Positions 1 through 64,000 of a stretch of 64,000 nt of DNA are shown in pieces (the stretch's first letter is position 1; the number at the start of each line of letters is the position of its first letter). Made by a program: the position numbers and the translations under genes. The stretch spans positions 434,001 through 498,000 of the forward strand of contig NC_014374.1 of the NCBI RefSeq assembly GCF_000144915.1, given 5' to 3'. Origin of the DNA: Acidilobus saccharovorans 345-15. Its GTDB lineage: Archaea; Thermoproteota; Thermoprotei_A; Sulfolobales; Acidilobaceae. Under the pieces are notes generated by a model. The model did no database searches, was not told the DNA's origin, and saw only the letters and a list, made by a program, of their open reading frames with translations.

Positions 1-1328
<1,328 letters not shown>

Positions 1329-2210
1329 GTGCGGCCAGCCTTGGAGCCCTCAGGAACCTGCAGCGTCTGCGGCGTCAGGCAGGCGAGGTACTACAGGGCT
1401 TCCAGTGGCGAAAAGTTATGCGACAGGTGCCTCTTCAGGCTCCTTGAGAGGTCGATGGCCAGAGCCCTCAGCAGGGCAGCCGCCAGGGAGGACAGCAGGT
1501 TTGCCGTGCCTATAACTTCGTTTTCGCCGTCAAGCTCCATGCTCGCAGCTAAGGTATTAGCGCACGTGGAGCGCAAGTTTAAGTCTAAGGTATACGTGCT
1601 TCTGCCCAGCTTTTACCGCGGGCTCGAGGGCCTCCTTGAGGGCCTGCCTCAGCCGGCTGAAGTGGTTGACGTTACCGTCGACCCGCCTCCTCCTGGGAGC
1701 TCAGGAATAATTTCATGCATTAGGTACGACAGGTCATGGTCGCTTAGGGCTTCGGAGCAGCTGGGCGTTGATATAATTGTCATGCCGCTGGCCAGGACCA
1801 CATCAACGCTGGTGCTCCTCGAGTCGCTCATGACGGATGGAGGGATAGGGCGCACGGAGTCCTTGGAGGTGCTCAGCGTAAACAAGGTTAAGGTTGTAAA
1901 CGCCTTTTACAGGCTTGAGGATGAGGCTGTGAGGGCTGCAGAGTTCCTGGAAGGGTTTAGCGAGGCGCGGCCAGCCTGCAGGGCAACGATTACGGTTAAA
2001 GGCATTTACCTTTCAGTGGCTGGGAGGCCAGAGCTAGACCACAGCTCTGAAGAGCTTGTAGAGCACCTAGCGGCCTCCGTTACGTCAACGTGCCCAGTCT
2101 GCGGCGGCGCCTCAGAGGGGGGCATGTGCAGGTACTGCAAGGCTATGGGACTTGAGAGCCTGAGGGTAACTGTTGGTCCCCGGCCCCTTGGGCCCGGCCC
2201 TGGCTATTAA
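1329..2210 (+). CDS. TtuA/Ncs6-like protein lacking the PP-loop and catalytic motifs
   Basis: The 293-residue product starts at GTG 1329. Its ends look like tRNA 2-thiolation enzymes of the TtuA/Ncs6 family: an N-terminal zinc finger (C11, C14, C31, C34, with the typical LCDRC spacing) and a C-terminal zinc finger (CPVC...CRYC, about 255-270). Between them the fold seems to continue, but the ATP-binding SGGKDS motif is replaced by SFSPSSSML (about 64-72), the GHNLDDE-like segment reads MPLARTTST, and the central CxxC that binds the Fe-S cluster is absent. The protein therefore cannot act as a normal thiolase; a scaffold or RNA-binding role is possible. Its 3' end overlaps the convergent neighbour by 68 nt. 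Family assignment is by eye from the two zinc fingers and their spacing. Confidence 0.6.
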   Translation: MRPALEPSGTCSVCGVRQARYYRASSGEKLCDRCLFRLLERSMARALSRAAAREDSRFAVPITSFSPSSSMLAAKVLAHVERKFKSKVYVLLPSFYRGLEGLLEGLPQPAEVVDVTVDPPPPGSSGIISCIRYDRSWSLRASEQLGVDIIVMPLARTTSTLVLLESLMTDGGIGRTESLEVLSVNKVKVVNAFYRLEDEAVRAAEFLEGFSEARPACRATITVKGIYLSVAGRPELDHSSEELVEHLAASVTSTCPVCGGASEGGMCRYCKAMGLESLRVTVGPRPLGPGPGY

Positions 2211-3000
2211 GGAGCTTCTGCAGGATCTCCCTCTCAGACCTGCTCAGGTGCAGGACCAGCGCGTAGCCCTGCTTAGGGGCGAGGCTGGGGGGCTTCACGT
2301 CATCATCAAGCACTACGTAGCCGGCCGACGCTATCTCCTCTATGAGCCTCGGGTGAAGCCTCGTTGCCAGGGACTCGAGGACCTTCTCGAGCCCGATGTG
2401 CTTCTTAATTTCACCTTCGCTGAGCTCAGCGCCGCAGACCATGCAGGTGAGGTCAGGGGTCACGGCCCTGAACCCGCACCTGGGGCACTCAACAGGCGTT
2501 GGGTTACCGTACTGGGACCAGAGGGACCTAAGGCTGTCAATTATGTCGTCAGCCTTCAGCCTTAGGGCTTCCCTGTACAGGTAAGGGGCTGCCCTGCCAG
2601 CCATCTCGGGCGCATAGGCCACTATGAACTCCAACTGCTCCCTGGTCAGGTGCTGTCCCTTCGAGAGCAGCGATGCCGACACCGCCTTAAGTACGTTATC
2701 CTTCATGGCCACTATCCTCTTCATGGCAGCCTCCTCGGTTAACTTGGAAGACCTGGACTCAGCCAGGGAGCTTACAATTGAGTATACAAGGTCCTTTATG
2801 TCAGCCGGTTGCAGGCCTATCAGGTCAAGCCCTAAGGCCGGTATCAGCCTTGAGGAGAGGGACTCGGCAATCGCCTTCACGTCCTCCTCGCTGGTGCCCC
2901 TCTTGACAGCCGAAGACCTGCGCTTTCTCTGAGCGGCAGCGGCGGCGTCCTGGGGCTCCTCTGCGCGCTGTTTTCTTCTGCCCCTGGGCAAGTTCCACAT
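2143..3000 (-). CDS. Uncharacterised zinc-ribbon protein
   Basis: The 285-residue product begins with a basic, low-complexity segment rich in R, K and A (about residues 1-40), followed by a mostly helical middle (about 45-175). A zinc-ribbon-like CPRC...CMVC motif comes next (about 176-193), then a charged C-terminal helix region and a loose tail. I do not recognise a named family. The basic N-terminus and zinc ribbon would fit a nucleic-acid or ribosome-associated protein, but that is only an inference. It ends inside the 3' end of the convergent TtuA-like gene, overlapping by 68 nt. The start ATG at 3000 has no strong ribosome-binding site. Confidence 0.7.
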   Translation of the reverse strand: MWNLPRGRRKQRAEEPQDAAAAAQRKRRSSAVKRGTSEEDVKAIAESLSSRLIPALGLDLIGLQPADIKDLVYSIVSSLAESRSSKLTEEAAMKRIVAMKDNVLKAVSASLLSKGQHLTREQLEFIVAYAPEMAGRAAPYLYREALRLKADDIIDSLRSLWSQYGNPTPVECPRCGFRAVTPDLTCMVCGAELSEGEIKKHIGLEKVLESLATRLHPRLIEEIASAGYVVLDDDVKPPSLAPKQGYALVLHLSRSEREILQKLLNSQGRAQGAGDQQLPSGSQVP

Positions 3001-3117
3001 CCACCATGTCTGGTTCTAGGAAAGGTAATAGGGCTAGCAGTTCCGTGGTCTTGCCGTCGCGGTTTAAGCTTCAGGCGTTTAGGCCGCCGTCAACACTGTA
3101 CAGGCAAGCGAGCAGAG

Positions 3118-3900
3118 TTGAGCCAGGAGGGCTACGACCCCCTTCAGAGGGCTGAGGCCGTCAGGAGGCTGGTTACGAGGGAGGTTAACGGCGTGGAGCA
3201 GAGGCTATACTATAGGTTCAGGGCTGATAGGTGGTATGGCGGCATAGCCACCGGTGACGTCATAGGCTGCGACCTCTCGTGCGGCTTCTGTTGGAGCTGG
3301 CGCTTCAGGGACAACATATCCCTTGGTAAATTTATGACGCCTCAGCAGGCCTTCAACGCCATATACTCAATAGCCAAGTCCAAGGGCTTCACGCAGGTCA
3401 GGTTGAGCGGCGCGGAGCCCACCATAAGCAGGAGGCACCTGCTCGACCTAATAGAGCTCTTTGACGAGAGGGGGATAACCTTCGTACTTGAGACCAACGG
3501 CCTCCTAATAGGAAACGACCCCTCATACGCCAAGGACCTCGCAGCTCACCCAAACGTCGTGGTCAGGGTGTCGTTCAAGGGAACCAACGCGGAGGAGTTC
3601 CACAGGCTCACGGGGGCCAGGGCTGAGTTCTTTGAGCTTCAGTTCAGGGCCATTGAGAGCCTGGTCTCGGCGGGCCTGGAGCCCGGCAGGGAGGTCTACG
3701 CGGCCGCCATGATAGGCTTCAGCGACGACAACTCCATAAGGGACTTCGTGAGGAGGCTAGCCTCAATAGATGAGAGGCTCGCTGACGTGGACTGGGAGTA
3801 CGTCATACTTTACAGGCACGTTGAGGAGCAGCTCAGGAGGCTGGGGCTAAGGCCGAGGAGGGCTGTTACCCCAGACAACATACCCGTGAGCATGATATGA
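3118..3900 (+). CDS. Radical SAM protein
   Basis: The 260-residue product starts at TTG 3118. The cluster motif CxxxCxxC is C51, C55 and C58 inside GCDLSCGFCWSW. A typical radical SAM strand follows (VRLSGAEPT, about residues 97-105, the GGEP-equivalent), then LETNG (about 123-127) and VVRVSFKG. So the [4Fe-4S]/S-adenosylmethionine core is intact, and there is no extra C-terminal Fe-S domain. The family looks like the archaeal radical SAM proteins with an N-terminal RWYGGI segment; substrate unknown. It lies 65 nt upstream of the Fe-S pair on the same strand and could be cotranscribed with it. Confidence 0.85.
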   Translation: MSQEGYDPLQRAEAVRRLVTREVNGVEQRLYYRFRADRWYGGIATGDVIGCDLSCGFCWSWRFRDNISLGKFMTPQQAFNAIYSIAKSKGFTQVRLSGAEPTISRRHLLDLIELFDERGITFVLETNGLLIGNDPSYAKDLAAHPNVVVRVSFKGTNAEEFHRLTGARAEFFELQFRAIESLVSAGLEPGREVYAAAMIGFSDDNSIRDFVRRLASIDERLADVDWEYVILYRHVEEQLRRLGLRPRRAVTPDNIPVSMI

Positions 3901-3965
3901 ACCTCCGCTGCTCGACAATACGGAAGCGTGAATAGGGGCGAGGCCACTGTAATACAAGAGGGCGC

Positions 3966-4289
3966 TTGAGCTACAGGGACCAGCTGCTGAGCGAGGCCAA
4001 CAAGTGCGTGTACTGCGGCTTCTGCGAGAGCGTCTGCCCTACCCAGCCCTTTGGGCCGCACAGGGGCTACGGTCCCAGGGGCAGGGTCACCCTGCTGAGG
4101 GAGCTCCTGGAGGGCCGCGCGAGCCTAAGTGACGAGGTGCTGTCAAGTTTCTACAGCTGCCTGCTATGCAATGCCTGCTCAACAGTATGCCCAGCCAGGA
4201 TCAGGGTTGGGGACCTGATGAGGATGGCCAGGGCGATGCTGTGGGGCAGCCCCGTGATCAGCTCTAACGCGGCGGTGAGAACGAGATGA
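3966..4289 (+). CDS. HdrC/GlpC-like protein with two [4Fe-4S] motifs
   Basis: The 107-residue product starts at TTG 3966. It carries two ferredoxin-type motifs, CVYCGFCESVCP (about residues 14-25) and CLLCNACSTVCP (about 64-75), each able to hold a [4Fe-4S] cluster. This is the architecture of the electron-transfer subunits HdrC, GlpC and LutB. It overlaps the next gene by 4 nt (ATGA), which indicates translational coupling and a two-subunit complex. The physiological donor and acceptor cannot be told from this window, as no flavoprotein subunit is adjacent. Confidence 0.82.
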   Translation: MSYRDQLLSEANKCVYCGFCESVCPTQPFGPHRGYGPRGRVTLLRELLEGRASLSDEVLSSFYSCLLCNACSTVCPARIRVGDLMRMARAMLWGSPVISSNAAVRTR

Positions 4290-5230
4290 GGGGGCTTAAG
4301 ATCTCCTCGGTCCTCAGGTTCATGAGAACTTACACGCTCCTCACAGGCTACCCGGTGCCGGCGCCGCCCGGCTTCGCCTCACAGTGGTCACGGGGCCTCG
4401 ACCTGAAGAGAAGGGGCAGCAGGTATCTCCTGTTCACGGGGGCTCTCTATCAGCTGGTGCCCTACATCAATGCGACGGTGAGGTTCCTCAGCCTCATGGA
4501 GTCGCGGGGGCTGTCCGACCTGCTTGACGTCGCTGAGAGCCTCGCGAAGCTGAGACCCTCTTACCTTCAGGGACTTGTTAGGCCCGACCCCCGCGAGGTG
4601 GAAGAATATAATGGGATCCTTAGATCTATAGCCTCACTGCTGGCCAGCTCACAGGTGGACTTCATGTATGACCCTGCGGTCTCAAACATGTACAGCGGCG
4701 CTCTGCTCTTTGACTATGGGATAGCTGACGGCCTCAGGGAGCACGCGACGAAGGTAGCTAAGGCCATAGAGTCCGAGGGGGAAGTAGAGGGTGTAATAAC
4801 CATAGATCCGCACACGACCCTCACCCTGATGCACTACAGGGAGCTCGTGGGCTTTGACATTAAAGTCGTCAACTACTTAGAGTTGGTCAAACCTAGGCTG
4901 TCCACCCAGATTAAAGCCACCATTCACGACTCATGTATATATGCGAGGGACCTAGGGCTCGCCGACAGGGTCAGGTCGCTGCTTAAGGGGGCAGGCGTTT
5001 CATTGGTGGAGCCAAGGAATCATGGCACCAGGACCTCGTGCTGCGGCGGGCCAGTGGAATCCCTCTCGCCTGGCCTGGCCGAGGCCATAGCTGTGAGGAG
5101 GGTCAGGGAACTCAGGGAGGCCTCTGACATGGCCATAGCTATGTGTCCCATATGCCTAAGTAACCTCAGGCGGGCCGGAGGATCTGTAGTAGATATAGCG
5201 TTGGTTCTGAATGGCTTAGTCAAGCAGTGA
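4286..5230 (+). CDS. HdrB/GlpC-like cysteine-rich (CCG) domain protein
   Basis: The 314-residue product is coupled to the preceding Fe-S protein. The C-terminal half has one complete CCG motif: a cysteine in HDSC (about residue 214), CCGG (about 250-253) and CPIC (about 284-287), which in HdrB or succinate:quinone reductase relatives binds a non-cubane [4Fe-4S] cluster. The N-terminal half keeps the shape of a first CCG repeat but has no cysteines (GALYQLVP stands where GCxxxxxP is usual). The pair probably transfers electrons to a disulfide or quinone-like acceptor; this is inferred from family. It ends 15 nt inside the convergent gene at 5216. Confidence 0.78.
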   Translation: MRGLKISSVLRFMRTYTLLTGYPVPAPPGFASQWSRGLDLKRRGSRYLLFTGALYQLVPYINATVRFLSLMESRGLSDLLDVAESLAKLRPSYLQGLVRPDPREVEEYNGILRSIASLLASSQVDFMYDPAVSNMYSGALLFDYGIADGLREHATKVAKAIESEGEVEGVITIDPHTTLTLMHYRELVGFDIKVVNYLELVKPRLSTQIKATIHDSCIYARDLGLADRVRSLLKGAGVSLVEPRNHGTRTSCCGGPVESLSPGLAEAIAVRRVRELREASDMAIAMCPICLSNLRRAGGSVVDIALVLNGLVKQ

Positions 5231-7450
5231 CGCCATGGCTAGCGACACCGCAATGATACCCTGACCTAATACGGCTGATGGTATAGCAGCGATAAGGGGG
5301 GCGATTCTATTGGCGCGCGAGGCGGTGATGTAAGCTAATGGCAGCGCAACGGCCAGGATTAGGGAGATGAGGGCCAATGGAAGGCTTGACAGTTCAAGAA
5401 TCCACGATACCTTGAAATGCACTCCTATGACTATGCCGATGGCCGCAGAGACCGCATAGGTTATGGCATTAATCATGAGGTTACGCCTCCCTCTAACCTT
5501 GGTGGTTACACTAATTATCCACATGGACAAGGCTGCAGGGGTGAGGAACGTGGTCGCCCCCAGCATGAGTGAGGCCGCTACGCTGCGAGGCTCCCCGCTG
5601 ACGTAAAGGGCCATAGCTATGATTACAATTAAGGCAGCGAGCGACGTTAGAGGCCCAGACGTCAATAATGGTATGGCGGCGGCGCCGTCCATTAGGGCGG
5701 CCGCACGTAGCAGTGTAAGGCTATCTTTGCGCGTGGACACGAAGAGCATAGCCGAGAGCAGAGCGAAGGCGCTCGTTACTGAGGCCGCCAGAGCTAAAGT
5801 CAGAGGAAGGCCCACTGCTTTAGAAGGCCAAAGGGTGCCGTACTCAAAGGATCCTAAGGCCAACGGCAGCCCACTGCTTAAGTCATAGATTAAAGCGGGC
5901 GGCCCATTAGCCGCTCTCGAGGCCATGACGACAGGCCATGAGATGTAGCTCCTTGCAGCGAGGGCCACAAGGCCTAGGCCCATGGGCAACACGAGCGTGG
6001 CGATCATAACGTCCAGCGACTCTTTCGACCTTAAGAGGTCCCCGGCCCGCGGCAACAGGATTATCATAGTTAATGACATCGAAAATACAGCAATAGTAAG
6101 TAGGCTCAGCACCCCGCTGGCGTAAATCGAAATTGCGGCTATAGTTGAAGCTATGCCCAGGCCCTCTAATGAAATGGACCTAATCAAGGGGCTGCCATCG
6201 CCCTTCACGTTAGTGAGGGAGGCTAGAAGTCCAACGAAGGGGAACCAGAGCCAGTAGGAGTAAAGGGGGCGTGGATAAATGAAGAATGCAAGTGCTGGAA
6301 ACACGAATGCAGCGGCCTCCAGCTCATCATAAAACGAGTAGGTAATCGCTGAACCCACTATAAGGGTTGTGACTGCTGTGACGTCAAGCCACAGCCTTGG
6401 CAACGTCAGGTGCGATATGAAGTAGACGCTTGAGATGCCGAAGCCCTCCAGGTCCAGGTCAAGCCTTGCTGGAAGCAGGACGTCACTTACGAAAACGCGC
6501 GGGGAGCCGACAAGGAAAGGCAAGTTTACTATGGCGGCAGTAATTAACATCGAGAGAACGCCCTTCAGGGTCCTTGATCTGCCAAGCCTCCGAAGCGACA
6601 GCGGGAAATAGACGAAGGCCAGCGCGGCCGCGTACTGCCTATACGAGGCTGCAAGGCCTATCATGACTCCAGCTATCACTGGGTTATCTGCGAACGTAAC
6701 CATTAGAATGGCCGGCGCGAGCCAGCCAGTTATGGGATCAAAGGTTGCTGGGTCCATTATCATGTAAAGCGCTCCTGACGCAACTACTAAGGGGAAGAGG
6801 TCCCTTCCGGCCTGCCTGAGCCTTAAATATAAAATTGCCAGCGCGGCCCCGAGGACTGCCGAGTCCCAGACATTACCTGGTATCCGCAGTAGCACTGCCG
6901 GAATGTAATAAATGAAGGAGAACGCCGGGTAGTCGAGCGACGAGACGAAGCCTACGGCATGAGAGGCATTATATGGAGGTCCCGCCTGGTAGATAAGCGT
7001 CAACTTGTTTATAGCGGTCCTTGATAGCAGGACGCCTGAGTAGTTAACCAGGTAGGGGTTCAAGCCTTTGAGCAGTTCCCTGGCAGCCTCTAACTGAATT
7101 ACATAGGAGTCCTCACGGCCGCCGCTTACTATTATTTTACCGTGCAAATATGTCAGAAAAGTCATGAAAGCTGAGGCCCCAGCTATTATCACTGAGGTTA
7201 GCACAGCCTTGCTTTCCAGCCTTCTATTAACTACGACCCCTGAGAGCAGCATCATGCTAATGCCTATTGCAAAGAGCAGGAATGCTATTGCCACGGCAGC
7301 TGGATAAGGAACATAATAGGGGAAGGGGTACCCCATGAAGCGACCTATGTTAACATCCGTGCCATCAGCCCCGTAGACCATGACTGAGAGGACGGTTAGG
7401 TTAAACCCAATTAGTGAGATGAGCAGCTTATTAAAGTCCCTGGAATTCAT
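5216..7450 (-). CDS. Multi-spanning membrane protein, GT-C (GT87/GT39-like) glycosyltransferase candidate
   Basis: The 744-residue product has about 16-18 hydrophobic segments. The first 450 residues show features common in GT-C enzymes: an external loop after the early helices with ELLKGLNPY (about 128-136), DYPAFSFIYYIP (about 174-185), then regular helices with short loops. GT-C enzymes transfer sugars from polyprenyl-phosphate carriers on the outer membrane face; GT87 (DUF2029) is the best visual match. No soluble domain is present, and the C-terminal third is a plain run of helices, perhaps a duplicated or accessory membrane region. The codons look somewhat more AT-rich than in neighbours. 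It is 3'-to-3' with the Fe-S pair, overlapping by 15 nt. Confidence 0.6.
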   Translation of the reverse strand: MNSRDFNKLLISLIGFNLTVLSVMVYGADGTDVNIGRFMGYPFPYYVPYPAAVAIAFLLFAIGISMMLLSGVVVNRRLESKAVLTSVIIAGASAFMTFLTYLHGKIIVSGGREDSYVIQLEAARELLKGLNPYLVNYSGVLLSRTAINKLTLIYQAGPPYNASHAVGFVSSLDYPAFSFIYYIPAVLLRIPGNVWDSAVLGAALAILYLRLRQAGRDLFPLVVASGALYMIMDPATFDPITGWLAPAILMVTFADNPVIAGVMIGLAASYRQYAAALAFVYFPLSLRRLGRSRTLKGVLSMLITAAIVNLPFLVGSPRVFVSDVLLPARLDLDLEGFGISSVYFISHLTLPRLWLDVTAVTTLIVGSAITYSFYDELEAAAFVFPALAFFIYPRPLYSYWLWFPFVGLLASLTNVKGDGSPLIRSISLEGLGIASTIAAISIYASGVLSLLTIAVFSMSLTMIILLPRAGDLLRSKESLDVMIATLVLPMGLGLVALAARSYISWPVVMASRAANGPPALIYDLSSGLPLALGSFEYGTLWPSKAVGLPLTLALAASVTSAFALLSAMLFVSTRKDSLTLLRAAALMDGAAAIPLLTSGPLTSLAALIVIIAMALYVSGEPRSVAASLMLGATTFLTPAALSMWIISVTTKVRGRRNLMINAITYAVSAAIGIVIGVHFKVSWILELSSLPLALISLILAVALPLAYITASRANRIAPLIAAIPSAVLGQGIIAVSLAMASLLD

Positions 7451-7585
7451 GCTGGTATCGCCATAATCTGCTGTTCACCGGTAGGGTGTGTCAGGAGAAA
7501 TAAAAGGGCTGGACCTCTATGACTTTAATTATAACGAGTAACTGCTGGGCTGGAGACGTTATTTGAAGTCATTTTAACATGAAGG

Positions 7586-7663
<78 letters not shown>

Positions 7664-7689
7664 ACCTTGGTACCATATGGGACCTGGGA

Positions 7690-7699
7690 TATTTAAAAA
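7690..7699 (-). promoter_or_regulatory. TATA box for tRNA-Glu
   Basis: The minus strand reads TTTTTAAATA, centred about 31 nt before the tRNA 5' end at 7663, which is the right distance for archaeal initiation just before the mature tRNA. It overlaps the last codons and stop of the Lhr gene. Confidence 0.6.
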
Positions 7700-10590
7700 T
7701 AGCCGTGACCTTGAGGCTGCTCCCTTTTGCTCCCAGCGTTATTATCTATGAACTTCTTGTAGACAAGATACTCCTCCTTGGCCTTGAGCAGGGCCTTGTA
7801 AAACGCCTGCTCTCCTCCCTTGAAGTATTCCTGCATGACCTTCTTAGCAGCCCTTGGGCCAACACCAGAGGTCATTAGGGCCTCGATCACGTACCTGCCA
7901 AGGCCCTGTGACGCGTAGTTTATGTAAAGTATTGCCCTCTCCTGGACCTCCTTTATCAGCTTCCTCTCGTCGTTGTTGGGCTTCTTGAGGGATCCTCTTC
8001 TCCAGGCGGCGTACTTTGCGGCGGCCTCCTCCCCCCACTCAGTGGCGGGCAGGGGGGCAACCATCATGGCGCCGCACCTGGGGCACCTGATGGAATCACC
8101 TATGTCAGAGACCCTGGCCCTCCAGGCGTTGCCGCAGGCGGTGCAGAGGAACAGCGCCTCCTTTGAAAGCGCGGCCCTCCTGAGGCCCTCAGCTATGTAG
8201 TCTATTGCCACCTCCTTTATGTTAGTGGCCAGCTCCCTCCTAAGGTAGGGGTTATTTATGACCTCCTTGAAGAGCGGCGAGGGGGCTGAGGAGCTCGCCA
8301 CGTGGACCTCCCTGAGGTTTGAGAGGAATTCATGAACTGCCAGAGGGTCCAGCTTATCAAAGGCTATCTCCTTCAGGGTCTCCTCGTCGACTATTGAGCC
8401 CCTGTAGGCTTCCATGGCCTTCCTGCCCTGCTCCAGCGAGATCCTGGCGTCAGGGTCAATCACGCCTAGCTTCTTAGCGACCTGCAGGAACCTAGCTATG
8501 TAGAGGGGCGTTGACCTGACGGCGTCATAGCTCATGGCCACGAGCTCCGCCTGGTCAAGCGACTTGAGCTTCTCAAGGGCGTCCTTTATCGCCTCCGCGG
8601 GGACGCCTGATGGCGACGAGAACACTATGGCGTAAGGTATGTAGTCGAACCAGACCTTCATCCTGCTCTCCAGGGCCTTAGATATGAGGAGCGCGAGCAT
8701 CAGGTTGCCCTTGCTTCCGAGGCAGGCGTAAAGTATGCTGACCCCCTTCGACTCCTCCACTACGGGCTCGCTATACGTCAGTACCGTGCCCCACGTTTTG
8801 CGGCTCTCCTCAGCGACCCTCACAATTCTGTTGGCGGTCTCCTCATCAATGCCTTTGGACTTCAGCAGCTCAAGGCCCTTCTCAGGCTCCATCATCGAGA
8901 AGCTCAGTATGCTGCAGACCTCCCTGGCAACCTTTGAGCTAACTGGTATGAGCTCCCCTTCCCATATGGGTATTGCGCCCTCAGCCTCACCAACTGGCTT
9001 AGCGTCTATCCTCTCGCTGTCATAGTCTATGTTAACGACCTCCCACACCTTCCCGGCCAGGGTGAAGCGGAACTTCGTGCTCCCGCTGGTTAGCATTGCG
9101 ACCTCCACGAACCTTTCACTGACCTCGCCAACGAGGTTCGTGGAGGATAAGTCGTAAACCTTGAAGTTTATCTCATCGGGTATCATTGAAACTTCGTAGA
9201 GGTACTTAAAGGTCCTTCTCGACCTCTTAATTTCCCCTGTCTCGGGGTCGAACCTAATAACCTTCACGGAGTCCAGGTGCTCGGCCACCTTCCTAACGTC
9301 ATCAAGGGACACGTGGGCTAGCGGCGCGGCCCTTGCGACTATCTCATGCACTCTCCTGATGTTGTCCGCTGACCCCTCAACTAGCATGGCGGTCATCTGG
9401 TGGGCTAACACATCAAGTGGGCTGCGCGGGAAGCCGAGGTCCTCGAGTTCGCCCTTCTCGGTCCTCCTTGCTATTGAGGTGGACTCCAGGACCTCAAAGA
9501 CGTTGTCGAAAGTAACTATCGTGGCCCTGCTCGTCCCCCCGAAGACGTGGCCGGACCTCCCCGCCCTCTGGGTCATAGCTATTACCTCCCTTGGTGACAT
9601 GAACTGAACAACGTGGTTAACGGACCCGATGTCTATGCCAAGCTCCATGCTTGAGGTAGCGACCATTAGCTTTACCTTGCCCTCCCTGAACTTGGCCTCT
9701 GCCGTCTCCCTCACGCTCCTGGACAGGCTTCCGTGGTGTACAGCTATGTTGTCATCGCCAACAATGTTTCCTATGAGTGATGCCAGCTTCTCTGCCACAG
9801 ACCTCGTGTTTGTGAAGACAAGCACCGAGCCGCTCTCCCTTTCACCTATCTCAGCTATTCTCCTGGCGGCCTCCTGGAACTCGTCCTGGCCCTTGCCCCT
9901 TACTACATCCACAGTAATTACATACCTTCTCTCCCCCTTGTCCTCAACTATGTTGACTGGCCTGTTGAAGGCCAGGAGCGACGCAGCCTCCCTCTTAGAC
10001 TTCTCGGAGAGCGTCGCGGAAAGGCCGACCCTCTGGATCCTGCTCCTGGAAGCCTCTTCAAGCCTCTCCAACACCACGGAGAGCTCAGCCCCCCTCTTAT
10101 TGTCAAGCATCTCCTGAATCTCGTCAACTATGACAAAGGAGACTGACGACCAGAGGTCCCTGCCCTTAGCAACCGTCAGTAGCAGGTTGAGGCTCTCAGG
10201 CGTGGTCACCATGAAGTCAGGGGGGCTCTGCAGGAACCTCCTCCTTATGGTGCTCGTCGAGTCACCGTGACGAAGTGATATCGTGAAGCCGATGGATTCG
10301 ACGATCCTAGAGATCCTCAGAGTTACGTCCCTGTTAAGCGCTCTAAGCGGGGTTATGTAGATGGCCTTAACGGTGCCATCGCCCGGCGTGAAGCGCTCAA
10401 GCATCATGGACACGACTGGAAAGACAGCGGCCTCAGTCTTGCCACTGCCCGTTGGGGAGATAACCAGGGTGTTGTTGCCCGTTAATATCACGGGTATGGC
10501 CTTTTCTTGTATAGGAAGAAGGCCTCTGTAGCCGAGGGATGCTATGGCCGCCCTCAGCTTGGGGTTAAGCATGTCTATGGAGCTCCCCAA
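7693..10590 (-). CDS. Lhr-family (aLhr2-like) superfamily 2 helicase
   Basis: The 965-residue product is a large helicase-related ATPase. Visible motifs are the Q-motif region with PIQEKAIP (about 26-33), Walker A SPTGSGKTE (45-53), ITPLRAL (about 79-85), TTPESL (129-134), DEIQ (156-159, usually DEIH), SAT (191-193), and motif VI QRAGRSGH. After the two RecA domains comes the winged-helix and Lhr-core region; near residues 815-840 a CTAC...CPRC zinc motif is typical of the archaeal Lhr2 group. Lhr enzymes unwind RNA:DNA or branched DNA and are linked to repair or RNA remodelling. Start ATG 10590 is used; an in-frame ATG exists at 10572. The gene is followed directly by tRNA-Glu. Confidence 0.9.
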   Translation of the reverse strand: MGSSIDMLNPKLRAAIASLGYRGLLPIQEKAIPVILTGNNTLVISPTGSGKTEAAVFPVVSMMLERFTPGDGTVKAIYITPLRALNRDVTLRISRIVESIGFTISLRHGDSTSTIRRRFLQSPPDFMVTTPESLNLLLTVAKGRDLWSSVSFVIVDEIQEMLDNKRGAELSVVLERLEEASRSRIQRVGLSATLSEKSKREAASLLAFNRPVNIVEDKGERRYVITVDVVRGKGQDEFQEAARRIAEIGERESGSVLVFTNTRSVAEKLASLIGNIVGDDNIAVHHGSLSRSVRETAEAKFREGKVKLMVATSSMELGIDIGSVNHVVQFMSPREVIAMTQRAGRSGHVFGGTSRATIVTFDNVFEVLESTSIARRTEKGELEDLGFPRSPLDVLAHQMTAMLVEGSADNIRRVHEIVARAAPLAHVSLDDVRKVAEHLDSVKVIRFDPETGEIKRSRRTFKYLYEVSMIPDEINFKVYDLSSTNLVGEVSERFVEVAMLTSGSTKFRFTLAGKVWEVVNIDYDSERIDAKPVGEAEGAIPIWEGELIPVSSKVAREVCSILSFSMMEPEKGLELLKSKGIDEETANRIVRVAEESRKTWGTVLTYSEPVVEESKGVSILYACLGSKGNLMLALLISKALESRMKVWFDYIPYAIVFSSPSGVPAEAIKDALEKLKSLDQAELVAMSYDAVRSTPLYIARFLQVAKKLGVIDPDARISLEQGRKAMEAYRGSIVDEETLKEIAFDKLDPLAVHEFLSNLREVHVASSSAPSPLFKEVINNPYLRRELATNIKEVAIDYIAEGLRRAALSKEALFLCTACGNAWRARVSDIGDSIRCPRCGAMMVAPLPATEWGEEAAAKYAAWRRGSLKKPNNDERKLIKEVQERAILYINYASQGLGRYVIEALMTSGVGPRAAKKVMQEYFKGGEQAFYKALLKAKEEYLVYKKFIDNNAGSKREQPQGHGYF

Positions 10591-10670
10591 CGGGCTTCAT
10601 CCACCCCTGAACGGGGGAAGGGAAGGCTATTAAGGGAGAGGGGGTCATTGAGTTAAAGAAGAAACTGCAT

Positions 10671-10700
10671 GGCTATAAAATAATTATAATATAACATAAA
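10671..10700 (-). terminator. T-rich tract, probable terminator of the thermosome gene
   Basis: About 40-70 nt beyond the thermosome stop the minus strand is rich in T runs (TTTTATG, TTATATTATAATTATTTTATAG), the usual archaeal termination signal. A short AGACT/AGTCT palindrome lies between the stop and this tract. The same AT-rich block could also supply an upstream promoter element for Lhr. Confidence 0.4.
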
Positions 10701-10739
10701 AGTGGAGTTACGAGGGTAGTTCAGACTAAGTCTAAGAGC

Positions 10740-12398
10740 TTAGCTGCTCCCGCTGCTGCCACTTGAGGGGCTTTCCTCGCCCTCCTTGCCCTTCTTCTCC
10801 TCCTTCGGCGGCGCTGCGGCTATGAGGTCATCTATCTTGAGCAGGGCTATGGCGGCCTCAGAGGCTCCCTTTATTACCTGCTTCTTGACCAACAGAGGCT
10901 CGTAAACGTTTATGTCTAACATGTTCTCAGCAGTCTTGCTGTTAAGTACGTCAACGCCAGCGAATGTGAGCTTCTTGCTGTGCAGGGATCTGAGCTGCAT
11001 CACGGTGTCAAGCGGGTCCATGCCGGCGCTCTCGGCCAGCACGCTCGGTATGGTCTCAAGGGCGTCTGCGAAGGCCTCTATGGCGAGCTGCTCCTTGCCT
11101 CCTATGGTGGCAGCGTAGTCCCTGAGCTGCATGGCAATCTCAACCTCTGGGGCACCTCCGCCGCCCACTATCTTTGGCTCCCTCATTATGTTCCTCAGTG
11201 CGTGAAGCACGTCGTTAAGGTTCCTCTCAGCCTCGTCAAGTAGCATGTCGTTGGCTCCGCGGAGCAGTATGGTCACGCTCCTGGGGTTCTTGGCGCCCTC
11301 TATGAAGACCATCTTGTCATTGCCGACCTTCCTCTCCTCGACTAGGTCAGCGTAGCCCAGGCTCTCAGGCTTGAGGTCCCTCACGCTGGTCACTATCTTG
11401 GCACCGGTAGCCTTGGCCAGCTTCTCTATGTCGCTCCTCTTGGCCCTCCTGACGGCAAGTATCCCCTTCTTCGCCAGGAAGTGCTGGGCCACGTCGTCAA
11501 TTCCCTTCTGGGTTATCACAACGTTGGCGCCGGTGGCGGCTATCTGGTCTACCATGTCCTTAAGTATCTTGGTCTCCTCATCTAGGAACGAGTCGAGCTG
11601 GTCGACGTCGCTTACCCTTATCTTTGTTGTTATGTCAGGCTTCTGTATCTCAAGCGGGGCGTCGAGCACGGCTATCTTTGCGTGCTCGACCCTCCTTGGC
11701 ATGCCTGGGTGGACGACCTCCTTGTCGAGGACTATGCCCCTGACGAGCACGGAGTCCATTAGGCTCTCTCCCTTCTTCTTCTCTATCTTGATGTTGTCAA
11801 GGTCTACGTTGAAGCCGCCCTCTGGCTTGGGCTCGGCAACTATCTTTATGGCGTTAACCGCCAGGTCCACCATCTTGTCCTTCTCAGGCCCCTGGCCCGC
11901 GTACTTGCTGCCTATGGTGGTGTAGGCTATCTTCCTGAGGTTCTCGTCATTGTTCACGTCGACAGGCATGGCTATCTTGTCCAGGATCTCAAGGGCCTTA
12001 TTCATGGCCTTGGTGTAGCCGTCAATTATGATTGACGGGTGTATGTTCTGCTCCAGCAGGGCCTCGGCCTTCTCCAGCAGCGCCCCGGCGAGTACTACGA
12101 CGCTGGTGGTGCCGTCGCCCACCTCAGCGTCCTGGGCCTTAGCTATTTCAACTAGGAGCTTGGCAGCGGGGTGCTGGACCTCCATCTCCTTAACTATAGT
12201 GGCGCCATCGTTAGTTACTGTGACGTCACCGAACGAGTCTATTAGCATCTTATCCAGGCCGCGAGGCCCGAGGCTTGTCTTAAGCATCTCTGCCAGGACC
12301 TGGGCAGCTAGTATATTATTCCTCATGGCCTCCCTGCCGTAAGACCTCTGGGTTCCTTCCTTGAGTATCAGCACGGGTATCCCTTGGGCTGCCGCCAT
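10740..12398 (-). CDS. Thermosome subunit (group II chaperonin)
   Basis: From ATG 12398 the product is 552 residues, usual for thermosome subunits. The start beginning [12 protein letters not shown] is preferred over an upstream TTG (12422), because GGTGGTG lies just ahead of it and the TATA box at 12444-12453 puts initiation near 12420. Signatures include [34 protein letters not shown] (ATP binding) and, near the middle, GGGAPEVE. The C-terminus is a K/E-rich stretch ending in S/G repeats rather than the GGM repeats of many chaperonins. The complex folds proteins in the cytosol and is heat-shock induced in relatives. Confidence 0.97.
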
Positions 12399-12443
12399 AA
12401 TCCACCACCGTATAGCTCTCAATAAGCTATCGTGAGATTACTT

Positions 12444-12453
12444 CTATAAAAGC
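12444..12453 (-). promoter_or_regulatory. TATA box of the thermosome gene
   Basis: The minus strand reads GCTTTTATAG about 50 nt before the start codon, predicting a leader of about 20 nt that includes the GGTGGTG ribosome-binding site. It overlaps a perfect AAAAGCTTTT palindrome at 12448-12457. Confidence 0.65.
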
Positions 12454-12455
12454 TT

Positions 12456-12503
12456 TTCTCTGACGGCAGGCCCTGGCTAAGCCAACAGGTTTAATTCAGA
12501 GAA
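12456..12503. repeat. 8-bp inverted repeat upstream of the thermosome TATA box
   Basis: TTCTCTGA (12456-12463) is repeated in inverse as TCAGAGAA (12496-12503) with a 32-nt spacer that itself contains nested complementary pieces (TGGCT/AGCCA). One arm touches the TATA/BRE region. It could be a pair of operator half-sites for heat-shock control or a transcribed hairpin; nothing else in the sequence decides between them. Confidence 0.4.
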
Positions 12504-12539
12504 GCGAGCCCTGTCTTGTTGAGCTAAGTTAAGGCTCCC

Positions 12540-12818
12540 TTAAGATTCCCTGGAGTGATAGGCCCTCCTTCTTGTGTACTTCCTTTCTTCCTTGCCATGG
12601 GATTCCTTGAGGGAGCTCAGGAGCTCCTCGTTGACGCTTAGCTCTCTTGGCTTGCGGGCTGCCGTGGCCCCTCCCACGGAGCCGCACGATAGGAGCCCCT
12701 GGAGGGTAATCAAACACTCGTCGCAGACCCTGAGCACCCTGCTATCAACGCGGCACAGCCTCGTAGGCACCCTTCTCTCGCAGATGTCGCAGACCTCCCA
12801 TGATAGCGTGTCGCGCAA
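12540..12818 (-). CDS. Small zinc-finger protein, uncharacterised
   Basis: The 92-residue product starts at TTG 12818, chosen because GGTGGGAG sits directly upstream and no in-frame ATG or GTG lies further up before a stop. The N-terminal half carries CDIC (about 10-13) and VCDEC (about 31-35), a four-cysteine zinc-binding pattern; a further cysteine is at about 45. The C-terminal half is charged (KESHGKEERKYTRRR). No family is recognised. It is on the same strand as, and upstream of, the thermosome, but has 117 nt and the thermosome promoter between them, so it is likely a separate unit. Confidence 0.65.
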   Translation of the reverse strand: MRDTLSWEVCDICERRVPTRLCRVDSRVLRVCDECLITLQGLLSCGSVGGATAARKPRELSVNEELLSSLKESHGKEERKYTRRRAYHSRES

Positions 12819-12876
12819 AGCTAGCTCCCACCTAGCTCTATACGATTAGGAGCCCTTATTACGCGATCACCGGCGA

Positions 12877-13164
12877 CTAGAGGCCTCCCCGCTTCTTGCT
12901 CTCCTCTTTGATTGCGTATATTCCTATGATCCTCCTGGGCGTTCCGTCGGAGCAGGAGCCCGTGACGAGGCCCACGTAGTCACCTTCCCTGAAGTCTCTC
13001 GTGCTTGTGGAGCCCCCGCACTGCTCCACGGTGACTATCTTAGGCCTCTTCCTGAGCTCCTGCAACTTCTTTATGTCGTTCATCTGCTTTATTGTCATCA
13101 CGGTAGTCGCGGCTAGCAGCACTATGAGGAACATCAGCATGTAATATTGCAGGGTGTTCATCAC
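12877..13164 (-). CDS. Small membrane-anchored protein
   Basis: The 95-residue product has one N-terminal transmembrane helix (about residues 6-24), a short charged helix, and a C-terminal region with two cysteines and a GDYVGLVTG turn, which looks like a small beta-rich domain. It starts at GTG 13164 or ATG 13161, overlapping the stop of the upstream gene by a few bases, so the two are translationally coupled. The coupling suggests that it works with the DUF1512-like membrane protein. Function unknown. Confidence 0.7.
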   Translation of the reverse strand: MMNTLQYYMLMFLIVLLAATTVMTIKQMNDIKKLQELRKRPKIVTVEQCGGSTSTRDFREGDYVGLVTGSCSDGTPRRIIGIYAIKEESKKRGGL

Positions 13165-14273
13165 TGGCCCACCCCCGCGGTGTTGCCAACCCCTATTACC
13201 ACTACCGTGTCGCCCTCCCTGCTCTCGCTCCTGATGATCTGCTTGACCCTCTCCACGGCCTTCTCAACGCCGTTATATATGTCCTGGTTCATGGCAAGTA
13301 TGGCCTCATCCATGCCCATCTTGACGATCACGGCCCTCAGAGGAATGTTATACTCCGTGGCTACCCTCTCGAACCTTATCTTCTCGGGGCCAGGGTCCCC
13401 TATAGCAGCTCCGACGCCCTCGGCGACGTCACCTGTGGCCTCCCCCTCGAACTTCAGCGCCGCGTCGACTGTTATCATGAGCGAGACCTTCCTGCCCTGC
13501 GCTATGGCCTCCCTTATCACCTTTTCCGCGGCCTCGCCCGGCCTCCCAACGGTGGACGCGGGCCCCTTGGCCTTGACAAGTATTATGTTGCGCCCCTCGA
13601 AGTTGGTCTCTGTGACCACGGTGTCCTCCGTAACCTCCCTCCACTTCGCGTCGGGCCCTGCAAGCCTCAGCGCCACCATGGGGCCGGCGCCGTCGCCTAC
13701 CGGCACCTTGGTCAGGAAGTCGTCCAGGGCCTTCCTGTAGGTCTGCGCCAGCTGCACTATCTGTGGCATGAATATCTCCAGCTGAAGTATCAGGTACCAG
13801 TTCTTGGTCTTCTCGCTGAAGAGCAGGAGGTGCCTCACGTACTTATAGATGAAGTTTAACGCTGAAGTTATCTCAGCAGCCGTGGAGGCTATGCTCCTGG
13901 TGACATCGTCGGAGTTAGGCATGGCCTCTATGAACGAGTCCTTAAACCTCATGTCCCTGATGTTAAGCAGGTGCCTCATCCTGCTTATGATGTCCGTGGG
14001 CTCAACGGACACAGGGTCTATTGTAAAGAAGTCGGTCAGCCTGTCAAGCAGGGAGGCCGCGTCCTTAGCGTTGTTCTTGTTCATGAAGTCCAAGGTTGCC
14101 TTCTTAGCCTCGTCCGCGAGGCCCCCCAGGAGGTTAAGCTTTGACCTTATGTCGGCCCTGTACCAGTAGACCTGAATCCAGTTGCCCAGGCCTGTAAGCC
14201 ATAGGAATAGGAGCGCTATCCACAGTATGTTGACGCCCACAGTTATCCAAGTGGCCAACGCGTTGGTAGCCAT
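13161..14273 (-). CDS. DUF1512-like membrane-anchored protein
   Basis: The 370-residue product starts at ATG 14273, about 35 nt after a TATA box (AGTTTAAAAGC, 14309-14319) in the short gap behind the methionine aminopeptidase gene. An N-terminal transmembrane helix (about 8-27) is followed by a long helical cytoplasmic domain (about 30-190) and an alpha/beta C-terminal domain (about 200-365) with several glycine-rich turns and a VVVIGVGNTAGVG end. I match it by general form to the archaeal DUF1512 family, whose role is unknown; this match is moderate. It forms an operon with the small membrane protein that overlaps its stop. Confidence 0.7.
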   Translation of the reverse strand: MATNALATWITVGVNILWIALLFLWLTGLGNWIQVYWYRADIRSKLNLLGGLADEAKKATLDFMNKNNAKDAASLLDRLTDFFTIDPVSVEPTDIISRMRHLLNIRDMRFKDSFIEAMPNSDDVTRSIASTAAEITSALNFIYKYVRHLLLFSEKTKNWYLILQLEIFMPQIVQLAQTYRKALDDFLTKVPVGDGAGPMVALRLAGPDAKWREVTEDTVVTETNFEGRNIILVKAKGPASTVGRPGEAAEKVIREAIAQGRKVSLMITVDAALKFEGEATGDVAEGVGAAIGDPGPEKIRFERVATEYNIPLRAVIVKMGMDEAILAMNQDIYNGVEKAVERVKQIIRSESREGDTVVVIGVGNTAGVGQ

Positions 14274-14332
14274 CTTCTTTTCTCTCCGCTTAGCGGAAAA
14301 CCGCAGAAGCTTTTAAACTATAGCAACTAAGG

Positions 14333-15244
14333 TCACAGCTTCGTGGCAACTATCACCCCATCGTGGGTTATTACGAAGGTGTGCTCAAACTGCGAGACAG
14401 GGGCCCTGGAGGCCTCTATGAGGACTGGGTACTCGACCAGGGCCCTCGCCTTAACGAGCTCTGCAAGTCCGGCCTCTATTTCCTCACGCTTCCACTCCGG
14501 GTAGAGCCACCTCTTAGCAAAGGGCAGCGTGCTGTAGTGAGAAAGTATATACTCAAGGAGCTGTCTTGCGGTCTCTGAAATCCTCTGGGGCCTGTTGCCC
14601 GTGGCGGAGTATATATATGCCTTGGGTCCGTCAACCACGAGGCCCCTCCCGCTGGTGGCAAAGGGCTCCACCGCGACCTGGGTTCCGGGCCTCAGCCTGT
14701 GGTAGAAGAGCGTCCTCTCCGCGTAGTTAGGGACTGAGAGGCCAGCATGAAGGGTATACCTCTCTATGGTGTGGCCTGTCAGGTTCCTCACTGGCTTAAA
14801 GCCCATGGACTTTATGACACTCTCTATGGTCTTGCCTATGTCGTAAACCCTTATGTCGGGCTTCATAACTTCAGCCACCTTGTCGAGGGCGCTCTTGGCC
14901 GCGAGAGCCAGCTGCTGGAAGGACTCGCTGCCTATGGCTACTGTCACGGCAGTGTCGGAAAGGTACCCGTCAACGGAGGCTCCCACGTCCACCTTTACGA
15001 CGGCCTTGTCTGGTACCTTGACGTCGTCATCTATGCCGGGCGAATAGTGCGCCGCGACCTCATTAATGGAGAAGTTGCACGGAAACGCGGGCTTCGCCCC
15101 CCTCCTGATGATAAGCGACTCTACCTCGTCACAGATCTCCCTTGCGCTTGCGCCGGGCTTCACCAGCGAGGCTCCAAGCTCCCTGGCCTCAGCGCCTATG
15201 CGGCCGGCCTCCAGAATCCTAGAGATCTCCTCTTGGCTTATCAA
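14333..15244 (-). CDS. map: Methionine aminopeptidase, type II (archaeal)
   Basis: The 303-residue enzyme removes the initiator methionine from new proteins. Metal and substrate residues are visible: H66 (AAHYSP), D86 and D97 (VDVGASVDGYLSD), H158 (GHTIERY), E193 (VEPFA) and the C-terminal E in QFEHTF. The roughly 60-residue helical insertion after E193 marks it as type II. It starts at TTG 15244 behind GAGGG, with a TATA element (CTTATAGCC) near 15276-15285, about 25 nt before the leader. It is divergent from the metallo-hydrolase gene. Confidence 0.96.
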   Translation of the reverse strand: MISQEEISRILEAGRIGAEARELGASLVKPGASAREICDEVESLIIRRGAKPAFPCNFSINEVAAHYSPGIDDDVKVPDKAVVKVDVGASVDGYLSDTAVTVAIGSESFQQLALAAKSALDKVAEVMKPDIRVYDIGKTIESVIKSMGFKPVRNLTGHTIERYTLHAGLSVPNYAERTLFYHRLRPGTQVAVEPFATSGRGLVVDGPKAYIYSATGNRPQRISETARQLLEYILSHYSTLPFAKRWLYPEWKREEIEAGLAELVKARALVEYPVLIEASRAPVSQFEHTFVITHDGVIVATKL

Positions 15245-15349
15245 AGGCTAACCCTCACGCTGCGGGGTCCCTGGGAAGGCTATAAGTGGAGACACATAGG
15301 TATTTGCTTTTATCCTCCCTAATCCCTGGCAGCGCCAGTGGGACCAGGC

Positions 15350-16036
15350 ATGGGGTACCTAGTCTATTATGGGCACTCCGCATTTGAGGTTAACGTCTCA
15401 GGAAAGAAGATACTCATTGATCCATGGGTCACTAACCCCCTCTCGCCGGTGAAGCCAAGCGACATAACAGGGGTGGATTACATAATTTTGACGCATGATC
15501 ACGACGACCACCTGGGCGACACCTTTGAGATCATGAAGAACAACCCCAAGGCTAAAGTTGTCAGCACTTATGAGATAGCCAACTTCATCGCTGAGAAGAT
15601 AGGTGACGAGTCAAGGGCGATCGGAGGCAACATGGGTGGCCCTATGGTATTGGAGGGAGGCATAAAGGTGGCCCTGGTGCCCGCTAACCACACGAGCACT
15701 CACGGCTCGGCAGTGGGCGCGGTAATAATAACAGGCGAGGGAACCCTTTATCACGCTGGCGACACTGGCATCACAGCTGAGATGAGCCTCATAGGTGAGC
15801 TCTACAAGCCCGACATAGCCATGCTGCCCATAGGCGGCCACTTTACGATGGACCACAACGAGGCCGCCAAGGCCGTGGAGCTAATAAGGCCCAAGGTAGC
15901 CATACCAATGCACTACGGCACCTTCCCAGTGCTCTACGGTGACCCCCAGGAGTTCGCAAGGATGGTAACGTCAAGAGGGCTGCCGACCAAGGTTGTAGTT
16001 CTGAAGCCAGGAGAAAGGTTTGAGTTTAAGTTTTAA
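15350..16036 (+). CDS. Metal-dependent hydrolase of the UPF0173 metallo-beta-lactamase family
   Basis: From ATG 15350 the product is 228 residues, the usual length of UPF0173. It has YYGHSAFEV at the N-terminus, the metal motif THDHDDH (about residues 48-54), NHTS, YHAGDTG and PIGGHFTMD, ending with MHYGTF. The fold binds two metal ions and hydrolyses an unknown substrate. A GTG at 15338 is a rival start: the TATA element (gcttttatc, 15306-15314) would place initiation at about 15336, making GTG nearly leaderless. The ATG fits the family N-terminus better. Confidence 0.9.
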   Translation: MGYLVYYGHSAFEVNVSGKKILIDPWVTNPLSPVKPSDITGVDYIILTHDHDDHLGDTFEIMKNNPKAKVVSTYEIANFIAEKIGDESRAIGGNMGGPMVLEGGIKVALVPANHTSTHGSAVGAVIITGEGTLYHAGDTGITAEMSLIGELYKPDIAMLPIGGHFTMDHNEAAKAVELIRPKVAIPMHYGTFPVLYGDPQEFARMVTSRGLPTKVVVLKPGERFEFKF

Positions 16037-16068
16037 GGTTCCAGTCGCCCTTTAGCTAAGGGTCACTT

Positions 16069-17874
16069 ATGACAAGGATAGCTGTAATAGACAGCGACGA
16101 GTGCAAGCCTAAGCGATGTAGCTATCAGTGTATTTCGGTGTGCCCCATAAACAAAAGTAAGAAGGACGTAGCTATCGAGGCCGACACCAAGGCCAGGGCA
16201 AAGCCGGTAATTCATGAGGACGTCTGCATAGGGTGCGGCCTCTGCGTCAAGGCGTGCCCCTTTGACGCCATAGCTATAGTTAACCTGCCTGAGGAGCTCA
16301 GTGAGGAGGCCGTCCACAGGTACGGCGTTAACGGCTTCAAGCTATTCAGGCTGCCAATACCTAAGGACGGGCAGATCATAGGGCTCCTGGGCAAGAACGG
16401 CGTCGGCAAGACAACCGCCCTGAAGATACTTGCCGGTGAGCTGATGCCCAACCTTGGCAGGACCGACGTTAAGGAGGTGCCAGCTGAGGAGGTTCTAAGG
16501 CATTTCAGGGGCAGCGAGCTGCAGACCTACCTGCAGAAGCTTTATGATGGAAAGCTCACAGTGGCCCACAAGGTCCAGTACATAGACCTTGTGCCCAGGT
16601 ACCTAAAGGGAACCGTGGGGGAGCTCCTTAAGCGTGCAGATGAGAGGGGGGTCGCCAGGGACCTGGCCCAGGAGGTAGGCCTGGACGCTTTATGGGACAG
16701 GGACGTAAGGAACCTTAGCGGCGGCGAGCTGCAGAGGATGGTCATAGTTGCCACTCTGAGCAAAGACGCAAACGTTTACATGTTTGATGAGCCCAGCAGC
16801 TACCTTGACATAAGGGAGAGGGTAAGGGTCTCAAGGCTCATAAGGTCTGAGGTGAAGCCAGGCAAGTACTTCCTAGTGGTAGAGCACGACCTTGCTATGT
16901 TGGACTACCTGAGCGACAACGTTCACATACTCTACGGCGAGCCTGGGGTCTACGGCATAGTCTCACAGCCCTACGGAGTCAGGGTCGGCATAAACGCTTT
17001 CCTTGACGGCTACTTGCAGTCAGAGAACATGAGGATAAGGAGCACGCCAATCATATTCAGCAGATCCGTTCAGGCCGCCCAGCAGGAGGCGGAGTACAAG
17101 TACCTTGAGTGGACCCAGGCTAGGGTAAGGCTTGGGGACTTCACGCTTGACGTGATGCCAGGCTATATCAACGGGGGAGAAGTTATAGCTGTGACAGGAC
17201 CTAACGGAATAGGCAAGACGACCTTCATAAGGTACCTAACGGGCGAGCTCAAGGCTGATGAGGGAGTGCCGTTTTCCTACAGGGAACTCAAGGTGAGCTA
17301 CAAGCCCCAGTATATAGGACCTGACTTCTTCCCGGAGGGCATGACTGTGGCCGACGTCCTCAGGAGCGTTAACCCGGAGGCCATTACGACCGGCACGTGG
17401 CTTTACATAGAGCTCACTGAGAAGCTGGGCCTCCACAGGCTCTTTGACAGGGAGGCAAGGGAGCTGAGCGGAGGGGAGATGCAGAAGCTGGCCATAGCTA
17501 TGTCCCTGAGCAGGGAGGCGGACCTCTACCTGCTTGACGAGCCCTCAGCACACCTTGACGTGGAGGAGAGGCTCGCGGTTGGCAAGATAATAAGGAGGCT
17601 AACCGAGACGAGGAAGGCTGCGGCCTTCGTGGCAGAGCACGACATAATGATGATAGCCATGATAAGCAATAGGGCTATGGTGTTCAGCGGCACCCCGGGA
17701 GTCCATGGAATAGCGTCCTCGCCAGCGCCGCTAAGGGCCAGCATGAATGAGCTGCTCTCGCAGCTGGGCATAACTATGAGGCAGGAGAAGGAGAGCGGCA
17801 GGCCAAGGATAAACAAGGAGGGCTCCTACCTGGACAGGCTTCAGAAGGCCAGGAAGGTCTACTTCGAGGTCTAG
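16069..17874 (+). CDS. ABCE1/Rli1 ribosome-recycling ATPase
   Basis: The 601-residue protein has the complete ABCE1 plan: an N-terminal Fe-S domain with two cysteine clusters (C12, C17, C21, C25 and C53, C56, C59, C63), then two ABC ATPase domains with Walker A motifs GKNGVGKT (108-115) and GPNGIGKT (about 383-390), signature motifs LSGGELQRM and LSGGEMQKL, and Walker B segments MFDEPSS and LLDEPSA, linked by a hinge. It splits 70S ribosomes after termination or after rescue by Pelota (encoded at 50403 here). It overlaps the convergent TrmJ gene by 4 nt. Confidence 0.98.
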   Translation: MTRIAVIDSDECKPKRCSYQCISVCPINKSKKDVAIEADTKARAKPVIHEDVCIGCGLCVKACPFDAIAIVNLPEELSEEAVHRYGVNGFKLFRLPIPKDGQIIGLLGKNGVGKTTALKILAGELMPNLGRTDVKEVPAEEVLRHFRGSELQTYLQKLYDGKLTVAHKVQYIDLVPRYLKGTVGELLKRADERGVARDLAQEVGLDALWDRDVRNLSGGELQRMVIVATLSKDANVYMFDEPSSYLDIRERVRVSRLIRSEVKPGKYFLVVEHDLAMLDYLSDNVHILYGEPGVYGIVSQPYGVRVGINAFLDGYLQSENMRIRSTPIIFSRSVQAAQQEAEYKYLEWTQARVRLGDFTLDVMPGYINGGEVIAVTGPNGIGKTTFIRYLTGELKADEGVPFSYRELKVSYKPQYIGPDFFPEGMTVADVLRSVNPEAITTGTWLYIELTEKLGLHRLFDREARELSGGEMQKLAIAMSLSREADLYLLDEPSAHLDVEERLAVGKIIRRLTETRKAAAFVAEHDIMMIAMISNRAMVFSGTPGVHGIASSPAPLRASMNELLSQLGITMRQEKESGRPRINKEGSYLDRLQKARKVYFEV

Positions 17875-18611
17875 GCCTCCTCGCAGGGACCCCCGCAGAG
17901 CTCCTCCAGCTTCCTCCTTGCCATGTCCCTGCAGCCGAGCGACGAGCAGGCCTTGCTGAGCAGGTTCAGGAGGTGCCTCGCCTCAGCCGCTGTGGCCTTT
18001 GAGAGCAGCCTCCTAACCGAGAGGCCTGGGTCGTCCTCGCTGCTGCCAACTGCCGCTGCCAGTGATCTTGCGTAGGCCTCAGCAAGCGCAATGGTCTTCC
18101 TGCTCGGGGGCTCGTACTCAGGTGACTTCCTCCTGGCCTTGTAAATCTCATAAAGGAGTACGGCGGTGGCGTTGGACACGTTAAGTGCGGTGTACTTTGG
18201 CGATGCAGGTATTGTGCAGAGGAGGTCGCACTGGGCCAGCTCATCCCTTGTGAGGCCGACGCTCTCCCTCCCAACAACTAGGGCCACGGTGCCCTTCCTG
18301 GCGATCATCAGCTCAGCCGCCTGCTCTGGCGAGACGGGTGACCTCAACAGGTCCCTGGCGGAGCTCTCGTCGGAGGTGCACACGCTCAGCTCGACATCCC
18401 TCAGGGCCTCCTTAAGGCTTCCCACGACGGTTGCTTTCCAGGCCATGTCTGAAGCCTTGGCGGCCCACCTGAGGGACTCCGCGACGCTGGCGGTGGGGGA
18501 CACCAGGTAAAGCTCGTCTACCTCAAAGTTCTCCGAGAGCCTGAAGATGTAGCCCAGGTTCACGGGCCCCTCTATGCCCACGGCCACTAGCCTGAGCCTC
18601 AAGGCCATCAC
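17871..18611 (-). CDS. trmJ: TrmJ-like SPOUT tRNA 2'-O-methyltransferase
   Basis: The 246-residue product shows the SpoU/TrmH knot: EGPVNLGYIFR near the N-terminus (residues 14-24; the N-x-G-x3-R motif), ALVVGRESVGL (the GxE motif, about 131-141) and the knot end IPASPKYTALNVSNATAVLLYE (about 156-177). TrmJ methylates the ribose at position 32 of tRNA in archaea. The C-terminal 70 residues are helical, as in TrmJ. The start is GTG 18611 or ATG 18608, abutting the stop of the hexuloisomerase gene, so the two are cotranscribed. Confidence 0.88.
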   Translation of the reverse strand: MMALRLRLVAVGIEGPVNLGYIFRLSENFEVDELYLVSPTASVAESLRWAAKASDMAWKATVVGSLKEALRDVELSVCTSDESSARDLLRSPVSPEQAAELMIARKGTVALVVGRESVGLTRDELAQCDLLCTIPASPKYTALNVSNATAVLLYEIYKARRKSPEYEPPSRKTIALAEAYARSLAAAVGSSEDDPGLSVRRLLSKATAAEARHLLNLLSKACSSLGCRDMARRKLEELCGGPCEEA

Positions 18612-19238
18612 TTAGAACTCGACGTTCGCGTGTCTGCTCCTCATCTCATCCTCGCTCACGTTAAGCTTTATCATGAGGTAGTAGACGACGCCGTCAAGGA
18701 ACAGCATGGCCGTGTCCTCAAATAGCGTGCCCAGAGGGGCCAAGGGCTCGTGAAGTCCAAGTATCTGCCTCGCAAAGTAGTCATCCATCTTGCTTATCTT
18801 GGACCTCCCAGGTATCCTGACGACCAGGTCAGCTATGCTCCCTAGTGGGCTCTCCGGAAAAGTGGTTATTGCTATTACATAGGCGCCCACCTTCTTGGCG
18901 GCGTCAGCGGCGTCAACTATTAGGCCAGTTCTGCCGGAGCCTGAGATTGCTATGGCAACGTCGCCCTTGGATATGCTGGGCACTATGGTCTCGCCGAGCA
19001 CGTATGAGTTAAAGCCGAGGTGGAGGAGCCTCATGGCAAAGGCCTTGCCTACAAGGCCGCTGCGGCCGGCGCCCATCACTAAAGCTTTGCCTTTCCTGCG
19101 GTAGACGTCGGTCAACATGTCGACCATCTTGTCGACCTCACTGACATCTATTACTTCAGCAGCTCTAATCGCGAACTCGGAGATCTCCTTCATAGCCTTT
19201 ATGGCAGGGTGCTCGGAGCTCAAATGTAGCCCTCTCAA
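18612..19238 (-). CDS. hxlB: 6-phospho-3-hexuloisomerase
   Basis: The 208-residue product is a SIS-domain sugar isomerase: [17 protein letters not shown] (about 56-72) and AISGSGRTG (about 98-106) form the sugar-phosphate site, and the C-terminal [13 protein letters not shown] is typical of the MJ1247 family. It interconverts arabino-hex-3-ulose 6-phosphate and fructose 6-phosphate in the reverse ribulose-monophosphate pathway, which supplies ribulose 5-phosphate for nucleotides in archaea. The hexulose-phosphate synthase partner is not in the window. The TTG start at 19238 is uncertain; TTG 19223 has a better GAGAGGG site upstream. Confidence 0.9.
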
Positions 19239-19341
19239 ACAAGAGTACCCCTAACTTTAAGTTTTTCATGAAAATGTTAAGCTGCAGTCCAGCGATTCTG
19301 CCGTTAAGTAAAGCAACCTAGAATTTCTAAAAAATAAAATA

Positions 19342-19351
19342 TTTTACTTTA
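19342..19351 (+). promoter_or_regulatory. TATA-like element for the H/ACA-like RNA
   Basis: An AT-rich block (19325-19352) ends with TTTTACTTTA. Initiation about 25 nt downstream would fall near 19372-19376, about 20 nt before the basal stem of the RNA at 19393. Confidence 0.45.
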
Positions 19352-19389
19352 GCGGAAGTGTTTTCACCCCTGAAGTTCCATAGGTCTAC

Positions 19390-19470
19390 GTGGCCCCGCC
19401 GGTCTCACGTTGCCTGAGATCCCATAAGGGAGATGAAGATGATGGGCAAACGGTTAGGCGGGGCACACGC
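19390..19470 (+). ncRNA. H/ACA-type pseudouridylation guide sRNA (candidate)
   Basis: The plus strand folds as a single archaeal H/ACA hairpin. The basal stem is GCCCCGCC (19393-19400) with GGCGGGGC (19457-19464), followed at once by ACA (19465-19467). The internal pocket has a 5' arm at 19401-19409 and a 3' arm at 19450-19456. The upper stem is TTGCC (19410-19414) with GGCAA (19445-19449). Above it lie CTGA and GATGA/GATGATG boxes able to form a k-turn, and a TCCC-ATAA-GGGA tip. The distance from upper stem to ACA is 15 nt, as the family requires. The pocket arms GTCTCAC and CGGT pair with the conserved 23S sequence ACCG-UC-GUGAGAC, leaving exactly two bases (U-N) unpaired. The 23S sequence is recalled, not in the window. 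The minus strand has no ACA at the right place. A TATA-like block and a TTTTTA tract flank it. Confidence 0.72.
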
Positions 19471-19480
19471 GTTATAATCC

Positions 19481-19490
19481 TTAATTTTTA
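19481..19490 (+). terminator. T-tract after the H/ACA-like RNA
   Basis: TTAATTTTTA at 19481-19490 is a plausible archaeal terminator for the RNA ending near 19470. The TATA-like GTTATAATCC (19471-19480) just before it is also well placed to drive the gene at 19512. Confidence 0.4.
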
Positions 19491-19511
19491 AGGGCCGCCC
19501 TGGCCTCAGTT

Positions 19512-19793
19512 ATGGGGACGCTCTTGAAGAAGGACAGGGAAGACTCTCCAGAGCCTCCGAGGGGAGTCATAGAGGTCGAGGGCCTTGCCATGAACGGCCT
19601 CCTGAAGAGCTTCAGCGTTGAGGACTGCGGCAAGCCAAAGGGGTACCAGAGGATAGTGGCAGAGACCATAGATGGCAGGGTAATTAAAACTGGGTGCCTC
19701 GAGCCTGACGCCGCCAGGAGGGAAGTCATGGTAATGAACTTATACCTCAGGCAGTGGAGTAAGTTTATTGTAAGGCAGGACTCAGGCCGGTGA
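19512..19793 (+). CDS. Uncharacterised small protein
   Basis: The 93-residue product starts at ATG 19512, about 36 nt after a TATA-like GTTATAATCC. It shows no signal peptide or membrane helix. The middle (about residues 20-70) looks like a small beta-rich domain with two cysteines (about 39 and 63); the C-terminus is helical. I recognise no family. It could form a unit with the next gene, 35 nt downstream. The codon usage (AGG, GAG, ATA) matches neighbours, which supports coding. Confidence 0.6.
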   Translation: MGTLLKKDREDSPEPPRGVIEVEGLAMNGLLKSFSVEDCGKPKGYQRIVAETIDGRVIKTGCLEPDAARREVMVMNLYLRQWSKFIVRQDSGR

Positions 19794-19828
19794 TGTAAGG
19801 TATTACCGCTGATCGGAAGTGACGAGAC

Positions 19829-20206
19829 TTGTCCCCCACTGAGGCCGAGGGGTTCTGTAAAGGGGTTTCTAGACCTGAGTCGCAGCTCGTTGAGAGGCTC
19901 CTTAGGTCCCTGTCGTCTGGGCCGAGGGCGTTCATCGTAGATAAGAAGCTCGACGACTACCAGTCACTCTTAAAGATAATAAACGTAAGCGGCGCAGGAA
20001 GACTCCTTCAGGTAAGCGACCTGGGCAACCTGGTGGTCATCTATATAGATAGGCAGAGGCTTGAGAAAGCGTGCTCCTATGAGGAGTGCGGCGCCAAGAG
20101 CGACCCTGTGGAGAGGAACCTGTGCGCAAAGGAGTGCGGCGCCCGGAGGATCAGCGAGGTATTTCATGCCATAGTTAGGGATCTTTGCGAGGTCCTTTCC
20201 TCCTGA
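19829..20206 (+). CDS. Uncharacterised cysteine-containing protein
   Basis: The 125-residue product starts at TTG 19829; a TATA-like GGTATTACC at 19798-19806 would make it nearly leaderless. The N-terminal part is helical. A central strand-helix-strand (about 33-72, with FIVDKKLDDYQSLLKII and NLVVIYIDRQRLE) is followed by a cysteine-rich segment with C82, C87, C98 and C102 that could bind a metal. Similar short proteins with YEECG...CAKEC spacing exist in crenarchaea, but I cannot name one. It is convergent with the RHH regulator, 4 nt apart. Confidence 0.6.
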   Translation: MSPTEAEGFCKGVSRPESQLVERLLRSLSSGPRAFIVDKKLDDYQSLLKIINVSGAGRLLQVSDLGNLVVIYIDRQRLEKACSYEECGAKSDPVERNLCAKECGARRISEVFHAIVRDLCEVLSS

Positions 20207-20210
20207 GCCC

Positions 20211-20525
20211 TTACTTAGGTTCCTTCTTAGAAAGCCTCTCCAGGCACCTGGATATCTGTTCATCCACAATAATAGCCGATGCCATAAAGCCCTTGTTCAG
20301 ATCAGCCAGCGATTCAGGAGCTGCGGCGTAGAAGTCCCTTATGAGCCTCGCAATGGCAGCCCTTACCAGCGAGCTCTTGCTGACGTGGCAGATCTCGGCT
20401 ATGGCGTTTATTGCTATAGACTCGGGCAGCGATATCTTAGCGCTTATAGTTATAATCTTTGAGACGTTTATGTCGTCAAGTGATATTATCTCAGCGCCCT
20501 GCGTTTCGGAGTACACGCTCTGCAT
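20211..20525 (-). CDS. Ribbon-helix-helix transcription regulator
   Basis: From ATG 20525 the product is 104 residues. The segment from about 27 to 65 (ITISAKISLPESIAINAI, then a SKSSLVRAAIARLI helix) has the beta-strand plus two-helix form of MetJ/Arc-type DNA-binding proteins, which act as dimers of dimers on palindromes. The C-terminal half is helical and may dimerise or sense a ligand. A GTG at 20540 is in frame but would put the start inside the operator-like palindrome at 20539-20555. The TATA element at 20557-20568 predicts initiation near 20538, so ATG 20525 fits. Negative autoregulation is the obvious inference. Confidence 0.72.
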   Translation of the reverse strand: MQSVYSETQGAEIISLDDINVSKIITISAKISLPESIAINAIAEICHVSKSSLVRAAIARLIRDFYAAAPESLADLNKGFMASAIIVDEQISRCLERLSKKEPK

Positions 20526-20538
20526 AGCGTAAAGCCCC

Positions 20539-20555
20539 ACAGGTTAATAACCTGT
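20539..20555. promoter_or_regulatory. 17-nt perfect palindrome, probable operator of the RHH gene
   Basis: ACAGGTTA-A-TAACCTGT is a perfect palindrome around one central base. It lies between the TATA element (20557-20568, minus strand GATAATAATTAG) and the ATG at 20525, covering the expected initiation site. A protein bound here would block transcription, as expected for an autorepressor. Confidence 0.65.
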
Positions 20556-20597
20556 ACTAATTATTATCCTATTCCTGTCGAAAGAGGGGAAATACCC

Positions 20598-21221
20598 TTA
20601 TTTTTTAACGCTAAACCGATTCCATAGTTCAACGCGAAGCTCCTCCATAAAGAACCTTCGGCTAGCCAAGACTTCATCCATGTGAAGCCCCTCGTTCCTA
20701 AGACAGCTGTCTACATTAAACGAGGACAATGACGACCTTACTATAAGCACCTCGTTGCCGGCCTCAGCGGCATCCCTGCACAGCCTTTCATGGTTTGCGC
20801 CCTCGCTCCACGCCATGAACTCCCAGAAGTCGCACTCATCATGAGGAATATCGCTCGAGGGCAGGTATGGAGGGTTAAGTATTATCAGATCCCATCCACC
20901 GCTGAGGCACCTGGCACCATCGCATTGTATAACTGCCGCGTCAGGGCCTAGCGTTGCCCTGGCGCACTCAACAGCGTAGGGAGAGATGTCAACAGCGACA
21001 AGCCTTCTAGGGCGGAAAAGGAGCAAAGACGCCAACGCCAGCACGCCAGAACCCGTGCCAAGGTCAAGCACGGCCTCGTAGGTCCTTCCCATCTCCTTGA
21101 GTTTTACCATAGCGTCTATCGCTAACAGAGAGTCGTCGCTAGGCTCGTAAACACACCTGGACAAGGCCACTCTAAGCCTTCCAGCCGCAGTAGTTATATC
21201 TGCCCACCTAAGCTCAGCCAC
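20598..21221 (-). CDS. HemK/Mtq2-like N5-glutamine methyltransferase
   Basis: Starting at GTG 21221, the product is 207 residues, the length of archaeal HemK-like enzymes; the longer open frame upstream runs over ksgA and is not used. Visible motifs are DLGTGSG (53-59, SAM binding), VAVDIS (about 75-80) and NPPY (116-119), which holds the target amide. The archaeal members methylate the GGQ glutamine of release factor aRF1. It overlaps ksgA by 28 nt and is the last gene of the DUF655-ksgA-hemK operon, an order common in archaea. Confidence 0.88.
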   Translation of the reverse strand: MAELRWADITTAAGRLRVALSRCVYEPSDDSLLAIDAMVKLKEMGRTYEAVLDLGTGSGVLALASLLLFRPRRLVAVDISPYAVECARATLGPDAAVIQCDGARCLSGGWDLIILNPPYLPSSDIPHDECDFWEFMAWSEGANHERLCRDAAEAGNEVLIVRSSLSSFNVDSCLRNEGLHMDEVLASRRFFMEELRVELWNRFSVKK

Positions 21222-21946
21222 TTGGCAACACCGATCAGCTGTTCTGGAGCTAGGTCCCTGACTCTGGTGCTTGAGGGAAGGCTCTTGAAGTCCTCTGGCA
21301 CGCTGCCCAGGCAACGGAGAGCGGCCTTCGTAACCAGCTTGTTCCTGTAAGAGAACAGGCACCTGGTGACCTTCTCTAAGGCCTCACCGGTGGGGTCCCA
21401 CCTTCTTATCCTTACCATCCGCACCACGGCGGCGTCAACTTTAGGCCTTGGCTTAAACCACGACGACGGCATTACCCCTATAATTTGCGTCCTGAAGTAG
21501 GCCTGGGAGATCACTGACAGCCTGCCGTATAGCTCACTTCCAGGGCGCGCCGTGACTCTCTTAGCGACCTCAAGCTGTAGTCCAAGAACCATGAGTTCCA
21601 GGTTGTTGTTTCTGGCAGCGTTGGTTATTATGGAGCTGCTGAGGTAAAATGGGGTGTTCGAGACCAGCACTGGTGACCTAGCTATGAGCGCGTACCTAGC
21701 TCCGTCACCGACTACCACAGAGACATTATAAGGGACCCTAGCCACGAGCCTAGCTGCAAGCTCCCTATCAAACTCCACCGCCAGGACTCTCCTGGCCACA
21801 TTAGCTATTGATACAGTCAGCTGGCCCTCGCCGGGGCCCACCTCTAATACATCAAGTCCTTCAAAGCCGCTGAGGCCTTCAAGGAAGAGGCTTACCCCAT
21901 CCTTGTTGACAAGGAACCTCTGGCCAAGGTCCCTCGGGTACCTCAT
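21194..21946 (-). CDS. rsmA: KsgA/Dim1 16S rRNA adenine dimethyltransferase
   Basis: The 250-residue product dimethylates two adjacent adenines near the 3' end of 16S rRNA during small-subunit assembly. Motifs are GQRFLVNKD (about 8-16), EVGPGEGQLT (36-45), VEFDREL (about 57-63), GDGARY (about 80-85), and NTPFYLSSSI in place of the common NLPY (about 95-104), then FKPRPKVDAAVV. The NTP-FY form is a minor variation. The start ATG 21946 overlaps the upstream DUF655 stop by 4 nt. Confidence 0.95.
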   Translation of the reverse strand: MRYPRDLGQRFLVNKDGVSLFLEGLSGFEGLDVLEVGPGEGQLTVSIANVARRVLAVEFDRELAARLVARVPYNVSVVVGDGARYALIARSPVLVSNTPFYLSSSIITNAARNNNLELMVLGLQLEVAKRVTARPGSELYGRLSVISQAYFRTQIIGVMPSSWFKPRPKVDAAVVRMVRIRRWDPTGEALEKVTRCLFSYRNKLVTKAALRCLGSVPEDFKSLPSSTRVRDLAPEQLIGVAKWLSLGGQI

Positions 21947-22827
21947 TTACGGCCCTCTTTGCGAGCTCCTTCAAGGACCGAGAGGTAATCCAGGAAGGGC
22001 ACCCCGCTGGCAGAGGGCATCACAAATAGGTTGTATTTCGAACGACCCTCGAGCTCCTCAAGAACCTTGTCGGTGAGCACTTCAACAGGGTCGTCCTTTA
22101 TTAGCTTGCGTATTTCATCAAAGGACTCAAAGGGCTTCTTGGTCCTGGCGTCCAGAATGGCCATCAGGGTCTTCTTGCCCACTCCCCTGAGGAGCTCTAT
22201 GGAGTGAAGCCTTATGTTTATGGGCTCAGCCTTATTGAAGAACTCTATGAAAACCCTCTCGTTGGCCTTTATTATGAACTTTACAGCCTCCCTCAGGTTC
22301 CTCTTGGCTATCTCCGTTAGGCTTTCATATGTGAGGGGAGTCCTTGGGGCAGCTATGGCCTTAGGGGGCAGCCCCATGTTGGTGAGCGTCCTGGAGAACT
22401 CAGCGGGGGAATTAACTATCTCAAGCTCATCGCCAGCCATAACTTTAAGGAGGTCAAGTAGCCTCTGCTCAACCTTAGCTGTTGGCAGGCAGACCCTCTT
22501 AGAGTCGCCGGTGCTAATGCAGGCCATAGGTATGCTCACCTTTCTTGTGTGCCTTCCAACAGGGTCTAGGGGCTCCTCCACAGTCTCAAGGACCTCCTTG
22601 GTCACTGCGACCTCCTCGAGGGGCTCCACAGGCTGAAGTGGAATGCCGTCAAGCAGGGTGAACCTGCTCTCGCCGATTGCCTGGGCCACCGGCTTCTCCC
22701 TGTGCCACCTGTGCGGGTCCAGGTAGTAGCCGGCCTCCATGTAGTCCAAGATTACAGCTTTCCGCTCTATTTGGGACACCTCTGCCTGTTGCTCTCCTCT
22801 CCTCGGGGGCCCCCTCGGCGCTGCCAT
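21943..22827 (-). CDS. DUF655-family HhH protein with an extra internal segment
   Basis: The 294-residue product matches DUF655 at both ends: VILDYMEAGY (about 25-34), KPVAQAIGESRFTLLDG (45-61), and, from about 163, YESLTEIAKRNLREAVKFII followed by FFNKAEPINIRLHSIELLRGVGKKTLMAIL (helix-hairpin-helix, probable RNA binding). Common archaeal DUF655 proteins are about 190-200 residues; here about 85 residues (about 76-160) lie between the two halves and contain a short strand-rich region with two cysteines. It is the first gene in the operon with ksgA and hemK, and a role in ribosome assembly is inferred from that setting. Confidence 0.82.
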   Translation of the reverse strand: MAAPRGPPRRGEQQAEVSQIERKAVILDYMEAGYYLDPHRWHREKPVAQAIGESRFTLLDGIPLQPVEPLEEVAVTKEVLETVEEPLDPVGRHTRKVSIPMACISTGDSKRVCLPTAKVEQRLLDLLKVMAGDELEIVNSPAEFSRTLTNMGLPPKAIAAPRTPLTYESLTEIAKRNLREAVKFIIKANERVFIEFFNKAEPINIRLHSIELLRGVGKKTLMAILDARTKKPFESFDEIRKLIKDDPVEVLTDKVLEELEGRSKYNLFVMPSASGVPFLDYLSVLEGARKEGRK

Positions 22828-22967
22828 TATGTTACCTACCTAACTATTATCTGGTTGCGAAGCCTTTATATTGCTATAAAACGTCTACTCAGAGCTAAGG
22901 TGCCTACGCCCTGACCTCTCGGTAACACACTTTAAGCCTCCCGAGGCACGTTTCCCAGGGAAGTTAC

Positions 22968-23330
22968 ATGAGCGAGGAGGGCGGCAAAGGAAGGAGGAGG
23001 ATGGATCTCCCAAAGAGACGCGAGGACCTGGAAAGGATATCTGAAGAAGTTGAGGCCAGGGAGCACTCGGAGATGGAAGAGGAGCATCACCACCATCATC
23101 ATGAGGAGGAAGTGGAGGACGTCGTCTCTGTCCTTGAGCTTCTGGTGGACTCGCTGAACGCGAACTACAAGAGCCTGGAGTCCACGGTTAACATTCACTC
23201 TGATGAGATAATAAGGATATACAAGATATTGGCCAAGATAGTGGAGGCGTGCGGGGAAACGGATCCCTCAGCCCGGGAGAAGAGCCTTAAGGAGGCAGTA
23301 GAGCTCCTTCAGCCTCCAGTTAAGGCCTAG
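22968..23330 (+). CDS. Small acidic coiled-coil protein with a natural six-histidine tract
   Basis: The 120-residue product starts at ATG 22968, 30-40 nt after a TATA-like CACTTTAAGCC. The first half is very charged: a K/R-rich start, then an acidic helix and HHHHHH at 40-45 flanked by EEE on both sides. The second half (about 50-118) forms one or two helices with heptad-like leucines and could be a coiled coil (VSVLELLVDSLNANYKSLESTV). The histidine tract may bind metal (Ni, Zn or Co). No family recognised. It is convergent with the GT2 gene, overlapping by 4 nt. Confidence 0.7.
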   Translation: MSEEGGKGRRRMDLPKRREDLERISEEVEAREHSEMEEEHHHHHHEEEVEDVVSVLELLVDSLNANYKSLESTVNIHSDEIIRIYKILAKIVEACGETDPSAREKSLKEAVELLQPPVKA

Positions 23331-24472
23331 ATTGACTTATCTATTACTACGAAGTCCCTGCTCCTCAGCTTTAGGATGCCATATATGAACCCAAAGCCTT
23401 CGAGCATCCAGAAGGCTGGTACTGCCAGGAGATACCTAAGCTTGCCGGCCCTCCTGACCCCATAGATGTATACGAACCAGTAGGCTGCGCTGGTGGGCGC
23501 CGCCAGCAGTAGCAGGAGAAGGGAGTGGGTCAGGGGCACAAGGACCCACAGGCCTACGATGCCCACGGTCCTCAGGAACGACTTAATGAAGGTCATCAGC
23601 TTCATAGAGTTTGGCACTCTCTTCCAGCTCTCAAGTATTCCCGCGTGCCACCTGCTCCTCTGCCTAATGAAGTCCTTCACCGAGTTGGGGCTGAGTATGC
23701 TCACCCTGGTCCTGCTCTGCCACGTGTGACCCCTAAGCCTCAGGACCTCGGCGGCGAACATGTAGTCCTCCACCCTGCTGGGCACGTTGAAGGCGTTACT
23801 CTTCAACAGGAAGGAGCCCTTTACTCCCAGCAGTTCGCCGTGGAGGCCCACGTAGGGCCTCTTTACGAGTCCTGTGAAGAGCCTGAAGAAGGAGATGTCG
23901 TCAAGGAACCTTGTGAAGTCCATTATAAATGTCAGGTAGGACCTCCCCCTGCGGGGCATGAGGATGGGGTTAAAGGCCACGAAGCCTCTCCTCTCGTAGT
24001 AAGGTATCTCGTAGAGGAAGCTGTCGTCAAGGACAAGGTTATCATCATCAAGAAAGACATACCACATGTCAGGCCTTACGTAGTTTTCCACAAAGTACCT
24101 CAGGGCCCTTCCCTTGCCGAACAGGTCCCTTCTGTAATCCTTAGGTACGACGACCACCTTGATCCAGTTCAGGCTCTTCAGGTAGCCCTCTAGAGGCGCG
24201 CCCTCATCAATCACTACATATATTGGAATGTTCAGGAACCTGTTGTGGTTCAGGGACATTATGAGCGAGTCCCTGACCTTCTCATCAGCTACGGAAGGTA
24301 TCACTAGGGCCACGTTATTGGCCTTTGTTGGACTCCTCTTCGCGGAGTACGCGGTGAGGGCTATGAGAAGCACTATGAGGTAAACGCTCAGCATGCCCCA
24401 GTCGACCGCAATTGCGTACTTGACGTAGGGCTCTGACTGAGGTATTTGAAGCGATGAAACTATTTCCTGCAC
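23327..24472 (-). CDS. Membrane-bound family 2 glycosyltransferase
   Basis: The 381-residue product has an N-terminal transmembrane helix (about 24-42), a GT2 catalytic domain and two or three C-terminal helices (about 293-365). The catalytic features are the FLDDDN metal site (about 143-148), HGELLGVKGSF, the VEDYMFA acidic pair and the RQRSRWHAG (QxxRW) motif before the C-terminal helices. This layout is like cellulose-synthase or egghead-type processive or beta-mannosyl transferases. It probably makes a cell-surface polysaccharide or glycolipid on the cytoplasmic face; the sugar is unknown. A TATA-like element near 24515-24525 lies in the gap to TFS. Confidence 0.85.
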   Translation of the reverse strand: MQEIVSSLQIPQSEPYVKYAIAVDWGMLSVYLIVLLIALTAYSAKRSPTKANNVALVIPSVADEKVRDSLIMSLNHNRFLNIPIYVVIDEGAPLEGYLKSLNWIKVVVVPKDYRRDLFGKGRALRYFVENYVRPDMWYVFLDDDNLVLDDSFLYEIPYYERRGFVAFNPILMPRRGRSYLTFIMDFTRFLDDISFFRLFTGLVKRPYVGLHGELLGVKGSFLLKSNAFNVPSRVEDYMFAAEVLRLRGHTWQSRTRVSILSPNSVKDFIRQRSRWHAGILESWKRVPNSMKLMTFIKSFLRTVGIVGLWVLVPLTHSLLLLLLAAPTSAAYWFVYIYGVRRAGKLRYLLAVPAFWMLEGFGFIYGILKLRSRDFVVIDKSI

Positions 24473-24558
24473 CGTGTCCGTGGCGAAGGCACCTGTAGAA
24501 GATGTTAAGGGGTGAAATATATTAACCTAAGCAGCTGCTCGGCAGGGTCACTTATGGC

Positions 24559-24924
24559 TTAGGCGTACTCACGCCACGTGTAGCCGCACTTGGTGCACCT
24601 GTAGAACCTGGTAGGCGGCTCATCCGCGGCCCTGGTCTGCATCATCCACGCCAGCACTTCGTCGTTGCCGCACCTAGGGCACCTGACGCTGCCCTTAAGC
24701 ACCTGAGCCGTGGGCGGCGGCGCGTTTGCATCGACTACTATTATTCTCTCCTTAGGCGTGTGGGCAACCCTCTCAGTGAAGCTGAGCGGGGTGGCAACGC
24801 GCGCCTTGCTGGGCACCTCTTCCTCATAGCCGCACTTGGGGCAAACGAACACTAACTTGCCGTTGATGGACTTCGGCCTCATTAGCGTGCCGCACCTTGG
24901 ACAGAACTTCATCTGCTGTGCCAT
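24559..24924 (-). CDS. tfs: Transcription elongation factor TFS
   Basis: The 121-residue protein has two zinc ribbons: C8, C11, C28, C31 and C82, C85, C110, C113. Its C-terminal ribbon carries the RAADEP loop with D101-E102, the acidic pair that reaches the polymerase active site and stimulates cleavage of backtracked RNA, as in TFIIS. The linker (about 40-78) is proline-rich. A TATA-like AATTTATACC lies about 30-35 nt upstream of ATG 24924, giving a very short leader. Confidence 0.95.
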   Translation of the reverse strand: MAQQMKFCPRCGTLMRPKSINGKLVFVCPKCGYEEEVPSKARVATPLSFTERVAHTPKERIIVVDANAPPPTAQVLKGSVRCPRCGNDEVLAWMMQTRAADEPPTRFYRCTKCGYTWREYA

Positions 24925-24995
24925 GCTTCCTGCCCCGTCAGCCTCTGGCAGAGGTATAAATTACAAGTTAAATAGGTTAACACAGCCCTTGGCGG

Positions 24996-26057
24996 TTACT
25001 GGCCGCTGAACCTGAAAGCTGCCAGCGAGGCCTTTCTAATGGCGTCCTCGAGCTCCTTGTCACTGATGCCCTTCCTCACCCTTCCAGACGCTATGTTCTC
25101 ATGGCCTCCCAGGTCCTCTATTACGCCCTGCTTGAAGAGCTCCTCGGCTATCCTCATGGCCTCCCCGTGGCCACTCCTTATTATTAGGAGCTCCGTGTCG
25201 TCGCTCTTTGAAACAAGGAGGGCCACGGTGCCCCTGGTGATCTTATAAAGGGCTGAAGCTAACGCCGAGGCCCCGCTCTTGTTCCACTTGCCCCTGGCAT
25301 CGACCAGCTTCAGGAAGCCCACGGCCTTAGCTGTCATGGCCAGCCCCGTGGCCACCTCCTTTATTTCCTTGTCGCTCCTCTCGGAGACCTCAAGGCCCTT
25401 TGACACTAGGTTCTCATAATCCCTGGCTGACGGCACTACTGAGACCTCAAAGGGCAACACGCTCGAGGCCCACTGTACGTACTTTCTCCAGAGCTCAGGG
25501 TCCTTGGACTGGTTTATTGCCTTAGATATGGAGGCCGCCAGCTTTACCATGCCTTCAGTTGCGCTTCTGTTGTTTCTGCTCAGCCAGCCGCCCCCCTCAA
25601 GCACGGCCGCGCTCGACACGAGGTCCTTAAGCCTTGGAGTCAGCTTGACGCCAATGGACTCCAGGAAGACCTTTACTAGCACCGAGGTGGGCGAGAGCCC
25701 TATGAATGTAACGGCCGAGTACTTGCCCTCTATGTACGTGCTCTTCTCTATGGTTATCTTGTGATGGTCAAAGTAGTAGATCTTAGGCCTGCAGCCGCTT
25801 GCCGTCAGCTGATCTAAGGACGCCTCTACCTCCTGAGTGAACGGTATGTCCAATATTATAACGTAGTCCCAGCAGCCTCCCTTAAAGGCCTCAGACATGG
25901 TCCTTGGGCTCGCGGGCCGGAGCTCTGTCGGACACTTATTACCCTTTATGGGAAAGGCCTTTGCAACCTCGTTGGCATAGACCATCTCAGCTGATGCGAT
26001 GATTCCGTCTGCGTCCCAGTCGCCAACTATCAGTATCTTAGGGCATTGTTCGCTCAT
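24996..26057 (-). CDS. DHH-family phosphoesterase (RecJ/NrnA-like)
   Basis: From ATG 26057 the product is 353 residues; the open frame extends upstream to 26099 but the first part (a glycine-rich 14 residues) looks like leader sequence. DHH motifs are GDWDADGI (D13, D15, D17 region), DIPF (motif II aspartate) and FDHHK, and the C-terminal DHHA1 domain has GGHENIASGRV. These make a two-metal site for hydrolysis of short nucleic acids or cyclic dinucleotides. Archaeal relatives include the GINS-associated nuclease and the RecJ-like proteins. Which one this is cannot be told; a second DHH protein of equal length lies at 42173. Confidence 0.85.
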   Translation of the reverse strand: MSEQCPKILIVGDWDADGIIASAEMVYANEVAKAFPIKGNKCPTELRPASPRTMSEAFKGGCWDYVIILDIPFTQEVEASLDQLTASGCRPKIYYFDHHKITIEKSTYIEGKYSAVTFIGLSPTSVLVKVFLESIGVKLTPRLKDLVSSAAVLEGGGWLSRNNRSATEGMVKLAASISKAINQSKDPELWRKYVQWASSVLPFEVSVVPSARDYENLVSKGLEVSERSDKEIKEVATGLAMTAKAVGFLKLVDARGKWNKSGASALASALYKITRGTVALLVSKSDDTELLIIRSGHGEAMRIAEELFKQGVIEDLGGHENIASGRVRKGISDKELEDAIRKASLAAFRFSGQ

Positions 26058-26150
26058 TGCGGCTCTAAAACCTCCTGCCCCGGCGGAGCCCCAGTTCACT
26101 TTACATGTCCAGCAATGAAAAGCGTTTTTAATTGTTATCGCTTTAAAGAG

Positions 26151-26726
26151 TTAAAGCTTAGGCCTTACAGCATCGCACGTTCCTTTGCAGAGCCCCTCAG
26201 GCAACAGGACTAGCTCCCCCTCAAGTCCTTTGAAGCTATAGTAGGTCTGAGCCGAGTAGCACATAGCAACAAGGGCCGCCACCGCGGCGTCCACCTCGTG
26301 CCTGTTAGACATGGATCCCGGAAGCGCCTCAAGGTCAAGGCTTCTTATAACGTCACGCACATCAGCGCAGCCGCTTGACTTAACCGCGCTGGCGGGGTGG
26401 GTCTCTATAACTTTAATACCAAGACTAGATAAGGTATGGGCTATTCTCATGCCCCTGATGGCAAGCAACCTCATAGATCGCATCGTTAAGGGGAGCAGCC
26501 TAAAGCCCTTTGACATGGCTGCCAGCTCAAAGTCCCTAAAGGGTCCTTTTCCAAGGCTAAGCGGCGAGTCCAGGGCCACAACTTCGGGGGACGCCGTCAC
26601 TACTAAGTTCAAAATCTCCTCATCGGTGTGAACGCTTTTAGTGGAGATGCTTCGGCCCCTCACAACGGCCAGCCCCGTTACCCCTTTCGGGCTGGCCGCC
26701 AAGTCTATGCCAACAAAGGACGGCAT
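26151..26726 (-). CDS. DUF429-family, predicted RNase H-like nuclease
   Basis: The 191-residue product starts with FVGIDLAASPKGVTGLAV (about 4-21), has VVALDSPLSL (about 49-58), PLTMRSMR and a late ETHPAS (about 109-114), and RHEVDAAVAAL (about 142-152). The aspartates at about D8, D53 and D145 and E109 would form an RNase H-like metal site. DUF429 proteins are predicted nucleases with no settled role. Start and AspRS stop overlap (TGATG), so the two are coupled. Confidence 0.85.
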   Translation of the reverse strand: MPSFVGIDLAASPKGVTGLAVVRGRSISTKSVHTDEEILNLVVTASPEVVALDSPLSLGKGPFRDFELAAMSKGFRLLPLTMRSMRLLAIRGMRIAHTLSSLGIKVIETHPASAVKSSGCADVRDVIRSLDLEALPGSMSNRHEVDAAVAALVAMCYSAQTYYSFKGLEGELVLLPEGLCKGTCDAVRPKL

Positions 26727-28054
26727 CAGGGCGTTAGCCTCTCTGGGTCCCTTGGGAGCAGCCTGGCCTCCCTCACGTTATCAAGGTTAAGGAACTGTTT
26801 AACTATCCTCTCCAGCCCAAGGCCCGCCCCGCCGTGCGGAGGCGCCCCGTACTTGAAGAAGTTCAAGTAGAACTGGAACCTCTCAGGGTTCAAGCCCTTG
26901 TCCCTGAGGTTCGCGAGCAGCTGGTCATACCTGTGCTCCCTCTGGCTGCCGGTGGCTATCTCAAGGCCCCTGAAGAGGAGGTCGAAGCCCAGCGTCCACT
27001 CCGGCTCCTGGGGCTTCCTCATCGTGTAGAAGGGCCTGACCTTCCACGGGTACTCGGTGACGAAGATGAAGTCGCTGTCGTACTCCTTAAGGGCATAGTC
27101 GCCGAGCTCGCGCTCCGCCTGGGGGTCAAGGTCCTCCATGTAGGGCAGCTGGTGGTTGTACCTCTCTTTGAGGACCTCGTACGCCTCCCTTATGGTTATA
27201 CGGGGTACCTTGGACGGCACCCTGAGCGCCAGGTCGAAGTAGTTGCGGACAGTCTCAATGGAGTCGTCAATCTCGGCCTCCTTAGCGAGGTACCTGAAGA
27301 AGGACTCAAGCATGTTCATTACATCCTCCGGCCCCTCTATGAAGCCCATCTCTATGTCAAGCCCGTGAAACTCCGTTAAGTGCTTCACGGTGTGGTGGGC
27401 CTCGGCCCTGAAGACGGGGCCCACCTCGAAGACCCTCTCAAGGCCTGCTATGACCGCCATCTGCTTATAGAACTGGGGGCTCTGGGCCAGGTAAGCCTCC
27501 CTGCCAAAGTATATCACAGGGAAGACCTCGGCTCCGCCCTCGGTGCCGGCAGCCACTATCTTAGGCGTGAACACCTCGACGAAGCCGTTCTGCCTGAAGA
27601 ACTCCCTGAACTTGTTGGCGACCCATGATTCAAACTGGAAGATGGCCGACACCTTAAGGTTCCTGACGTCAAGCCACCTGTAGTCAAGCCTCACGTTGAG
27701 CTGGGCCTCGGTGCTCGTGGCCGGTTCAAGGGGTATGGGCTCCACAGGCTTTGAGAGGACCTGAATGCCTGAGGCCTGAAGCTCGTACTTCAGCTTGCTC
27801 TTGCTTTCAACAAGGGTGCCCTCAAAGCAGGCCACGGTTTCCTTGACAAGCTCCTTAGAGGTTTCTATGGCAGTCTCGGGGGTCACGCCTTTCTTTATAA
27901 CGACCTGAAGGACGCCGCTCCTGTCCCTGAGCAGCACAAACCTGACGCCGCCCAGGTCCCTTATGTTGTCGACCCAGCCGCACACTCTGATTTTCTGGCC
28001 TAGTAGGCTGTTAGCCCTGTCGTATACCTGGGAAATGAAGCTGTCCTTTAGCAC
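26726..28054 (-). CDS. aspS: Aspartyl-tRNA synthetase (archaeal type, probably non-discriminating)
   Basis: From GTG 28054 the product is 442 residues, close to archaeal AspRS. It has an OB-fold anticodon-binding domain (VCGWVDNIRDLGGVRFVLLRDRSG) and class II motifs: motif 2 FRAEAHHTVKHLTEFHGLDIE, and motif 3 GGAGLGLERIV near the end. The presence of GatCAB in the same window fits a non-discriminating enzyme that also charges tRNA-Asn. An ATG at 28120 would add 22 residues; the TATA-like TTAAAAATAT at 28084-28093 favours GTG 28054 with a leader under 15 nt. Confidence 0.93.
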   Translation of the reverse strand: MLKDSFISQVYDRANSLLGQKIRVCGWVDNIRDLGGVRFVLLRDRSGVLQVVIKKGVTPETAIETSKELVKETVACFEGTLVESKSKLKYELQASGIQVLSKPVEPIPLEPATSTEAQLNVRLDYRWLDVRNLKVSAIFQFESWVANKFREFFRQNGFVEVFTPKIVAAGTEGGAEVFPVIYFGREAYLAQSPQFYKQMAVIAGLERVFEVGPVFRAEAHHTVKHLTEFHGLDIEMGFIEGPEDVMNMLESFFRYLAKEAEIDDSIETVRNYFDLALRVPSKVPRITIREAYEVLKERYNHQLPYMEDLDPQAERELGDYALKEYDSDFIFVTEYPWKVRPFYTMRKPQEPEWTLGFDLLFRGLEIATGSQREHRYDQLLANLRDKGLNPERFQFYLNFFKYGAPPHGGAGLGLERIVKQFLNLDNVREARLLPRDPERLTP

Positions 28055-28083
28055 GCTGGCCCCCGCGTCGCACGCCGGTGAGC

Positions 28084-28093
28084 ATATTTTTAA
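28084..28093 (-). promoter_or_regulatory. TATA-like element before the GTG start of aspS
   Basis: The minus strand reads TTAAAAATAT about 30-40 nt upstream of GTG 28054. If used, transcription starts inside the longer open frame and the ATG at 28120 is not the start. Confidence 0.45.
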
Positions 28094-28167
28094 GCTTGAT
28101 AGGGACCATACGTTCTGCATTTTAAGGTTAAAAATGTGGAGCTATTAACAAAATATCTGTGGGGCTT

Positions 28168-29001
28168 ATGCCATCAGTAAAGCTTACCAGCCTAAGTGAG
28201 GCAGCTGGCCTAGTGAGAGACAACGATGAGGTTACTATAAGCGGCATGACGTTCTTTAGAAACCCAATGGCATTAATATCCGCAATAATAAGGGCTGGCG
28301 TAAAGAACCTCTCGTTCGTTGACAGGGAGCCAGGTCTTGGCCTCGACATTATGGTAGCCTCAGGCGCTGTTAACAGGGTTAGGGCCGCTATGGCAACTTT
28401 TGAGCATTACGGCCTGGCGCCTACTGTGAGGAGAAAAGCTGAGGAGGGCGCCATAAGCTACCTGGAAGACACCTGCGGGGCTGTAATAGCCGGCCTCAGG
28501 GCCGGCGCTCAGGGAGTCCCATTCATGCCCACAAGGGGCGTCGTGGGCTCTGACCTGCTCAAAATACATGAAGCAGCTGGCACGTGGAAGGTCATAGAGG
28601 ACCCATTTACTGGGGAGAAGCTAGTCGCGGTAAGGTCCATAGAGCCCGACGTCGCGTTGATTCACGTTCACGTGAGTGACGAGTACGGCAATGCGATGAT
28701 AATGGGACCGCGGTTTGAGGACGAGCTGAAGATAAGGGCTGCCAAGATGGTTATACTATCTGCTGAGAAGGTGGTCGGCAGCGAGGAGCTTAGAAAGCTG
28801 ACCAGGGACCTGGGCCTGACGCTCTCAGCGACCTCGCTGTACGTCTCAGCCGTGGTCAGGGCCCCTGAGGGTGCGTGGCCCACGGGAGTCTATGGGCTCT
28901 ACGAGCCTGATTACGGAGCCATAGAGGCCTACTACAAGGCTGCCAAACAGGGGTTAGCAGCGAATTGGATCAGGGACAACCTGTTGAGGAGGTGGCAATG
29001 A
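28168..29001 (+). CDS. CoA-transferase subunit A (glutaconate CoA-transferase type)
   Basis: From ATG 28168 the product is 277 residues; a GTG at 28159 is in frame. The sequence matches family I CoA-transferase alpha subunits: SGMTFFRNPMALISAIIRAG near the N-terminus, AVIAGLRAGAQGVPFMPTRG, and VHVSDEYGNAM (the D-x2-GN motif). Family I enzymes move CoA between carboxylic acids. The stop overlaps the start of subunit B (ATGATG), typical of a two-subunit enzyme. The acid used is unknown. Confidence 0.85.
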   Translation: MPSVKLTSLSEAAGLVRDNDEVTISGMTFFRNPMALISAIIRAGVKNLSFVDREPGLGLDIMVASGAVNRVRAAMATFEHYGLAPTVRRKAEEGAISYLEDTCGAVIAGLRAGAQGVPFMPTRGVVGSDLLKIHEAAGTWKVIEDPFTGEKLVAVRSIEPDVALIHVHVSDEYGNAMIMGPRFEDELKIRAAKMVILSAEKVVGSEELRKLTRDLGLTLSATSLYVSAVVRAPEGAWPTGVYGLYEPDYGAIEAYYKAAKQGLAANWIRDNLLRRWQ

Positions 29002-29747
29002 TGTCGAGTAGGCCGACGGACCTTATGATAAAATGTATGGCGAGCTTTATACGTGATGGCGACTACGTATATCACGGCCTGGACAGCATACTTCCAGCTC
29101 TTGCCATGGTATATGCTGCCAGGTACCTTAAGAGGGACTTCGTATGGCACAGCGTAGGCGAGTCTTTCATGCCTGACCCCGCGAGGGTTGCGGTGAGGCC
29201 TTCCACCGGCGACCCCTCCATGGAGCCCGACCCAGTGGGGTTCTTCACCACTATAGACTCCTTTGACATAGCTGCCAAGGGTAGGATGGACCTGATGTTC
29301 TTTGGCGCGGCCCAGGTGGACGAGAGCGGGAACATAAACTTGACGGCCATAGGCAGCTACGAGAGGCCCAAGGTGAAGCTCCCAGGGGGCGCGGCGGCCG
29401 CGTATTTGTTCCCACTGGTGAGGAAAATAGTCGTGTGGGCAAGGCATGAGCCCAGGGTGCTGGTTCATAGGGTTGACTTCGTCACGGGGAGCGGCGAGGA
29501 GAGGCTCAGGAGAGGGCTGCCGCTTTACCTGTGCACTAACAGGGCCCTCATAGAGTTCACCCGAGAGGGGCCCGTGCTCAGGTCCCTGTTGTATGGCTTC
29601 ACTGTGGACGACGTCCTGAAGTCCGCATCAATGAGAATAGCAGTGCCTGACAGGGTCGGTGTGATACCCCCTCTCAGCGAGGAGGAGCTGAGGGTCATCT
29701 CAGAGGCGGACCGCGGCGGGCTAAGGTATGAGGAGGGCTACGGCTAA
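28998..29747 (+). CDS. CoA-transferase subunit B with an altered catalytic region
   Basis: The 249-residue product starts at ATG 28998 inside the stop of subunit A. It has FFGAAQVDESGNINLTAIG (about 99-117) and RPKVKLPGG, as in GctB-type beta subunits. In well-studied members a glutamate in an ES-G segment attacks the acyl-CoA. Here the matching place reads WHSVGES, with H51 where that Glu is expected and E55 four residues later. So the enzyme may use E55 or may not be a normal CoA-transferase. It is convergent with the aldose epimerase, overlapping by 4 nt. Confidence 0.8.
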   Translation: MMSSRPTDLMIKCMASFIRDGDYVYHGLDSILPALAMVYAARYLKRDFVWHSVGESFMPDPARVAVRPSTGDPSMEPDPVGFFTTIDSFDIAAKGRMDLMFFGAAQVDESGNINLTAIGSYERPKVKLPGGAAAAYLFPLVRKIVVWARHEPRVLVHRVDFVTGSGEERLRRGLPLYLCTNRALIEFTREGPVLRSLLYGFTVDDVLKSASMRIAVPDRVGVIPPLSEEELRVISEADRGGLRYEEGYG

Positions 29748-30535
29748 CCGTAGTATGCTTTGAAGCCGACTCTAACCGATTGTGAGGGCTCAATGATGGC
29801 GAGGCCCATGCGATTATGGTAGGCGTCAGGGGCCCCACTCATGGGCTCTATGGCCACGGAGCCCTTAATTCCAGTGTATATCTGGAAATACTTCATACTG
29901 TCGCTTACTACCCTGACGGCCTCCCTACCATTGACTATGAGCTTGACTAGGCCTGAGGGAACGAGGAAGCAGTCATCATACTCTCCGTCATCGCCAAACT
30001 CGTAATAGTAGAGCTTCCCCGTTGGTATCTTATCAACGGCCTCGCACCTGAAGGCCTCCGCCTCTACCCTCCACGGCAGGCTGCCGACGGCGAAGTAGGG
30101 GTGCCAACCCACGACTAAGGGCGCCCTCCTGGGTCCTAGGTTCCTGATCACGGCCTCGGCCGTCAGGAGGCCCTCGCTAATGGAATACGTGACCTGTACG
30201 TTGAGCTGTGAGGGGTAGCCTGGGTGAGAGAGCACAGTCTCAAGCGTCACGGAGTCCGCAGATGAGTTGACAACCTTGAACTCCCTGTCGAGAAGCAGGC
30301 CATGAATGGCGTTTCCTTCGCTGTTGCGGGGCAGGCTGTATATAATTCCGTCAAAGACGTAAGTTGCGCCCTTGACCCTATTGGCGAACGGCGCAAGGAA
30401 GGCCATGCCTGCCTTTGTTGGTGTGGAGGGATCTCCCTCCGTTATTACAGCCCTCCCACGGTGCCTGAGAGCTGCCAGGTAGGCGCCTTTTTCATGTATG
30501 ACTGCCTCGTCACCGCCGCTCTGAAGCCTTATCAA
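29744..30535 (-). CDS. Aldose 1-epimerase-like mutarotase
   Basis: The 263-residue protein is in the GalM-like family. Visible are FLAPFANRVKGATYVFDG (about 46-63), NAIHGLL (catalytic His region, about 74-80), GWHPYFAV (about 142-149; the second His) and IEPMSGAPDAYHN (the C-terminal Glu region, about 232-244). It would interconvert alpha and beta anomers of free sugars. Start is TTG 30535. No sugar transporter adjoins it. Confidence 0.9.
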   Translation of the reverse strand: MIRLQSGGDEAVIHEKGAYLAALRHRGRAVITEGDPSTPTKAGMAFLAPFANRVKGATYVFDGIIYSLPRNSEGNAIHGLLLDREFKVVNSSADSVTLETVLSHPGYPSQLNVQVTYSISEGLLTAEAVIRNLGPRRAPLVVGWHPYFAVGSLPWRVEAEAFRCEAVDKIPTGKLYYYEFGDDGEYDDCFLVPSGLVKLIVNGREAVRVVSDSMKYFQIYTGIKGSVAIEPMSGAPDAYHNRMGLAIIEPSQSVRVGFKAYYG

Positions 30536-30605
30536 CGACTTTCACCCAGAGAAGGCAGTTAAAACAGATTATTTTAAGGCTAAGAATGATAGTCTGGTGG
30601 GCTAA

Positions 30606-30616
30606 GTGTAAATAAG
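30606..30616 (+). promoter_or_regulatory. TATA-like element for the C/D-like RNA
   Basis: GTGTAAATAAG at 30606-30616 would place initiation near 30636, just ahead of the GGCG stem at 30639. Confidence 0.4.
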
Positions 30617-30636
30617 GCCCTGGGTCCCCGTTAAGG

Positions 30637-30700
30637 GTGGCGGATGAGGAGAACTTACCCGACTTAGCGGTGCTGAGGGGCTCAGGGTTCCCGACGCCGT
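30637..30700 (+). ncRNA. C/D box 2'-O-methylation guide sRNA (candidate)
   Basis: In order: terminal stem GGCG (30639-30642), C box ATGAGGA (30644-30650; 6 of 7 to RUGAUGA), guide 30651-30658, D' box CCGA (30659-30662), C' box GTGCTGA (30670-30676; 6 of 7), guide 30677-30690, D box CCGA (30691-30694), terminal stem CGCC (30695-30698). Both D boxes are CCGA in place of CUGA. The D' guide plus box is complementary over 12 nt to UCGGGUAAGUUC, a sequence I recall from helix 71 of 23S rRNA. A TATA-like element lies at the right distance upstream. Variant boxes and the short first spacer reduce confidence. Confidence 0.45.
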
Positions 30701-30735
30701 AGGTTTTAACTAAAAGCCTTCAAAAGGTTCGGCTT

Positions 30736-32328
30736 TTGCGCAGGCAGAGAGGCCAGCGAGTCGTGAGGCCGAGGAAACTGCTGATAGTAGATGGTTACAA
30801 CGACGAGCCAGGAGGCCTGGGAGTGCCTCCATACATAGACGTGTATGCCAGATACATAGCTGGGGCCGTGTTTGACGTCGATAAGGCTGCCAAGGTTCAC
30901 TATATAACAATTGATGAGCTGAGGCAGAGGCCCAACCCGGCTCAGCTGCTGAGGCTTTATGAGGCCATAATATTCATAGCCGGCGTTGTAGTTCCAGGAA
31001 AGTACATAGGCGGTAGGCCTGCAACGGCCGAGGAGCTGACCTCCATAGCCTCGTCGCTTGAGGGCCCGCTCAAGGTCCTGGTGGGCCCAGCCGCGAGGTG
31101 GGGCATGGGGCCCGAGGGCGGCTCAGCGGGCTACCCTCCCTCGTTCTTTAAGGCTCACGGCTTTGACGTTCTCGTCACGGGCGACCCGGAGGAGTACGTC
31201 TACGACCTTGTTAAGTACGGTGAGGAGGCCGCGTCGCCGAGGGCTATCAGGGAGGACTATAGCAAGGTTAACAGGTTCGCGGTCCTCGGCGCTAGCATAG
31301 TAAGGTTTCACCCCAACTTCGGCAAGAACCTCATAGCAGAGATAGAGACCTACAGGGGCTGCGCCAGGTGGGTCAGCGGCGGCTGCTCCTTCTGCGTTGA
31401 GCCCCTCAGGGGCAGGCCAATAGCCAGGGACCCCATGGCAATAGTTAAGGAGATAAGAGCGCTTTACGAGGTTGGCGTCAGGAACTTCAGGCTGGGGAGG
31501 CAGGCAGACATACTGGTCTACAACTCAAGCCAGCTGGGCTCTGAGGAGTGGCCGAGGCCCTCGCCGCAGGAGCTCGAGAGGCTCTTTCATGGTATTCATA
31601 CGGAGGCCCCTAACCTTGAGGTACTTCACATAGACAACGTTAACCCGGGCACCATAGCCAGGTACCCGGAGGAGTCGACTGAGGCCCTCAAGGTAATAGT
31701 TAAGTACCACACGCCTGGGGACGTGGCGGCCCTGGGCGTCGAGAGCGTTGATCCTCAGGTAGTTAAGATCAATAACTTAAAGGTGACCGCTGATGAGGCC
31801 TTGAAGGCCATAGAGATAATAAACAAGGTAGGGGCCTCAAGGGGTTACAACGGGCTTCCTGAGCTGCTTCCAGGAATAAACTTCATCCTGGGCCTGCCCG
31901 GCGAGAGGAGGGAGAGCTACAGGCTTAACAGGGAGTTCCTCGAGGAGATCCTGAGAAGGAAGCTGCTCGTCAGGAGGGTCAACGTGAGGAAGATACTCGC
32001 GCTGCCCACCACGAGGGTCTACAACATGAGGTGGGGGATAAGCAGAAAGCTTGAGGCCGAGGCCAAGTCCTTCACTTACTTCGTGAGGCACGTCTTTGAC
32101 AGGACGGAGCTGTCCTGGGTAGCGCCGAAGGGCACCATCATGAAGAGCCTCTGGGTCGAGGAGTGCGAGCTGGGCTACTGCTACGCAAGGCAGGTTGGCA
32201 GCTACCCGCTCATGGTTATGATAAGGGGAAGCTACCCGAGGCTACAGTACATAGATGCTGTCAGGGTTGAGGGGGTTCACTCAGCGAGGGCCGTGGAGGG
32301 AAGCGTCATACAGCCTGAGCCTGGTTAG
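30736..32328 (+). CDS. Radical SAM protein, COG1031-like
   Basis: The 530-residue protein has an N-terminal alpha/beta domain (about 10-170) with KLLIVDGYNDEPG, then the radical SAM core whose cluster motif is C-x7-C-x2-C (YRGCARWVSGGCSFC, about 206-220), longer than CxxxCxxC but typical of COG1031 proteins. After it come LGRQADIL, a LHIDNVNPG stretch, ALGVESVDPQV and ILGLPGE, all features of the SAM barrel, and a C-terminal beta-rich domain (about 455-530). Reaction unknown. TTG 30736 or GTG 30763 could be the start; the TATA-like TTTTAACT at 30704-30711 favours the first. Confidence 0.88.
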   Translation: MRRQRGQRVVRPRKLLIVDGYNDEPGGLGVPPYIDVYARYIAGAVFDVDKAAKVHYITIDELRQRPNPAQLLRLYEAIIFIAGVVVPGKYIGGRPATAEELTSIASSLEGPLKVLVGPAARWGMGPEGGSAGYPPSFFKAHGFDVLVTGDPEEYVYDLVKYGEEAASPRAIREDYSKVNRFAVLGASIVRFHPNFGKNLIAEIETYRGCARWVSGGCSFCVEPLRGRPIARDPMAIVKEIRALYEVGVRNFRLGRQADILVYNSSQLGSEEWPRPSPQELERLFHGIHTEAPNLEVLHIDNVNPGTIARYPEESTEALKVIVKYHTPGDVAALGVESVDPQVVKINNLKVTADEALKAIEIINKVGASRGYNGLPELLPGINFILGLPGERRESYRLNREFLEEILRRKLLVRRVNVRKILALPTTRVYNMRWGISRKLEAEAKSFTYFVRHVFDRTELSWVAPKGTIMKSLWVEECELGYCYARQVGSYPLMVMIRGSYPRLQYIDAVRVEGVHSARAVEGSVIQPEPG

Positions 32329-32926
32329 CCCTGGGAAGCTCAAGGCCGAGCTCGTAGGAGACAAGCCTTAAGGCCAGCACGGTCACAAGCCCAAAGGCCG
32401 AGGCATATACCTTGGAGAGCTCCTGCGCAAGGTAGTAGACAACGCCTCCAGCGGCAGCGGCGGTGGCGTAGATCTCCCTCCTGAGCACCATAGGGATCTC
32501 CCCTACCAGCACGTCCCTGAGCGCTCCACCGCCCGTGCCCACCAAGGTCGCAATTATGGCAACGGCCACTACGTTCAACCCCCTTGAGGTGGCCAAGTAG
32601 GCTCCAAAGACGGCAAAGTCCGCGAGGCCTATTGCGTCGGCGACGAAGAGGGCCTTTGCAGTTGAGGGCCTCTGCAACGCCCTCCAGAAGTAGAAGACGC
32701 CTATGGAGACCGCTATCGACATTAACAGGTCGAGGGGGTCCTTAAGCACGAGCGGAGGCACCATGCCTAGGAGGACCTCGGCTATTATTCCGCCAGCATA
32801 ACTGGTTACGAGCCCAAGCACCGCGACGCCAAATATGTCCAGGCCCTTCCTGACGCCCTTAAGGGCGCCAGAGGCTGAGAAGCTCACTATGCCTATATAG
32901 TTAAGCAGCCCGAGCAGCGAGACCAT
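32306..32926 (-). CDS. UPF0126/TRIC-type membrane channel
   Basis: The 206-residue protein has seven transmembrane helices. Two internal repeats are visible: SFSASGALKGVRKGLDIFGVAVLG followed by GGI..., and ADAIGLADFAVFGA followed by GTGGGALRDVLVGEIP (about 129-144). The GGGxxRD motif is the UPF0126 hallmark. Prokaryotic relatives form trimeric potassium-type channels, and some have been linked to glycine transport. It is convergent with the radical SAM gene, overlapping by 23 nt. Confidence 0.88.
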   Translation of the reverse strand: MVSLLGLLNYIGIVSFSASGALKGVRKGLDIFGVAVLGLVTSYAGGIIAEVLLGMVPPLVLKDPLDLLMSIAVSIGVFYFWRALQRPSTAKALFVADAIGLADFAVFGAYLATSRGLNVVAVAIIATLVGTGGGALRDVLVGEIPMVLRREIYATAAAAGGVVYYLAQELSKVYASAFGLVTVLALRLVSYELGLELPRANQAQAV

Positions 32927-33016
32927 ACTGCGTCACCTTTAAAAGCGCAGAGGGCGCGCTTTTCAGATCTACTTGTCCAATGGCCTCAGGTACTATATTT
33001 AACCCTTCGTTTAGGC

Positions 33017-33029
33017 ATATAAGTTATAT
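33017..33029. promoter_or_regulatory. 13-nt palindrome at the start of the AbrB-PhoU gene
   Basis: ATATAA-G-TTATAT is a perfect palindrome 12 nt before the TTG start. A better placed TATA element (CTATATTTAACC, 32993-33004) lies upstream and puts initiation near 33028, so the palindrome covers the initiation site. It may be an operator; being all A/T apart from one base, it could also be chance. Confidence 0.35.
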
Positions 33030-33041
33030 AGGGGCTAAGAG

Positions 33042-34100
33042 TTGCAGGGACAGGACGAGGAAGGGGAGGCCAGCTCCTTCATTGTCAAGAGGAAGGTTCA
33101 GATAACTGGCGGCTCGACCTATATAGTCTCTCTTCCTAAAGAGTGGGCTAAGGTGCTCAATATAGACAAGGGCTCAGAGGTTCTCCTCGAACTAAACCCA
33201 GAGGGGTGGATAAGGCTTAGGTCGCCGAACTCCGCCTCAAGGAGCGTTGAGAGGGCTACTGAAGTAGTGCTGAGGCCTAACCTGAGCGACGCGGTGCTAT
33301 CCATGCAGATAATATCAGCTTACCTGGCGGGCTACGACACCATAAATATAAAGTTCGACACCCAGATGGCCGAGGCCGCTGAAAGAATAGCTAACTTCGT
33401 GAGAACCAAGACTATAGGCCTTGAGCTGCTGGAGGAGTCCAACGATCAGCTAACCTTGAAGACGGTGGTGGACCTCACCTCCATATCGGCTCACACTGCA
33501 GTGGAGAACATGATAAGGGTAGTGAAGTCCATGATAACTGACCTCTCGGACGTGATTGAGGGCTTAAAGCAGAGGGACCTCCTTGACGCAATAATAAGGC
33601 GCGACGATATAGTAGATAAGCTCTACCTCTATATATTCAAGCAGCTGAACCTCGCGCTCCAGGGCCTGATGAGCCCCAAGGAGCTTGGCATGAACGCGCT
33701 GGCCGAAGCTATAAACCTCTACACGATGGTCAAAAGCCTTGAGCGCATAGCTGACCAAGTCGTCTCAATAGCCCAGTGGCTCCTTGACTATAACGGCCAG
33801 CTGACCCCCGAGATAAGGCAGCTCTTTGACAAGGTGAAGCTGAGCGTCCTCAGCTCCATAGACCTCATAAACACGCTCTCGCAGGAGCAGATACTCCTCA
33901 TGTATGAGTCCCTTCACAGGGAGGCCGTGTGGGTGGCGGAGCTCTACTCAAAGGCCAGGGCCTCTGGCTGTGCCAACGAGTGCTACCCAATATTTGACGG
34001 CGCCAGGAGGATAGTGGCGCAGACGATAGATCTGCTCGAGGCCATGATGGGCCTGAACGCCCTAAGGAGCCTTGAGAACAGAAGGGCGTTCGCGTCCTGA
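33042..34100 (+). CDS. AbrB-PhoU regulator (phosphate uptake regulator type)
   Basis: The 352-residue protein has an N-terminal AbrB/SpoVT swapped-hairpin domain (about 10-55: RKVQITGGSTYIVSLPKEWAKVLNIDKGSEVLLEL) and then two PhoU-like three-helix domains (about 110-335). Archaeal proteins with this build are thought to control phosphate transport; no pst genes are nearby. The start is TTG 33042. The gene is divergent from the UPF0126 channel gene and is followed closely by gatC, but a separate promoter-like element precedes gatC. Confidence 0.88.
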   Translation: MQGQDEEGEASSFIVKRKVQITGGSTYIVSLPKEWAKVLNIDKGSEVLLELNPEGWIRLRSPNSASRSVERATEVVLRPNLSDAVLSMQIISAYLAGYDTINIKFDTQMAEAAERIANFVRTKTIGLELLEESNDQLTLKTVVDLTSISAHTAVENMIRVVKSMITDLSDVIEGLKQRDLLDAIIRRDDIVDKLYLYIFKQLNLALQGLMSPKELGMNALAEAINLYTMVKSLERIADQVVSIAQWLLDYNGQLTPEIRQLFDKVKLSVLSSIDLINTLSQEQILLMYESLHREAVWVAELYSKARASGCANECYPIFDGARRIVAQTIDLLEAMMGLNALRSLENRRAFAS

Positions 34101-34126
34101 AAGAAAAGAATAAAACGCCCTTATCT

Positions 34127-34447
34127 TTGAGTTGTGCGGGGGTGCAGGTTCCCTTTGGGGAATGTTCGAGGGAGGAGCTTGAGGAGCTTCTGCGGCTTCT
34201 GAGGCTCTCCAGGCTTTCCTTTGAGGAGGATGAACTTCAACAGCTCTGCGTTGATGTAAGTAACATCAGGTCGCTGCTTTCAAGGGTTTCGAAGTACAGG
34301 GACTTCAGGGTGGAGCCTCTCTATAATGTTTGGGACGAGACGCTGTCGCCGCCTCAGCAGGTGGCCGAGAGGCGCATCACAATAACGTGGCTTCCTGAGG
34401 ATCGCCTTAAGGATGGCATGGTCAGGGTGCCGTGGAGGGGCGGGTAA
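34127..34447 (+). CDS. gatC: Glu-tRNA/Asp-tRNA amidotransferase subunit C
   Basis: The 106-residue product has a helical N-terminus (REELEELLRLLRLSRLSFEEDELQQLCVDVSNIRSLL) and a C-terminal strap (VEPLYNVWDETL, about 61-72) of the GatC kind, which wraps around GatA. TTG 34127 is the longest start; GTG 34142 is an alternative. It is followed by gatA and gatB, so the complete transamidosome set is present. Confidence 0.85.
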   Translation: MSCAGVQVPFGECSREELEELLRLLRLSRLSFEEDELQQLCVDVSNIRSLLSRVSKYRDFRVEPLYNVWDETLSPPQQVAERRITITWLPEDRLKDGMVRVPWRGG

Positions 34448-34449
34448 CG

Positions 34450-35889
34450 ATGAAGGCAAGGACCGCCGCTTCTGTGCTCTCAGAGGTGCTCTCGGGTTCT
34501 AAGACGCCGGAGGAGCACGTTATGGAGGTATATGAAGCTATTGAGAGGTGGGAGCCAAAAGTCAAGGGCTTCATAACCCTGCTTGACAGGGATGTGGTGA
34601 TCAAAAGGGCGAAGGAAGTTGAGAGGGAGCTCAGGGAGGGCCGCAAGCTCCCACTTGCAGGCTTAGTTGTTGCAGTTAAAGACAACATATCAACAAGCTT
34701 CGCGCCGACCACTGCAGGCTCAAGGATCCTCTCGGGGTACGTGCCGCCATTTAATGCAACCGTTGTTGAGAGGCTCCTGGAAGCGGGGGCCATAATAATA
34801 GGAAAGACCAACATGGACGAGTTCGCGATGGGCAGCACCACGGAGCTCAGCGGCTTCTGGCCAACGCGTAACCCCTGGGATCTAGACAGGGTGCCAGGGG
34901 GAAGCAGTGGCGGCTCCGCCGCGGCGCTGGCCTATGGCGGCGCCGACCTGGCCCTGGGAAGTGACACAGGAGGCTCCGTCAGGCTCCCCGCTGCTTACAC
35001 TGGCACGGTGGGGCTTAAGCCGACGTATGGCCTCGTGAGCAGGTACGGCCTCATACCGTATGCCAACAGCCTGGAGCAGATAAGCCCTATGGCCAGGTCC
35101 GTGAGGGACGTCGCGTTGCTCCTCGAAGTGATAGCAGGTCACGACCCTCGCGACGCTACCAGCTTAACTATTGACAGGATCAGCTTAAGCTCTACGCCTT
35201 CGCCGAACCCCAAGGACTTTCGCATATGCGTTCCCCATGAGATGATAGACGGCTCGGACGCCCCCGTGAGAGGAACCATAATTAAACTCCTTGACAGGCT
35301 GCAGTCCGAGGGCGTCGAGGTAAACTACGACGTGTCTCTTCCCTCAGCTGCCGACGCGCTGCCCATATACTATACAATAGCCTTGGCCGAGGCCGCGAGC
35401 AACCTGGCCAGGTATGACGGCAAGCTTTACCCCTTCGCTGAGCTGAGGCCCAACTACACGGAGACGGTAACCGCCACCCGTGCCAGGGGCTTCGGCAGGG
35501 AGGTCAAGAGGAGGATAGTGCTGGGAGTTATGGCCCTGAGCGAGGGCTACCGCGACGAGTTCTACGTGGCAGCGGCCAAGGGCAGAAGGCTGTTGAGGGA
35601 CGAGGTCCTAAGACTTACCAGGAACTGCGTAGTTGCGGGCTCCGTGAGCCCAACGCTGCCGCCCAGGATAGGCGAAAGGATAACGGACCCGCTCAAGCTG
35701 TACGCCCTTGACGTCTACACGGTAATTGCTAACCTGGCCGGAGTCCCCTCCCTTGCCATGCCTGCAGGCTTCTACAGTGATCTGCCTGTTGGTGTGCAGT
35801 TCATGGGAGGCCCTCTTGAGGAGGCCAAGCTGGTAGCCCTGGGCGAGCTCGTTGAAAGCGTTACAGGGCTCGGGGGTGTGATGGCATGA
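34450..35889 (+). CDS. gatA: Glu-tRNA/Asp-tRNA amidotransferase subunit A
   Basis: From ATG 34450 the protein is 479 residues; a GTG at 34432 is in frame but overlaps gatC. The amidase triad is visible: K77 (VKDNI), S152 in GGSSGGSAAA and S176 in SDTGGSVRLP. It releases ammonia from glutamine or asparagine for GatB. The gene lies 2 nt after gatC and overlaps gatB by 4 nt. Confidence 0.96.
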   Translation: MKARTAASVLSEVLSGSKTPEEHVMEVYEAIERWEPKVKGFITLLDRDVVIKRAKEVERELREGRKLPLAGLVVAVKDNISTSFAPTTAGSRILSGYVPPFNATVVERLLEAGAIIIGKTNMDEFAMGSTTELSGFWPTRNPWDLDRVPGGSSGGSAAALAYGGADLALGSDTGGSVRLPAAYTGTVGLKPTYGLVSRYGLIPYANSLEQISPMARSVRDVALLLEVIAGHDPRDATSLTIDRISLSSTPSPNPKDFRICVPHEMIDGSDAPVRGTIIKLLDRLQSEGVEVNYDVSLPSAADALPIYYTIALAEAASNLARYDGKLYPFAELRPNYTETVTATRARGFGREVKRRIVLGVMALSEGYRDEFYVAAAKGRRLLRDEVLRLTRNCVVAGSVSPTLPPRIGERITDPLKLYALDVYTVIANLAGVPSLAMPAGFYSDLPVGVQFMGGPLEEAKLVALGELVESVTGLGGVMA

Positions 35890-37343
35890 GCTACCTGCCC
35901 TTCAAGATAGGCCTTGAAATACACTTACAGCTCACCGAGGCCGGGACCAAGCTGTTCTGCGACTGCAGGTCAAATTACAGGGGCATGGCGCCGAACAGTA
36001 ACGTGTGCCCAGTGTGCATGGGCCTCCCAGGCGCTTTACCTGTGCCAAGGAGGCAGCCGCTCAGGTTCGCCACAGCCCTCTCCATGCTCATGAACTGTGA
36101 GATGCCGCCAGCGATGATATTCACGAGGAAGCACTACTTCTACCCAGACCTGCCCAAGAACTACCAGATAACGCAGTACCAGGGCGGTGGCGGCGCCCCC
36201 ATATGTCTTAGGGGCAGGGCTAGGTACTACGACCCTGACGCTGACGGGTGGCGCGAGGTCACAATAAGGAGGATAAACGTAGAGGAGGACCCCGGCAGGA
36301 CTGAGTACGATGGCACGATAACGTCGAGCGAGAACGCCTATATAGACTACAACAGGAGTGGGGTACCCCTAGTGGAGGTCGTCACGGAGCCGGAGCTGAG
36401 GAGCCCCAGGGATGCAAGAAGGTTCGTGGAGTACCTGCTGCTCATCATGGAGTACATAGGCGCCACTAACCCGCGCCTTGACGGAGCCTTCAGGGTCGAC
36501 GCAAACGTCAGCGTTGAGGGCGGCGAGAGGGTGGAGATTAAGAACATAGGGAGCACCCTTGACCTGGAGAGGGCCATAAGGTATGAGCTGTTCAGGGAGA
36601 GCAAGCTCGTCTCCCAGGGAGGCCGTGTAGAGAGGGAGACGAGGGGCTGGGACCCCGTTAGAAAGGTCACTAAGCCACAGAGGGCTAAGGAGACTGAGGA
36701 GGAGTACCTGTACTTCCCAGACCCAGACATACCTCCGGTGCCCATGAAGGAGCTCATAGAGGAGGCCAGGCCGCTGACGCTCAGGGACCCCGCCAAATTC
36801 ATGGATGTCATAACGGCCCATGGAGTGCCCAGAAGGCAGGCGTGGAGCATAGTGCTCTACAGGCCGGCCCTCTCGGTTTACTTGAGCGCCGTGGAGAAGG
36901 GAGCGGATCCGCTTATAGTAGCCAGAATGATAGCTGTTGACCTCAAGGGCCTCATGAAGAAGCAGGGTGTGGACCCGCACGAGGACAGCTCATGGCCTTC
37001 GCCAGAGACCATAGCCGCTCTAGCCGAGCTCATCAGTCGGGGCGAATACACCTACGATGAGATTAAGTATAACGCGTTGCCGCAGCTGGCTGCAAACCCT
37101 GAGACACCCATTGAGAGGCTGCTGCCTCCCAGGCTGAGCGACCTAAGCGAGGTAATCACAGCCGTCCTGTCTAAGGAGAAGAAAGCGGTTAAAGACTACC
37201 TAAGTGGCAGGGAGGAGGCCCTCGACTACCTGGTTGGCTCAGCGCTCAAGATGAGGAGGGGCTACGCCGTTGACCCTAAGCTTGTGCGCAGCGTCATACT
37301 CAAGGAACTAAGGCAGCTTCAAGGTAACAATAAGGACAACTGA
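35886..37343 (+). CDS. gatB: Glu-tRNA/Asp-tRNA amidotransferase subunit B
   Basis: The 485-residue protein activates and amidates mischarged tRNA. It has KIGLEIHLQL at the start, a zinc site with C26, C28, C43 and C46 (FCDCRSN...CPVCMG), the RKHYFYPDLPKNYQITQY core and the C-terminal YqeY-like helical domain for tRNA binding. With a probably non-discriminating AspRS (26726-28054), it would form Asn-tRNA; archaea use GatDE for Gln-tRNA. Confidence 0.97.
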   Translation: MSYLPFKIGLEIHLQLTEAGTKLFCDCRSNYRGMAPNSNVCPVCMGLPGALPVPRRQPLRFATALSMLMNCEMPPAMIFTRKHYFYPDLPKNYQITQYQGGGGAPICLRGRARYYDPDADGWREVTIRRINVEEDPGRTEYDGTITSSENAYIDYNRSGVPLVEVVTEPELRSPRDARRFVEYLLLIMEYIGATNPRLDGAFRVDANVSVEGGERVEIKNIGSTLDLERAIRYELFRESKLVSQGGRVERETRGWDPVRKVTKPQRAKETEEEYLYFPDPDIPPVPMKELIEEARPLTLRDPAKFMDVITAHGVPRRQAWSIVLYRPALSVYLSAVEKGADPLIVARMIAVDLKGLMKKQGVDPHEDSSWPSPETIAALAELISRGEYTYDEIKYNALPQLAANPETPIERLLPPRLSDLSEVITAVLSKEKKAVKDYLSGREEALDYLVGSALKMRRGYAVDPKLVRSVILKELRQLQGNNKDN

Positions 37344-37413
37344 GGCCTCCACTGTTAAGATTAATACATAGAAGTTAAAGCCTTGCTGTGGGCCAAGACG
37401 CTGGGAGGCAAGT

Positions 37414-38565
37414 ATGGAGGAGAAGCAGGACTTCGTGTGGCCAGATTATACTACTGAGAGCAACCTGTACTCCGTCTCATGTGGCCTTGCGGAGTTCTTT
37501 GGTGTCAAAAGGCAGTGTATAGGCAAGAGCTTTGAGATAACTGGCAGGAGGCTGGTACTTATATACCTTGACGCGCTCAGCTGGGACCTCTTCGTGGAGT
37601 CGGGAGTCAAGGTGTCAGGCTCTGTAACTAGGGCTACTACGGTGTTCCCATCAACAACTGCCGCGGCCTTGAGCACCTTAATGACGGCCCAGTCGCCGGG
37701 CGAGCACGGTCTAGTGGGCTACACGGTCTTCAATAAAAGGCTCGGCGGCGTGATAAACGGAATAAAGTACTCGTATATGGCTGAGAGCGGGTCTGGTACC
37801 ATAGATTATATGCCGCTTCAGAGGGCGTTTCCCGTCAAGCCATGGCTTGCTGAGAGCTCAGCCAAGGTGTTGGCGCTCATGTCAAGCGGCGCCGCCAGCG
37901 GGGAGCTCACCAGGACCTACTTGAACACCAGGCCTCAGGAGGGCCTAACTAAGATAAAGTCCCACTCCAACTCGTTTGAGATGGTGGCCTCCCTCAGGGA
38001 GGCTTTAGAGGGTGAGCCCTACGACCTCATATACGTGTACTATGATAACCCTGACCACATAGGGCACGGCTATGGCTTTAGGAGCCAGCACAGGGACCTG
38101 ATACTTGAGGAGCTCAGGCTCACCTTGACGCACTTGGACGAGCTCGCCCAGAAGTACAAGGACAGGTACACGTTCCTGCTGCTGTCAGATCACGGTCAAG
38201 TAACCGTGAACAACGTCTATGTGTTTAACAATGACGAGGAGTTACTTAAGGTGCTTGAGGTGCCTCCCTACGGCGACTCAAGGGCCGTCTGGTTCAGGAC
38301 CAGGGAGAACATAAGGGACATGCTAAAGTCCAAGTATAAGCTCGAGGTGATGAGCAAGCAGGAGGTCATAGAGAGCGGCATACTTGGCAGGGTCGACGGC
38401 TTTGTAGCTGATAACATACTGGGTGACTACCTGGGCGTGGCGACGGACCCGGCCTCCAAGTACCACTACTCTTACAGGGATGACGACCCTGCCCTGAGGC
38501 TCAGGGGCAACCACAGCGGAATGACGCCTGAAGAGATGTACATACCCCTGGTGGTCTGGCAGTAA
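37414..38565 (+). CDS. Alkaline-phosphatase-superfamily phosphodiesterase
   Basis: The 383-residue protein looks like a nucleotide pyrophosphatase/phosphodiesterase (type I). It has LIYLDALSWDLF (first metal Asp), TVFPSTTAAALSTLMT (nucleophile Thr region, about 74-89), YYDNPDHIGHGYG (DxxxH, about 209-221), SDHGQ (about 253-257) and NHSGMT (about 369-374), a full two-metal set. No signal peptide or membrane helix is seen, so it may act in the cytosol. Substrate unknown. TATA-like AGTTAAAGCC (37372-37381) and GGGAGG precede ATG 37414. Confidence 0.9.
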   Translation: MEEKQDFVWPDYTTESNLYSVSCGLAEFFGVKRQCIGKSFEITGRRLVLIYLDALSWDLFVESGVKVSGSVTRATTVFPSTTAAALSTLMTAQSPGEHGLVGYTVFNKRLGGVINGIKYSYMAESGSGTIDYMPLQRAFPVKPWLAESSAKVLALMSSGAASGELTRTYLNTRPQEGLTKIKSHSNSFEMVASLREALEGEPYDLIYVYYDNPDHIGHGYGFRSQHRDLILEELRLTLTHLDELAQKYKDRYTFLLLSDHGQVTVNNVYVFNNDEELLKVLEVPPYGDSRAVWFRTRENIRDMLKSKYKLEVMSKQEVIESGILGRVDGFVADNILGDYLGVATDPASKYHYSYRDDDPALRLRGNHSGMTPEEMYIPLVVWQ

Positions 38566-38619
38566 CCTTCACATTTTAAAAGCCCTTGCAAGGCTAAAGC
38601 TGTGAAAGAGTAGGTGGCT

Positions 38620-39867
38620 ATGGCTTACTCAGAGCTGGAGCCTCTGCTGATGTCTGTGGCGGTGGGGGCGATAGTCGGCCTCGTCAACGAGTATAGAAAG
38701 ATAACTGGTTCAAGGATATTCCTGGGGCTGAGGACCTCCATTTTCACTTCAATGTTGGGCTACGTTTTTGCTCTGCTCTATGAGAAGGCCGGTTACCTGC
38801 TCCTGGGGGTCGCCTTCATTTCTATTACGGTGATAGCGGCCACAATATACGTGGAGAGGGCCAGGGCCACGAGAAGCCTTGGAGCGACTACTTACGTCAG
38901 CATGTTCCTCGTGTTCGCCTCAGGGATATTAGTAGGCATGGGCATGTACCTTCAGGGCACTGTAATATCAGTGCTCGTGGCCGTGCTCAGCTTCTACAAG
39001 ACCCAGCTCCTTAATGCTATATCAAGGATTAGGCGCGAGGAGCTGCTGGCGCTCCTGAACCTCCTGGTGATATCACTAGTCATACTGCCGCTGCTGCCAG
39101 ACAAGTTCATAGGGCCCCTCGGCATCTTCAACCCATACGAGTTCTGGTTCACTGTGGTGGTCGTTGCCATAATATTCTTCGCCCAGTACGTGACCCTGAG
39201 GGTCTCTAAGAGGGGGCTCCTGGCGTTTACAATAATAGGCGGCCTCATATCAAGCACTACCGTGACGCTCAGCCTTATACAGCTAAGCAACGAGAGGCGG
39301 GAGGCTTCGAGGTCGCTCGCCCTAAATACATTGCTCTCTAACGTGCCTCTCGCGCTCATACAGGTGCTGGCAGCTATATACTTCACAACTTACTCGGCGC
39401 AGCTCGCAGCCATAGTTGCTGTCCCGACCATGCTCATAGCTTTAGTTTTAACCCTTCTTGGAGCGATTAAATTCAAGGAGCTGAGCCCAACTAACATAGA
39501 GCCTCCCTCGACGCCGCTCCCGATACTGAGGATAGTGGAGTTTGCCGTGCTCCTCTTCATAATAACTTCAGTCGCCAAGGCCATAGGCGTCCTCTTCCCA
39601 AGCCTGTTACCTATTACAATATTTGTAAGCGCCCTCGGGAACGCCCTTGGAGCTGTAATAGCTGTCGGAATCCTTTACAACCGTTCTATAATAACCTTAA
39701 AGGTGGCGGCCCAGCTGGCGCTGCTCTCGCTGACCGCTGGAGTGATAGAGAAGGCCTTCCTCTCACTGCTATCGTCCAGCTGGAGCTACAGGAGGCTGGT
39801 GATAGCGGGCTCTGCGGCCCTGGGGGCCTTCACGGCAGTCCTTATGTATCTCCTTGGCGTTGCGTAA
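38620..39867 (+). CDS. MgtC/DUF4010 family membrane protein
   Basis: The protein is 415 residues from ATG 38620 (GTG 38614 is an alternative); GGTGG sits just upstream. It has about 12 helices. The N-terminal MgtC-like part carries VGAIVGLVNEYRK and GLRTSIFTSMLGY (about 14-50), and the remainder is DUF4010-like (LVISLVILPLLPDKFIGPLGIFNPYEFW and GGLISSTTVTLSL). Proteins of this kind are linked to Mg or metal homeostasis, without proof of transport. Single gene with its own TATA-like element (CATTTTAAAAGC, about 38570). Confidence 0.87.
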   Translation: MAYSELEPLLMSVAVGAIVGLVNEYRKITGSRIFLGLRTSIFTSMLGYVFALLYEKAGYLLLGVAFISITVIAATIYVERARATRSLGATTYVSMFLVFASGILVGMGMYLQGTVISVLVAVLSFYKTQLLNAISRIRREELLALLNLLVISLVILPLLPDKFIGPLGIFNPYEFWFTVVVVAIIFFAQYVTLRVSKRGLLAFTIIGGLISSTTVTLSLIQLSNERREASRSLALNTLLSNVPLALIQVLAAIYFTTYSAQLAAIVAVPTMLIALVLTLLGAIKFKELSPTNIEPPSTPLPILRIVEFAVLLFIITSVAKAIGVLFPSLLPITIFVSALGNALGAVIAVGILYNRSIITLKVAAQLALLSLTAGVIEKAFLSLLSSSWSYRRLVIAGSAALGAFTAVLMYLLGVA

Positions 39868-39881
39868 AGGCCTTCCGGTAG

Positions 39882-39913
39882 CCCAAGGCCCTCTCCGCTT
39901 GGGGGTAAACCCC
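39882..39913 (+). terminator. Hairpin region after the MgtC/DUF4010 gene
   Basis: CCCAAG (39882-39887) can pair with CTTGGG (39898-39903), and GGGG-TAAA-CCCC (39902-39913) forms an alternative hairpin. They lie 15-46 nt beyond the stop at 39867. A terminator or an RNA switch between two folds is possible, but there is no T-tract immediately after. Confidence 0.3.
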
Positions 39914-40019
39914 ATTGAAGTATTACTAAGGCTTCCCTATATAATAGTTTCAAGCGGCGCGGCTGCCTTACTTGGAAATATAGGGCTTAGTTTCTAGAGA
40001 AGTATCGAGGAGACCGAAA

Positions 40020-41000
40020 GTGTCAGAGGCTAATGCGAGTCAGGCAGTTAAAAAGCCCAAGGACATAACGGAGCTGCCCGGCGTGGGGCCTACCACTGCA
40101 GAGAAGCTTGTGGAGAGCGGATACGCCACCATCGAGGCCATAGCGGTGGCGACGCCGCAGGAGATAGCTCAGGCCACAGGAATACCGCTGCAGACGGCCC
40201 AGAAGATAGTGGATTCCGCGAGGCAGGCGCTCGAGATACACTTCAAGACGGCCCTCGAGCTCAAGAAGGAGAGGATGAGCGTAAGGAAGATAACTACCGG
40301 CAGCAAGGCGCTTGACGACCTCTTGGGCGGAGGCATAGAGACTAAGCAGATAACCGAGTTCTTCGGGGAGTTCGGCACCGGCAAGACTCAGATTTGCCAC
40401 CAGCTCTCCGTAAACGTCCAGCTGCCTGAGGACAAGGGAGGCCTCAACGGAAAGGCCGTGTACATAGACACCGAGGGAACTTTCAGGTGGGAGAGGATAG
40501 AGCAGATGGCCAGAGGCCTCGGCCTCGACCCTGACAAGGTCATGGACAATATATACTGGATAAGGGCTATAAACAGCCACCACCAGATGGCGATAGTTGA
40601 CCAGCTGTTTGACATGCTAGATAAGGACAACATTAGGCTAGTGGTGGTCGACTCGCTGACGAGCCACTTCAGGGCCGAGTTCCCAGGGAGGGAGAACCTG
40701 GCCGCAAGGCAGCAGCTGCTCAACAGGCACCTACACCAGCTCATGAGGCTCGCCGAGGTCTACGACGTGGCTGTAGTTGTCACTAACCAGGTAATGGCTA
40801 GGCCTGACGTGTTCTACGGAGACCCCACGGCGGCCGTTGGAGGCAACGTAGTCGCCCACGCTCCTGGCATAAGGGTTCAGCTCAAGAAGAGCAGGAACAA
40901 CAAGAGGATAGCCAGGATAGTCGACGCGCCTCACCTGCCGGAGGGCGAGACCGTATTTGCAATAACAGAGTATGGCGTACGCGACGCTGAGGAGGAGTGA
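40020..41000 (+). CDS. radA: RadA recombinase
   Basis: The 326-residue protein starts at GTG 40020 after GAGGAG. It has the N-terminal helix-hairpin-helix domain ([25 protein letters not shown]), a polymerisation linker, and the RecA core with GEFGTGKT (116-123), [14 protein letters not shown] (Walker B), [13 protein letters not shown] and [10 protein letters not shown] (loop L1). It forms filaments on single-stranded DNA for strand exchange. TATA-like GGAAATATAGGG near 39973-39984 lies about 25 nt before a short leader. The prepilin peptidase gene overlaps its 3' end by 29 nt. Confidence 0.98.
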
Positions 41001-41655
41001 CCTTTTGGAGTGGTCCTCCCTCTCACTCTCGCTCCTGCCCTGGGCCCTGGCTGCTATTGTGTCCCTGCCTCCCGCCGTGCTTGACTTCCTGTACAGGTCG
41101 GTGCCAGAGCACCTATGGTATATAGGAGGTAAGGTCGTGGCGGTGATCTCGTTCCTGATATATCTTAAGATTTACCCTTTAAGGCTTCTTTCCATGTTCT
41201 ACCTTGAATCTCTGGTGGCGCCTGCAGCCGTAGGGGCCTCGGTGGCGATGGGCCTCATGGGGGCAGGCGACCTCTGGGCATCCCTAGCCATCTCTTTAAT
41301 GCTGCCAGCGCCTCCGCTGGGAAGCCTCATGCCCCCTTCGCTGCTGGTGATCCTCTTGGCGGCAACTATGGAGCTTGCGTCAAGGCCTCTTGTCACGGCT
41401 GTTACGGCAGCTAAGCTGGGCTTAAGGGCGAGAGGCCTCAGCATGTCAGTGCCCTGTGACATGGCCCACAGGGTCAGGTGGTGGTTCCCAGAGGGCGCCT
41501 CGGCTGTTAAGGAGGTGCCCTCGGAGTCCATATCAAGGGCGTGCCAGGGAGGCGGCGAAGTTCGCCTGCAGGTAGGAATGCCATTCGTTACATTCATTTT
41601 AATTGCCCTGCCCCTGGCCCTAGTCCTGGAGCTTACGTTGTTCAGGGTGCCTTAG
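40972..41655 (+). CDS. Archaeal type IV prepilin/preflagellin peptidase (A24 family)
   Basis: The 227-residue membrane protein has the two aspartates of A24 peptidases: D38 in [12 protein letters not shown], which matches D-x3-R-x-VPN, and D100 in GLMGAGD, which matches GxGD. The C-terminal SPVGM-type segment is present as [17 protein letters not shown], like the archaeal A24 C-terminal domain. It would cut class III signal peptides of archaellin and pilin precursors at the inner membrane face. The soluble segment between is shorter than in long forms. The gene starts 29 nt inside radA, so the two are cotranscribed, although their roles seem unrelated. Confidence 0.82.
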
Positions 41656-42195
41656 ATGGACTGGCCCAAGTCGTGGTATAGCATACTGTGGGCTCCCTGG
41701 AGAATGACCTACATCTCAACCATAGCTGGAAAGTCTGAGGGGTGCTTCCTCTGCGAGGCACCAAGGAACCCGGACGAGAGAAGCGCCCTGGTCCTCTTCA
41801 AGGGTAAGTACTCATTCATAATACTTAACAAGTACCCCTATAACACGGGCCACCTGATGATAGCTCCCTACAGGCACGTGGCTTCAGTTGAGGACCTCAC
41901 GGAGGATGAGATGAGGGAGATAGGCCTGCTGCTTAAAGCCTCGGTCGAGGCTATCAGGGCCGTTTACAGGCCTGAGGGGTTCAACATAGGCATAAACATA
42001 GGGGACGTGGCGGGCGCCGGGGTGCCAGGCCACATACACGTGCACGTGGTGCCCAGGTGGAAGGGGGACGCTAATTACATAACAGTAGTCGGAGGCACCA
42101 AGGTCATCTCGCAGGCCCTGGAGGACACCTATGATAAGCTCAGACCCGAGGTGCAGAAGGCGGCGAGGAAGTATGGAGTTACAGCCGAGGACTGA
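41656..42195 (+). CDS. HIT-family nucleotide hydrolase/transferase
   Basis: The 179-residue protein has a zinc-type N-terminal pair (CFLC, about 31-34), NKYPYNTGHLMIAPYRH (about 58-74; the C-terminal His may bind zinc) and the histidine triad PGHIHVHVVPRW (about 122-133). The N-terminus MDWPKSWYSILWAPWRMTYI is typical of archaeal and actinobacterial AP4A-like HIT proteins. The expected reaction is phosphorolysis or hydrolysis of AP4A-type dinucleotides. It starts directly after the preceding stop and overlaps the DHH gene. Confidence 0.92.
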   Translation: MDWPKSWYSILWAPWRMTYISTIAGKSEGCFLCEAPRNPDERSALVLFKGKYSFIILNKYPYNTGHLMIAPYRHVASVEDLTEDEMREIGLLLKASVEAIRAVYRPEGFNIGINIGDVAGAGVPGHIHVHVVPRWKGDANYITVVGGTKVISQALEDTYDKLRPEVQKAARKYGVTAED

Positions 42196-43234
42196 CAGGA
42201 GGATAGTTATAATAACTCATAATGACCTAGACGGCGCGGCCGCCGCGGCCTCTTACCTCAGGATAGTAGGGGTTAAGCCGCAGGACGCTGTGGTACTGTT
42301 CGCAGAGCCCTATAATGTTGATCAGGTTATAGACCGTCTAACGCCTTACCTTGAGCCGCACACCACCGTGGCCTTCATGGACATAGGCTTTAACTCCCAG
42401 TCAACCCCCAGGGCTATAGACAGGCTTAGGTCAGCCGCCGTCAAGGACCTTGAGGTGGAGTGGTACGACCACCACGTCTGGGCCGAGGAGGACGTTAACG
42501 CTGTGCAGAAGCTGGGGGCAAGGCTTTTCGTTGACAGGAGCACGTGCGGCGCCGGGGTAGTCATAAGGTACGCCTCTAAGCTTTATGGCGTCGAGGTAGA
42601 CGACTTCATGAATAGGCTTGAGAAGGCCGTATGTGCAGCAGACCTATGGAGGTGGGACGACCCCCTGGCCCCTAAGCTCTTCAGGGCCTCAACATCGCCC
42701 CCTGACACCCGTAATGGCCAGTGGAAGGAGAAGCTGGTGGAGAAGTTCTTCAACGGAGTTTTATGGGATGACGAGCTTCAGGCCAGACTTGAAGGCTACT
42801 TGAAGGAGGAACTGGCAAACTCGTCAGCAGAGCTAAAGAACAGCTATTCCGCCAGCAGCAACGGGTGCGTCATTGCATCTGTGGTGAGGGACTCGGACCT
42901 GCCGTCAGACAGCATACTTGGATCAATGCTCGTTTCAAGAGCTCATGCAAACGCCGCCGCACTGATTAAGAGGAAGGGCTTTAGGAGGGTCTCACTTTCA
43001 TTAAGGAGCAGGGGAGGCGCTAACGTCCAGGTAATTGCAAGGCGCCTCGGAGGCGGCGGCCACCCGAGGGCTTCAGGGGCCTCAATTATCCTGCCCCTTC
43101 ACGTGGCGCTGCTGGGCATGATAAGCAGGAAATACATAGCCAAATACGTGTCTCAGAGGCTCCTGGAAGTTGCTATGGCAACCGGGGCCTGCAAGTCAAC
43201 AGCGGATGCGGGCGGCCAGGGCAACTCCATGTAA
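42173..43234 (+). CDS. DHH-family phosphoesterase (second copy type)
   Basis: From ATG 42173 the product is 353 residues. Motifs are THNDLDG (15-21), FMDIGF (motif II), YDHHVW (about 100-105) and the C-terminal DHHA1 segment GGGGHPRASGA (about 300-310). The metal and nucleotide site is therefore complete. Its end is alanine and glycine-rich and ends at the convergent eL38 stop. Nanornase or oligoribonuclease function is likely by family, in keeping with the preceding dinucleotide-acting HIT protein. It overlaps the HIT gene by 23 nt. Confidence 0.87.
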   Translation: MELQPRTDRRIVIITHNDLDGAAAAASYLRIVGVKPQDAVVLFAEPYNVDQVIDRLTPYLEPHTTVAFMDIGFNSQSTPRAIDRLRSAAVKDLEVEWYDHHVWAEEDVNAVQKLGARLFVDRSTCGAGVVIRYASKLYGVEVDDFMNRLEKAVCAADLWRWDDPLAPKLFRASTSPPDTRNGQWKEKLVEKFFNGVLWDDELQARLEGYLKEELANSSAELKNSYSASSNGCVIASVVRDSDLPSDSILGSMLVSRAHANAAALIKRKGFRRVSLSLRSRGGANVQVIARRLGGGGHPRASGASIILPLHVALLGMISRKYIAKYVSQRLLEVAMATGACKSTADAGGQGNSM

Positions 43235-43642
43235 TTACTGCTGGGGAGAACCTTCCTTCTTCTCCTCGGCAGGCTGAGCCTGTACTTGTTGTCCCTGTGA
43301 GGCCTGCGCCTCCTGAGTTCCGCCTGCGGCTGCTGGCTGCGCCTCCTGTGTGGCAGCCGCCTGCTGGGCCTTGGCCTTCTCCTCCTTGGCCTTCCTCCTC
43401 TCCTCAGCCCTCCTCTTCTTGGCCTCCGCTATCTCCTGATCTACGTCAACTACCTTCTTGCAGTTGAGCTTTGAGAGCACATCATTGAGCTGCGAGGGGT
43501 CGACCTTATAGGTGTACAGGTACCTCTTGGTCCTTACCTTTATCTTTGCCTTGCCGTCCCTCGTTACCCTCTTAACCCTGCACTCAAGCGCCTTCTGCGC
43601 CACCTTAACGAGGTCATCAACGCTTAACAGCTCTACTGGCAC
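43235..43642 (-). CDS. rpl38e: Ribosomal protein eL38 with a long low-complexity tail
   Basis: The first 68 of 135 residues match eL38: LLSVDDLVKVAQKALECRVKRV followed by KIKVRTKRYLYTYKV and a final helix. Eukaryotic eL38 is about 70 residues. Here the protein goes on with a K/E/R helix (about 69-93) and an A/Q/E-rich disordered tail (about 94-135). It is read from GTG 43642 behind GGTGATG. The TATA box CTTTTATAACC (about 43673-43683) gives a leader of about 10 nt. It is convergent with, and abuts, the DHH gene. Confidence 0.85.
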   Translation of the reverse strand: MPVELLSVDDLVKVAQKALECRVKRVTRDGKAKIKVRTKRYLYTYKVDPSQLNDVLSKLNCKKVVDVDQEIAEAKKRRAEERRKAKEEKAKAQQAAATQEAQPAAAGGTQEAQASQGQQVQAQPAEEKKEGSPQQ

Positions 43643-43717
43643 ATAGCATCACCAGCGGCTCTGTACAAGGAATGGTTATAAAAGCTCTCCCTCTGCGCGG
43701 ATGCATAGATAATGCCG

Positions 43718-44743
43718 TCACTTTGCCGCTAATGCTTTAGTTTCAGCCACGCCACCCTTCCCGGAGAGCTCCAGTATCCTCATTATAGGAACCATGCTCT
43801 GCCCAAGTATGCAGAGGCCCCACATGGCATTTATGAGCGGTGGGAACACGTTATAGAGCGCGTAAATCATGCCCGTTAGGCCCCCGATGCTGAGCCTTCC
43901 TGACCTGACCTGTTGAACGCCAACAAATGCCATCAGCGCTGGGAGGCCATACCCATAGAGCAGCGAGAGCGACCAGAACACCCTGTCATAGTGTACCTGT
44001 TTTACCATGCCGTGCTGCCACTTAGTGATAGAGCCCAGGACCTCGCTCTCAGGCGACTCGCCCCGCAGCAGGGTCTCGATCCTGTGTATCATGTCACTGT
44101 AGTACTTCCTCTCAACGCTTCTGGCCCTCTCGACCCCAGCAAGGTAAGGCTCCAGTATGGCCAGGGAGAGGGGCATAGCGGCTACCGTGAGCGCGCCTAT
44201 GAAGGGCGACAGCTCCCACACAGTGACCGCCGCGGTGGCGGCTGTAAGCAGGTTAGGGACGAACGTGGTATACATGCCTCCCACGTTCCACATCACAAAG
44301 TCAACGTCATTTGCAACTCTTCCTACTACGTCTGAGGGGTCACCGGACTTCCTGAGGCCATTGACTAGCCTCAGCTTTATCTCGGAGATACCCTTAACTA
44401 TCGACACCCAGAAGGGCCTGTAGAGCCACTCCGTGGCCCCATAGATAGCTGCAGCCAGTGCCATCATAAACAGGGCCCTTCTAAGCCCAAGGCCGTCACC
44501 CCTCTGAAGGTAGTTTACAAGGTTAGTTATAGAGAGCGGCACAAGGTAGCCTGAGGCGTATGCTCTGAGAATGAAGGCTGCCATAGCCGCAATAAAGCCT
44601 ATGCTTATCTCCCGCTTCATGAGGTAGGCCCTGTAAAACTTGGCTGTAAGGGACAGCATCTTGGCGCTCCTCAGCAAGCTAACGGCCCCAGCTTGACGGA
44701 TAGCTGAGAGTTTAAAAGGCACTGAGTTGACAAGGAAGTTCAT
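43718..44743 (-). CDS. ABC exporter-type transmembrane domain protein without an ATPase domain
   Basis: The 341-residue product has about six helices arranged like the transmembrane domain of type IV (B-family) exporters, with an early helix pair, a long loop containing GDPSDVVGRVANDVDFVMW (about 137-155), as in the coupling region of these exporters, and ends at residue 341 without Walker motifs. Full exporters have an ATPase fused; here the nearest ATPase is the MalK-like one 14 nt upstream. The pair is unusual because that ATPase belongs to the importer group. Substrate unknown. Start ATG 44743. Confidence 0.8.
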   Translation of the reverse strand: MNFLVNSVPFKLSAIRQAGAVSLLRSAKMLSLTAKFYRAYLMKREISIGFIAAMAAFILRAYASGYLVPLSITNLVNYLQRGDGLGLRRALFMMALAAAIYGATEWLYRPFWVSIVKGISEIKLRLVNGLRKSGDPSDVVGRVANDVDFVMWNVGGMYTTFVPNLLTAATAAVTVWELSPFIGALTVAAMPLSLAILEPYLAGVERARSVERKYYSDMIHRIETLLRGESPESEVLGSITKWQHGMVKQVHYDRVFWSLSLLYGYGLPALMAFVGVQQVRSGRLSIGGLTGMIYALYNVFPPLINAMWGLCILGQSMVPIMRILELSGKGGVAETKALAAK

Positions 44744-44757
44744 TAGTTGGGGCGCGG

Positions 44758-45699
44758 TTACTCCTCAAACGTCTTAAACTTAAGTATGTTAAACCTGACC
44801 TTTTCGCCTTCCTTTAGCCTCTGGTTGGAGTAGCCCCTAACTTCGTAGTCTCCAAGCTCTATGTGGACTAGGTACCTGCCCATTATGAACTCCACAGCGT
44901 CAACTACACCTTCGTAGGGGCCCTGGCCTATGATTACGTCATCAGCCCTAACGCCTATCGTCCCCTTGAGGCCAAGCACGGAGCCGTCAATTATGGCCAT
45001 GGGCGGGTCTCCAACAAATGCTGCCACGTATTTGTTAGCAGGATCGTAGTATAGCTCCTCTGGCGTGCCCACCTGAAGTATCCTTCCCTCCATCATTATC
45101 GCCATCCTGTCAGCCTCGGCCATGGCTTCTATCTGATCGTGCGTGACGTATATGGTGGTTATCTTCTCCCTCCTCTGCAGGTCCTTTATGAACCTTCTTG
45201 CTGATATCCTCTGCGGCGCGTCTATGTTGCTCAGGGGCTCGTCCAGGAGGAGCACCCTGGGCCTTCTGACCAGGGCCCTGGCCAGGGCGACCCTCTGCTG
45301 CTGCCCTCCGGAGAGCTGCGAGGGGTAGCGGTCAAGCAGGTCCCTTATGCCGAGCTCTTCAGCCATATCAATGGCGCGCTTGCGGGCGTCCGGCTCACCC
45401 TCTATGGGCATCATTATGTTCTCAAGGACAGTCTTATGAGGGTACAGAACGTAGTTCTGGAAGAGCATGGAGACGGACCTCCTGCCTGGGGGCAGGTTTG
45501 TGACATCAATATTATCTATGTATATTTTTCCTGAGTCGACCTTCTCAAGGCCTGCTATGCACCTGAGCAGGGTGGTCTTTCCTGACCCGGAGTATCCCAG
45601 TATCACAAAAAGCTCTCCGTCGTGGACATCAAGGTCTATGCCGTTTAGCACTCTGTGCTTTCCGAAGCTCTTAACTAGGCCCCTTATTGAAAGCCCCAA
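44758..45699 (-). CDS. ABC transporter ATP-binding protein, MalK/GlcV-like
   Basis: The 313-residue protein has GYSGSGKTT (Walker A, about 35-43), the Q-loop LFQNYVLYPHKTV, the signature LSGGQQQRVALARAL (about 130-144), LLLDEPLSNID (Walker B, about 151-161) and the H-loop VTHDQIEA. A C-terminal TOBE domain (about 235-313) is typical of sugar importers such as GlcV and MalK. It starts at TTG 45699; a TATA-like AATTAAAGTTAAGG (45729-45742) precedes it. It is directly upstream of an exporter-type membrane gene, and no solute-binding protein or importer-type permease is in the window. Confidence 0.88.
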   Translation of the reverse strand: MGLSIRGLVKSFGKHRVLNGIDLDVHDGELFVILGYSGSGKTTLLRCIAGLEKVDSGKIYIDNIDVTNLPPGRRSVSMLFQNYVLYPHKTVLENIMMPIEGEPDARKRAIDMAEELGIRDLLDRYPSQLSGGQQQRVALARALVRRPRVLLLDEPLSNIDAPQRISARRFIKDLQRREKITTIYVTHDQIEAMAEADRMAIMMEGRILQVGTPEELYYDPANKYVAAFVGDPPMAIIDGSVLGLKGTIGVRADDVIIGQGPYEGVVDAVEFIMGRYLVHIELGDYEVRGYSNQRLKEGEKVRFNILKFKTFEE

Positions 45700-45755
45700 G
45701 TAGCAGTACCCTGCCTCCTGTGGACCCTTAACTTTAATTCCTTATCACGTGTCAG

Positions 45756-45779
45756 CCTCGGCCCTAGTTTAAGCCGAGG
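45756..45779. repeat. Inverted repeat 13 nt beyond the 5S rRNA
   Basis: CCTCGGC (45756-45762) and GCCGAGG (45773-45779) form a perfect 7-bp hairpin with a 10-nt loop on the minus strand just after the 5S 3' end. It may aid processing or termination of the 5S transcript. Confidence 0.4.
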
Positions 45780-45791
45780 ATCTTCAGAAGC

Positions 45792-45916
<125 letters not shown>

Positions 45917-45940
45917 AGGCTTACAGTTTCCAGAATGGGG

Positions 45941-45950
45941 TAAATAAGCG
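45941..45950 (-). promoter_or_regulatory. TATA box of the 5S rRNA gene
   Basis: The minus strand reads CGCTTATTTA, centred about 30 nt upstream of the 5S 5' end at about 45916. Confidence 0.6.
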
Positions 45951-46031
45951 TTTCCTTACGGTAGTGGCGGCCTGAAGATCTTTTAACCAGAAGCCTAGGC
46001 CTTTGTCGCTTTAAAGCCAAAGAGCGCCATT

Positions 46032-47096
46032 TCAGCCGCTGTTTACAACCTCCACGTGGGCGCGCCTGGCGGCCTCAAGGAACTCGTCATAGGTGAGGGG
46101 AAGCCATGACCTCAGCTGTTCATAGAGATCATTGTTCACCCTGTTTGTGCCCTTGTCGTTGGAGTACTTCACTATCTCCCTGTAGGCCCTAGCTATTCTG
46201 TCCTTCTTGCTCATAGTTGTTATTATGGCCTTCTCTATGTCGCCGCCGTAGAGGTAGCGGCTCTTGAGGAGGACCTCTACTATCCTGTTTATTCTCTCAG
46301 GAACCCCTATTACAGAGCCCTTGAGCTCTATCCTCCTTGGCACGCCCCACGGCACAAGGCTGTCCAGCATTCTGCTGAGGCCAGGCCTCGGTATCTTGTC
46401 CACGATGCCCCCTATCAGGAAGGCATCAGCGGTCATCACGTCGTCCGGCTTGAGGGGCGTAGAGGCGTCAGGCCTCAGTATTATGACCTTGTCGGCGTCG
46501 TATCCCCAAAGGACCTCGCTGGGCCTGGCGTTGACTATGGCCACCTTGTTGACGCCCATGACTTCATTTATCCACTTGGCGGTCTCTTCATCAGCTCCCG
46601 TTATTGACATGTGGGCGTCCCACAGGTACTCCCTTATCACTGAGAGCGTGACTCCCAGCTGAAGCCTGAGCTTAGAGAGTTCCTCGGGCGTGTGCAGGAA
46701 CTTCATGCTGAGGTCTATCACGAAGAGGGGAAGTGGGGGCTGAGGCAGGTAGTCAAGGAGCGCTCTCCACGGGACGGTCTTCTCAGTGGGGGAGGGCTTC
46801 CTCACTATTACGGCATCAGCATTAACGTCTCCCTTGCCGTACACTATTGACTTGTTCTTGCCCTTCCACTCGGTCTCGTAAGCCTTCTTGCCCTTGAAGG
46901 TCTCCTCGCCGAGGAAGTACTCCCTTATCAGCATCTCAACCGCCGCGTACTGGAAGCCCAGCCTGTAGAGCCTGTCCCCCTCAAGCCACTCCCTTGACCC
47001 AAGCACGTCATAACCATAGGCGTCCATAAGCTTGAGGAGGGCCCCAGAAGGCCTTGACTCTAGGCTCTGCTGAACTTTATCGCTCGTCTCCAGCAC
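46032..47096 (-). CDS. Archaeal Trm10-like SPOUT methyltransferase (tRNA position 9)
   Basis: The 354-residue protein carries the Trm10 signature: FVIDLSMKFLHTPEELSKLRLQL (about 125-147), LSVIREYLW, DAFLIGGIVDKIPRPGLSRML (about 226-246) and ELKGSVIGVPERINRIVEVLL (about 256-276), where SAM binds in the knot. The N-terminal 110 residues and the C-terminal helical domain (about 280-350) are as in the Sulfolobus m1A9 enzyme. It methylates N1 of A9 or G9 in tRNA. It starts at GTG 47096, 2 nt after the rnhB stop (47099), and so forms an operon with rnhB. Confidence 0.87.
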   Translation of the reverse strand: MLETSDKVQQSLESRPSGALLKLMDAYGYDVLGSREWLEGDRLYRLGFQYAAVEMLIREYFLGEETFKGKKAYETEWKGKNKSIVYGKGDVNADAVIVRKPSPTEKTVPWRALLDYLPQPPLPLFVIDLSMKFLHTPEELSKLRLQLGVTLSVIREYLWDAHMSITGADEETAKWINEVMGVNKVAIVNARPSEVLWGYDADKVIILRPDASTPLKPDDVMTADAFLIGGIVDKIPRPGLSRMLDSLVPWGVPRRIELKGSVIGVPERINRIVEVLLKSRYLYGGDIEKAIITTMSKKDRIARAYREIVKYSNDKGTNRVNNDLYEQLRSWLPLTYDEFLEAARRAHVEVVNSG

Positions 47097-47098
47097 CC

Positions 47099-47770
47099 CT
47101 ATACCATGAAGTCCTCAAGTGTCCTCCTAGGGCTTTTAGCTTTCCTAACAAAAGCGTTGGTGCCCCTCAAGGTGCCCCAGGAGTACCTTATTATTGGTGG
47201 CCTGGCGCCGGAGGAGAGCACCTTCATGACCCAGCTCACGGTCAGCGGGTCCGAAGGGTAGCCGCTGCCCTCAACCCCATACATTGACCTGAGCACTTCT
47301 ATCCTGCGGTCCCTTATTACCTTGGCAATTATGCTCGCCGCTGAGACTACTACATAGTTTGCGTCAGCCTTAGGCTCCACTACGAGCCTTCCCCTGAAGC
47401 CAAGCCTCTTAAGCTCCCCAGGAAGGATCCTGAGCTCGCCGAACTTGTCGATATAGATGGCCTTGACGAGCTCGGGCCTCAGCCTGCTGAGCAGGACCTT
47501 TAATCCTTTGAGCGCAGCCCTCTCCTCAAGCACGTTGACGTTCTCCCTGTCTATCTCGGCTGGCGGTATTGGAACTACAACGAACTCGCCAAGCCTCACT
47601 ATAGACCTGTAGAGCGTCTCCCTCGAGTGGGGGGTTAACTGCTTGCTGTCCCTCACGCCCATATCTTTAAGGAGGCCCAGGTTCTCCTCCTTGGTTGCAA
47701 AGCACGCCAGCATCAGCTCTCCGACAAGGCTCCCCCTTCCAGCCTCGTCAACGCCTATTATCCAGCTCAC
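47099..47770 (-). CDS. rnhB: Ribonuclease HII
   Basis: The 223-residue enzyme cleaves RNA in RNA/DNA hybrids and single ribonucleotides in DNA. The catalytic residues are D8 and E9 (GVDEAGRG), D108 (IYIDKF) and D154 (SIIAKVIRDRRI). The GRGPVIGPM segment of most homologues reads GRGSLVGELM here, which keeps the G-R-G loop but alters the following residues. The C-terminal region (YSWGTL) is as in archaeal enzymes. Start ATG 47770. Confidence 0.95.
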   Translation of the reverse strand: MSWIIGVDEAGRGSLVGELMLACFATKEENLGLLKDMGVRDSKQLTPHSRETLYRSIVRLGEFVVVPIPPAEIDRENVNVLEERAALKGLKVLLSRLRPELVKAIYIDKFGELRILPGELKRLGFRGRLVVEPKADANYVVVSAASIIAKVIRDRRIEVLRSMYGVEGSGYPSDPLTVSWVMKVLSSGARPPIIRYSWGTLRGTNAFVRKAKSPRRTLEDFMV

Positions 47771-47812
47771 GACGCCCTGCCTACGCTAACGGCTATAGCT
47801 CTGGGTAAAGCT

Positions 47813-48262
47813 TTATGCGTTGCCCTGCTGCGGGCTCTGCTCTTCGTTCATCTGCTGGTACCTCTGCTTCCACTCCTCAACTACGTCATAGCCATATACT
47901 TCCTTGAGCAGCTCCCTGCCCTCCTCGCTGACCATGTCAGGGCTCCAGGGCGGGTCAAAAGTCACGTCAATCTCTATGTCATCCTCGCTGATTCCAGGAA
48001 CCCTGTCTAATATGGCCTGCTCAACGTAGCCTAGTATTGAGCCTGTTACGGGGCAGCCGACAGCCGTCAGCGTCATAAGTACCCTGACCTTGGGCTTCCC
48101 GTTCTCCTTGGTGGCCTCTATCTCATAGACTAGGCCAAGGTTGAATATATCAACAGGTATTTCCGGGTCATAGACCTCTTTGAGCGCGTCCTCAACGAGC
48201 TTTATCAGCTCTGGGTCGCCGCTCACCTTAAGCTTAGGTGGCCCTGCGCGGTTCTCAGCCAA
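47813..48262 (-). CDS. MIP18/DUF59-family iron-sulfur assembly protein
   Basis: The 149-residue protein matches the MIP18 family: VEDALKEVYDPEIPVDIFNLGLVYEI (about 23-48), then MTLTAVGCPVTGSI (about 63-76, with the family cysteine) and DVTFDPPWSPDMVSEEGRELL (about 104-124). Members help deliver Fe-S clusters. It starts at TTG 48262 after a very strong GAGGAGGTAAG site; the C-terminal tail is Q/E-rich. Confidence 0.92.
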   Translation of the reverse strand: MAENRAGPPKLKVSGDPELIKLVEDALKEVYDPEIPVDIFNLGLVYEIEATKENGKPKVRVLMTLTAVGCPVTGSILGYVEQAILDRVPGISEDDIEIDVTFDPPWSPDMVSEEGRELLKEVYGYDVVEEWKQRYQQMNEEQSPQQGNA

Positions 48263-48295
48263 GGCTTACCTCCTCATAGTAAGGTTCGCGGGAAA

Positions 48296-48307
48296 ATTTA
48301 TATAAAG
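48296..48307 (-). promoter_or_regulatory. TATA box of the MIP18-family gene
   Basis: The minus strand reads GGCTTTATATAAATTT around 48294-48309, an excellent archaeal TATA element about 35-40 nt before the TTG start and with GAGGAGG between them. Confidence 0.65.
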
Positions 48308-48322
48308 CCGTTTAGACTCCGC

Positions 48323-48547
48323 TCAGCTCTCGCGGAGCACCTCGTCCCTGTAGAGCCAAAGTACTATGAGGTATGAGATCCAGGGGGCCGCCAACATTAT
48401 AGCTGCGCCCAGGAAAAGGTAGGCCCTGCCAAGCCTGGGGCTCATGGCAACCAGAGCTCCCCCTGCGGCGGCTATAGAGAAGGTCAACACTAGCTTGTCA
48501 CGAACAGCCCTCCTCACTAATCTTTCCGCCGAGCTTCTGCGCTCCAA
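48323..48547 (-). CDS. Small two-helix membrane protein
   Basis: The 74-residue open frame has a basic N-terminus (about 1-18) and two hydrophobic helices (about 20-38 and 42-66). It overlaps the CinA-like gene by 50 nt if TTG 48547 is used; a GTG at 48514 or 48487 would shorten it. No family recognised. The membrane pattern and codon usage support coding, though the exact start is open. Confidence 0.5.
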   Translation of the reverse strand: MERRSSAERLVRRAVRDKLVLTFSIAAAGGALVAMSPRLGRAYLFLGAAIMLAAPWISYLIVLWLYRDEVLRES

Positions 48548-49313
48548 CTTTGACAGCCTCCAGGGCTGACATGGCCTTAGTCAGGGCCTCCTCCCTCGTG
48601 TTTCCCGAGGCCAGGACTTTTATCTCTAGGATGGGGTTCCCGACCTCCACCCCCTTGGGGTGGCTCTTTACGTAGCAGCCTGGGTTCTTCCTTTCAGCCT
48701 CCTCGACGAAGGGGGCGAGCGACGACTCGGGCACGCCAACTACCTTGAAGCCGCACTCCACCACCGACAGCTGCGGGGCTATAGCCTTAAGCCTTGGCAT
48801 TACCTCCTCCTCAAATATCGCCTCCATCTCCTTGGGCACGCCGGGGAGTGAGACTATTATGGTGCTGCCGAGGTCAAGCCATGAGCCTGGGGCGGTCCCC
48901 GCTGAGTTCCTCAGCGCCACCGCCCCCTCGGGCATGTAGGCCATCTTCTCCCTCTCCTTAGTCATCTGCATGCCGCCCTGGCTGTACTTGGCTAAGACCA
49001 TCTCGTAAGCCTCCTTGTTCAGCACAAGCCTGCGGTTAGTGGCCAGGGCCACGGCCTCCAGGGTCCTGTCATCATACGTTGGCCCGAGCCCCCCGGTGGT
49101 TATGACTAGCCTTACGCCATGTGACAGGGCCCTCCTTATTTCATCGCCTATCTGCTCGAGGTCGTCAGGGGTCACTATAATCCTCTCGACGCTGAACCCT
49201 AGGAAGGTCAGCTTTCTGGCAAGCCACGCGGCGTTGGTGTTCACTATCCTTCCTATCAATATCTCGTTGCCTATGGTCAGCAGCCACGCCTTGGGGCCCT
49301 GCTGTAGGGCCAT
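48498..49313 (-). CDS. CinA-like (COG1058) nucleotide-binding protein
   Basis: From ATG 49313 the product is 271 residues; GAGGG lies 7 nt upstream. Its N-terminal domain (about 8-175) is MoaB/MogA-like: LTIGNEILIGRIVNTNAAWLARKL (about 13-36), TTGGLGPTYDDRTLEAVA (about 72-89), NSAGTAPGSW and SLPGVPKEM (about 153-161). It lacks the C-terminal deamidase part of full bacterial CinA, as is usual in archaea. The activity is unproved; bacterial CinA hydrolyses ADP-ribose and deamidates NMN. Confidence 0.88.
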   Translation of the reverse strand: MALQQGPKAWLLTIGNEILIGRIVNTNAAWLARKLTFLGFSVERIIVTPDDLEQIGDEIRRALSHGVRLVITTGGLGPTYDDRTLEAVALATNRRLVLNKEAYEMVLAKYSQGGMQMTKEREKMAYMPEGAVALRNSAGTAPGSWLDLGSTIIVSLPGVPKEMEAIFEEEVMPRLKAIAPQLSVVECGFKVVGVPESSLAPFVEEAERKNPGCYVKSHPKGVEVGNPILEIKVLASGNTREEALTKAMSALEAVKVGAQKLGGKISEEGCS

Positions 49314-49429
49314 ATGCAAACCCTCATGCTAAGTGAGGTCCGAGGGAAAACAGCGTTGCGCTTCGGAAGTATTACTACGTGTGATACCCTTAGTGAGCCC
49401 TAGGAGTAAGTAAGTACCGGTGAGAAGGG

Positions 49430-49681
49430 GTGACCTTAGAGGCCCTGCAGTACGCTGTAAACTCCGTGTTTGGTCACTTTGGCGGGCTCCAGCTGAGCTC
49501 CGCGGGTAACGTGCTTGCCCTAGTAGGCATTGCAATGCTGCTCGCCATAATAGTAATAGGGGGAGTGGTGCTCATAGCCAGGGGCATAAAAGCAATAGGA
49601 AACCTGACGCCGGGCAAGTTCCTGGCGGTGCTCATAGGCCTTGCCGTGGCGTTCATAGTTGTTGGGGCGTTGGCGCCCTAG
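49430..49681 (+). CDS. Small membrane protein of two helices
   Basis: The 83-residue product starts at GTG 49430. Two long hydrophobic segments (about 26-52 and 59-83) are joined by a GNLTPGKF turn; the N-terminus is short and outside the membrane or amphipathic. The C-terminus overlaps the convergent atpD gene by 29 nt. No family recognised. The hairpin shape is like small accessory or pilin-related proteins, but the sequence does not say more. Confidence 0.6.
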   Translation: MTLEALQYAVNSVFGHFGGLQLSSAGNVLALVGIAMLLAIIVIGGVVLIARGIKAIGNLTPGKFLAVLIGLAVAFIVVGALAP

Positions 49682-50324
49682 CGGCCCTGCTCTCCTCAGC
49701 AGCCGTGAGCATTCTTTTGAGGTGCTTGAGCCTGACGAAGTCCTCCCTTTCCCTCTCGTCAAGCACCATAGATATGAACTTTATGGCCCTCTCGTAGCTT
49801 GGTATTATGACGTAATCGAGCGAGTTGATGAGCCTCTGCGTCCTCTTCAGCTCCTCTATCAGCCTAGTTATGGTCTCCTCGTACTGGGCAAGCCTAAGTA
49901 TTGCGGGCACCTCCTCCCTTAGCATAACGTAGCTTTCTACCAGGTCAGGCGAGGAGCCGGGAGGTATGGCGGGAGTCGCCACAGACGTAGGTATGAGCTG
50001 AAACACGGGAGCCCTTACCGTGAACATAACCGTAACCCCGGCCTTTATCCTGAGAGAGCTCTTCACGGAATCGGCGTAGGCCCACGTCCTCTGTATGCCC
50101 TCGGAGGCCTCACCCCTGTAGAACTCTGTGAACATCTCCTCAAGCCTGCTGTAGACCTCCTTCTGGTACCTGTTGTAGTCCTCCGCGACGCTCCTTATGT
50201 AGTGAAGCAGGACGTCCCTCTTCTCCTCGAGTACCCTCCTAATCCTCCTTATGGTGGCGTACTCCCTTCGCAGCCTTATCAAGTTTATCTTTGTTGGCAG
50301 CGTGCTCCTGACGTCTATGGCCAA
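49653..50324 (-). CDS. atpD: A-type ATP synthase subunit D
   Basis: The 223-residue protein is the central-stalk subunit: PTKINLIRLRREYATIRRIRRVLEEKRDVLLHYI (about 10-43) is the N-terminal coiled-coil half, and EETITRLIEELKRTQRLINSLDYVIIPSYERAIKFI (about 147-182) the C-terminal coiled-coil half, with a beta-rich middle. It connects the catalytic head to the rotor. No other atp genes are in the window, so this subunit lies apart from the main operon or the rest is elsewhere. It is divergent from pelota. Confidence 0.93.
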   Translation of the reverse strand: MAIDVRSTLPTKINLIRLRREYATIRRIRRVLEEKRDVLLHYIRSVAEDYNRYQKEVYSRLEEMFTEFYRGEASEGIQRTWAYADSVKSSLRIKAGVTVMFTVRAPVFQLIPTSVATPAIPPGSSPDLVESYVMLREEVPAILRLAQYEETITRLIEELKRTQRLINSLDYVIIPSYERAIKFISMVLDEREREDFVRLKHLKRMLTAAEESRAARAPTPQQL

Positions 50325-50402
50325 GCCTCAGGCCCCAGTGTCTACGGGCTATGCTAGACTTTAAGCGGTGCGGTCCACCTGGACTAGGAAAGGAAGCACG
50401 GC

Positions 50403-51488
50403 ATGGAGGTCAGGCTGCTGGACTCCAAGGCCAGGTACATAGAGGTGCTGCCCAGAAGCGAGGAGGACCTGTGGACGTTAGCTATGACCTTAAGGCAGGG
50501 GGACCTTATCAGGACTGTCGTCACCCGTGACGTGAGCGGAAGGGACGCAAAGAGCAAGGAGAGGAGGCCCATCGAGGTCCTGTTAAGGGTTGAGAACGTT
50601 GAATTTCAGCCGTTCACTGGGGCCCTGAGGATCTTTGGCGTCATTGAGGAGGGCCCAGACAGGTTCGGCGTCAAGGGCAAGCACCAGTCGGCCTACATAG
50701 GGCTCAACCAGTGGGTAACCCTCATAAGGGACGGGGGGTGGAGCCAGAGGATTATAGAGAAGCTGAGGGCGAGCGGGCCCAGGGGCAAGGCAATTATACT
50801 CGCTGTTGACTACGAGAGCTACGCGCTGGCGGTCCTGACGCCTGTGGGCCTAAGGGTGCTTTACGAGAACCCCCTCTCCCTGGGCTCCAAGGATGACCCG
50901 AGGAGGGAGGCTAACCTTGAGGAGGCTATAGATAGAATTGCCAACGAGCTTGTCGAGCAGGCCTCCAAGGAGAGCGCAAACGTAGTCGTGGTCGCAGGCC
51001 CAACTGCTGTGAAGGACGAGGTGGCGTCAAAGGTAAGGCTCCTGGCCCGCGGCCTGAGAGTCGTAGAGGACACCGTCTCCTCTGGGGGCATAGAGGGGGT
51101 CTATGAAGTTATGAGAAGGCAGAGCGTGCTGGAGGCGCTTAACGAGATGAATAGCGTTAGGGCTGAGAGCATACTTGACGAGTTCATGAAGCTCGTCTCC
51201 ACAAGCCCCGACCTGGTGGCCTACACGCTCCCTGAGGTAAAGCTGGCAGCGGAGCTGGGGGCCGTGAGGTCCCTAGTTATAATTGACTCCCTTCTCTACT
51301 CCATCGATGATAGTGAAAGGGAGACGGCCCAGAATATAATTGAGAGCGTGGAGTCCAGGGGAGGAGAGGTCGTAGTGATAACCAGGGAGTCCCCGGCATC
51401 AGACACCGTGGCCTCCATGGGGGGCGTGATAGCCATCCTGAGGTACAAGGTGCCCAGGGAGCTCAGGGAGGCTCAGAGACCGCCCTGA
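50403..51488 (+). CDS. pelA: Pelota (Dom34) ribosome-rescue factor
   Basis: The 361-residue protein has the eRF1-like layout: an N-terminal Sm-like domain (about 1-130), a middle domain (about 131-260) and a C-terminal domain (about 261-361) with VKLAAELGAVRSLVIIDSLL. It lacks the GGQ loop, as Pelota does. It binds stalled ribosomes with aEF1A and lets ABCE1 (16069-17874) split them. ATG 50403 follows GGAAAGGAAG. Its end overlaps the convergent IMPase gene by 26 nt. Confidence 0.95.
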   Translation: MEVRLLDSKARYIEVLPRSEEDLWTLAMTLRQGDLIRTVVTRDVSGRDAKSKERRPIEVLLRVENVEFQPFTGALRIFGVIEEGPDRFGVKGKHQSAYIGLNQWVTLIRDGGWSQRIIEKLRASGPRGKAIILAVDYESYALAVLTPVGLRVLYENPLSLGSKDDPRREANLEEAIDRIANELVEQASKESANVVVVAGPTAVKDEVASKVRLLARGLRVVEDTVSSGGIEGVYEVMRRQSVLEALNEMNSVRAESILDEFMKLVSTSPDLVAYTLPEVKLAAELGAVRSLVIIDSLLYSIDDSERETAQNIIESVESRGGEVVVITRESPASDTVASMGGVIAILRYKVPRELREAQRPP

Positions 51489-52257
51489 TGATATCCCCTG
51501 CCCTCTCCTTCCTGACAACTATAACGTCGCCGACCACCGACACCTTATCTATGTCCCCGCTCAGCTCATCGCCCCTGGAGTTCAGCGTGGCGGCGCCGCA
51601 CTCCCTGGCTATGCCAAGGGCCGCAGCCACGTCAACGTTCCTCAGCTTATCCCTGAGGTCAATGAAGGCAAGCCCTCTGCCAAGGCCTACCATGGCTATC
51701 TCTAGGGCTGAGCTGCCGAGGCTCCGGACCTTGAGCTTAGGCATATAATTGAAAAGCCTGGATATCCTGTAAGCCTCCTCAGGCCTCTCAACGTAGACAA
51801 AAACTATCTCGCTCTCAGAGGTCGCCGGCGAAACCCTCTCGCTGCCCTCAAAGCATCCCTCTCCCCTGCCAAAGGATATGGTCTTGCCGAACCCTATGGG
51901 GGCCACCGCGCCGGCCACTGCATCGGACAGGGACCTGGAGCCTGGCGGTATAACAGCTATGGAAACCGAGCACCACGGTATGCAGTTCTCATAGTTGAGG
52001 CTCCCGTCCAGGGGGTCCACTATGAAGGTGTAGTCCCCGCTGCCCATGACTCCGCTTTCCTCGCTCACCATCCTGAAGCTTAGGCCCTGAGCCTTGAGGT
52101 CCTCGAATATGGCCCTCTCGGACTCAAGGTCAGCCCTTATGGTTTCCCCCTTGACCTTCTTTGTTGACTCCGTGCACCACTCCTCCCTCAGCATCCTGGC
52201 GGCCCCCTCAGCTATCTTGACCACCAGTGACCTGAGGTCCTCTACCTCCTTGCTCAT
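51463..52257 (-). CDS. Inositol monophosphatase/FBPase IV family phosphatase
   Basis: The 264-residue protein has SEESGVMG (about 62-69), IVDPLDGSLNYE (about 77-88) and the C-terminal LRNVDVAAALGIARECGA, which replaces the common WDxAA motif. These are the Mg sites of the inositol monophosphatase family; archaeal members also dephosphorylate fructose 1,6-bisphosphate. It could therefore serve gluconeogenesis or inositol (osmolyte and lipid) synthesis. Start ATG 52257. Confidence 0.9.
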   Translation of the reverse strand: MSKEVEDLRSLVVKIAEGAARMLREEWCTESTKKVKGETIRADLESERAIFEDLKAQGLSFRMVSEESGVMGSGDYTFIVDPLDGSLNYENCIPWCSVSIAVIPPGSRSLSDAVAGAVAPIGFGKTISFGRGEGCFEGSERVSPATSESEIVFVYVERPEEAYRISRLFNYMPKLKVRSLGSSALEIAMVGLGRGLAFIDLRDKLRNVDVAAALGIARECGAATLNSRGDELSGDIDKVSVVGDVIVVRKERAGDIIRAVSEPP

Positions 52258-52317
52258 CTCTCATCCCCTGCACCTGTTCCAATCAGCGATTTAAAGTGGA
52301 AGCACTGGCCGTCGGGC

Positions 52318-53418
52318 TCAGAGGACCAGGGCCAGCGACAACGCGACGACTGCGAGGGGCACAGAAATTATGTATATGTGCTCTATAGCGCCCAGCGTAA
52401 CCATAAGCGAGGCCACAAGCGGGGCGAGCACCTCTCCAGCACCTGAGGAGAGAGCTATCACGTAGCTAGCCTTGATCTCGCTGTCGGGGGACGACTCGAA
52501 CGACTCATAGAGTGAGACAGGGTAAATGAGCGCGTGAGGCACGCCGAAGAGTATAATGCCGGCGGTTACAAGCATTGTGGCGTTAGTTGACAGCAGGGCA
52601 GTTGATACTGTGAGGGCCGCCAACGCTGTGATCTCCGCGGCCCTCACGTTCTTGAGTCTAATTGAGGCAAGCCTTATGGCTGCCGATATTATAAACATGG
52701 CCGTCAGGAGCCCAAAGGCCTGTCCAGTGCTCATGCCCAGCACTTTAATTGCGTAGAGGGACCAGTAGGATAAGACCAGCGGAAATATTGTAGAGTACAG
52801 GAAGTTCACGTAAAAGGCCTTAGTGAACCTCCGCGTGGTGAAGAACCTCTTGACGTCGCTAAGCCCAGGCAACTTTATGTGTACGTTGGCGTGGGACGGC
52901 ACAGGCGTTAAGAGCACGTGGGCCGCTGAGGCGACGGCCACCGCCCCAGCAGCGATGAAGACTATCCAGAGCTTTGAGGGCGGCATCAGCGAGGAGACCA
53001 GCGTGGCGGTGATGAGTCCAAGGGAGAGTCCCAGGGAGTAGCTGCCCAGCCCCTCCATGGGTCTTTCCCTTGGCGAAAGCCTGTGCAATGACGGTGCCAG
53101 CGCGGAGCCTGCCATCCCAGACCCAAAGCCAGCAACTATAATGCTTAGGACAGCGAGCTTTGGGCTCACGGCTAAGGTTATGAGCCCCAGCGCCATGAGC
53201 GGAAGCCCTACAAGGCTACTTGCCTTGGCCCTTTTAGCCAGGGTCGCCGCGAGCGAGCCAATGGCTATTGATGCCCACATCAAGATTACCATGTAGGAGA
53301 TGAGCGGGGTCTTAACGCCTGTGATCGCGAGAAAGGCCACGGCGGTGGCCTGAAGGGACGCAGTGGCGAACCTTATGGAGGCGGCGGAAAGCACGAAGCC
53401 TACTGACTCCCTCCTCAA
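52318..53418 (-). CDS. Major facilitator superfamily transporter, sulfoquinovose cluster
   Basis: The 366-residue protein has about 11-12 helices in MFS style with a central loop (about 180-200) and a second half beginning with FTKAFYVNFLYS. It starts at TTG 53418, 7 nt after the GT4 stop, and is the third gene of the SQD1-GT4-MFS operon. It may move a sugar, a sulfonate or another cargo linked with the pathway; this is an inference from position. Confidence 0.82.
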   Translation of the reverse strand: MRRESVGFVLSAASIRFATASLQATAVAFLAITGVKTPLISYMVILMWASIAIGSLAATLAKRAKASSLVGLPLMALGLITLAVSPKLAVLSIIVAGFGSGMAGSALAPSLHRLSPRERPMEGLGSYSLGLSLGLITATLVSSLMPPSKLWIVFIAAGAVAVASAAHVLLTPVPSHANVHIKLPGLSDVKRFFTTRRFTKAFYVNFLYSTIFPLVLSYWSLYAIKVLGMSTGQAFGLLTAMFIISAAIRLASIRLKNVRAAEITALAALTVSTALLSTNATMLVTAGIILFGVPHALIYPVSLYESFESSPDSEIKASYVIALSSGAGEVLAPLVASLMVTLGAIEHIYIISVPLAVVALSLALVL

Positions 53419-53425
53419 GAGCCCC

Positions 53426-54481
53426 TCAGCCTTCTAAAGCCTGCCTATACACCTTAAGGAGGCTTTCCCCTATAACTTCAGGGTCGTGGTCCCTCCTGAC
53501 GACTTCCTGTGCCCTTAAAGAGAGGCTCTCCCTGAGGCCCTGGTCGCTAACGAGCTTCTCCAGGGAGTCAGCAAGCATATCGTAGTCGTCCCTTTCTATT
53601 ATAAGACCTGCCTCCCCGACGAGCTCAGGAAGGGCGCCTACGTTGGTCACTATTGGGACGGCCCCATAGGCCATAGCCTCAAGCACAGTCAAGTTATATG
53701 CCTCAGCCCTGCTTGGGGCAAGCACGACGTCGGTCGTGGGCATAATGACATCATGTAAGGTGTCATCGTCGACCTTATCAAAGGCCCTGACCCCTTTAAG
53801 CCCTACCTTAGCGAGCCTTGACGCATTGGGGCCGACAACTATTAGCCTCACGTTGTTAAAGTGCCTGTGAACCCTTACAAACGCCTTAAGCGACACGTCG
53901 AGCCCCTTTCTAATGGGATCCCTGGCTATTATCAGTATGTTAACGGCATCGTGGGGCCTTCTGCTCTTGACGGAAACTGGGGGAGGGATGACGTGAACTT
54001 TCGAGCTTGGCACTCCGTCCCTCACGAAGCCCTCGTGGGCCCACTTGGACCAGGTTATCACGGCCCTACAGTTGTCGTCAACAAGCCTGTCCACGAGGGC
54101 CCCTGTAATGATGTTCTTGGCGACATCTGGCACGTTAACGTACTCATCAAGGTACTGTCCAGGGCTCTCGTCACTCTCGTGAATCCACGGCACCGAAGTG
54201 CGAGTTAGGTCTATGAAGAAGCTGTGGACCAGGTCAAAGCCCTCCCCGAGCGGCGTCCTGAGGACCCTTGAGGCCTGTCTGACGAGCGACCTGAGCAGCT
54301 CCAGGGGCGAGAGCTCGCTGTAGTTGGCTGGGGCCTCATACATCTTTGAGCGCTGCAGGGCAAAGTACCTCACGTGCGGGGGCGGGTTGAGGAGCCTCAG
54401 CAGCGGCCCTCTCCTTAACTTCCCAATTCTCCTGTCATACTCGGAGAGCAGCAGCACCTTAAGCTCGTCCAACGGGGTCAC
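53426..54481 (-). CDS. Family 4 glycosyltransferase
   Basis: From GTG 54481 the protein is 351 residues; the start overlaps the SQD1 stop by 4 nt (GTGA), so the upstream 34 codons of open frame are not used. Its C-terminal Rossmann half has NILIIARDPIRKGLDVSLKAF, VVGPNASRL, DVVLAPSRAEAYNLTVLEAMAYGAVPIVTNVGALPE (the E-x7-E type donor site of GT4) and the GLIIE strand. By operon context, it may use UDP-sulfoquinovose, as SqdX does, or add a sugar to a sulfoglycan. Confidence 0.88.
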   Translation of the reverse strand: MTPLDELKVLLLSEYDRRIGKLRRGPLLRLLNPPPHVRYFALQRSKMYEAPANYSELSPLELLRSLVRQASRVLRTPLGEGFDLVHSFFIDLTRTSVPWIHESDESPGQYLDEYVNVPDVAKNIITGALVDRLVDDNCRAVITWSKWAHEGFVRDGVPSSKVHVIPPPVSVKSRRPHDAVNILIIARDPIRKGLDVSLKAFVRVHRHFNNVRLIVVGPNASRLAKVGLKGVRAFDKVDDDTLHDVIMPTTDVVLAPSRAEAYNLTVLEAMAYGAVPIVTNVGALPELVGEAGLIIERDDYDMLADSLEKLVSDQGLRESLSLRAQEVVRRDHDPEVIGESLLKVYRQALEG

Positions 54482-55749
54482 CCAAAGCCCGCCAGCTTGA
54501 GTATCTCGTTTACAGTCAGAGGCCTCTCGACTTCCCTGGGCAGGCTGAAGCCCTGCCTGTCGTAGATGTACGAGTCCTTCCACCTGGCATACGGGTAGAT
54601 AAGCTCCTTCATGGACTCAGCCCTGGACCTGTACTTTATGACATCCTCGAAGATCTCCCTTATGACGTCCTTCATGTCCTTCTCCCTGTGGAACCCAAGC
54701 GAGGGGAGTATCCTGTGCTCTACGTCATAGAAGTGTTCTTCCTTTTCAACTCTCGGGTCCTCGACCCTCTCATAGTCAACGTCTATGCCGTACTCCCTGG
54801 CGACCTCAGCGACCATCTGGGCCAGGGTCAGCGTATCATAGATCATGTCAAGCTGGTTGACAGTCCTGTACTCGCCCTCCTTGGGCGGGTTCTCGAGGAG
54901 CAGAGTCATCGCGTTGATACTGTCGTACAGCGACAGGAAGCCTCTGGTCTGCCTTCCCTTGCCGTAGATCAGGAGCTTCTTCAGGAGGACTGCCTGGACC
55001 ACGTACTTGTTTATCACCGTGCCCCAGGTGGAGTCAAAGTCAAGCCTGGTCTGAAGCTCCTCGGCTATTGTGGTTTCGTGCGTCCTTGTTCCGAAGACAA
55101 CGCCCTGCATTATGTCGGTTACCCTGAGGCCGTAGATCTCGTTTGCGAGGAGCAGGTTGTATGTGTCGAAGATCTTGCTGAGGTGGTAAAAGCTCTGGCC
55201 CATCCTTGGGAACATGAACTTGTCCTTACGGCCCCCATACTCTATCTCTATGTCACCTTCCGTTATAGTGATGTTGGGAGTCCCGTACTCCCCCATGGAG
55301 CCCATCTTAAGCAGGTGAGCGTTGGGCGCGTGCCTTGCCAAGGAGAAGATTATATTGAGGTTTCCAACAACGTTGTTTACCTCTGTGTAGACAGCATGCC
55401 TCTGGTCTATCATGCTGAACGGGGCAGACCTCTGGTGAGCCAGGTGAACCACCGCTGAAGGCTTATACTTAGCTATGACTTCATCGACTCTCTGAGGGTC
55501 CCTCACGTCGCCTGGCTCAAATACGAGGTTGTCCCTTCCTGTGTATTCCTTAAAAGCCTTGAGCCTCTCGGCCATGGCGGCTATGGGGATTAAGCTGTCC
55601 GAGTTCACAGATTTTACGAGCAGCCTAGTTGACATGTTATCAAATATGACTACATCGTCGCTAGTTCTCATCGCAAGGTGCATCGCAAGGGGCCATCCAA
55701 TGTAGCCGTCGCCGCCGAAAACTATTATTGGTCCCTTGAGCTGTGGCAT
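54478..55749 (-). CDS. UDP-sulfoquinovose synthase-like (SQD1/Agl3) enzyme
   Basis: The 423-residue protein is an NAD-dependent short-chain dehydrogenase. It has GGDGYIGWPLAMHLA (about 13-27; the SQD1 form of GxxGxxG), HLAHQRSAPFSM (about 104-115), and YHLSK (Y-x3-K, about 188-192), then VVFGTRTHET and GFLSLYDSINAM. SQD1 and Sulfolobus Agl3 make UDP-sulfoquinovose from UDP-glucose and sulfite; in Sulfolobus this sugar is part of the S-layer N-glycan. ATG 55749 with AAAGG upstream. The gene leads the operon with GT4 and MFS, and a perfect palindrome stands just above its TATA box. Confidence 0.88.
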   Translation of the reverse strand: MPQLKGPIIVFGGDGYIGWPLAMHLAMRTSDDVVIFDNMSTRLLVKSVNSDSLIPIAAMAERLKAFKEYTGRDNLVFEPGDVRDPQRVDEVIAKYKPSAVVHLAHQRSAPFSMIDQRHAVYTEVNNVVGNLNIIFSLARHAPNAHLLKMGSMGEYGTPNITITEGDIEIEYGGRKDKFMFPRMGQSFYHLSKIFDTYNLLLANEIYGLRVTDIMQGVVFGTRTHETTIAEELQTRLDFDSTWGTVINKYVVQAVLLKKLLIYGKGRQTRGFLSLYDSINAMTLLLENPPKEGEYRTVNQLDMIYDTLTLAQMVAEVAREYGIDVDYERVEDPRVEKEEHFYDVEHRILPSLGFHREKDMKDVIREIFEDVIKYRSRAESMKELIYPYARWKDSYIYDRQGFSLPREVERPLTVNEILKLAGFG

Positions 55750-55782
55750 TGCCTTTCATCATTGCTAGGAATGTCATTCCCT

Positions 55783-55792
55783 CCAAATAAGC
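55783..55792 (-). promoter_or_regulatory. TATA-like element of the sulfoquinovose operon
   Basis: The minus strand reads GCTTATTTGG about 35-45 nt before ATG 55749, a suitable position for initiation near 55763. Confidence 0.5.
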
Positions 55793-55796
55793 AGTT

Positions 55797-55811
55797 TGTA
55801 CTCGGAGTACA
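55797..55811. promoter_or_regulatory. 15-nt perfect palindrome upstream of the sulfoquinovose promoter
   Basis: TGTACTC-G-GAGTACA is a perfect palindrome around one base, 5 nt upstream of the TATA-like element, at the BRE. It is a likely protein-binding site, and the adjacent wHTH gene (55844-56140) is the nearest candidate for the protein. Confidence 0.55.
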
Positions 55812-55843
55812 GTGCGCTCCTTTCTGAGGCAGTTCACTTCATT

Positions 55844-56140
55844 TTAAAGTGAGAGCCCGAAGCCCCTGAGGAAGTAGTCCATTCTGCGGAGCTCGCGGTA
55901 GAAGTTCATGCCCTTCTCCGTCAGCACGAGGTAGTTACCATCGTTGCCTCTCTCCTCTATTATAAATCCCTTCTCCTCGAGCTCCGAGAGGTACATAATG
56001 AACCTGTCATAGGGAAGGTTAGCGCTTGAGAGCACGTGCGAGAACCTCGCCCTGCCGTTTTCGTCTGCTATGCTTTTCAGCACGTCGTAGTAGATTTTCA
56101 GCCTGCTCCTCGGCGGCGACCTGCTCAATACCTGCTCCAC
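55844..56140 (-). CDS. Winged-helix DNA-binding protein
   Basis: The 98-residue protein has SRLKIYYDVLKSIADENGRARFSHVLSSANLPYDRFIMYLSELEEKGFIIEE (about 12-62), a helix-turn-helix with wing, followed by YLVLTEKGMNFYRELR. This is the form of archaeal wHTH proteins of the PF14947 kind (Sso10a-like). Its start overlaps the membrane-protein gene by 16 nt, so the pair are coupled. The gene lies just ahead of the sulfoquinovose operon and could regulate it. Confidence 0.82.
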   Translation of the reverse strand: MEQVLSRSPPRSRLKIYYDVLKSIADENGRARFSHVLSSANLPYDRFIMYLSELEEKGFIIEERGNDGNYLVLTEKGMNFYRELRRMDYFLRGFGLSL

Positions 56141-56784
56141 CTCAGCAGGAAGAGCGCCAGCAGCGCGAACGAGACGAACTGAACGAGCTCGCCGTAGATG
56201 TAGAAGTAGGGGTCCCTGACGGCCGAGGAGTACAGCATTATTACGTGTGACGCCAGCAGGAAGCCGAAGGAGAGCAGGATAAGCCTTGAGACCTTGCTTC
56301 CCCCTCTGCTCTCGAGCAGGAGGCCCTCAAAGACGACTATTGAGAGGAGGGTTATTGACATAACCTGAGACGAGTCGAACACGAGGTGACCTAAAAGGAA
56401 GTACTCCCTCAGCTGCCTCGGCTCAATTACCAGTGCTCCCAGGGCCCCCCAGTAGGCGGCCTTGGTGTAACCTATTGCAAACACCAGGTAGGCCACGTTC
56501 TGCAGGAGCAGGTAGGAGACTCCAGCGAGGTAGGTCAGCCTGGCGTCCTCATATATGTTGCCTATGCCTAGCCCTAATGACATGCTGAGCCACCCCTGTA
56601 TTATAAGGCCGATGCCGAGGAGCAGGAACCCAAAGCTTATGTAGTTCAGGGGAGACGCCCTTACCGTCCTCTGGTACATGAACGCTATGTAGCTCGTGAT
56701 CAGCGCCACTACCCCGCTCAGCAGGCTCAGCATGCCGCCCAGCGTTATGAAGTCCCTGAGTAACATCAGCTGGCCTCCTGCCAT
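56125..56784 (-). CDS. Seven-helix membrane protein coupled to a wHTH regulator
   Basis: The 219-residue product has about seven hydrophobic segments (roughly 9-32, 43-70, 82-105, 108-125, 133-155, 163-183 and 193-214), with no cysteines or charged catalytic motifs. Its start ATG 56784 lies just after TATA-like CTTTTAAACTT (56803-56813), so the mRNA is close to leaderless. It overlaps the following wHTH gene by 16 nt. A membrane sensor that controls its wHTH partner is plausible. The form is like other archaeal membrane protein plus wHTH pairs, but I cannot name the family. Confidence 0.7.
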   Translation of the reverse strand: MAGGQLMLLRDFITLGGMLSLLSGVVALITSYIAFMYQRTVRASPLNYISFGFLLLGIGLIIQGWLSMSLGLGIGNIYEDARLTYLAGVSYLLLQNVAYLVFAIGYTKAAYWGALGALVIEPRQLREYFLLGHLVFDSSQVMSITLLSIVVFEGLLLESRGGSKVSRLILLSFGFLLASHVIMLYSSAVRDPYFYIYGELVQFVSFALLALFLLRWSRY

Positions 56785-56844
56785 GATTTGGCTGCGGGGA
56801 CAAGTTTAAAAGTATAAAAATAAACCTGAGAGGGCCGCCCAAGG

Positions 56845-57663
56845 TTAGGACTGGCCGAGCACCTTAGCCTTTGAGAGCCTCCTCATTATTTCAAGGAAGT
56901 CCTCCTGAGACCTAAGGTAGGCCTCGTCGAGGGGCAGGCCCTGCATAAGGAACCTGTGAGAGACCAGCGCAAGCATGACGTCCCCCGCCCCGGTCCTGTC
57001 CTCGAGCAGCTCGTTGCCCTGAGGCGACGGCACGGCGGTGACCTTGCCACCAACGTAGATCAGCGCCCCGCCAGGCCCCACGGTATAGAGCACGTTGGGG
57101 AACTTCCTCGCAAGGGACTCGGCGACGGACTCGCCAGCGTCGTCATTGGAGAGGTGAACCAGGGAAACGTGCTCAGGGCTCAGCCTCTCCCACCACCCGT
57201 CGCCCAAGCTCCTTGAGAAGCCCTGCACGTCAACGCTTACCCTCCTGCCCCTGAGCGCGCTGGAGCCTAGTAGCTCCGGGGGCACCTCGGAGTACACGGG
57301 GGATATGATTACAAGGTCAGGGTCGCACTCCTTAAGGGCGGAGTAAAGGTCGTCAGCCGTGAGCGGACCAGAGACGCTCTCTATTGTTGACCTCCTGGCC
57401 GGCGACCCAGGGTCATAGTAGTGGGCGAAAACGTAACCCTCGCCGCGGCCCTCGCAGCAGATCCTCCTTATGCCAAGGGACGACTCCAGCTTCAGGGTGG
57501 GGCTGACCAGGCGGCCGTACGTTCCCAGCGCGCACACCTCATATCCAAGGCTCCTAAGGGCGAAGCCGGCGTAAAGGGCTGGCCCGCCGGCCTGAAGTCT
57601 GACCACGCCGTTAGGAAGCCTCACCCTGTCGAGCGTTGGGGAGGCTACTATAATCGCCCTCAA
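56845..57663 (-). CDS. PfkB-family sugar kinase
   Basis: From TTG 57663 the product is 272 residues; an ATG at 57687 is in frame but lies inside the upstream gene. GGTGG precedes the TTG, which overlaps the channel gene stop by 4 nt (TTGA), so translation is coupled. The family signatures are AGGPALYAGFALRSLG (about 24-39) and DRTGAGDVMLALV (about 228-240, with the catalytic Asp in GAGD). No other substrate clue is present; ribokinase or a nucleoside/sugar kinase is likely. The C-terminal end has no oddity. Confidence 0.84.
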   Translation of the reverse strand: MRAIIVASPTLDRVRLPNGVVRLQAGGPALYAGFALRSLGYEVCALGTYGRLVSPTLKLESSLGIRRICCEGRGEGYVFAHYYDPGSPARRSTIESVSGPLTADDLYSALKECDPDLVIISPVYSEVPPELLGSSALRGRRVSVDVQGFSRSLGDGWWERLSPEHVSLVHLSNDDAGESVAESLARKFPNVLYTVGPGGALIYVGGKVTAVPSPQGNELLEDRTGAGDVMLALVSHRFLMQGLPLDEAYLRSQEDFLEIMRRLSKAKVLGQS

Positions 57664-58712
57664 GAAGGTCCACCACCCGCCGAGCATATCTCCCTTATTC
57701 CGGTAAACTTGGTTGGGTCCCCAAGGACCACGAGGCCGTCGCCCTCCTTGAGCTTAAAGTCCATGGAGAAGTATGGAGTGAAGACGCCGTTACGCTCCAC
57801 TAGGACAGGTATGACCCCCTTCGGCAGCTCCCTTAAGGCCATGCCATCGCACTTGGAGCCCTTCTCAACCTTGAAGAAGCCGATGCCGTAGCCCGCCTGG
57901 CGAAGCGCCTTGCTGCTGCCCTCTGTAGACTCCAGCAGCACTCCTCCAAGGTTGCTCGACAGAGCCATGCCCGCCAAGGCCCTCCCTATGAACCTCCTGA
58001 GCCTAACTACCTGCGTCGCCCCTGAGTCTAGGAACACGTCGGTTAGATCCTCGTTGTGTATCATTACCACCGTCCTGACCTTCGGGTTAAGCCTCCTCAC
58101 CCTGATGAGGGCCGTGAGCGAGTCGGAGTCGCTCTCAAGGGCTATTATTACAACTGCCGCTGACTCTACCCCGGCCGCCCTCAGCTCCCTTTCGCTTGTC
58201 GGGTTCCCTATTATAACCCTGTGGTTCTGAAGGCTAGCAGCCAGGGACTCGTTGCTCGTAACCATGATGTACTCAATCCCCATCCTGTCCAGCTCTGCCG
58301 CCACCTCAGGCACGTCGCCAAGCACCACCACGTGGTCCTTCACGTGCGAAGCCCTCCACCTGGCCCTGGCGTCAGTCCACACAGTCCTCTTAGTTATGGT
58401 TGAGACTATATTCATTACTATGGTTGTGTAGGTGGCCACCGATGCTAATACTAGGGCCGTCAGGAACAGCTTTTCGGAGTCCGGCATAGCGTTTATCGAC
58501 GGGGTGTAGAGGCCTATGGTGGTCACCAGGCCCACGGACGCGTATATTGCAGACACCAGGTCAATGTGCTGGAAGTACATGAAGACGTAGGCGGTTATAG
58601 CTATTATAACGGCAAGGGCTGCCATCTGCGGCATAAGCCTTGAGAGCACGGAATAAGGAGCTGAGAGGACCTCAAGCACCTCCAGCAGCAGCCTGCTGCG
58701 AGTCCTTACCAT
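57660..58712 (-). CDS. Potassium-channel-like protein with RCK (TrkA) domains and an altered filter
   Basis: The 350-residue protein has two transmembrane helices (about 30-48 and 80-106) around a pore loop, then TrkA-N (about 125-245: HVVVLGDVPEVAAELDRMG) and a TrkA-C domain (about 275-345), as in MthK-type channels. The pore loop reads ASVGLVTTIGLYTPS, so the filter is TIGLY (65-69) where potassium channels have TVGYG. The ligand-binding region of TrkA-N is only partly like the GxGxxG norm. It may pass ions with changed selectivity, or serve as a sensor. Confidence 0.82.
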   Translation of the reverse strand: MVRTRSRLLLEVLEVLSAPYSVLSRLMPQMAALAVIIAITAYVFMYFQHIDLVSAIYASVGLVTTIGLYTPSINAMPDSEKLFLTALVLASVATYTTIVMNIVSTITKRTVWTDARARWRASHVKDHVVVLGDVPEVAAELDRMGIEYIMVTSNESLAASLQNHRVIIGNPTSERELRAAGVESAAVVIIALESDSDSLTALIRVRRLNPKVRTVVMIHNEDLTDVFLDSGATQVVRLRRFIGRALAGMALSSNLGGVLLESTEGSSKALRQAGYGIGFFKVEKGSKCDGMALRELPKGVIPVLVERNGVFTPYFSMDFKLKEGDGLVVLGDPTKFTGIREICSAGGGPS

Positions 58713-58762
58713 TAAGCCCTTGGGCCTAGATGGGGCGGCGGCCTTAATAGCCTTGTGCAGGC

Positions 58763-59398
58763 TCAGTAAACGGTTGGATCCTTCCTGAGGGCCGACTCCC
58801 AGAAGGATATCTCGAACCTGACGCTGTTGACAAAGGCCCTCTGCATCTCCGGCGTCACGCTATACTGGTCAAGCACCTCAAGCACGGCCCTCACGCGCGA
58901 GTTATAGTCGTCAGAGGCGTAGAACTCCCCCCAGGTCCTGTAAAGGGGATCGCTGGAGTGCATAACATAGCTGCCGACCTCGCTGTAGCCCCACATGCAG
59001 GGGGCCCACGCCGCCAGGAACTCCGGCCAGCCTAGCGACGCGTAGTAGTTAAGGTGTCTCGTGTAGGCGTAGCTGGTCAGGTTCATGCCTGTGGAGCTCA
59101 CCTCGACCTCGCCTATGTTGAGCTCGCTGAAGAGCCTTGAGTGCACCTCGGCCCCGCGCTCAGGGTTTGCAAAGACCGCCAGGAGGACCTTAACCGCCTC
59201 TGGCAGGGGCGCCTGGGAGGCCGCCCTTATGACGGCCCTCTGCATCTCTTCCACGTACTTAGAGTCCTGTATCAGGTAGTACCTGAACGCGTCCCTCGGC
59301 AAAGTCCCGTCACGGAGCATCTCAACAAACCGACTCCTCACGTACTGGTTCCACAGGTCCCCAGCCGACTGCCTGAGGACCTCAGAGGCCCTAGCCAA
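58763..59398 (-). CDS. tenA: TenA-family thiaminase II-like protein
   Basis: The 211-residue helical protein has the key residues of TenA: D45 (YLIQDSKYV), C134 (APCMWGYSE) and E201 (FEISFWESAL). TenA hydrolyses aminopyrimidine breakdown products of thiamine for salvage. The active-site cysteine is present, which supports the class with catalytic activity. It starts at TTG 59398, close behind TATA-like GCTTTTATTTTACC (59420-59433), so the leader is almost nil. No other thiamine genes are nearby. Confidence 0.92.
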   Translation of the reverse strand: MARASEVLRQSAGDLWNQYVRSRFVEMLRDGTLPRDAFRYYLIQDSKYVEEMQRAVIRAASQAPLPEAVKVLLAVFANPERGAEVHSRLFSELNIGEVEVSSTGMNLTSYAYTRHLNYYASLGWPEFLAAWAPCMWGYSEVGSYVMHSSDPLYRTWGEFYASDDYNSRVRAVLEVLDQYSVTPEMQRAFVNSVRFEISFWESALRKDPTVY

Positions 59399-59442
59399 GT
59401 TAGGTCCCGCTTACTACTGTTGGTGGTAAAATAAAAGCTAGC

Positions 59443-60654
59443 TTAGGGGCCTTCAGCAATCATGGGGGGCCTGACAAGCACGGCTGAGGCCCTCCGGGCA
59501 AAGAACATCGTGGCGCCGAAGATAACGGCGACTATGGGCACTATGCTCAGTATAGTGGTCTGATACCCGGCGGCCGTCACTATGGCTCCAAGCGCGGCCG
59601 GCAGCCCGGAGCCTATTATCATCATTATTGAGAAGAAGTAGCTGTTGGCGGCGTTAAGGCTCCTTGGCTCGAAAGTCCTTGATATAGAGATCACGCTGAG
59701 CGTGTAGGTGAGCCCGTGTGGAATTCCAAGTAGCAGCAGTGCAGCCATGTACACCAGCAGTGTGGGCGAGGCCCAGGCTGCTATGAGGCCCAGGAGCGTG
59801 AGGCTTGACGAGAGTATCATTAGCCTCACCACGTTATATGGGGGCCTTATGGCCAGCACGAGCCTCCCCAAGAATGACGTTGTGTAGAATAATGAGTATA
59901 ACAGGAGCGCTATGGAGTCGCTCACGTGAAACCTGTACTCGGCGTAGAGGCCAGCAAAGCTTGTTATGAAGGCGAAGGGCACTGAGTATGTTAAATTATT
60001 GAGGGAGGCCGCTATGAACCCGTTGTTGGCAAGTATCGAGGTCACGCTGGGCCTGGTTGAACCCTTGGAGGGGTGCCCCTCCTCAGGGAACCTGACCAGG
60101 GGGGCCATGACGGCGACGAGGGCGGCTATAGGCTCAAAGAAGATGAAGGAGGCCTTAAGCCCAACATATTTAACTATAACGGAGTCTATGGCAGGGCCCA
60201 CGAGTAGGGACGTGCTGAGGGCGAGCGTGTATATGGTCAGAAGCCTCTCCCTTGCCTTGAGGTCCCTAACGCTTCCAGCGGAGGTCATTATGTTAGGCAT
60301 TATAGGGCCCAGCGCCATGCCGGCAGCCACGGCGAGCACCCAGACGGTCAGAGGACTTGAGAAGGCGTAGAGCGGGAAGAGCGCTGCGTAGGCTATAGCC
60401 GCTGCCACGAAGAACCTTCTTCTGGACACCGCAGGAAGCCTGGCGTTTATGAAGGTGCTCGAGACGAAGGTGGACCCCATGAAGGCCGTAGCTATAAGCC
60501 CTACGGCGAGGCCGTTAAAGTTGAAAAGCCTCTTGACAAGGAGGGGCAGCGTGGTGGCTATCATATTATTTGAGGCCCTGGCGCCGAACGTCACCAGTAT
60601 CACTATGGCCGCTATCACCGCGAACGAGTCTCCACTGCCTTTGGCTGCCTTCAT
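59443..60654 (-). CDS. Major facilitator superfamily transporter
   Basis: The 403-residue protein has about 12 helices, with NNMIATTLPLLVKRLFNF early and a second half starting near FIAASLNNLTYSVPFAFITSF (about 211-231). It shares its general build with the MFS gene at 52318. Cargo is unknown. Start ATG 60654 is 44 nt upstream of the tenA region's start side and shares no operon with Ogt, which has its own short gap. Confidence 0.82.
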   Translation of the reverse strand: MKAAKGSGDSFAVIAAIVILVTFGARASNNMIATTLPLLVKRLFNFNGLAVGLIATAFMGSTFVSSTFINARLPAVSRRRFFVAAAIAYAALFPLYAFSSPLTVWVLAVAAGMALGPIMPNIMTSAGSVRDLKARERLLTIYTLALSTSLLVGPAIDSVIVKYVGLKASFIFFEPIAALVAVMAPLVRFPEEGHPSKGSTRPSVTSILANNGFIAASLNNLTYSVPFAFITSFAGLYAEYRFHVSDSIALLLYSLFYTTSFLGRLVLAIRPPYNVVRLMILSSSLTLLGLIAAWASPTLLVYMAALLLLGIPHGLTYTLSVISISRTFEPRSLNAANSYFFSIMMIIGSGLPAALGAIVTAAGYQTTILSIVPIVAVIFGATMFFARRASAVLVRPPMIAEGP

Positions 60655-60686
60655 TTAGTTTCACCTTTATCTGTCAGCGCGAGACT

Positions 60687-61028
60687 TTACGTATTACGGC
60701 TAGTCACCCATAAATTTTTATCTATAGACCTCAGGTCCCTGACTATGAAGTCCTCGAGCACTTTGCCCTTCTCATCAAACCTGACGCCCTCGGATAGCAG
60801 GAGCAGCCTCTTTACTTCAGGACCTCCAAAGGCGTAGCCGCCGAGGCTCCTGTCGGACATTATCACCCTGTGGCATGGCACCTCAATGGGCCTTGGGTTT
60901 CTCTTTAGCGCTCTGGCCACCGCCCTGGGGGAAACGCCCAGCAGCTCAGCTATGGCTTTGTAAGTGGTCACCTTACCTCTTGGTATTGCCTTGACGACCT
61001 CGTAGACCCTTTCATCCAGGCTGTTCAC
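60687..61028 (-). CDS. ogt: Methylated-DNA-protein cysteine methyltransferase (Ogt), short form
   Basis: The 113-residue protein is the DNA-binding catalytic domain only: RVYEVVKAIPRGKVTTYKAIAELLG (about 7-31), then RAVARALKRNP (arginine-finger helix), PCHRVI (C52 is the acceptor) and SLGGYAFGG. It repairs O6-alkylguanine in a single-use reaction. The N-terminal RNase H-like domain of full-length Ogt is absent; a minimal catalytic form is known in some archaea. The C-terminal 25 residues are charged and may be disordered. Start ATG 61028. Confidence 0.9.
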   Translation of the reverse strand: MNSLDERVYEVVKAIPRGKVTTYKAIAELLGVSPRAVARALKRNPRPIEVPCHRVIMSDRSLGGYAFGGPEVKRLLLLSEGVRFDEKGKVLEDFIVRDLRSIDKNLWVTSRNT

Positions 61029-61101
61029 AGCTGGCCCTAAGTAATTATTTAAGAACTACTTATAAAGGCGTAACTATTAGAAGAAGGCTGAGGAGAGCAG
61101 G

Positions 61102-61614
61102 TTGAGCGAAGACAACATTAAGGCCGCCCAGCTGCTTGGCGCGGCCCTGGGCGCCTTCGTGTCCTCGCTGCTCACCGCCCTTCCAGCGTCGCTGGAGGAG
61201 ATTGCAAGGCAGGGCGGCCAGAGCGAGGGACCGTCGAGCCAGATAGCGAGGTGGGCCGTTTCCACCTCTCAGGAGATATCAAGGGTGTTAGACTCAAAGC
61301 TGCCCCCTCAGGAGGTTGGCAAGTTGGTTGAGGAGCTGGTGGTGTCCTTCAAGGGGCTTGCCAGCGTTGCCATAGAGCTCTCAAAGACCCTGGGCGACCC
61401 GCAGGTGGCCGAGGTCATAAGGAGGACCTCGGAGGGCTTTAAGAAGAGCCTTAACCTCATATCGCCATCTTATTACGACCCCATGGCAATGGTAAGGGCC
61501 ATGTCAGACCCTGACGTGGCCTACGCGCTGGGCGTCATACTTGCTATACTTAAGGCCTTTGGTGTGGCCCTCAGGGTATCCGCGGACAAGGCCGTGGGAG
61601 GCTCAAAAATCTAG
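61102..61614 (+). CDS. DUF1641-like protein
   Basis: The 170-residue product starts at TTG 61102 behind GAGGAGAG; a TATA-like ACTTATAAAGG (61054-61064) lies upstream. It is mostly helical, with a hydrophobic early segment (about 8-27, AAQLLGAALGAFVSSLLTAL) and the late SDPDVAYALGVILAILKAFGVAL (about 134-156), which resembles the end of DUF1641 proteins. DUF1641 proteins are often found with formate dehydrogenase-like or sulfur oxidoreductases; none is in the window. It is convergent with the ferredoxin gene at 61687. Confidence 0.6.
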   Translation: MSEDNIKAAQLLGAALGAFVSSLLTALPASLEEIARQGGQSEGPSSQIARWAVSTSQEISRVLDSKLPPQEVGKLVEELVVSFKGLASVAIELSKTLGDPQVAEVIRRTSEGFKKSLNLISPSYYDPMAMVRAMSDPDVAYALGVILAILKAFGVALRVSADKAVGGSKI

Positions 61615-61686
61615 TCTTAGGTCAACAAAAACCTTGGGGCTTAGAAGGCTAGCGTTAGGCCCTTTTTAACTGAGAAGCTTTCGGCT

Positions 61687-61938
61687 TCAGTAAGAGCCGT
61701 TAGGCCCCTCGTAGTGAATTATCTGCGTCGGACAGCTCTTGGCTGCCGCGTCAACGCAGTCCTGGAATTCGTCCGGCACCTCGCCGTGGTTTATGTCGTT
61801 GGGGTCGGCCCTCCACTTGGCTATTATCTGGCTCTTGCCGTCCACGTCACTCATCTCAAAGACGTCTCCGCACAGGCTCACGCAGACCATGTCAGCTATG
61901 CAGTTGTCCCTGGGGTCTATCCTGACCTTTATGGTCAT
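61687..61938 (-). CDS. Ferredoxin, single [4Fe-4S] or [3Fe-4S] cluster
   Basis: From ATG 61938 the product is 83 residues, behind GAGGTGG. The cluster motif is C-x2-D-x2-C-x3-C: C9, D12, C15, C19 in NCIADMVCVSLCGD, with the remote cysteine C65 in KSCPTQ. The Asp in the second ligand place is as in Pyrococcus ferredoxin and allows a labile iron. A further cysteine (C57) may form a disulfide. It is a small soluble electron carrier; upstream lies a very AT-rich promoter region. Confidence 0.92.
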   Translation of the reverse strand: MTIKVRIDPRDNCIADMVCVSLCGDVFEMSDVDGKSQIIAKWRADPNDINHGEVPDEFQDCVDAAAKSCPTQIIHYEGPNGSY

Positions 61939-61950
61939 TTTTGGTCCCAC

Positions 61951-62052
61951 CTCTCAGTAGTTTTTAGAAAGAAAAAAGCAAGAATATGTACCTAAAAATT
62001 AAAAACTAAATGATAACAAAAATATATACAGACCTATTTATTGTTCATAAGA
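61951..62052. promoter_or_regulatory. AT-rich spacer: ferredoxin promoter and SOD terminator
   Basis: The segment is clearly more AT-rich than the rest of the window. On the minus strand T runs (TTTTTG, TTTTTAATTTTTAGG, CTTTTTTCTTTC) suit termination after the superoxide dismutase gene, and TTCTAAAAAC near 61958-61968 is well placed as the TATA element for the ferredoxin. Confidence 0.45.
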
Positions 62053-62688
62053 TCAAAGTATCAGTTTTGGCGTGTTCAAGGCCTTCTGGTACCTGGCCTC
62101 GACGTCGTCCCAGTTTATCAGGTCCCACCAGCTGTCAACGTACTTGGCCCTGTCGTTCCTGTAGTCTATGTAGTAGGCGTGCTCGAACACGTCAACCGCC
62201 AGCAGTGGTATCAGGTTTGTGGTGACGACGTTGTTGTGCTTCTCAACCTGCAGTATCCTCAGGTCGCCTGTGACCGGGTCATATGCAAGTATGGCCCATC
62301 CCACGCCCTCAACGTTCTTGGCCGCGTCGCCGAAGAGCTTCTTAAACTTGTCAAAGGAGCCGAAGAACTTGTTTATTGCGTCCCCAATGGCGCCTCCAGG
62401 GGTTCCTCCACCCTTGCCCTTGGGAGCCATGTTAAGCCAGTAGAGCGTGTGAAGTATGTGTCCTCCGTAGTTGAACTCGAAGTCCCTGCTCACGGCCCTC
62501 ACGTCTATGTCAGTCAGCTGGCCGTTGAGGTACTTCTCAAGCTTGTCAAGAGCAGCGTTGGCGCCGTTGACGTAGCCCAGGTGGTGCTTGTCGTGGTGAT
62601 ACCTTAGCGTTTCAGCGCTTATTATTGGCTCGAGAGCATCATAATTATACGGAAGAGGCGGGAGCTCGTACCTCTTGAGGGAGACCAC
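62053..62688 (-). CDS. sod: Fe/Mn superoxide dismutase
   Basis: The 211-residue protein has the family ligands: the first His in RYHHDKHHLGYV (about 30-41), the second in GGHILHTLYW (about 75-84), then Asp in AVDVFEHAYYIDY with its His a few residues on (about 163-175). It turns superoxide into oxygen and peroxide in the cytosol. Start ATG 62688; a TATA-like CAGTTTATATTCC (about 62721-62733) is well placed upstream. Confidence 0.97.
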   Translation of the reverse strand: MVSLKRYELPPLPYNYDALEPIISAETLRYHHDKHHLGYVNGANAALDKLEKYLNGQLTDIDVRAVSRDFEFNYGGHILHTLYWLNMAPKGKGGGTPGGAIGDAINKFFGSFDKFKKLFGDAAKNVEGVGWAILAYDPVTGDLRILQVEKHNNVVTTNLIPLLAVDVFEHAYYIDYRNDRAKYVDSWWDLINWDDVEARYQKALNTPKLIL

Positions 62689-62743
62689 TCTTCTCGCCCA
62701 GGAGCTCAGGGCGCTGCTGGAATATAAACTGATGTATGATTAT

Positions 62744-63487
62744 TCACTTAGAAAATCTTTTTAAGAGTAGTTCAGGCATGTAAGATGGCGTGTTCCTGTC
62801 CACGCGCCTTATACTGATCCCATAGACGTCGCTCAGGAGCTCTTCACTTAAGGCCTCCCTGGGCGGGCCAAACGACACCAGCCTGCCGGACTTCAGCACG
62901 GCAACGTTGTCCGCCACGGCGGTATACTCTATGTCGTGCGTGGCCACCACTACTGAGACCCCATCCCCTGCGAGCTCCTGCAGCAGTTCAATGACCTTGG
63001 TCCTGTTGGTGACGTCTAGGAACGCGGTGGGCTCGTCAAGTATGAGCAGCCTTGGGTCACGGGACAGGGCCGCGGCCAGGAGCAGGAGCCTCTGCTCGCC
63101 GCTGCTCATCGATATGACAGGCCTGTTGGCGAGCCCTCCCAGGCCAAACCTGCCCAGGACCTCCAGGAACCTCTCCCTCCAGAGGCCGTCAGGGGGGCGG
63201 TAGTTCATGGCAAGGGCCACGTCGAGGCCCCTGGCCATGAGGTCCAGGGAGGGCTGCGCGGGCACATATGATATGTACCTGCGGTACTCCTCCGGCCTAA
63301 CCCCATCAAGCTCAACGGACCCCCTGAACTTTACGAGCCCGGCCAGGGCCCTCAGCAGCGTCGTCTTGCCAGCCCCGTTGGGACCTATTATCATGAGCAG
63401 GCCTGAGCTGTGCGTGAAGCTTATGTCATTCAGTATGTGGACGCCGTTTACCTCATAGCTGAGGTTTTTTACAGCCACGCTTACCAT
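62744..63487 (-). CDS. ABC importer ATP-binding protein, FecE/BtuD-like
   Basis: From ATG 63487 the product is 247 residues; the longer open frame above runs over the permease gene. It has IGPNGAGKTT (about 34-43), PAQPSL (the Q-loop, about 78-83), MSSGEQRLLLLAAAL (signature; SSGE in place of SGGE), LLILDEPTAFLD (Walker B) and VATHDIE. It pairs with the FecCD permease whose stop overlaps its start. The group takes up ferric siderophores, haem or cobalamin. Confidence 0.9.
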   Translation of the reverse strand: MVSVAVKNLSYEVNGVHILNDISFTHSSGLLMIIGPNGAGKTTLLRALAGLVKFRGSVELDGVRPEEYRRYISYVPAQPSLDLMARGLDVALAMNYRPPDGLWRERFLEVLGRFGLGGLANRPVISMSSGEQRLLLLAAALSRDPRLLILDEPTAFLDVTNRTKVIELLQELAGDGVSVVVATHDIEYTAVADNVAVLKSGRLVSFGPPREALSEELLSDVYGISIRRVDRNTPSYMPELLLKRFSK

Positions 63488-64000
63488 GAGCCCTCGCTCC
63501 TCGACTTTAACAGTATGTAGACCAGGAGGGGGGCCCCAAAGACGCTGGTGACGGCGGTGAGCGGCGCCTCTGAGGGATATATTACAAGCCTCGCAGCTAT
63601 GTCGCTGAGCACCGTGAGGGTAGCGCCTATAGTGGCTGCCGCTGGAAGCACTGTGGTGAAGTTGCTCCCATACATGCGCCTTGCAAGCCACGGCGACACG
63701 AGGCCTATGAAGCCCACTGGGCCTGACATGGCTACGACTGCCGACGTCGCGGAGGAGGCCAGCAGGAATGACAGGGCCCTCACTAGGCTGACGTTGACGC
63801 CCAGGCTCCTGGCGACCTCGTCGCCAAGCATGAACGTGTTGACTTTCCTTGCCAGGAGGAGGAGCCCTGCCAGGGACGCCGCCGCCACGGCCGCGGACTT
63901 CTCAAGTATATTAGCCGTCACGAAGGCCACGCTGCCGAACATCCAGTAAAGGGCCCCAGGCAGCCTCGGGCCGAGGTCTATCATGAGGAACATCGTCAGG
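63481..64000 (-). CDS. FecCD-family ABC permease, C-terminal part
   Basis: This gene continues beyond the right edge; about 172 C-terminal residues are visible. The hydrophobic helices, MLGDEVARSLGVNVSLVRALSFLLAS (about the coupling region) and GPVGFIGLVSPWLARRMYG (the L-loop of FecCD permeases, GxIxFVGLxxPHxxR equivalent) place it in the BtuC/FecCD family. The conserved PH of the latter motif reads PW here. It overlaps the ATPase gene by 7 nt, so both are in one operon. Confidence 0.9.
   Translation of the reverse strand, partial: LTMFLMIDLGPRLPGALYWMFGSVAFVTANILEKSAAVAAASLAGLLLLARKVNTFMLGDEVARSLGVNVSLVRALSFLLASSATSAVVAMSGPVGFIGLVSPWLARRMYGSNFTTVLPAAATIGATLTVLSDIAARLVIYPSEAPLTAVTSVFGAPLLVYILLKSRSEGSW

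Follow-up and report, generated by a model that had tools for sequence, protein, structure and literature searches.

Does the intergenic DNA at positions 19391 to 19469 of the window (the whole stretch analysed, 64,000 nucleotides from a complete archaeal genome 1,496,453 bases long) encode an RNA of its own and, if so, which uridine does that RNA address? We put a probability of about 0.93 on the reading that its product is a single-hairpin box H/ACA guide directing pseudouridylation of U2593 of 23S rRNA (Escherichia coli numbering), as the crenarchaeal counterpart, and probably a homologue, of the Pyrococcus guide Pab91. No gene overlaps the locus. On one side lies a SIS-domain gene on the opposite strand (18612–19238) and on the other a small open reading frame (ORF) on the same strand (19512–19793), which starts 43 nt downstream. 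The description of the RNA as unannotated in the initial annotation fits the Rfam search of the whole window at the gathering threshold, which returned just one tRNA and a 5S rRNA and nothing at the guide locus.

The locus folds into a single hairpin of the archaeal H/ACA guide type, the parts of which are as follows:

19391–19469, + strand: H/ACA guide RNA gene, its extent given by the span of model R1 and its identification by homologues, covariation and intergenic position
19393–19400, + strand: basal stem, 5′ strand, GCCCCGCC; 97.8% of alignment cells paired in 69 sequences, with a double change in 6 of 8 pairs
19402–19408, + strand: pocket 5′ arm, GUCUCAC; pairs with 23S GUGAGAC (E. coli 2595–2601), with no change in any of the 29 family homologues
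19410–19415, + strand: upper stem, 5′ strand, UUGCCU; compensatory change in 6 of 6 pairs
19416–19417, + strand: kink-turn GA, 5′ side; G26 and A27 invariant in the family alignment
19420–19431, + strand: apical stem UCCC/GGGA with an AUAA tetraloop; compensatory change in 4 of 4 pairs
19432–19443, + strand: kink-turn 3′ side, GAUGAAGAUGAU, with two boxes of the UGA/AUG type; near-invariant AUGAAGAUG in the family, kink-turn assigned by eye
19444–19449, + strand: upper stem, 3′ strand, GGGCAA; covariation
19451–19454, + strand: pocket 3′ arm, CGGU; pairs with 23S ACCG (E. coli 2592 and upstream), with GG invariant and C and U nearly so
19457–19464, + strand: basal stem, 3′ strand, GGCGGGGC; covariation
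19465–19467, + strand: ACA box; both A residues invariant in the family alignment and the middle C nearly so

The basal stem contains 8 bp with no mismatch and is followed directly by ACA. Counted from the U–A pair that closes the upper stem, the spacing to ACA is 15 nt, or 14 nt if G19·A64 is stacked, which places it within the 14–15 nt between the pocket-closing pair and ACA of productive guides (PMC4652768). The upper stem has one extra nucleotide on its 3′ side. The elements of kink-turn type, a 5′ GA and a 3′ UGA with an adjacent AUGAAG, are conserved in the family and were assigned by eye, as was the ‘10-layer’ GA stem, which comes to ten layers only when a bulge, one variable non-canonical position and the G·A pairs are counted. 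The 3′ side of the kink-turn is the expected site of L7Ae binding. The minimum free energy of the fold is −35 kcal/mol, whereas shuffled sequences average −24.3 ± 3.3 (z = −3.3; 1 of 200 shuffles as low). Thus the parts first listed for this hairpin, from the basal stem, adjoining ACA and pocket to the upper stem, k-turn-like boxes, tetraloop and 15-nt spacing, are all found at their coordinates. In most homologues the guide-arm segment GGUCUC (19401–19406) is also complementary to GAGAUC or GAGACC in the part of the RNA that forms the kink-turn and apical stem (19416–19421). This could allow a competing fold in which the pocket is blocked.

By chance alone, a 64-kb sequence holds about one hairpin of this loose geometry, so the structure could in principle be a chance hairpin with a chance complementarity to rRNA. 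When the 64-kb window was scanned for H/ACA geometry, the only hairpin with a perfect basal stem was the guide locus; shuffled windows yielded 1.3 hairpins each at up to 1 mismatch, none of which attained the target score, and arms with permuted letters attained the 23S pairing score in 5 of 3,000 draws. The homologues carry the matter further. At E ≤ 0.1, BLASTN found matches in 33 of the 48 family genomes; about 30 of these matches span the whole hairpin, and most have E values below 1e-8. A covariance model built from 29 family homologues and then searched over the order, class and phylum matched 126 of 197, 141 of 229 and 47 of 349 genomes, respectively. This kind of search on related genomes had been proposed as a check on the hairpin; the stems proved to be conserved in homologues across the family, order and class, and the arms to be nearly invariant in the family.

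Within the 29 homologues, pairing holds in 94% of cells and both partners have changed in 12 of 19 pairs, with a covariation score of 0.264 (0.132 when shuffled; slid controls, ≤0.083). For 69 sequences the corresponding values are 95.8% of cells, double changes in 16 of 18 pairs and a score of 0.454 (shuffled, 0.154 ± 0.009; slid controls, ≤0.111); this larger alignment was fitted to the structure, and the test on 29 homologues is the fairer one. Compensatory change is strong in all three helices and the pocket is almost unchanged: GUCUCAC is unpaired within the RNA, yet identical throughout the family set. Covariation over the two sets, together with conservation across more than 100 genomes, removes the chance explanation, to which we give a negligible probability, and the earlier judgement that such a match is hard to get by chance holds.

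We then asked which uridine the pocket would present to the enzyme. The sequence ACCGUCGUGAGAC occurs once in the 23S rRNA of the same genome, and the two arms pair with ACCG-UC-GUGAGAC there through 7+5 contiguous pairs, leaving exactly U-C open. The layout proposed originally, in which 19402–19408 and 19451–19454 pair with GUGAGAC and ACCG around an unpaired U-C, is therefore exact and has a single site in the 23S rRNA of its own genome. Reading positions 2561–2640 of E. coli rrlB (gene start at 4168641, U at 4171233) assigns the target U to 2593 and the bulged A to 2602, in agreement with the approximate position near A2602 that had been proposed; E. coli itself has AACG where the guide target has ACCG. 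All family genomes in which this site was read have the same target, and these include genomes with an intron-like insertion. Such insertions occur in the 23S genes of G019 (L055/L057) and G022 (L054/L056), directly 5′ of the guide target and after GGGTTCAGA, so that the 3′ exon starts at the recognition sequence.

A guide for the same segment is well described in Pyrococcus. Pab91 targets U2685 of 23S rRNA (2690 in Thermococcus kodakarensis) in the peptidyl transferase centre (PTC) region, both in vivo and in a system reconstituted in vitro (PMC6138745). Both RNAs are single hairpins with an ACA box, and their pocket arms (GUCUCAC/CGGUU in the window, UCUCAC/CGGUC in Pab91) are complementary to the same 23S sequence, so the same uridine should be addressed. 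We infer that U2685 of P. abyssi is the equivalent of E. coli 2593. A numbering offset of about 92, which also fits the other Pyrococcus sites, leads to this position. The unique exact match, the near-invariant arms of the family and the same arms in Pab91 support U2593 as the candidate pseudouridylation site.

An H/ACA guide could also have a different main target, elsewhere in rRNA or in a tRNA or mRNA, with the 23S match being secondary. The arms of some relatives pair poorly with the 23S site, and an archaeal guide may have several targets (PMC4652768). However, when every U of the rRNA operon in the same genome is compared, the 23S target is the best site by a wide margin, the next-best sites reaching 5+5 pairs (off-register) and 4+6 pairs; the arms are invariant in the family, and Pab91, with the same arms, has a proven target in the same region. 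We therefore regard a different main target as improbable.

The position of the RNA next to a downstream gene raises another explanation, in which the hairpin is not a guide but a cis-acting, L7Ae-bound leader or attenuator of the ORF at 19512–19793. The close start of this ORF on the same strand is compatible with such a role, and L7Ae-bound k-turns have been proposed as regulators of archaeal translation (PMC5539422). The neighbours vary, however: the ORF is next to the RNA in the closest relatives only, and the SIS gene is beside it at 18 of 30 loci, in either relative orientation as read from the strands. A leader also has no need of an invariant, unpaired pocket that is complementary to rRNA and followed by ACA. 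These observations make the leader explanation very improbable and favour the guide. The flanking sequences offer two candidate signals for transcription of the guide:

19322–19352, + strand: AT-rich stretch, putative promoter; based on sequence, with weak upstream AT enrichment in homologues
19485–19489, + strand: T5 run, possible terminator; based on sequence

A standalone promoter and T-tract had been suggested around the hairpin. Both the AT-rich stretch and the T5 run are present, but most relatives lack a conserved T-run, and the putative promoter is no more than an AT-rich stretch, with slight AT enrichment across relatives between about −27 and −37.

Support for the H/ACA guide reading comes from geometry, covariation and conservation, and from genes for Cbf5 (with its DKCLD domain) and Nop10 in the same genome. 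The known roles of the archaeal RNP proteins (L7Ae, Cbf5, Nop10 and Gar1; reviewed in PMC7991803) suggest how it would work. L7Ae would bind the kink-turn, and Cbf5, with Nop10 and Gar1, would assemble on the basal stem and ACA, with Nop10 acting as a bridge and Gar1 aiding turnover. The open pocket would capture 23S ACCG-UC-GUGAGAC through both arms. U2593, left unpaired and lying near A2602 at the foot of helix 93, would enter the active site of Cbf5 and be converted to pseudouridine. Transcription, RNP assembly and the modification itself are steps that we infer.

How closely is this RNA related to the guides already described? At a relaxed threshold, the Rfam family of Pab91 (RF02795) matches 8 of 14 distant homologues scanned, in alignments that superpose the basal stem, UCUCAC, the upper stem, CGGUC and ACA; the best match (L225, 43.4 bits, E = 3.7e-6) is below the gathering cut-off of 71 bits. 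The window copy gives no match to RF02795 even at E ≤ 10. We considered the window RNA as a direct Rfam match to Pab91 and rejected this, as only a 7-bit chance match, to a C/D family, was returned. The RNA is not a member of RF02795 as curated, and homology to Pab91 is indicated by way of intermediate sequences. Unlike Pab91, it is crenarchaeal, has a different basal stem sequence and falls below the Rfam cut-off, and it combines a kink-turn that has an extended 3′ box segment with an apical stem-loop, whereas an apical K-loop is reported for Pab91 (PMC3726423).

Guides of Pyrobaculum resemble the window RNA as crenarchaeal pseudouridylation guides with a k-turn and an ANA box, but most of them have no basal stem, whereas the window RNA has a full 8-bp stem, like sR201 and sR202 (PMC4652768). 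Haloarchaeal HP1, which guides Ψ2621 of Haloarcula marismortui, or E. coli 2586 (PMC2584109), likewise serves the PTC segment of 23S rRNA, but its target is a different site, 7 nucleotides upstream. A literature search found nothing relevant on pseudouridine 2593 in archaea or on guides of Acidilobus; homologues in other crenarchaea may already be included in a computational survey of archaeal H/ACA RNAs. The kind of RNA is already known, as Pab91 does the same job in Pyrococcus, and the locus is its unannotated crenarchaeal counterpart. It adds a guide gene with a precise target to a window in which Rfam has no guide, and widens the range of a guide known mainly from Pyrococcus to much of an order and class.

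Outside the family, the arms and their target do not always stay matched. Several related families have CCUCAC as the 5′ arm, giving 5+4 to 5+5 pairs at the 23S site; in two genomes (G115 and G176) it is CCCAC, giving 3+4 to 3+5 pairs with the 23S site unchanged. In a further genome (G166), the arms no longer match and the 23S target is intact. This drift and mismatch imply that the homologues do not all function alike. In family f6, two genomes retain the target, and the covariance model found no guide in them.

Family f11, which is probably Sulfolobaceae, differs at the target itself: in each of the 13 genomes whose site was read, the 23S rRNA has GCGAGAC, with C in place of U at E. coli 2596 (for example, G131 C1:922976-922993). 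The covariance model found no credible copy of the guide in this family and returned two weak matches, in G131 (33.1 bits) and G204 (39.8 bits). We rejected these as copies of the guide, because their arms (UAUCCAUCA and UCAGCAA) have no convincing match to the site, and treat them as other guides. A search of f11 for a compensating guide to GCGAGAC, using the pattern TCTCGC...CGGT...ACA, gave matches at chance level, similar to a reversed-pattern control. The coincidence of guide absence with C2596 is suggestive only, as it possibly reflects a single event in one lineage. We therefore raise only tentatively, as somewhat less probable than its opposite, the idea that guide and target have co-evolved, with loss of the guide accompanying C2596 in f11 and, elsewhere, drift of the arms as the hairpin was retargeted or released. 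If true, this co-evolution would be a natural test of the worth of pseudouridine 2593 beside the PTC at high temperature. The families that have the guide, lack it or carry an altered target provide, along with the covariance model, a natural contrast for studying the role in hyperthermophiles of a single pseudouridine close to the active centre of the ribosome.

The surroundings of the guide gene contain two other RNA signals. In 17 relatives, a second conserved RNA element, absent from the window, lies near the guide gene, either downstream or on the other strand:

L007:1364-1438, L009:1585-1664, L011:1415-1495, L018:1596-1672, L025:1372-1447 and 12 further loci: second RNA element

This element is about 75–85 nt long and has a basal kink-turn, two invariant segments (UAGCC and CGAGCCGG) and compensatory changes in 6 of 12 pairs. 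No Rfam family matched it at E ≤ 0.5 among the loci scanned, and it is possibly an undescribed L7Ae-binding RNA or guide. The other signal, near the guide gene in a genome of the same genus, is a weak match to the C/D box RNA sR1 (L004:1148-1203, − strand; 27.5 bits, E = 0.0032).

Follow-up and report, generated by a model that had tools for sequence, protein, structure and literature searches.

Does the perfect palindrome in front of a small ribbon-helix-helix (RHH) gene of the thermoacidophilic archaeon Acidilobus saccharovorans serve as an operator by which the gene product represses its own synthesis? The question was addressed within a stretch of 64,000 nucleotides (bases 434001–498000 of the single-contig genome of 1,496,453 bp), referred to as the window. 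The palindrome, ACAGGTTAATAACCTGT, sits in a 57-bp gap between the stop of a hemK-like gene and the RHH open reading frame (ORF), and all 8 of its arm pairs match, as the sequence-only reading that singled it out had stated. That reading placed it exactly between a TATA-like element and the start codon. A TATA-like stretch is indeed located immediately upstream on the minus strand, but the palindrome overlaps the GTG codon proposed as the start (20538–20540) by 2 nt. When upstream regions from four members of the genus are aligned, the ATG codon at 20523–20525 falls opposite TTG in one relative and GTG in another. This ATG is therefore the likelier start, giving a protein of probably 104 residues, and with it the palindrome lies wholly upstream, ending 13 nt before the ATG. 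The positions of the features are shown in Table 1.

Table 1 Coordinates of the features at the RHH locus (window numbering).
Feature	Position	Strand	Basis or remark
Candidate operator: perfect 17-bp palindrome ACAGGTTA-A-TAACCTGT	20539..20555	.	Sequence search, upstream-region comparison
TATA-like AT-rich element AGGATAATAATTAG	about 20557..20570	-	Read from sequence
RHH protein ORF	20211..20540	-	GTG start of the sequence-only reading, 109 aa; ATG 20523-20525 likelier, 104 aa
Predicted DNA-reading strand, K28-L38 (KIITISAKISL; T31, S33, K35)	20427..20459	-	Alignments; register with other RHH proteins
Cys51 codon, helix A-B junction	20388..20390	-	Ortholog alignment
Cys99 codon, conserved in C-terminal extension	20244..20246	-	Ortholog alignment
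Small four-cysteine protein (C-x4-C ... C-x3-C), convergent neighbour, 125 aa	19829..20206	+	Conserved across family
HemK2/MTQ2-like methyltransferase gene, upstream, same direction	20598..21200	-	Mechanical ORF extends to 21362

Homology indicates that the gene product is a genuine but divergent and lineage-specific RHH protein. The window protein alone matched no RHH model in Pfam, NCBIfam or PHROGs and did not reach a curated family cut-off. Among 16 orthologs, however, 8 matched a NikA-like Pfam model (best 1.8e-5) and 3 matched RHH_1, and in a profile-profile comparison the family profile aligned in register with aCcr1-like archaeal RHH proteins (E 8e-5, at a probability of only 33%). These matches, together with the family alignment, delineate an N-terminal strand, two helices and the turn G-x-S/T-R/K-S-x-x-I/V-R characteristic of the fold, and the earlier identification of an RHH gene was confirmed by the profile register and the ortholog matches. 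Within the predicted DNA-reading strand, S33 and K35 are nearly invariant across the family, while T31 is invariant within the two nearest genera (g1 and g5) and not beyond; the roles of these three residues in base contacts are presumed from CopG-type proteins. A structure model from the single sequence was poor (pLDDT 43.6). A model of 87 residues from four sequences reached a mean pLDDT of 65.5, with the helices placed as in RHH proteins, no strand called, and a C-terminal part that is misplaced in the input alignment; a fold search of the PDB with it gave nothing below E 2. Membership of the aCcr1 family (NF053762) was considered and rejected, as the window protein has no match to the model, which 5 of the 16 family members matched weakly (best E 0.0029). 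Stronger aCcr1-like RHH genes are present elsewhere in the genome, at 378138 and 1468354, and these too are below the family cut-off. With the patterns used, a search of viral contigs for a viral or mobile origin gave no relative.

The orthologs, 21 including the window protein, all belong to one archaeal family. Those from 16 genomes of four genera (g1, g5, g6 and g7) match over most of their length, and five more (four in g8 and one in g12) were accepted on a weak match combined with tail-to-tail adjacency to the gene for the 125-residue neighbour. Matches were obtained in 11 of 60 genomes by sequence search (own genome counted), in 40 of 48 family genomes by profile search, where many are short matches to generic RHH proteins, and in 21 of 300 genomes of the phylum, where only short or weak matches were seen outside the family. 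The named relatives retrieved by similarity belong to the Acidilobaceae and Caldisphaera. The RHH protein evolves fast, since it is only 38% identical to that of the nearest relative, versus 55–88% for the neighbouring proteins searched. Of 48 family genomes, 41 have the 125-residue neighbour, which matched nothing in Pfam or NCBIfam. Its four cysteine columns (C-x4-C...C-x3-C in window numbering) are common to all 27 aligned sequences; the four sequences of the window's genus each have two extra cysteines, and one other sequence has five in total. The two genes are tail-to-tail for 12 of the 21 RHH orthologs (4 in g1, 2 in g6, 1 in g7, 4 in g8 and 1 in g12), 5 of which were accepted as orthologs partly by this adjacency, leaving an independent count of 7 of 16. 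Two further small uncharacterised proteins (19512–19793 and 22968–23330, both on the plus strand) recur near the gene for the 125-residue protein in many family genomes.

The C-terminal half of the RHH protein is an extension that is missing from short RHH proteins, and its sole well conserved column is Cys99. Equivalents of Cys51 and Cys99 occur together in 15 of the 21 orthologs. The four g8 orthologs have no Cys51 equivalent and carry a cysteine at the end of helix B instead, with the C-terminal cysteine kept. All 21 sequences thus contain either a pair of cysteines or none: two close relatives have none, and no sequence has just one. Counting every cysteine, 16 orthologs have exactly two, 3 have three and 2 have none. 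In thermophilic archaea, even cysteine numbers are reported to be favoured and have been taken as a sign of disulfides (PMC3177088). The co-occurrence of the cysteines, this even-number pattern and the same pattern in the convergent neighbour suggest that Cys51 and Cys99 probably form a structural disulfide tying the helical extension to the RHH core, which fits better than a sensor. The earlier suggestion that the C-terminal half is unlike common RHH regulators was upheld as regards the extension itself, with signal sensing as the less likely role.

Perfect inverted repeats with arms of at least 8 bp and a spacer of 0–6 occur 4 times in the window, compared with 7.4 ± 2.5 in 20 model sequences, and the form of the palindrome alone is therefore not significant; with a spacer of 1, 2 were found and 0.9 expected. 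The other perfect repeats with 8-bp arms are at 12019–12038, 26850–26869 and 37987–38003. With regard to placement, the RHH gene ranks first among 67 mechanically called window genes as the only one with an 8/8 palindrome within 80 nt upstream. The repeat overlaps the promoter of the regulator gene itself, as looked for in an autorepressor. Shuffles of the 130 nt that precede the conserved RHH strand gave p = 0.017, and a looser spacing rule applied to the upstream stretch of the gene gave p = 0.06. We regard these placement statistics as mild evidence, because the palindrome had been picked after a scan of the whole window.

Comparison with relatives was less favourable to the palindrome. None of the 14 other ortholog promoters tested, three of them from the same genus, contains it; the best palindrome among them has 7 of 8 pairs and is GC-rich (p 0.28), and the other 13 promoters have at most 6. 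Six g6 orthologs, whose gene directly follows another ORF, were kept apart from this set, and the shuffle test under the looser rule found no significant repeat upstream of them. Near the gene, the site was not found at up to 3 mismatches in three same-genus genomes (G001, G002 and G003) or in three g5 genomes. Half-site words were not enriched in 15 promoters (AGGTTA in 3 of 15 versus 2.1 expected; best word p 0.08). The upstream alignment contains two clades, 47–51% identical across the whole aligned stretch. The sequence-only reading had named loss of the palindrome in relatives that keep the gene as an observation that would refute it, and this is largely what the 14 promoters show. Nor did a genome-wide search reveal a regulon for the 17-mer: the 1.5-Mb genome has no second convincing site, and the single other place with no more than 3 mismatches is located in a long open frame. 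By simple arithmetic, about 6 places at up to 3 mismatches are expected in the genome at even base composition, so that no such place is informative. Given the near-invariant S33 and K35 (and T31 in the two nearest genera), a conserved half-site would be expected, which counts against the palindrome as an operator of the whole family; an operator specific to this species would be compatible with the conserved reading residues. Five g5 orthologs (L024–L028) carry an imperfect inverted block, with TTAC or TTAA and then GGTAAAC as its approximate sequence, directly before a TATA-like stretch, and this block is a possible operator of that genus.

The best single explanation, to which we assign a probability of about 0.4, is that the palindrome is a species-specific operator for negative autoregulation by promoter occlusion, with a chance palindrome as its nearest competitor. 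It is favoured because an exact palindrome is located in the promoter of a DNA-binding protein's own gene, as the only 8/8 case among the 67 genes and with the p value of 0.017. Specifically, two RHH dimers are predicted to bind the two half-sites of 8 bp, which have a centre-to-centre distance of 9 bp. So placed, the dimers would lie directly downstream of the TATA-like element and cover the presumed transcription start, and once bound they would block the transcription machinery and thereby repress the RHH gene. The site geometry agrees with occlusion as described for archaeal viral RHH regulators (PMC5569661). The original proposal of negative autoregulation, drawn from the half-site and its place, is partly supported: it fits the geometry, but the failure of orthologs to keep the site and the lack of a 17-mer regulon count against it.

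That the inverted repeat arose by chance in an AT-rich promoter, with the RHH protein acting elsewhere on a different sequence, is a tentative second choice. It accounts for the number of such repeats in the window, which is below expectation, for the absence of the palindrome from the 14 other promoters and from the vicinity of the gene in the three same-genus genomes, and for the isolated 3-mismatch place in the genome; it does not account for the first rank among the 67 upstream regions or for a position where an autorepressor would bind. A different regulator of the RHH gene, such as a dimer of the Lrp or MarR type, might use the site instead, since a 17-bp inverted repeat would suit many dimeric regulators and nothing in it appears specific to RHH proteins. 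We consider this unlikely, as a trans-acting regulator usually has several sites and no second convincing copy was found in the genome.

Slightly less likely again is that the RHH protein is mainly a partner of the convergent four-cysteine protein, regulating or neutralising it, so that its own promoter would be beside the point. The tail-to-tail arrangement in five genera and the paired cysteines in both proteins are in line with such a role, but 41 of the 48 family genomes encode the four-cysteine protein, compared with 21 recognised RHH orthologs, so that it has no need for the RHH protein, the two genes are apart in g5, and convergent genes share no promoter. A more elaborate version, in which a family-restricted RHH regulator, locked by a disulfide and carrying a third helix, would form a redox-linked pair with the four-cysteine neighbour, the Cys51-Cys99 bond would set DNA binding and the operator would be re-invented in each lineage, is improbable. 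Least probable of all, the palindrome could act as an RNA hairpin that hides the start codon when transcription of the hemK operon reads through. A stem of 7 bp with a loop of 3 nt can be drawn, but we rejected this reading because the hairpin is missing from the minimum-energy fold and the region is folded no more strongly than shuffles (z -0.97).

To our knowledge, RHH regulators encoded on the chromosomes of crenarchaea other than Sulfolobales have been little studied. On the species-specific autorepression reading, the RHH gene and its palindrome would constitute at most an ordinary self-control switch of this species: one more simple autorepressor, with a rapidly turning-over operator, useful mainly for testing how fast an operator changes when the reading residues do not. 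The cysteines offer a small and testable example of residues that are gained and lost in pairs in a DNA-binding protein.

Among known systems, the aCcr1 family of archaeal cell-cycle regulators shares the RHH fold with the window protein and its profile aligns in register, but the aCcr1-like proteins compared are without the C-terminal extension. SvtR, AvtR and F55 are likewise small archaeal RHH proteins (PMC5569661); autorepression, with sites that are imperfect inverted repeats, is reported for SvtR and AvtR, and binding to its own promoter among others for F55. These three are viral, whereas the window gene is chromosomal, lies in a conserved neighbourhood and has a perfect 17-bp palindrome and a cysteine-bearing extension. 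In the 'RH3' protein E73 of a Sulfolobus virus (PMC5569661), a third helix follows the RHH core, and the model of the window protein, which is of moderate confidence, suggests the same layout. Searches against solved structures gave no sequence match between E73 and the window protein, and the resemblance is one of architecture only.
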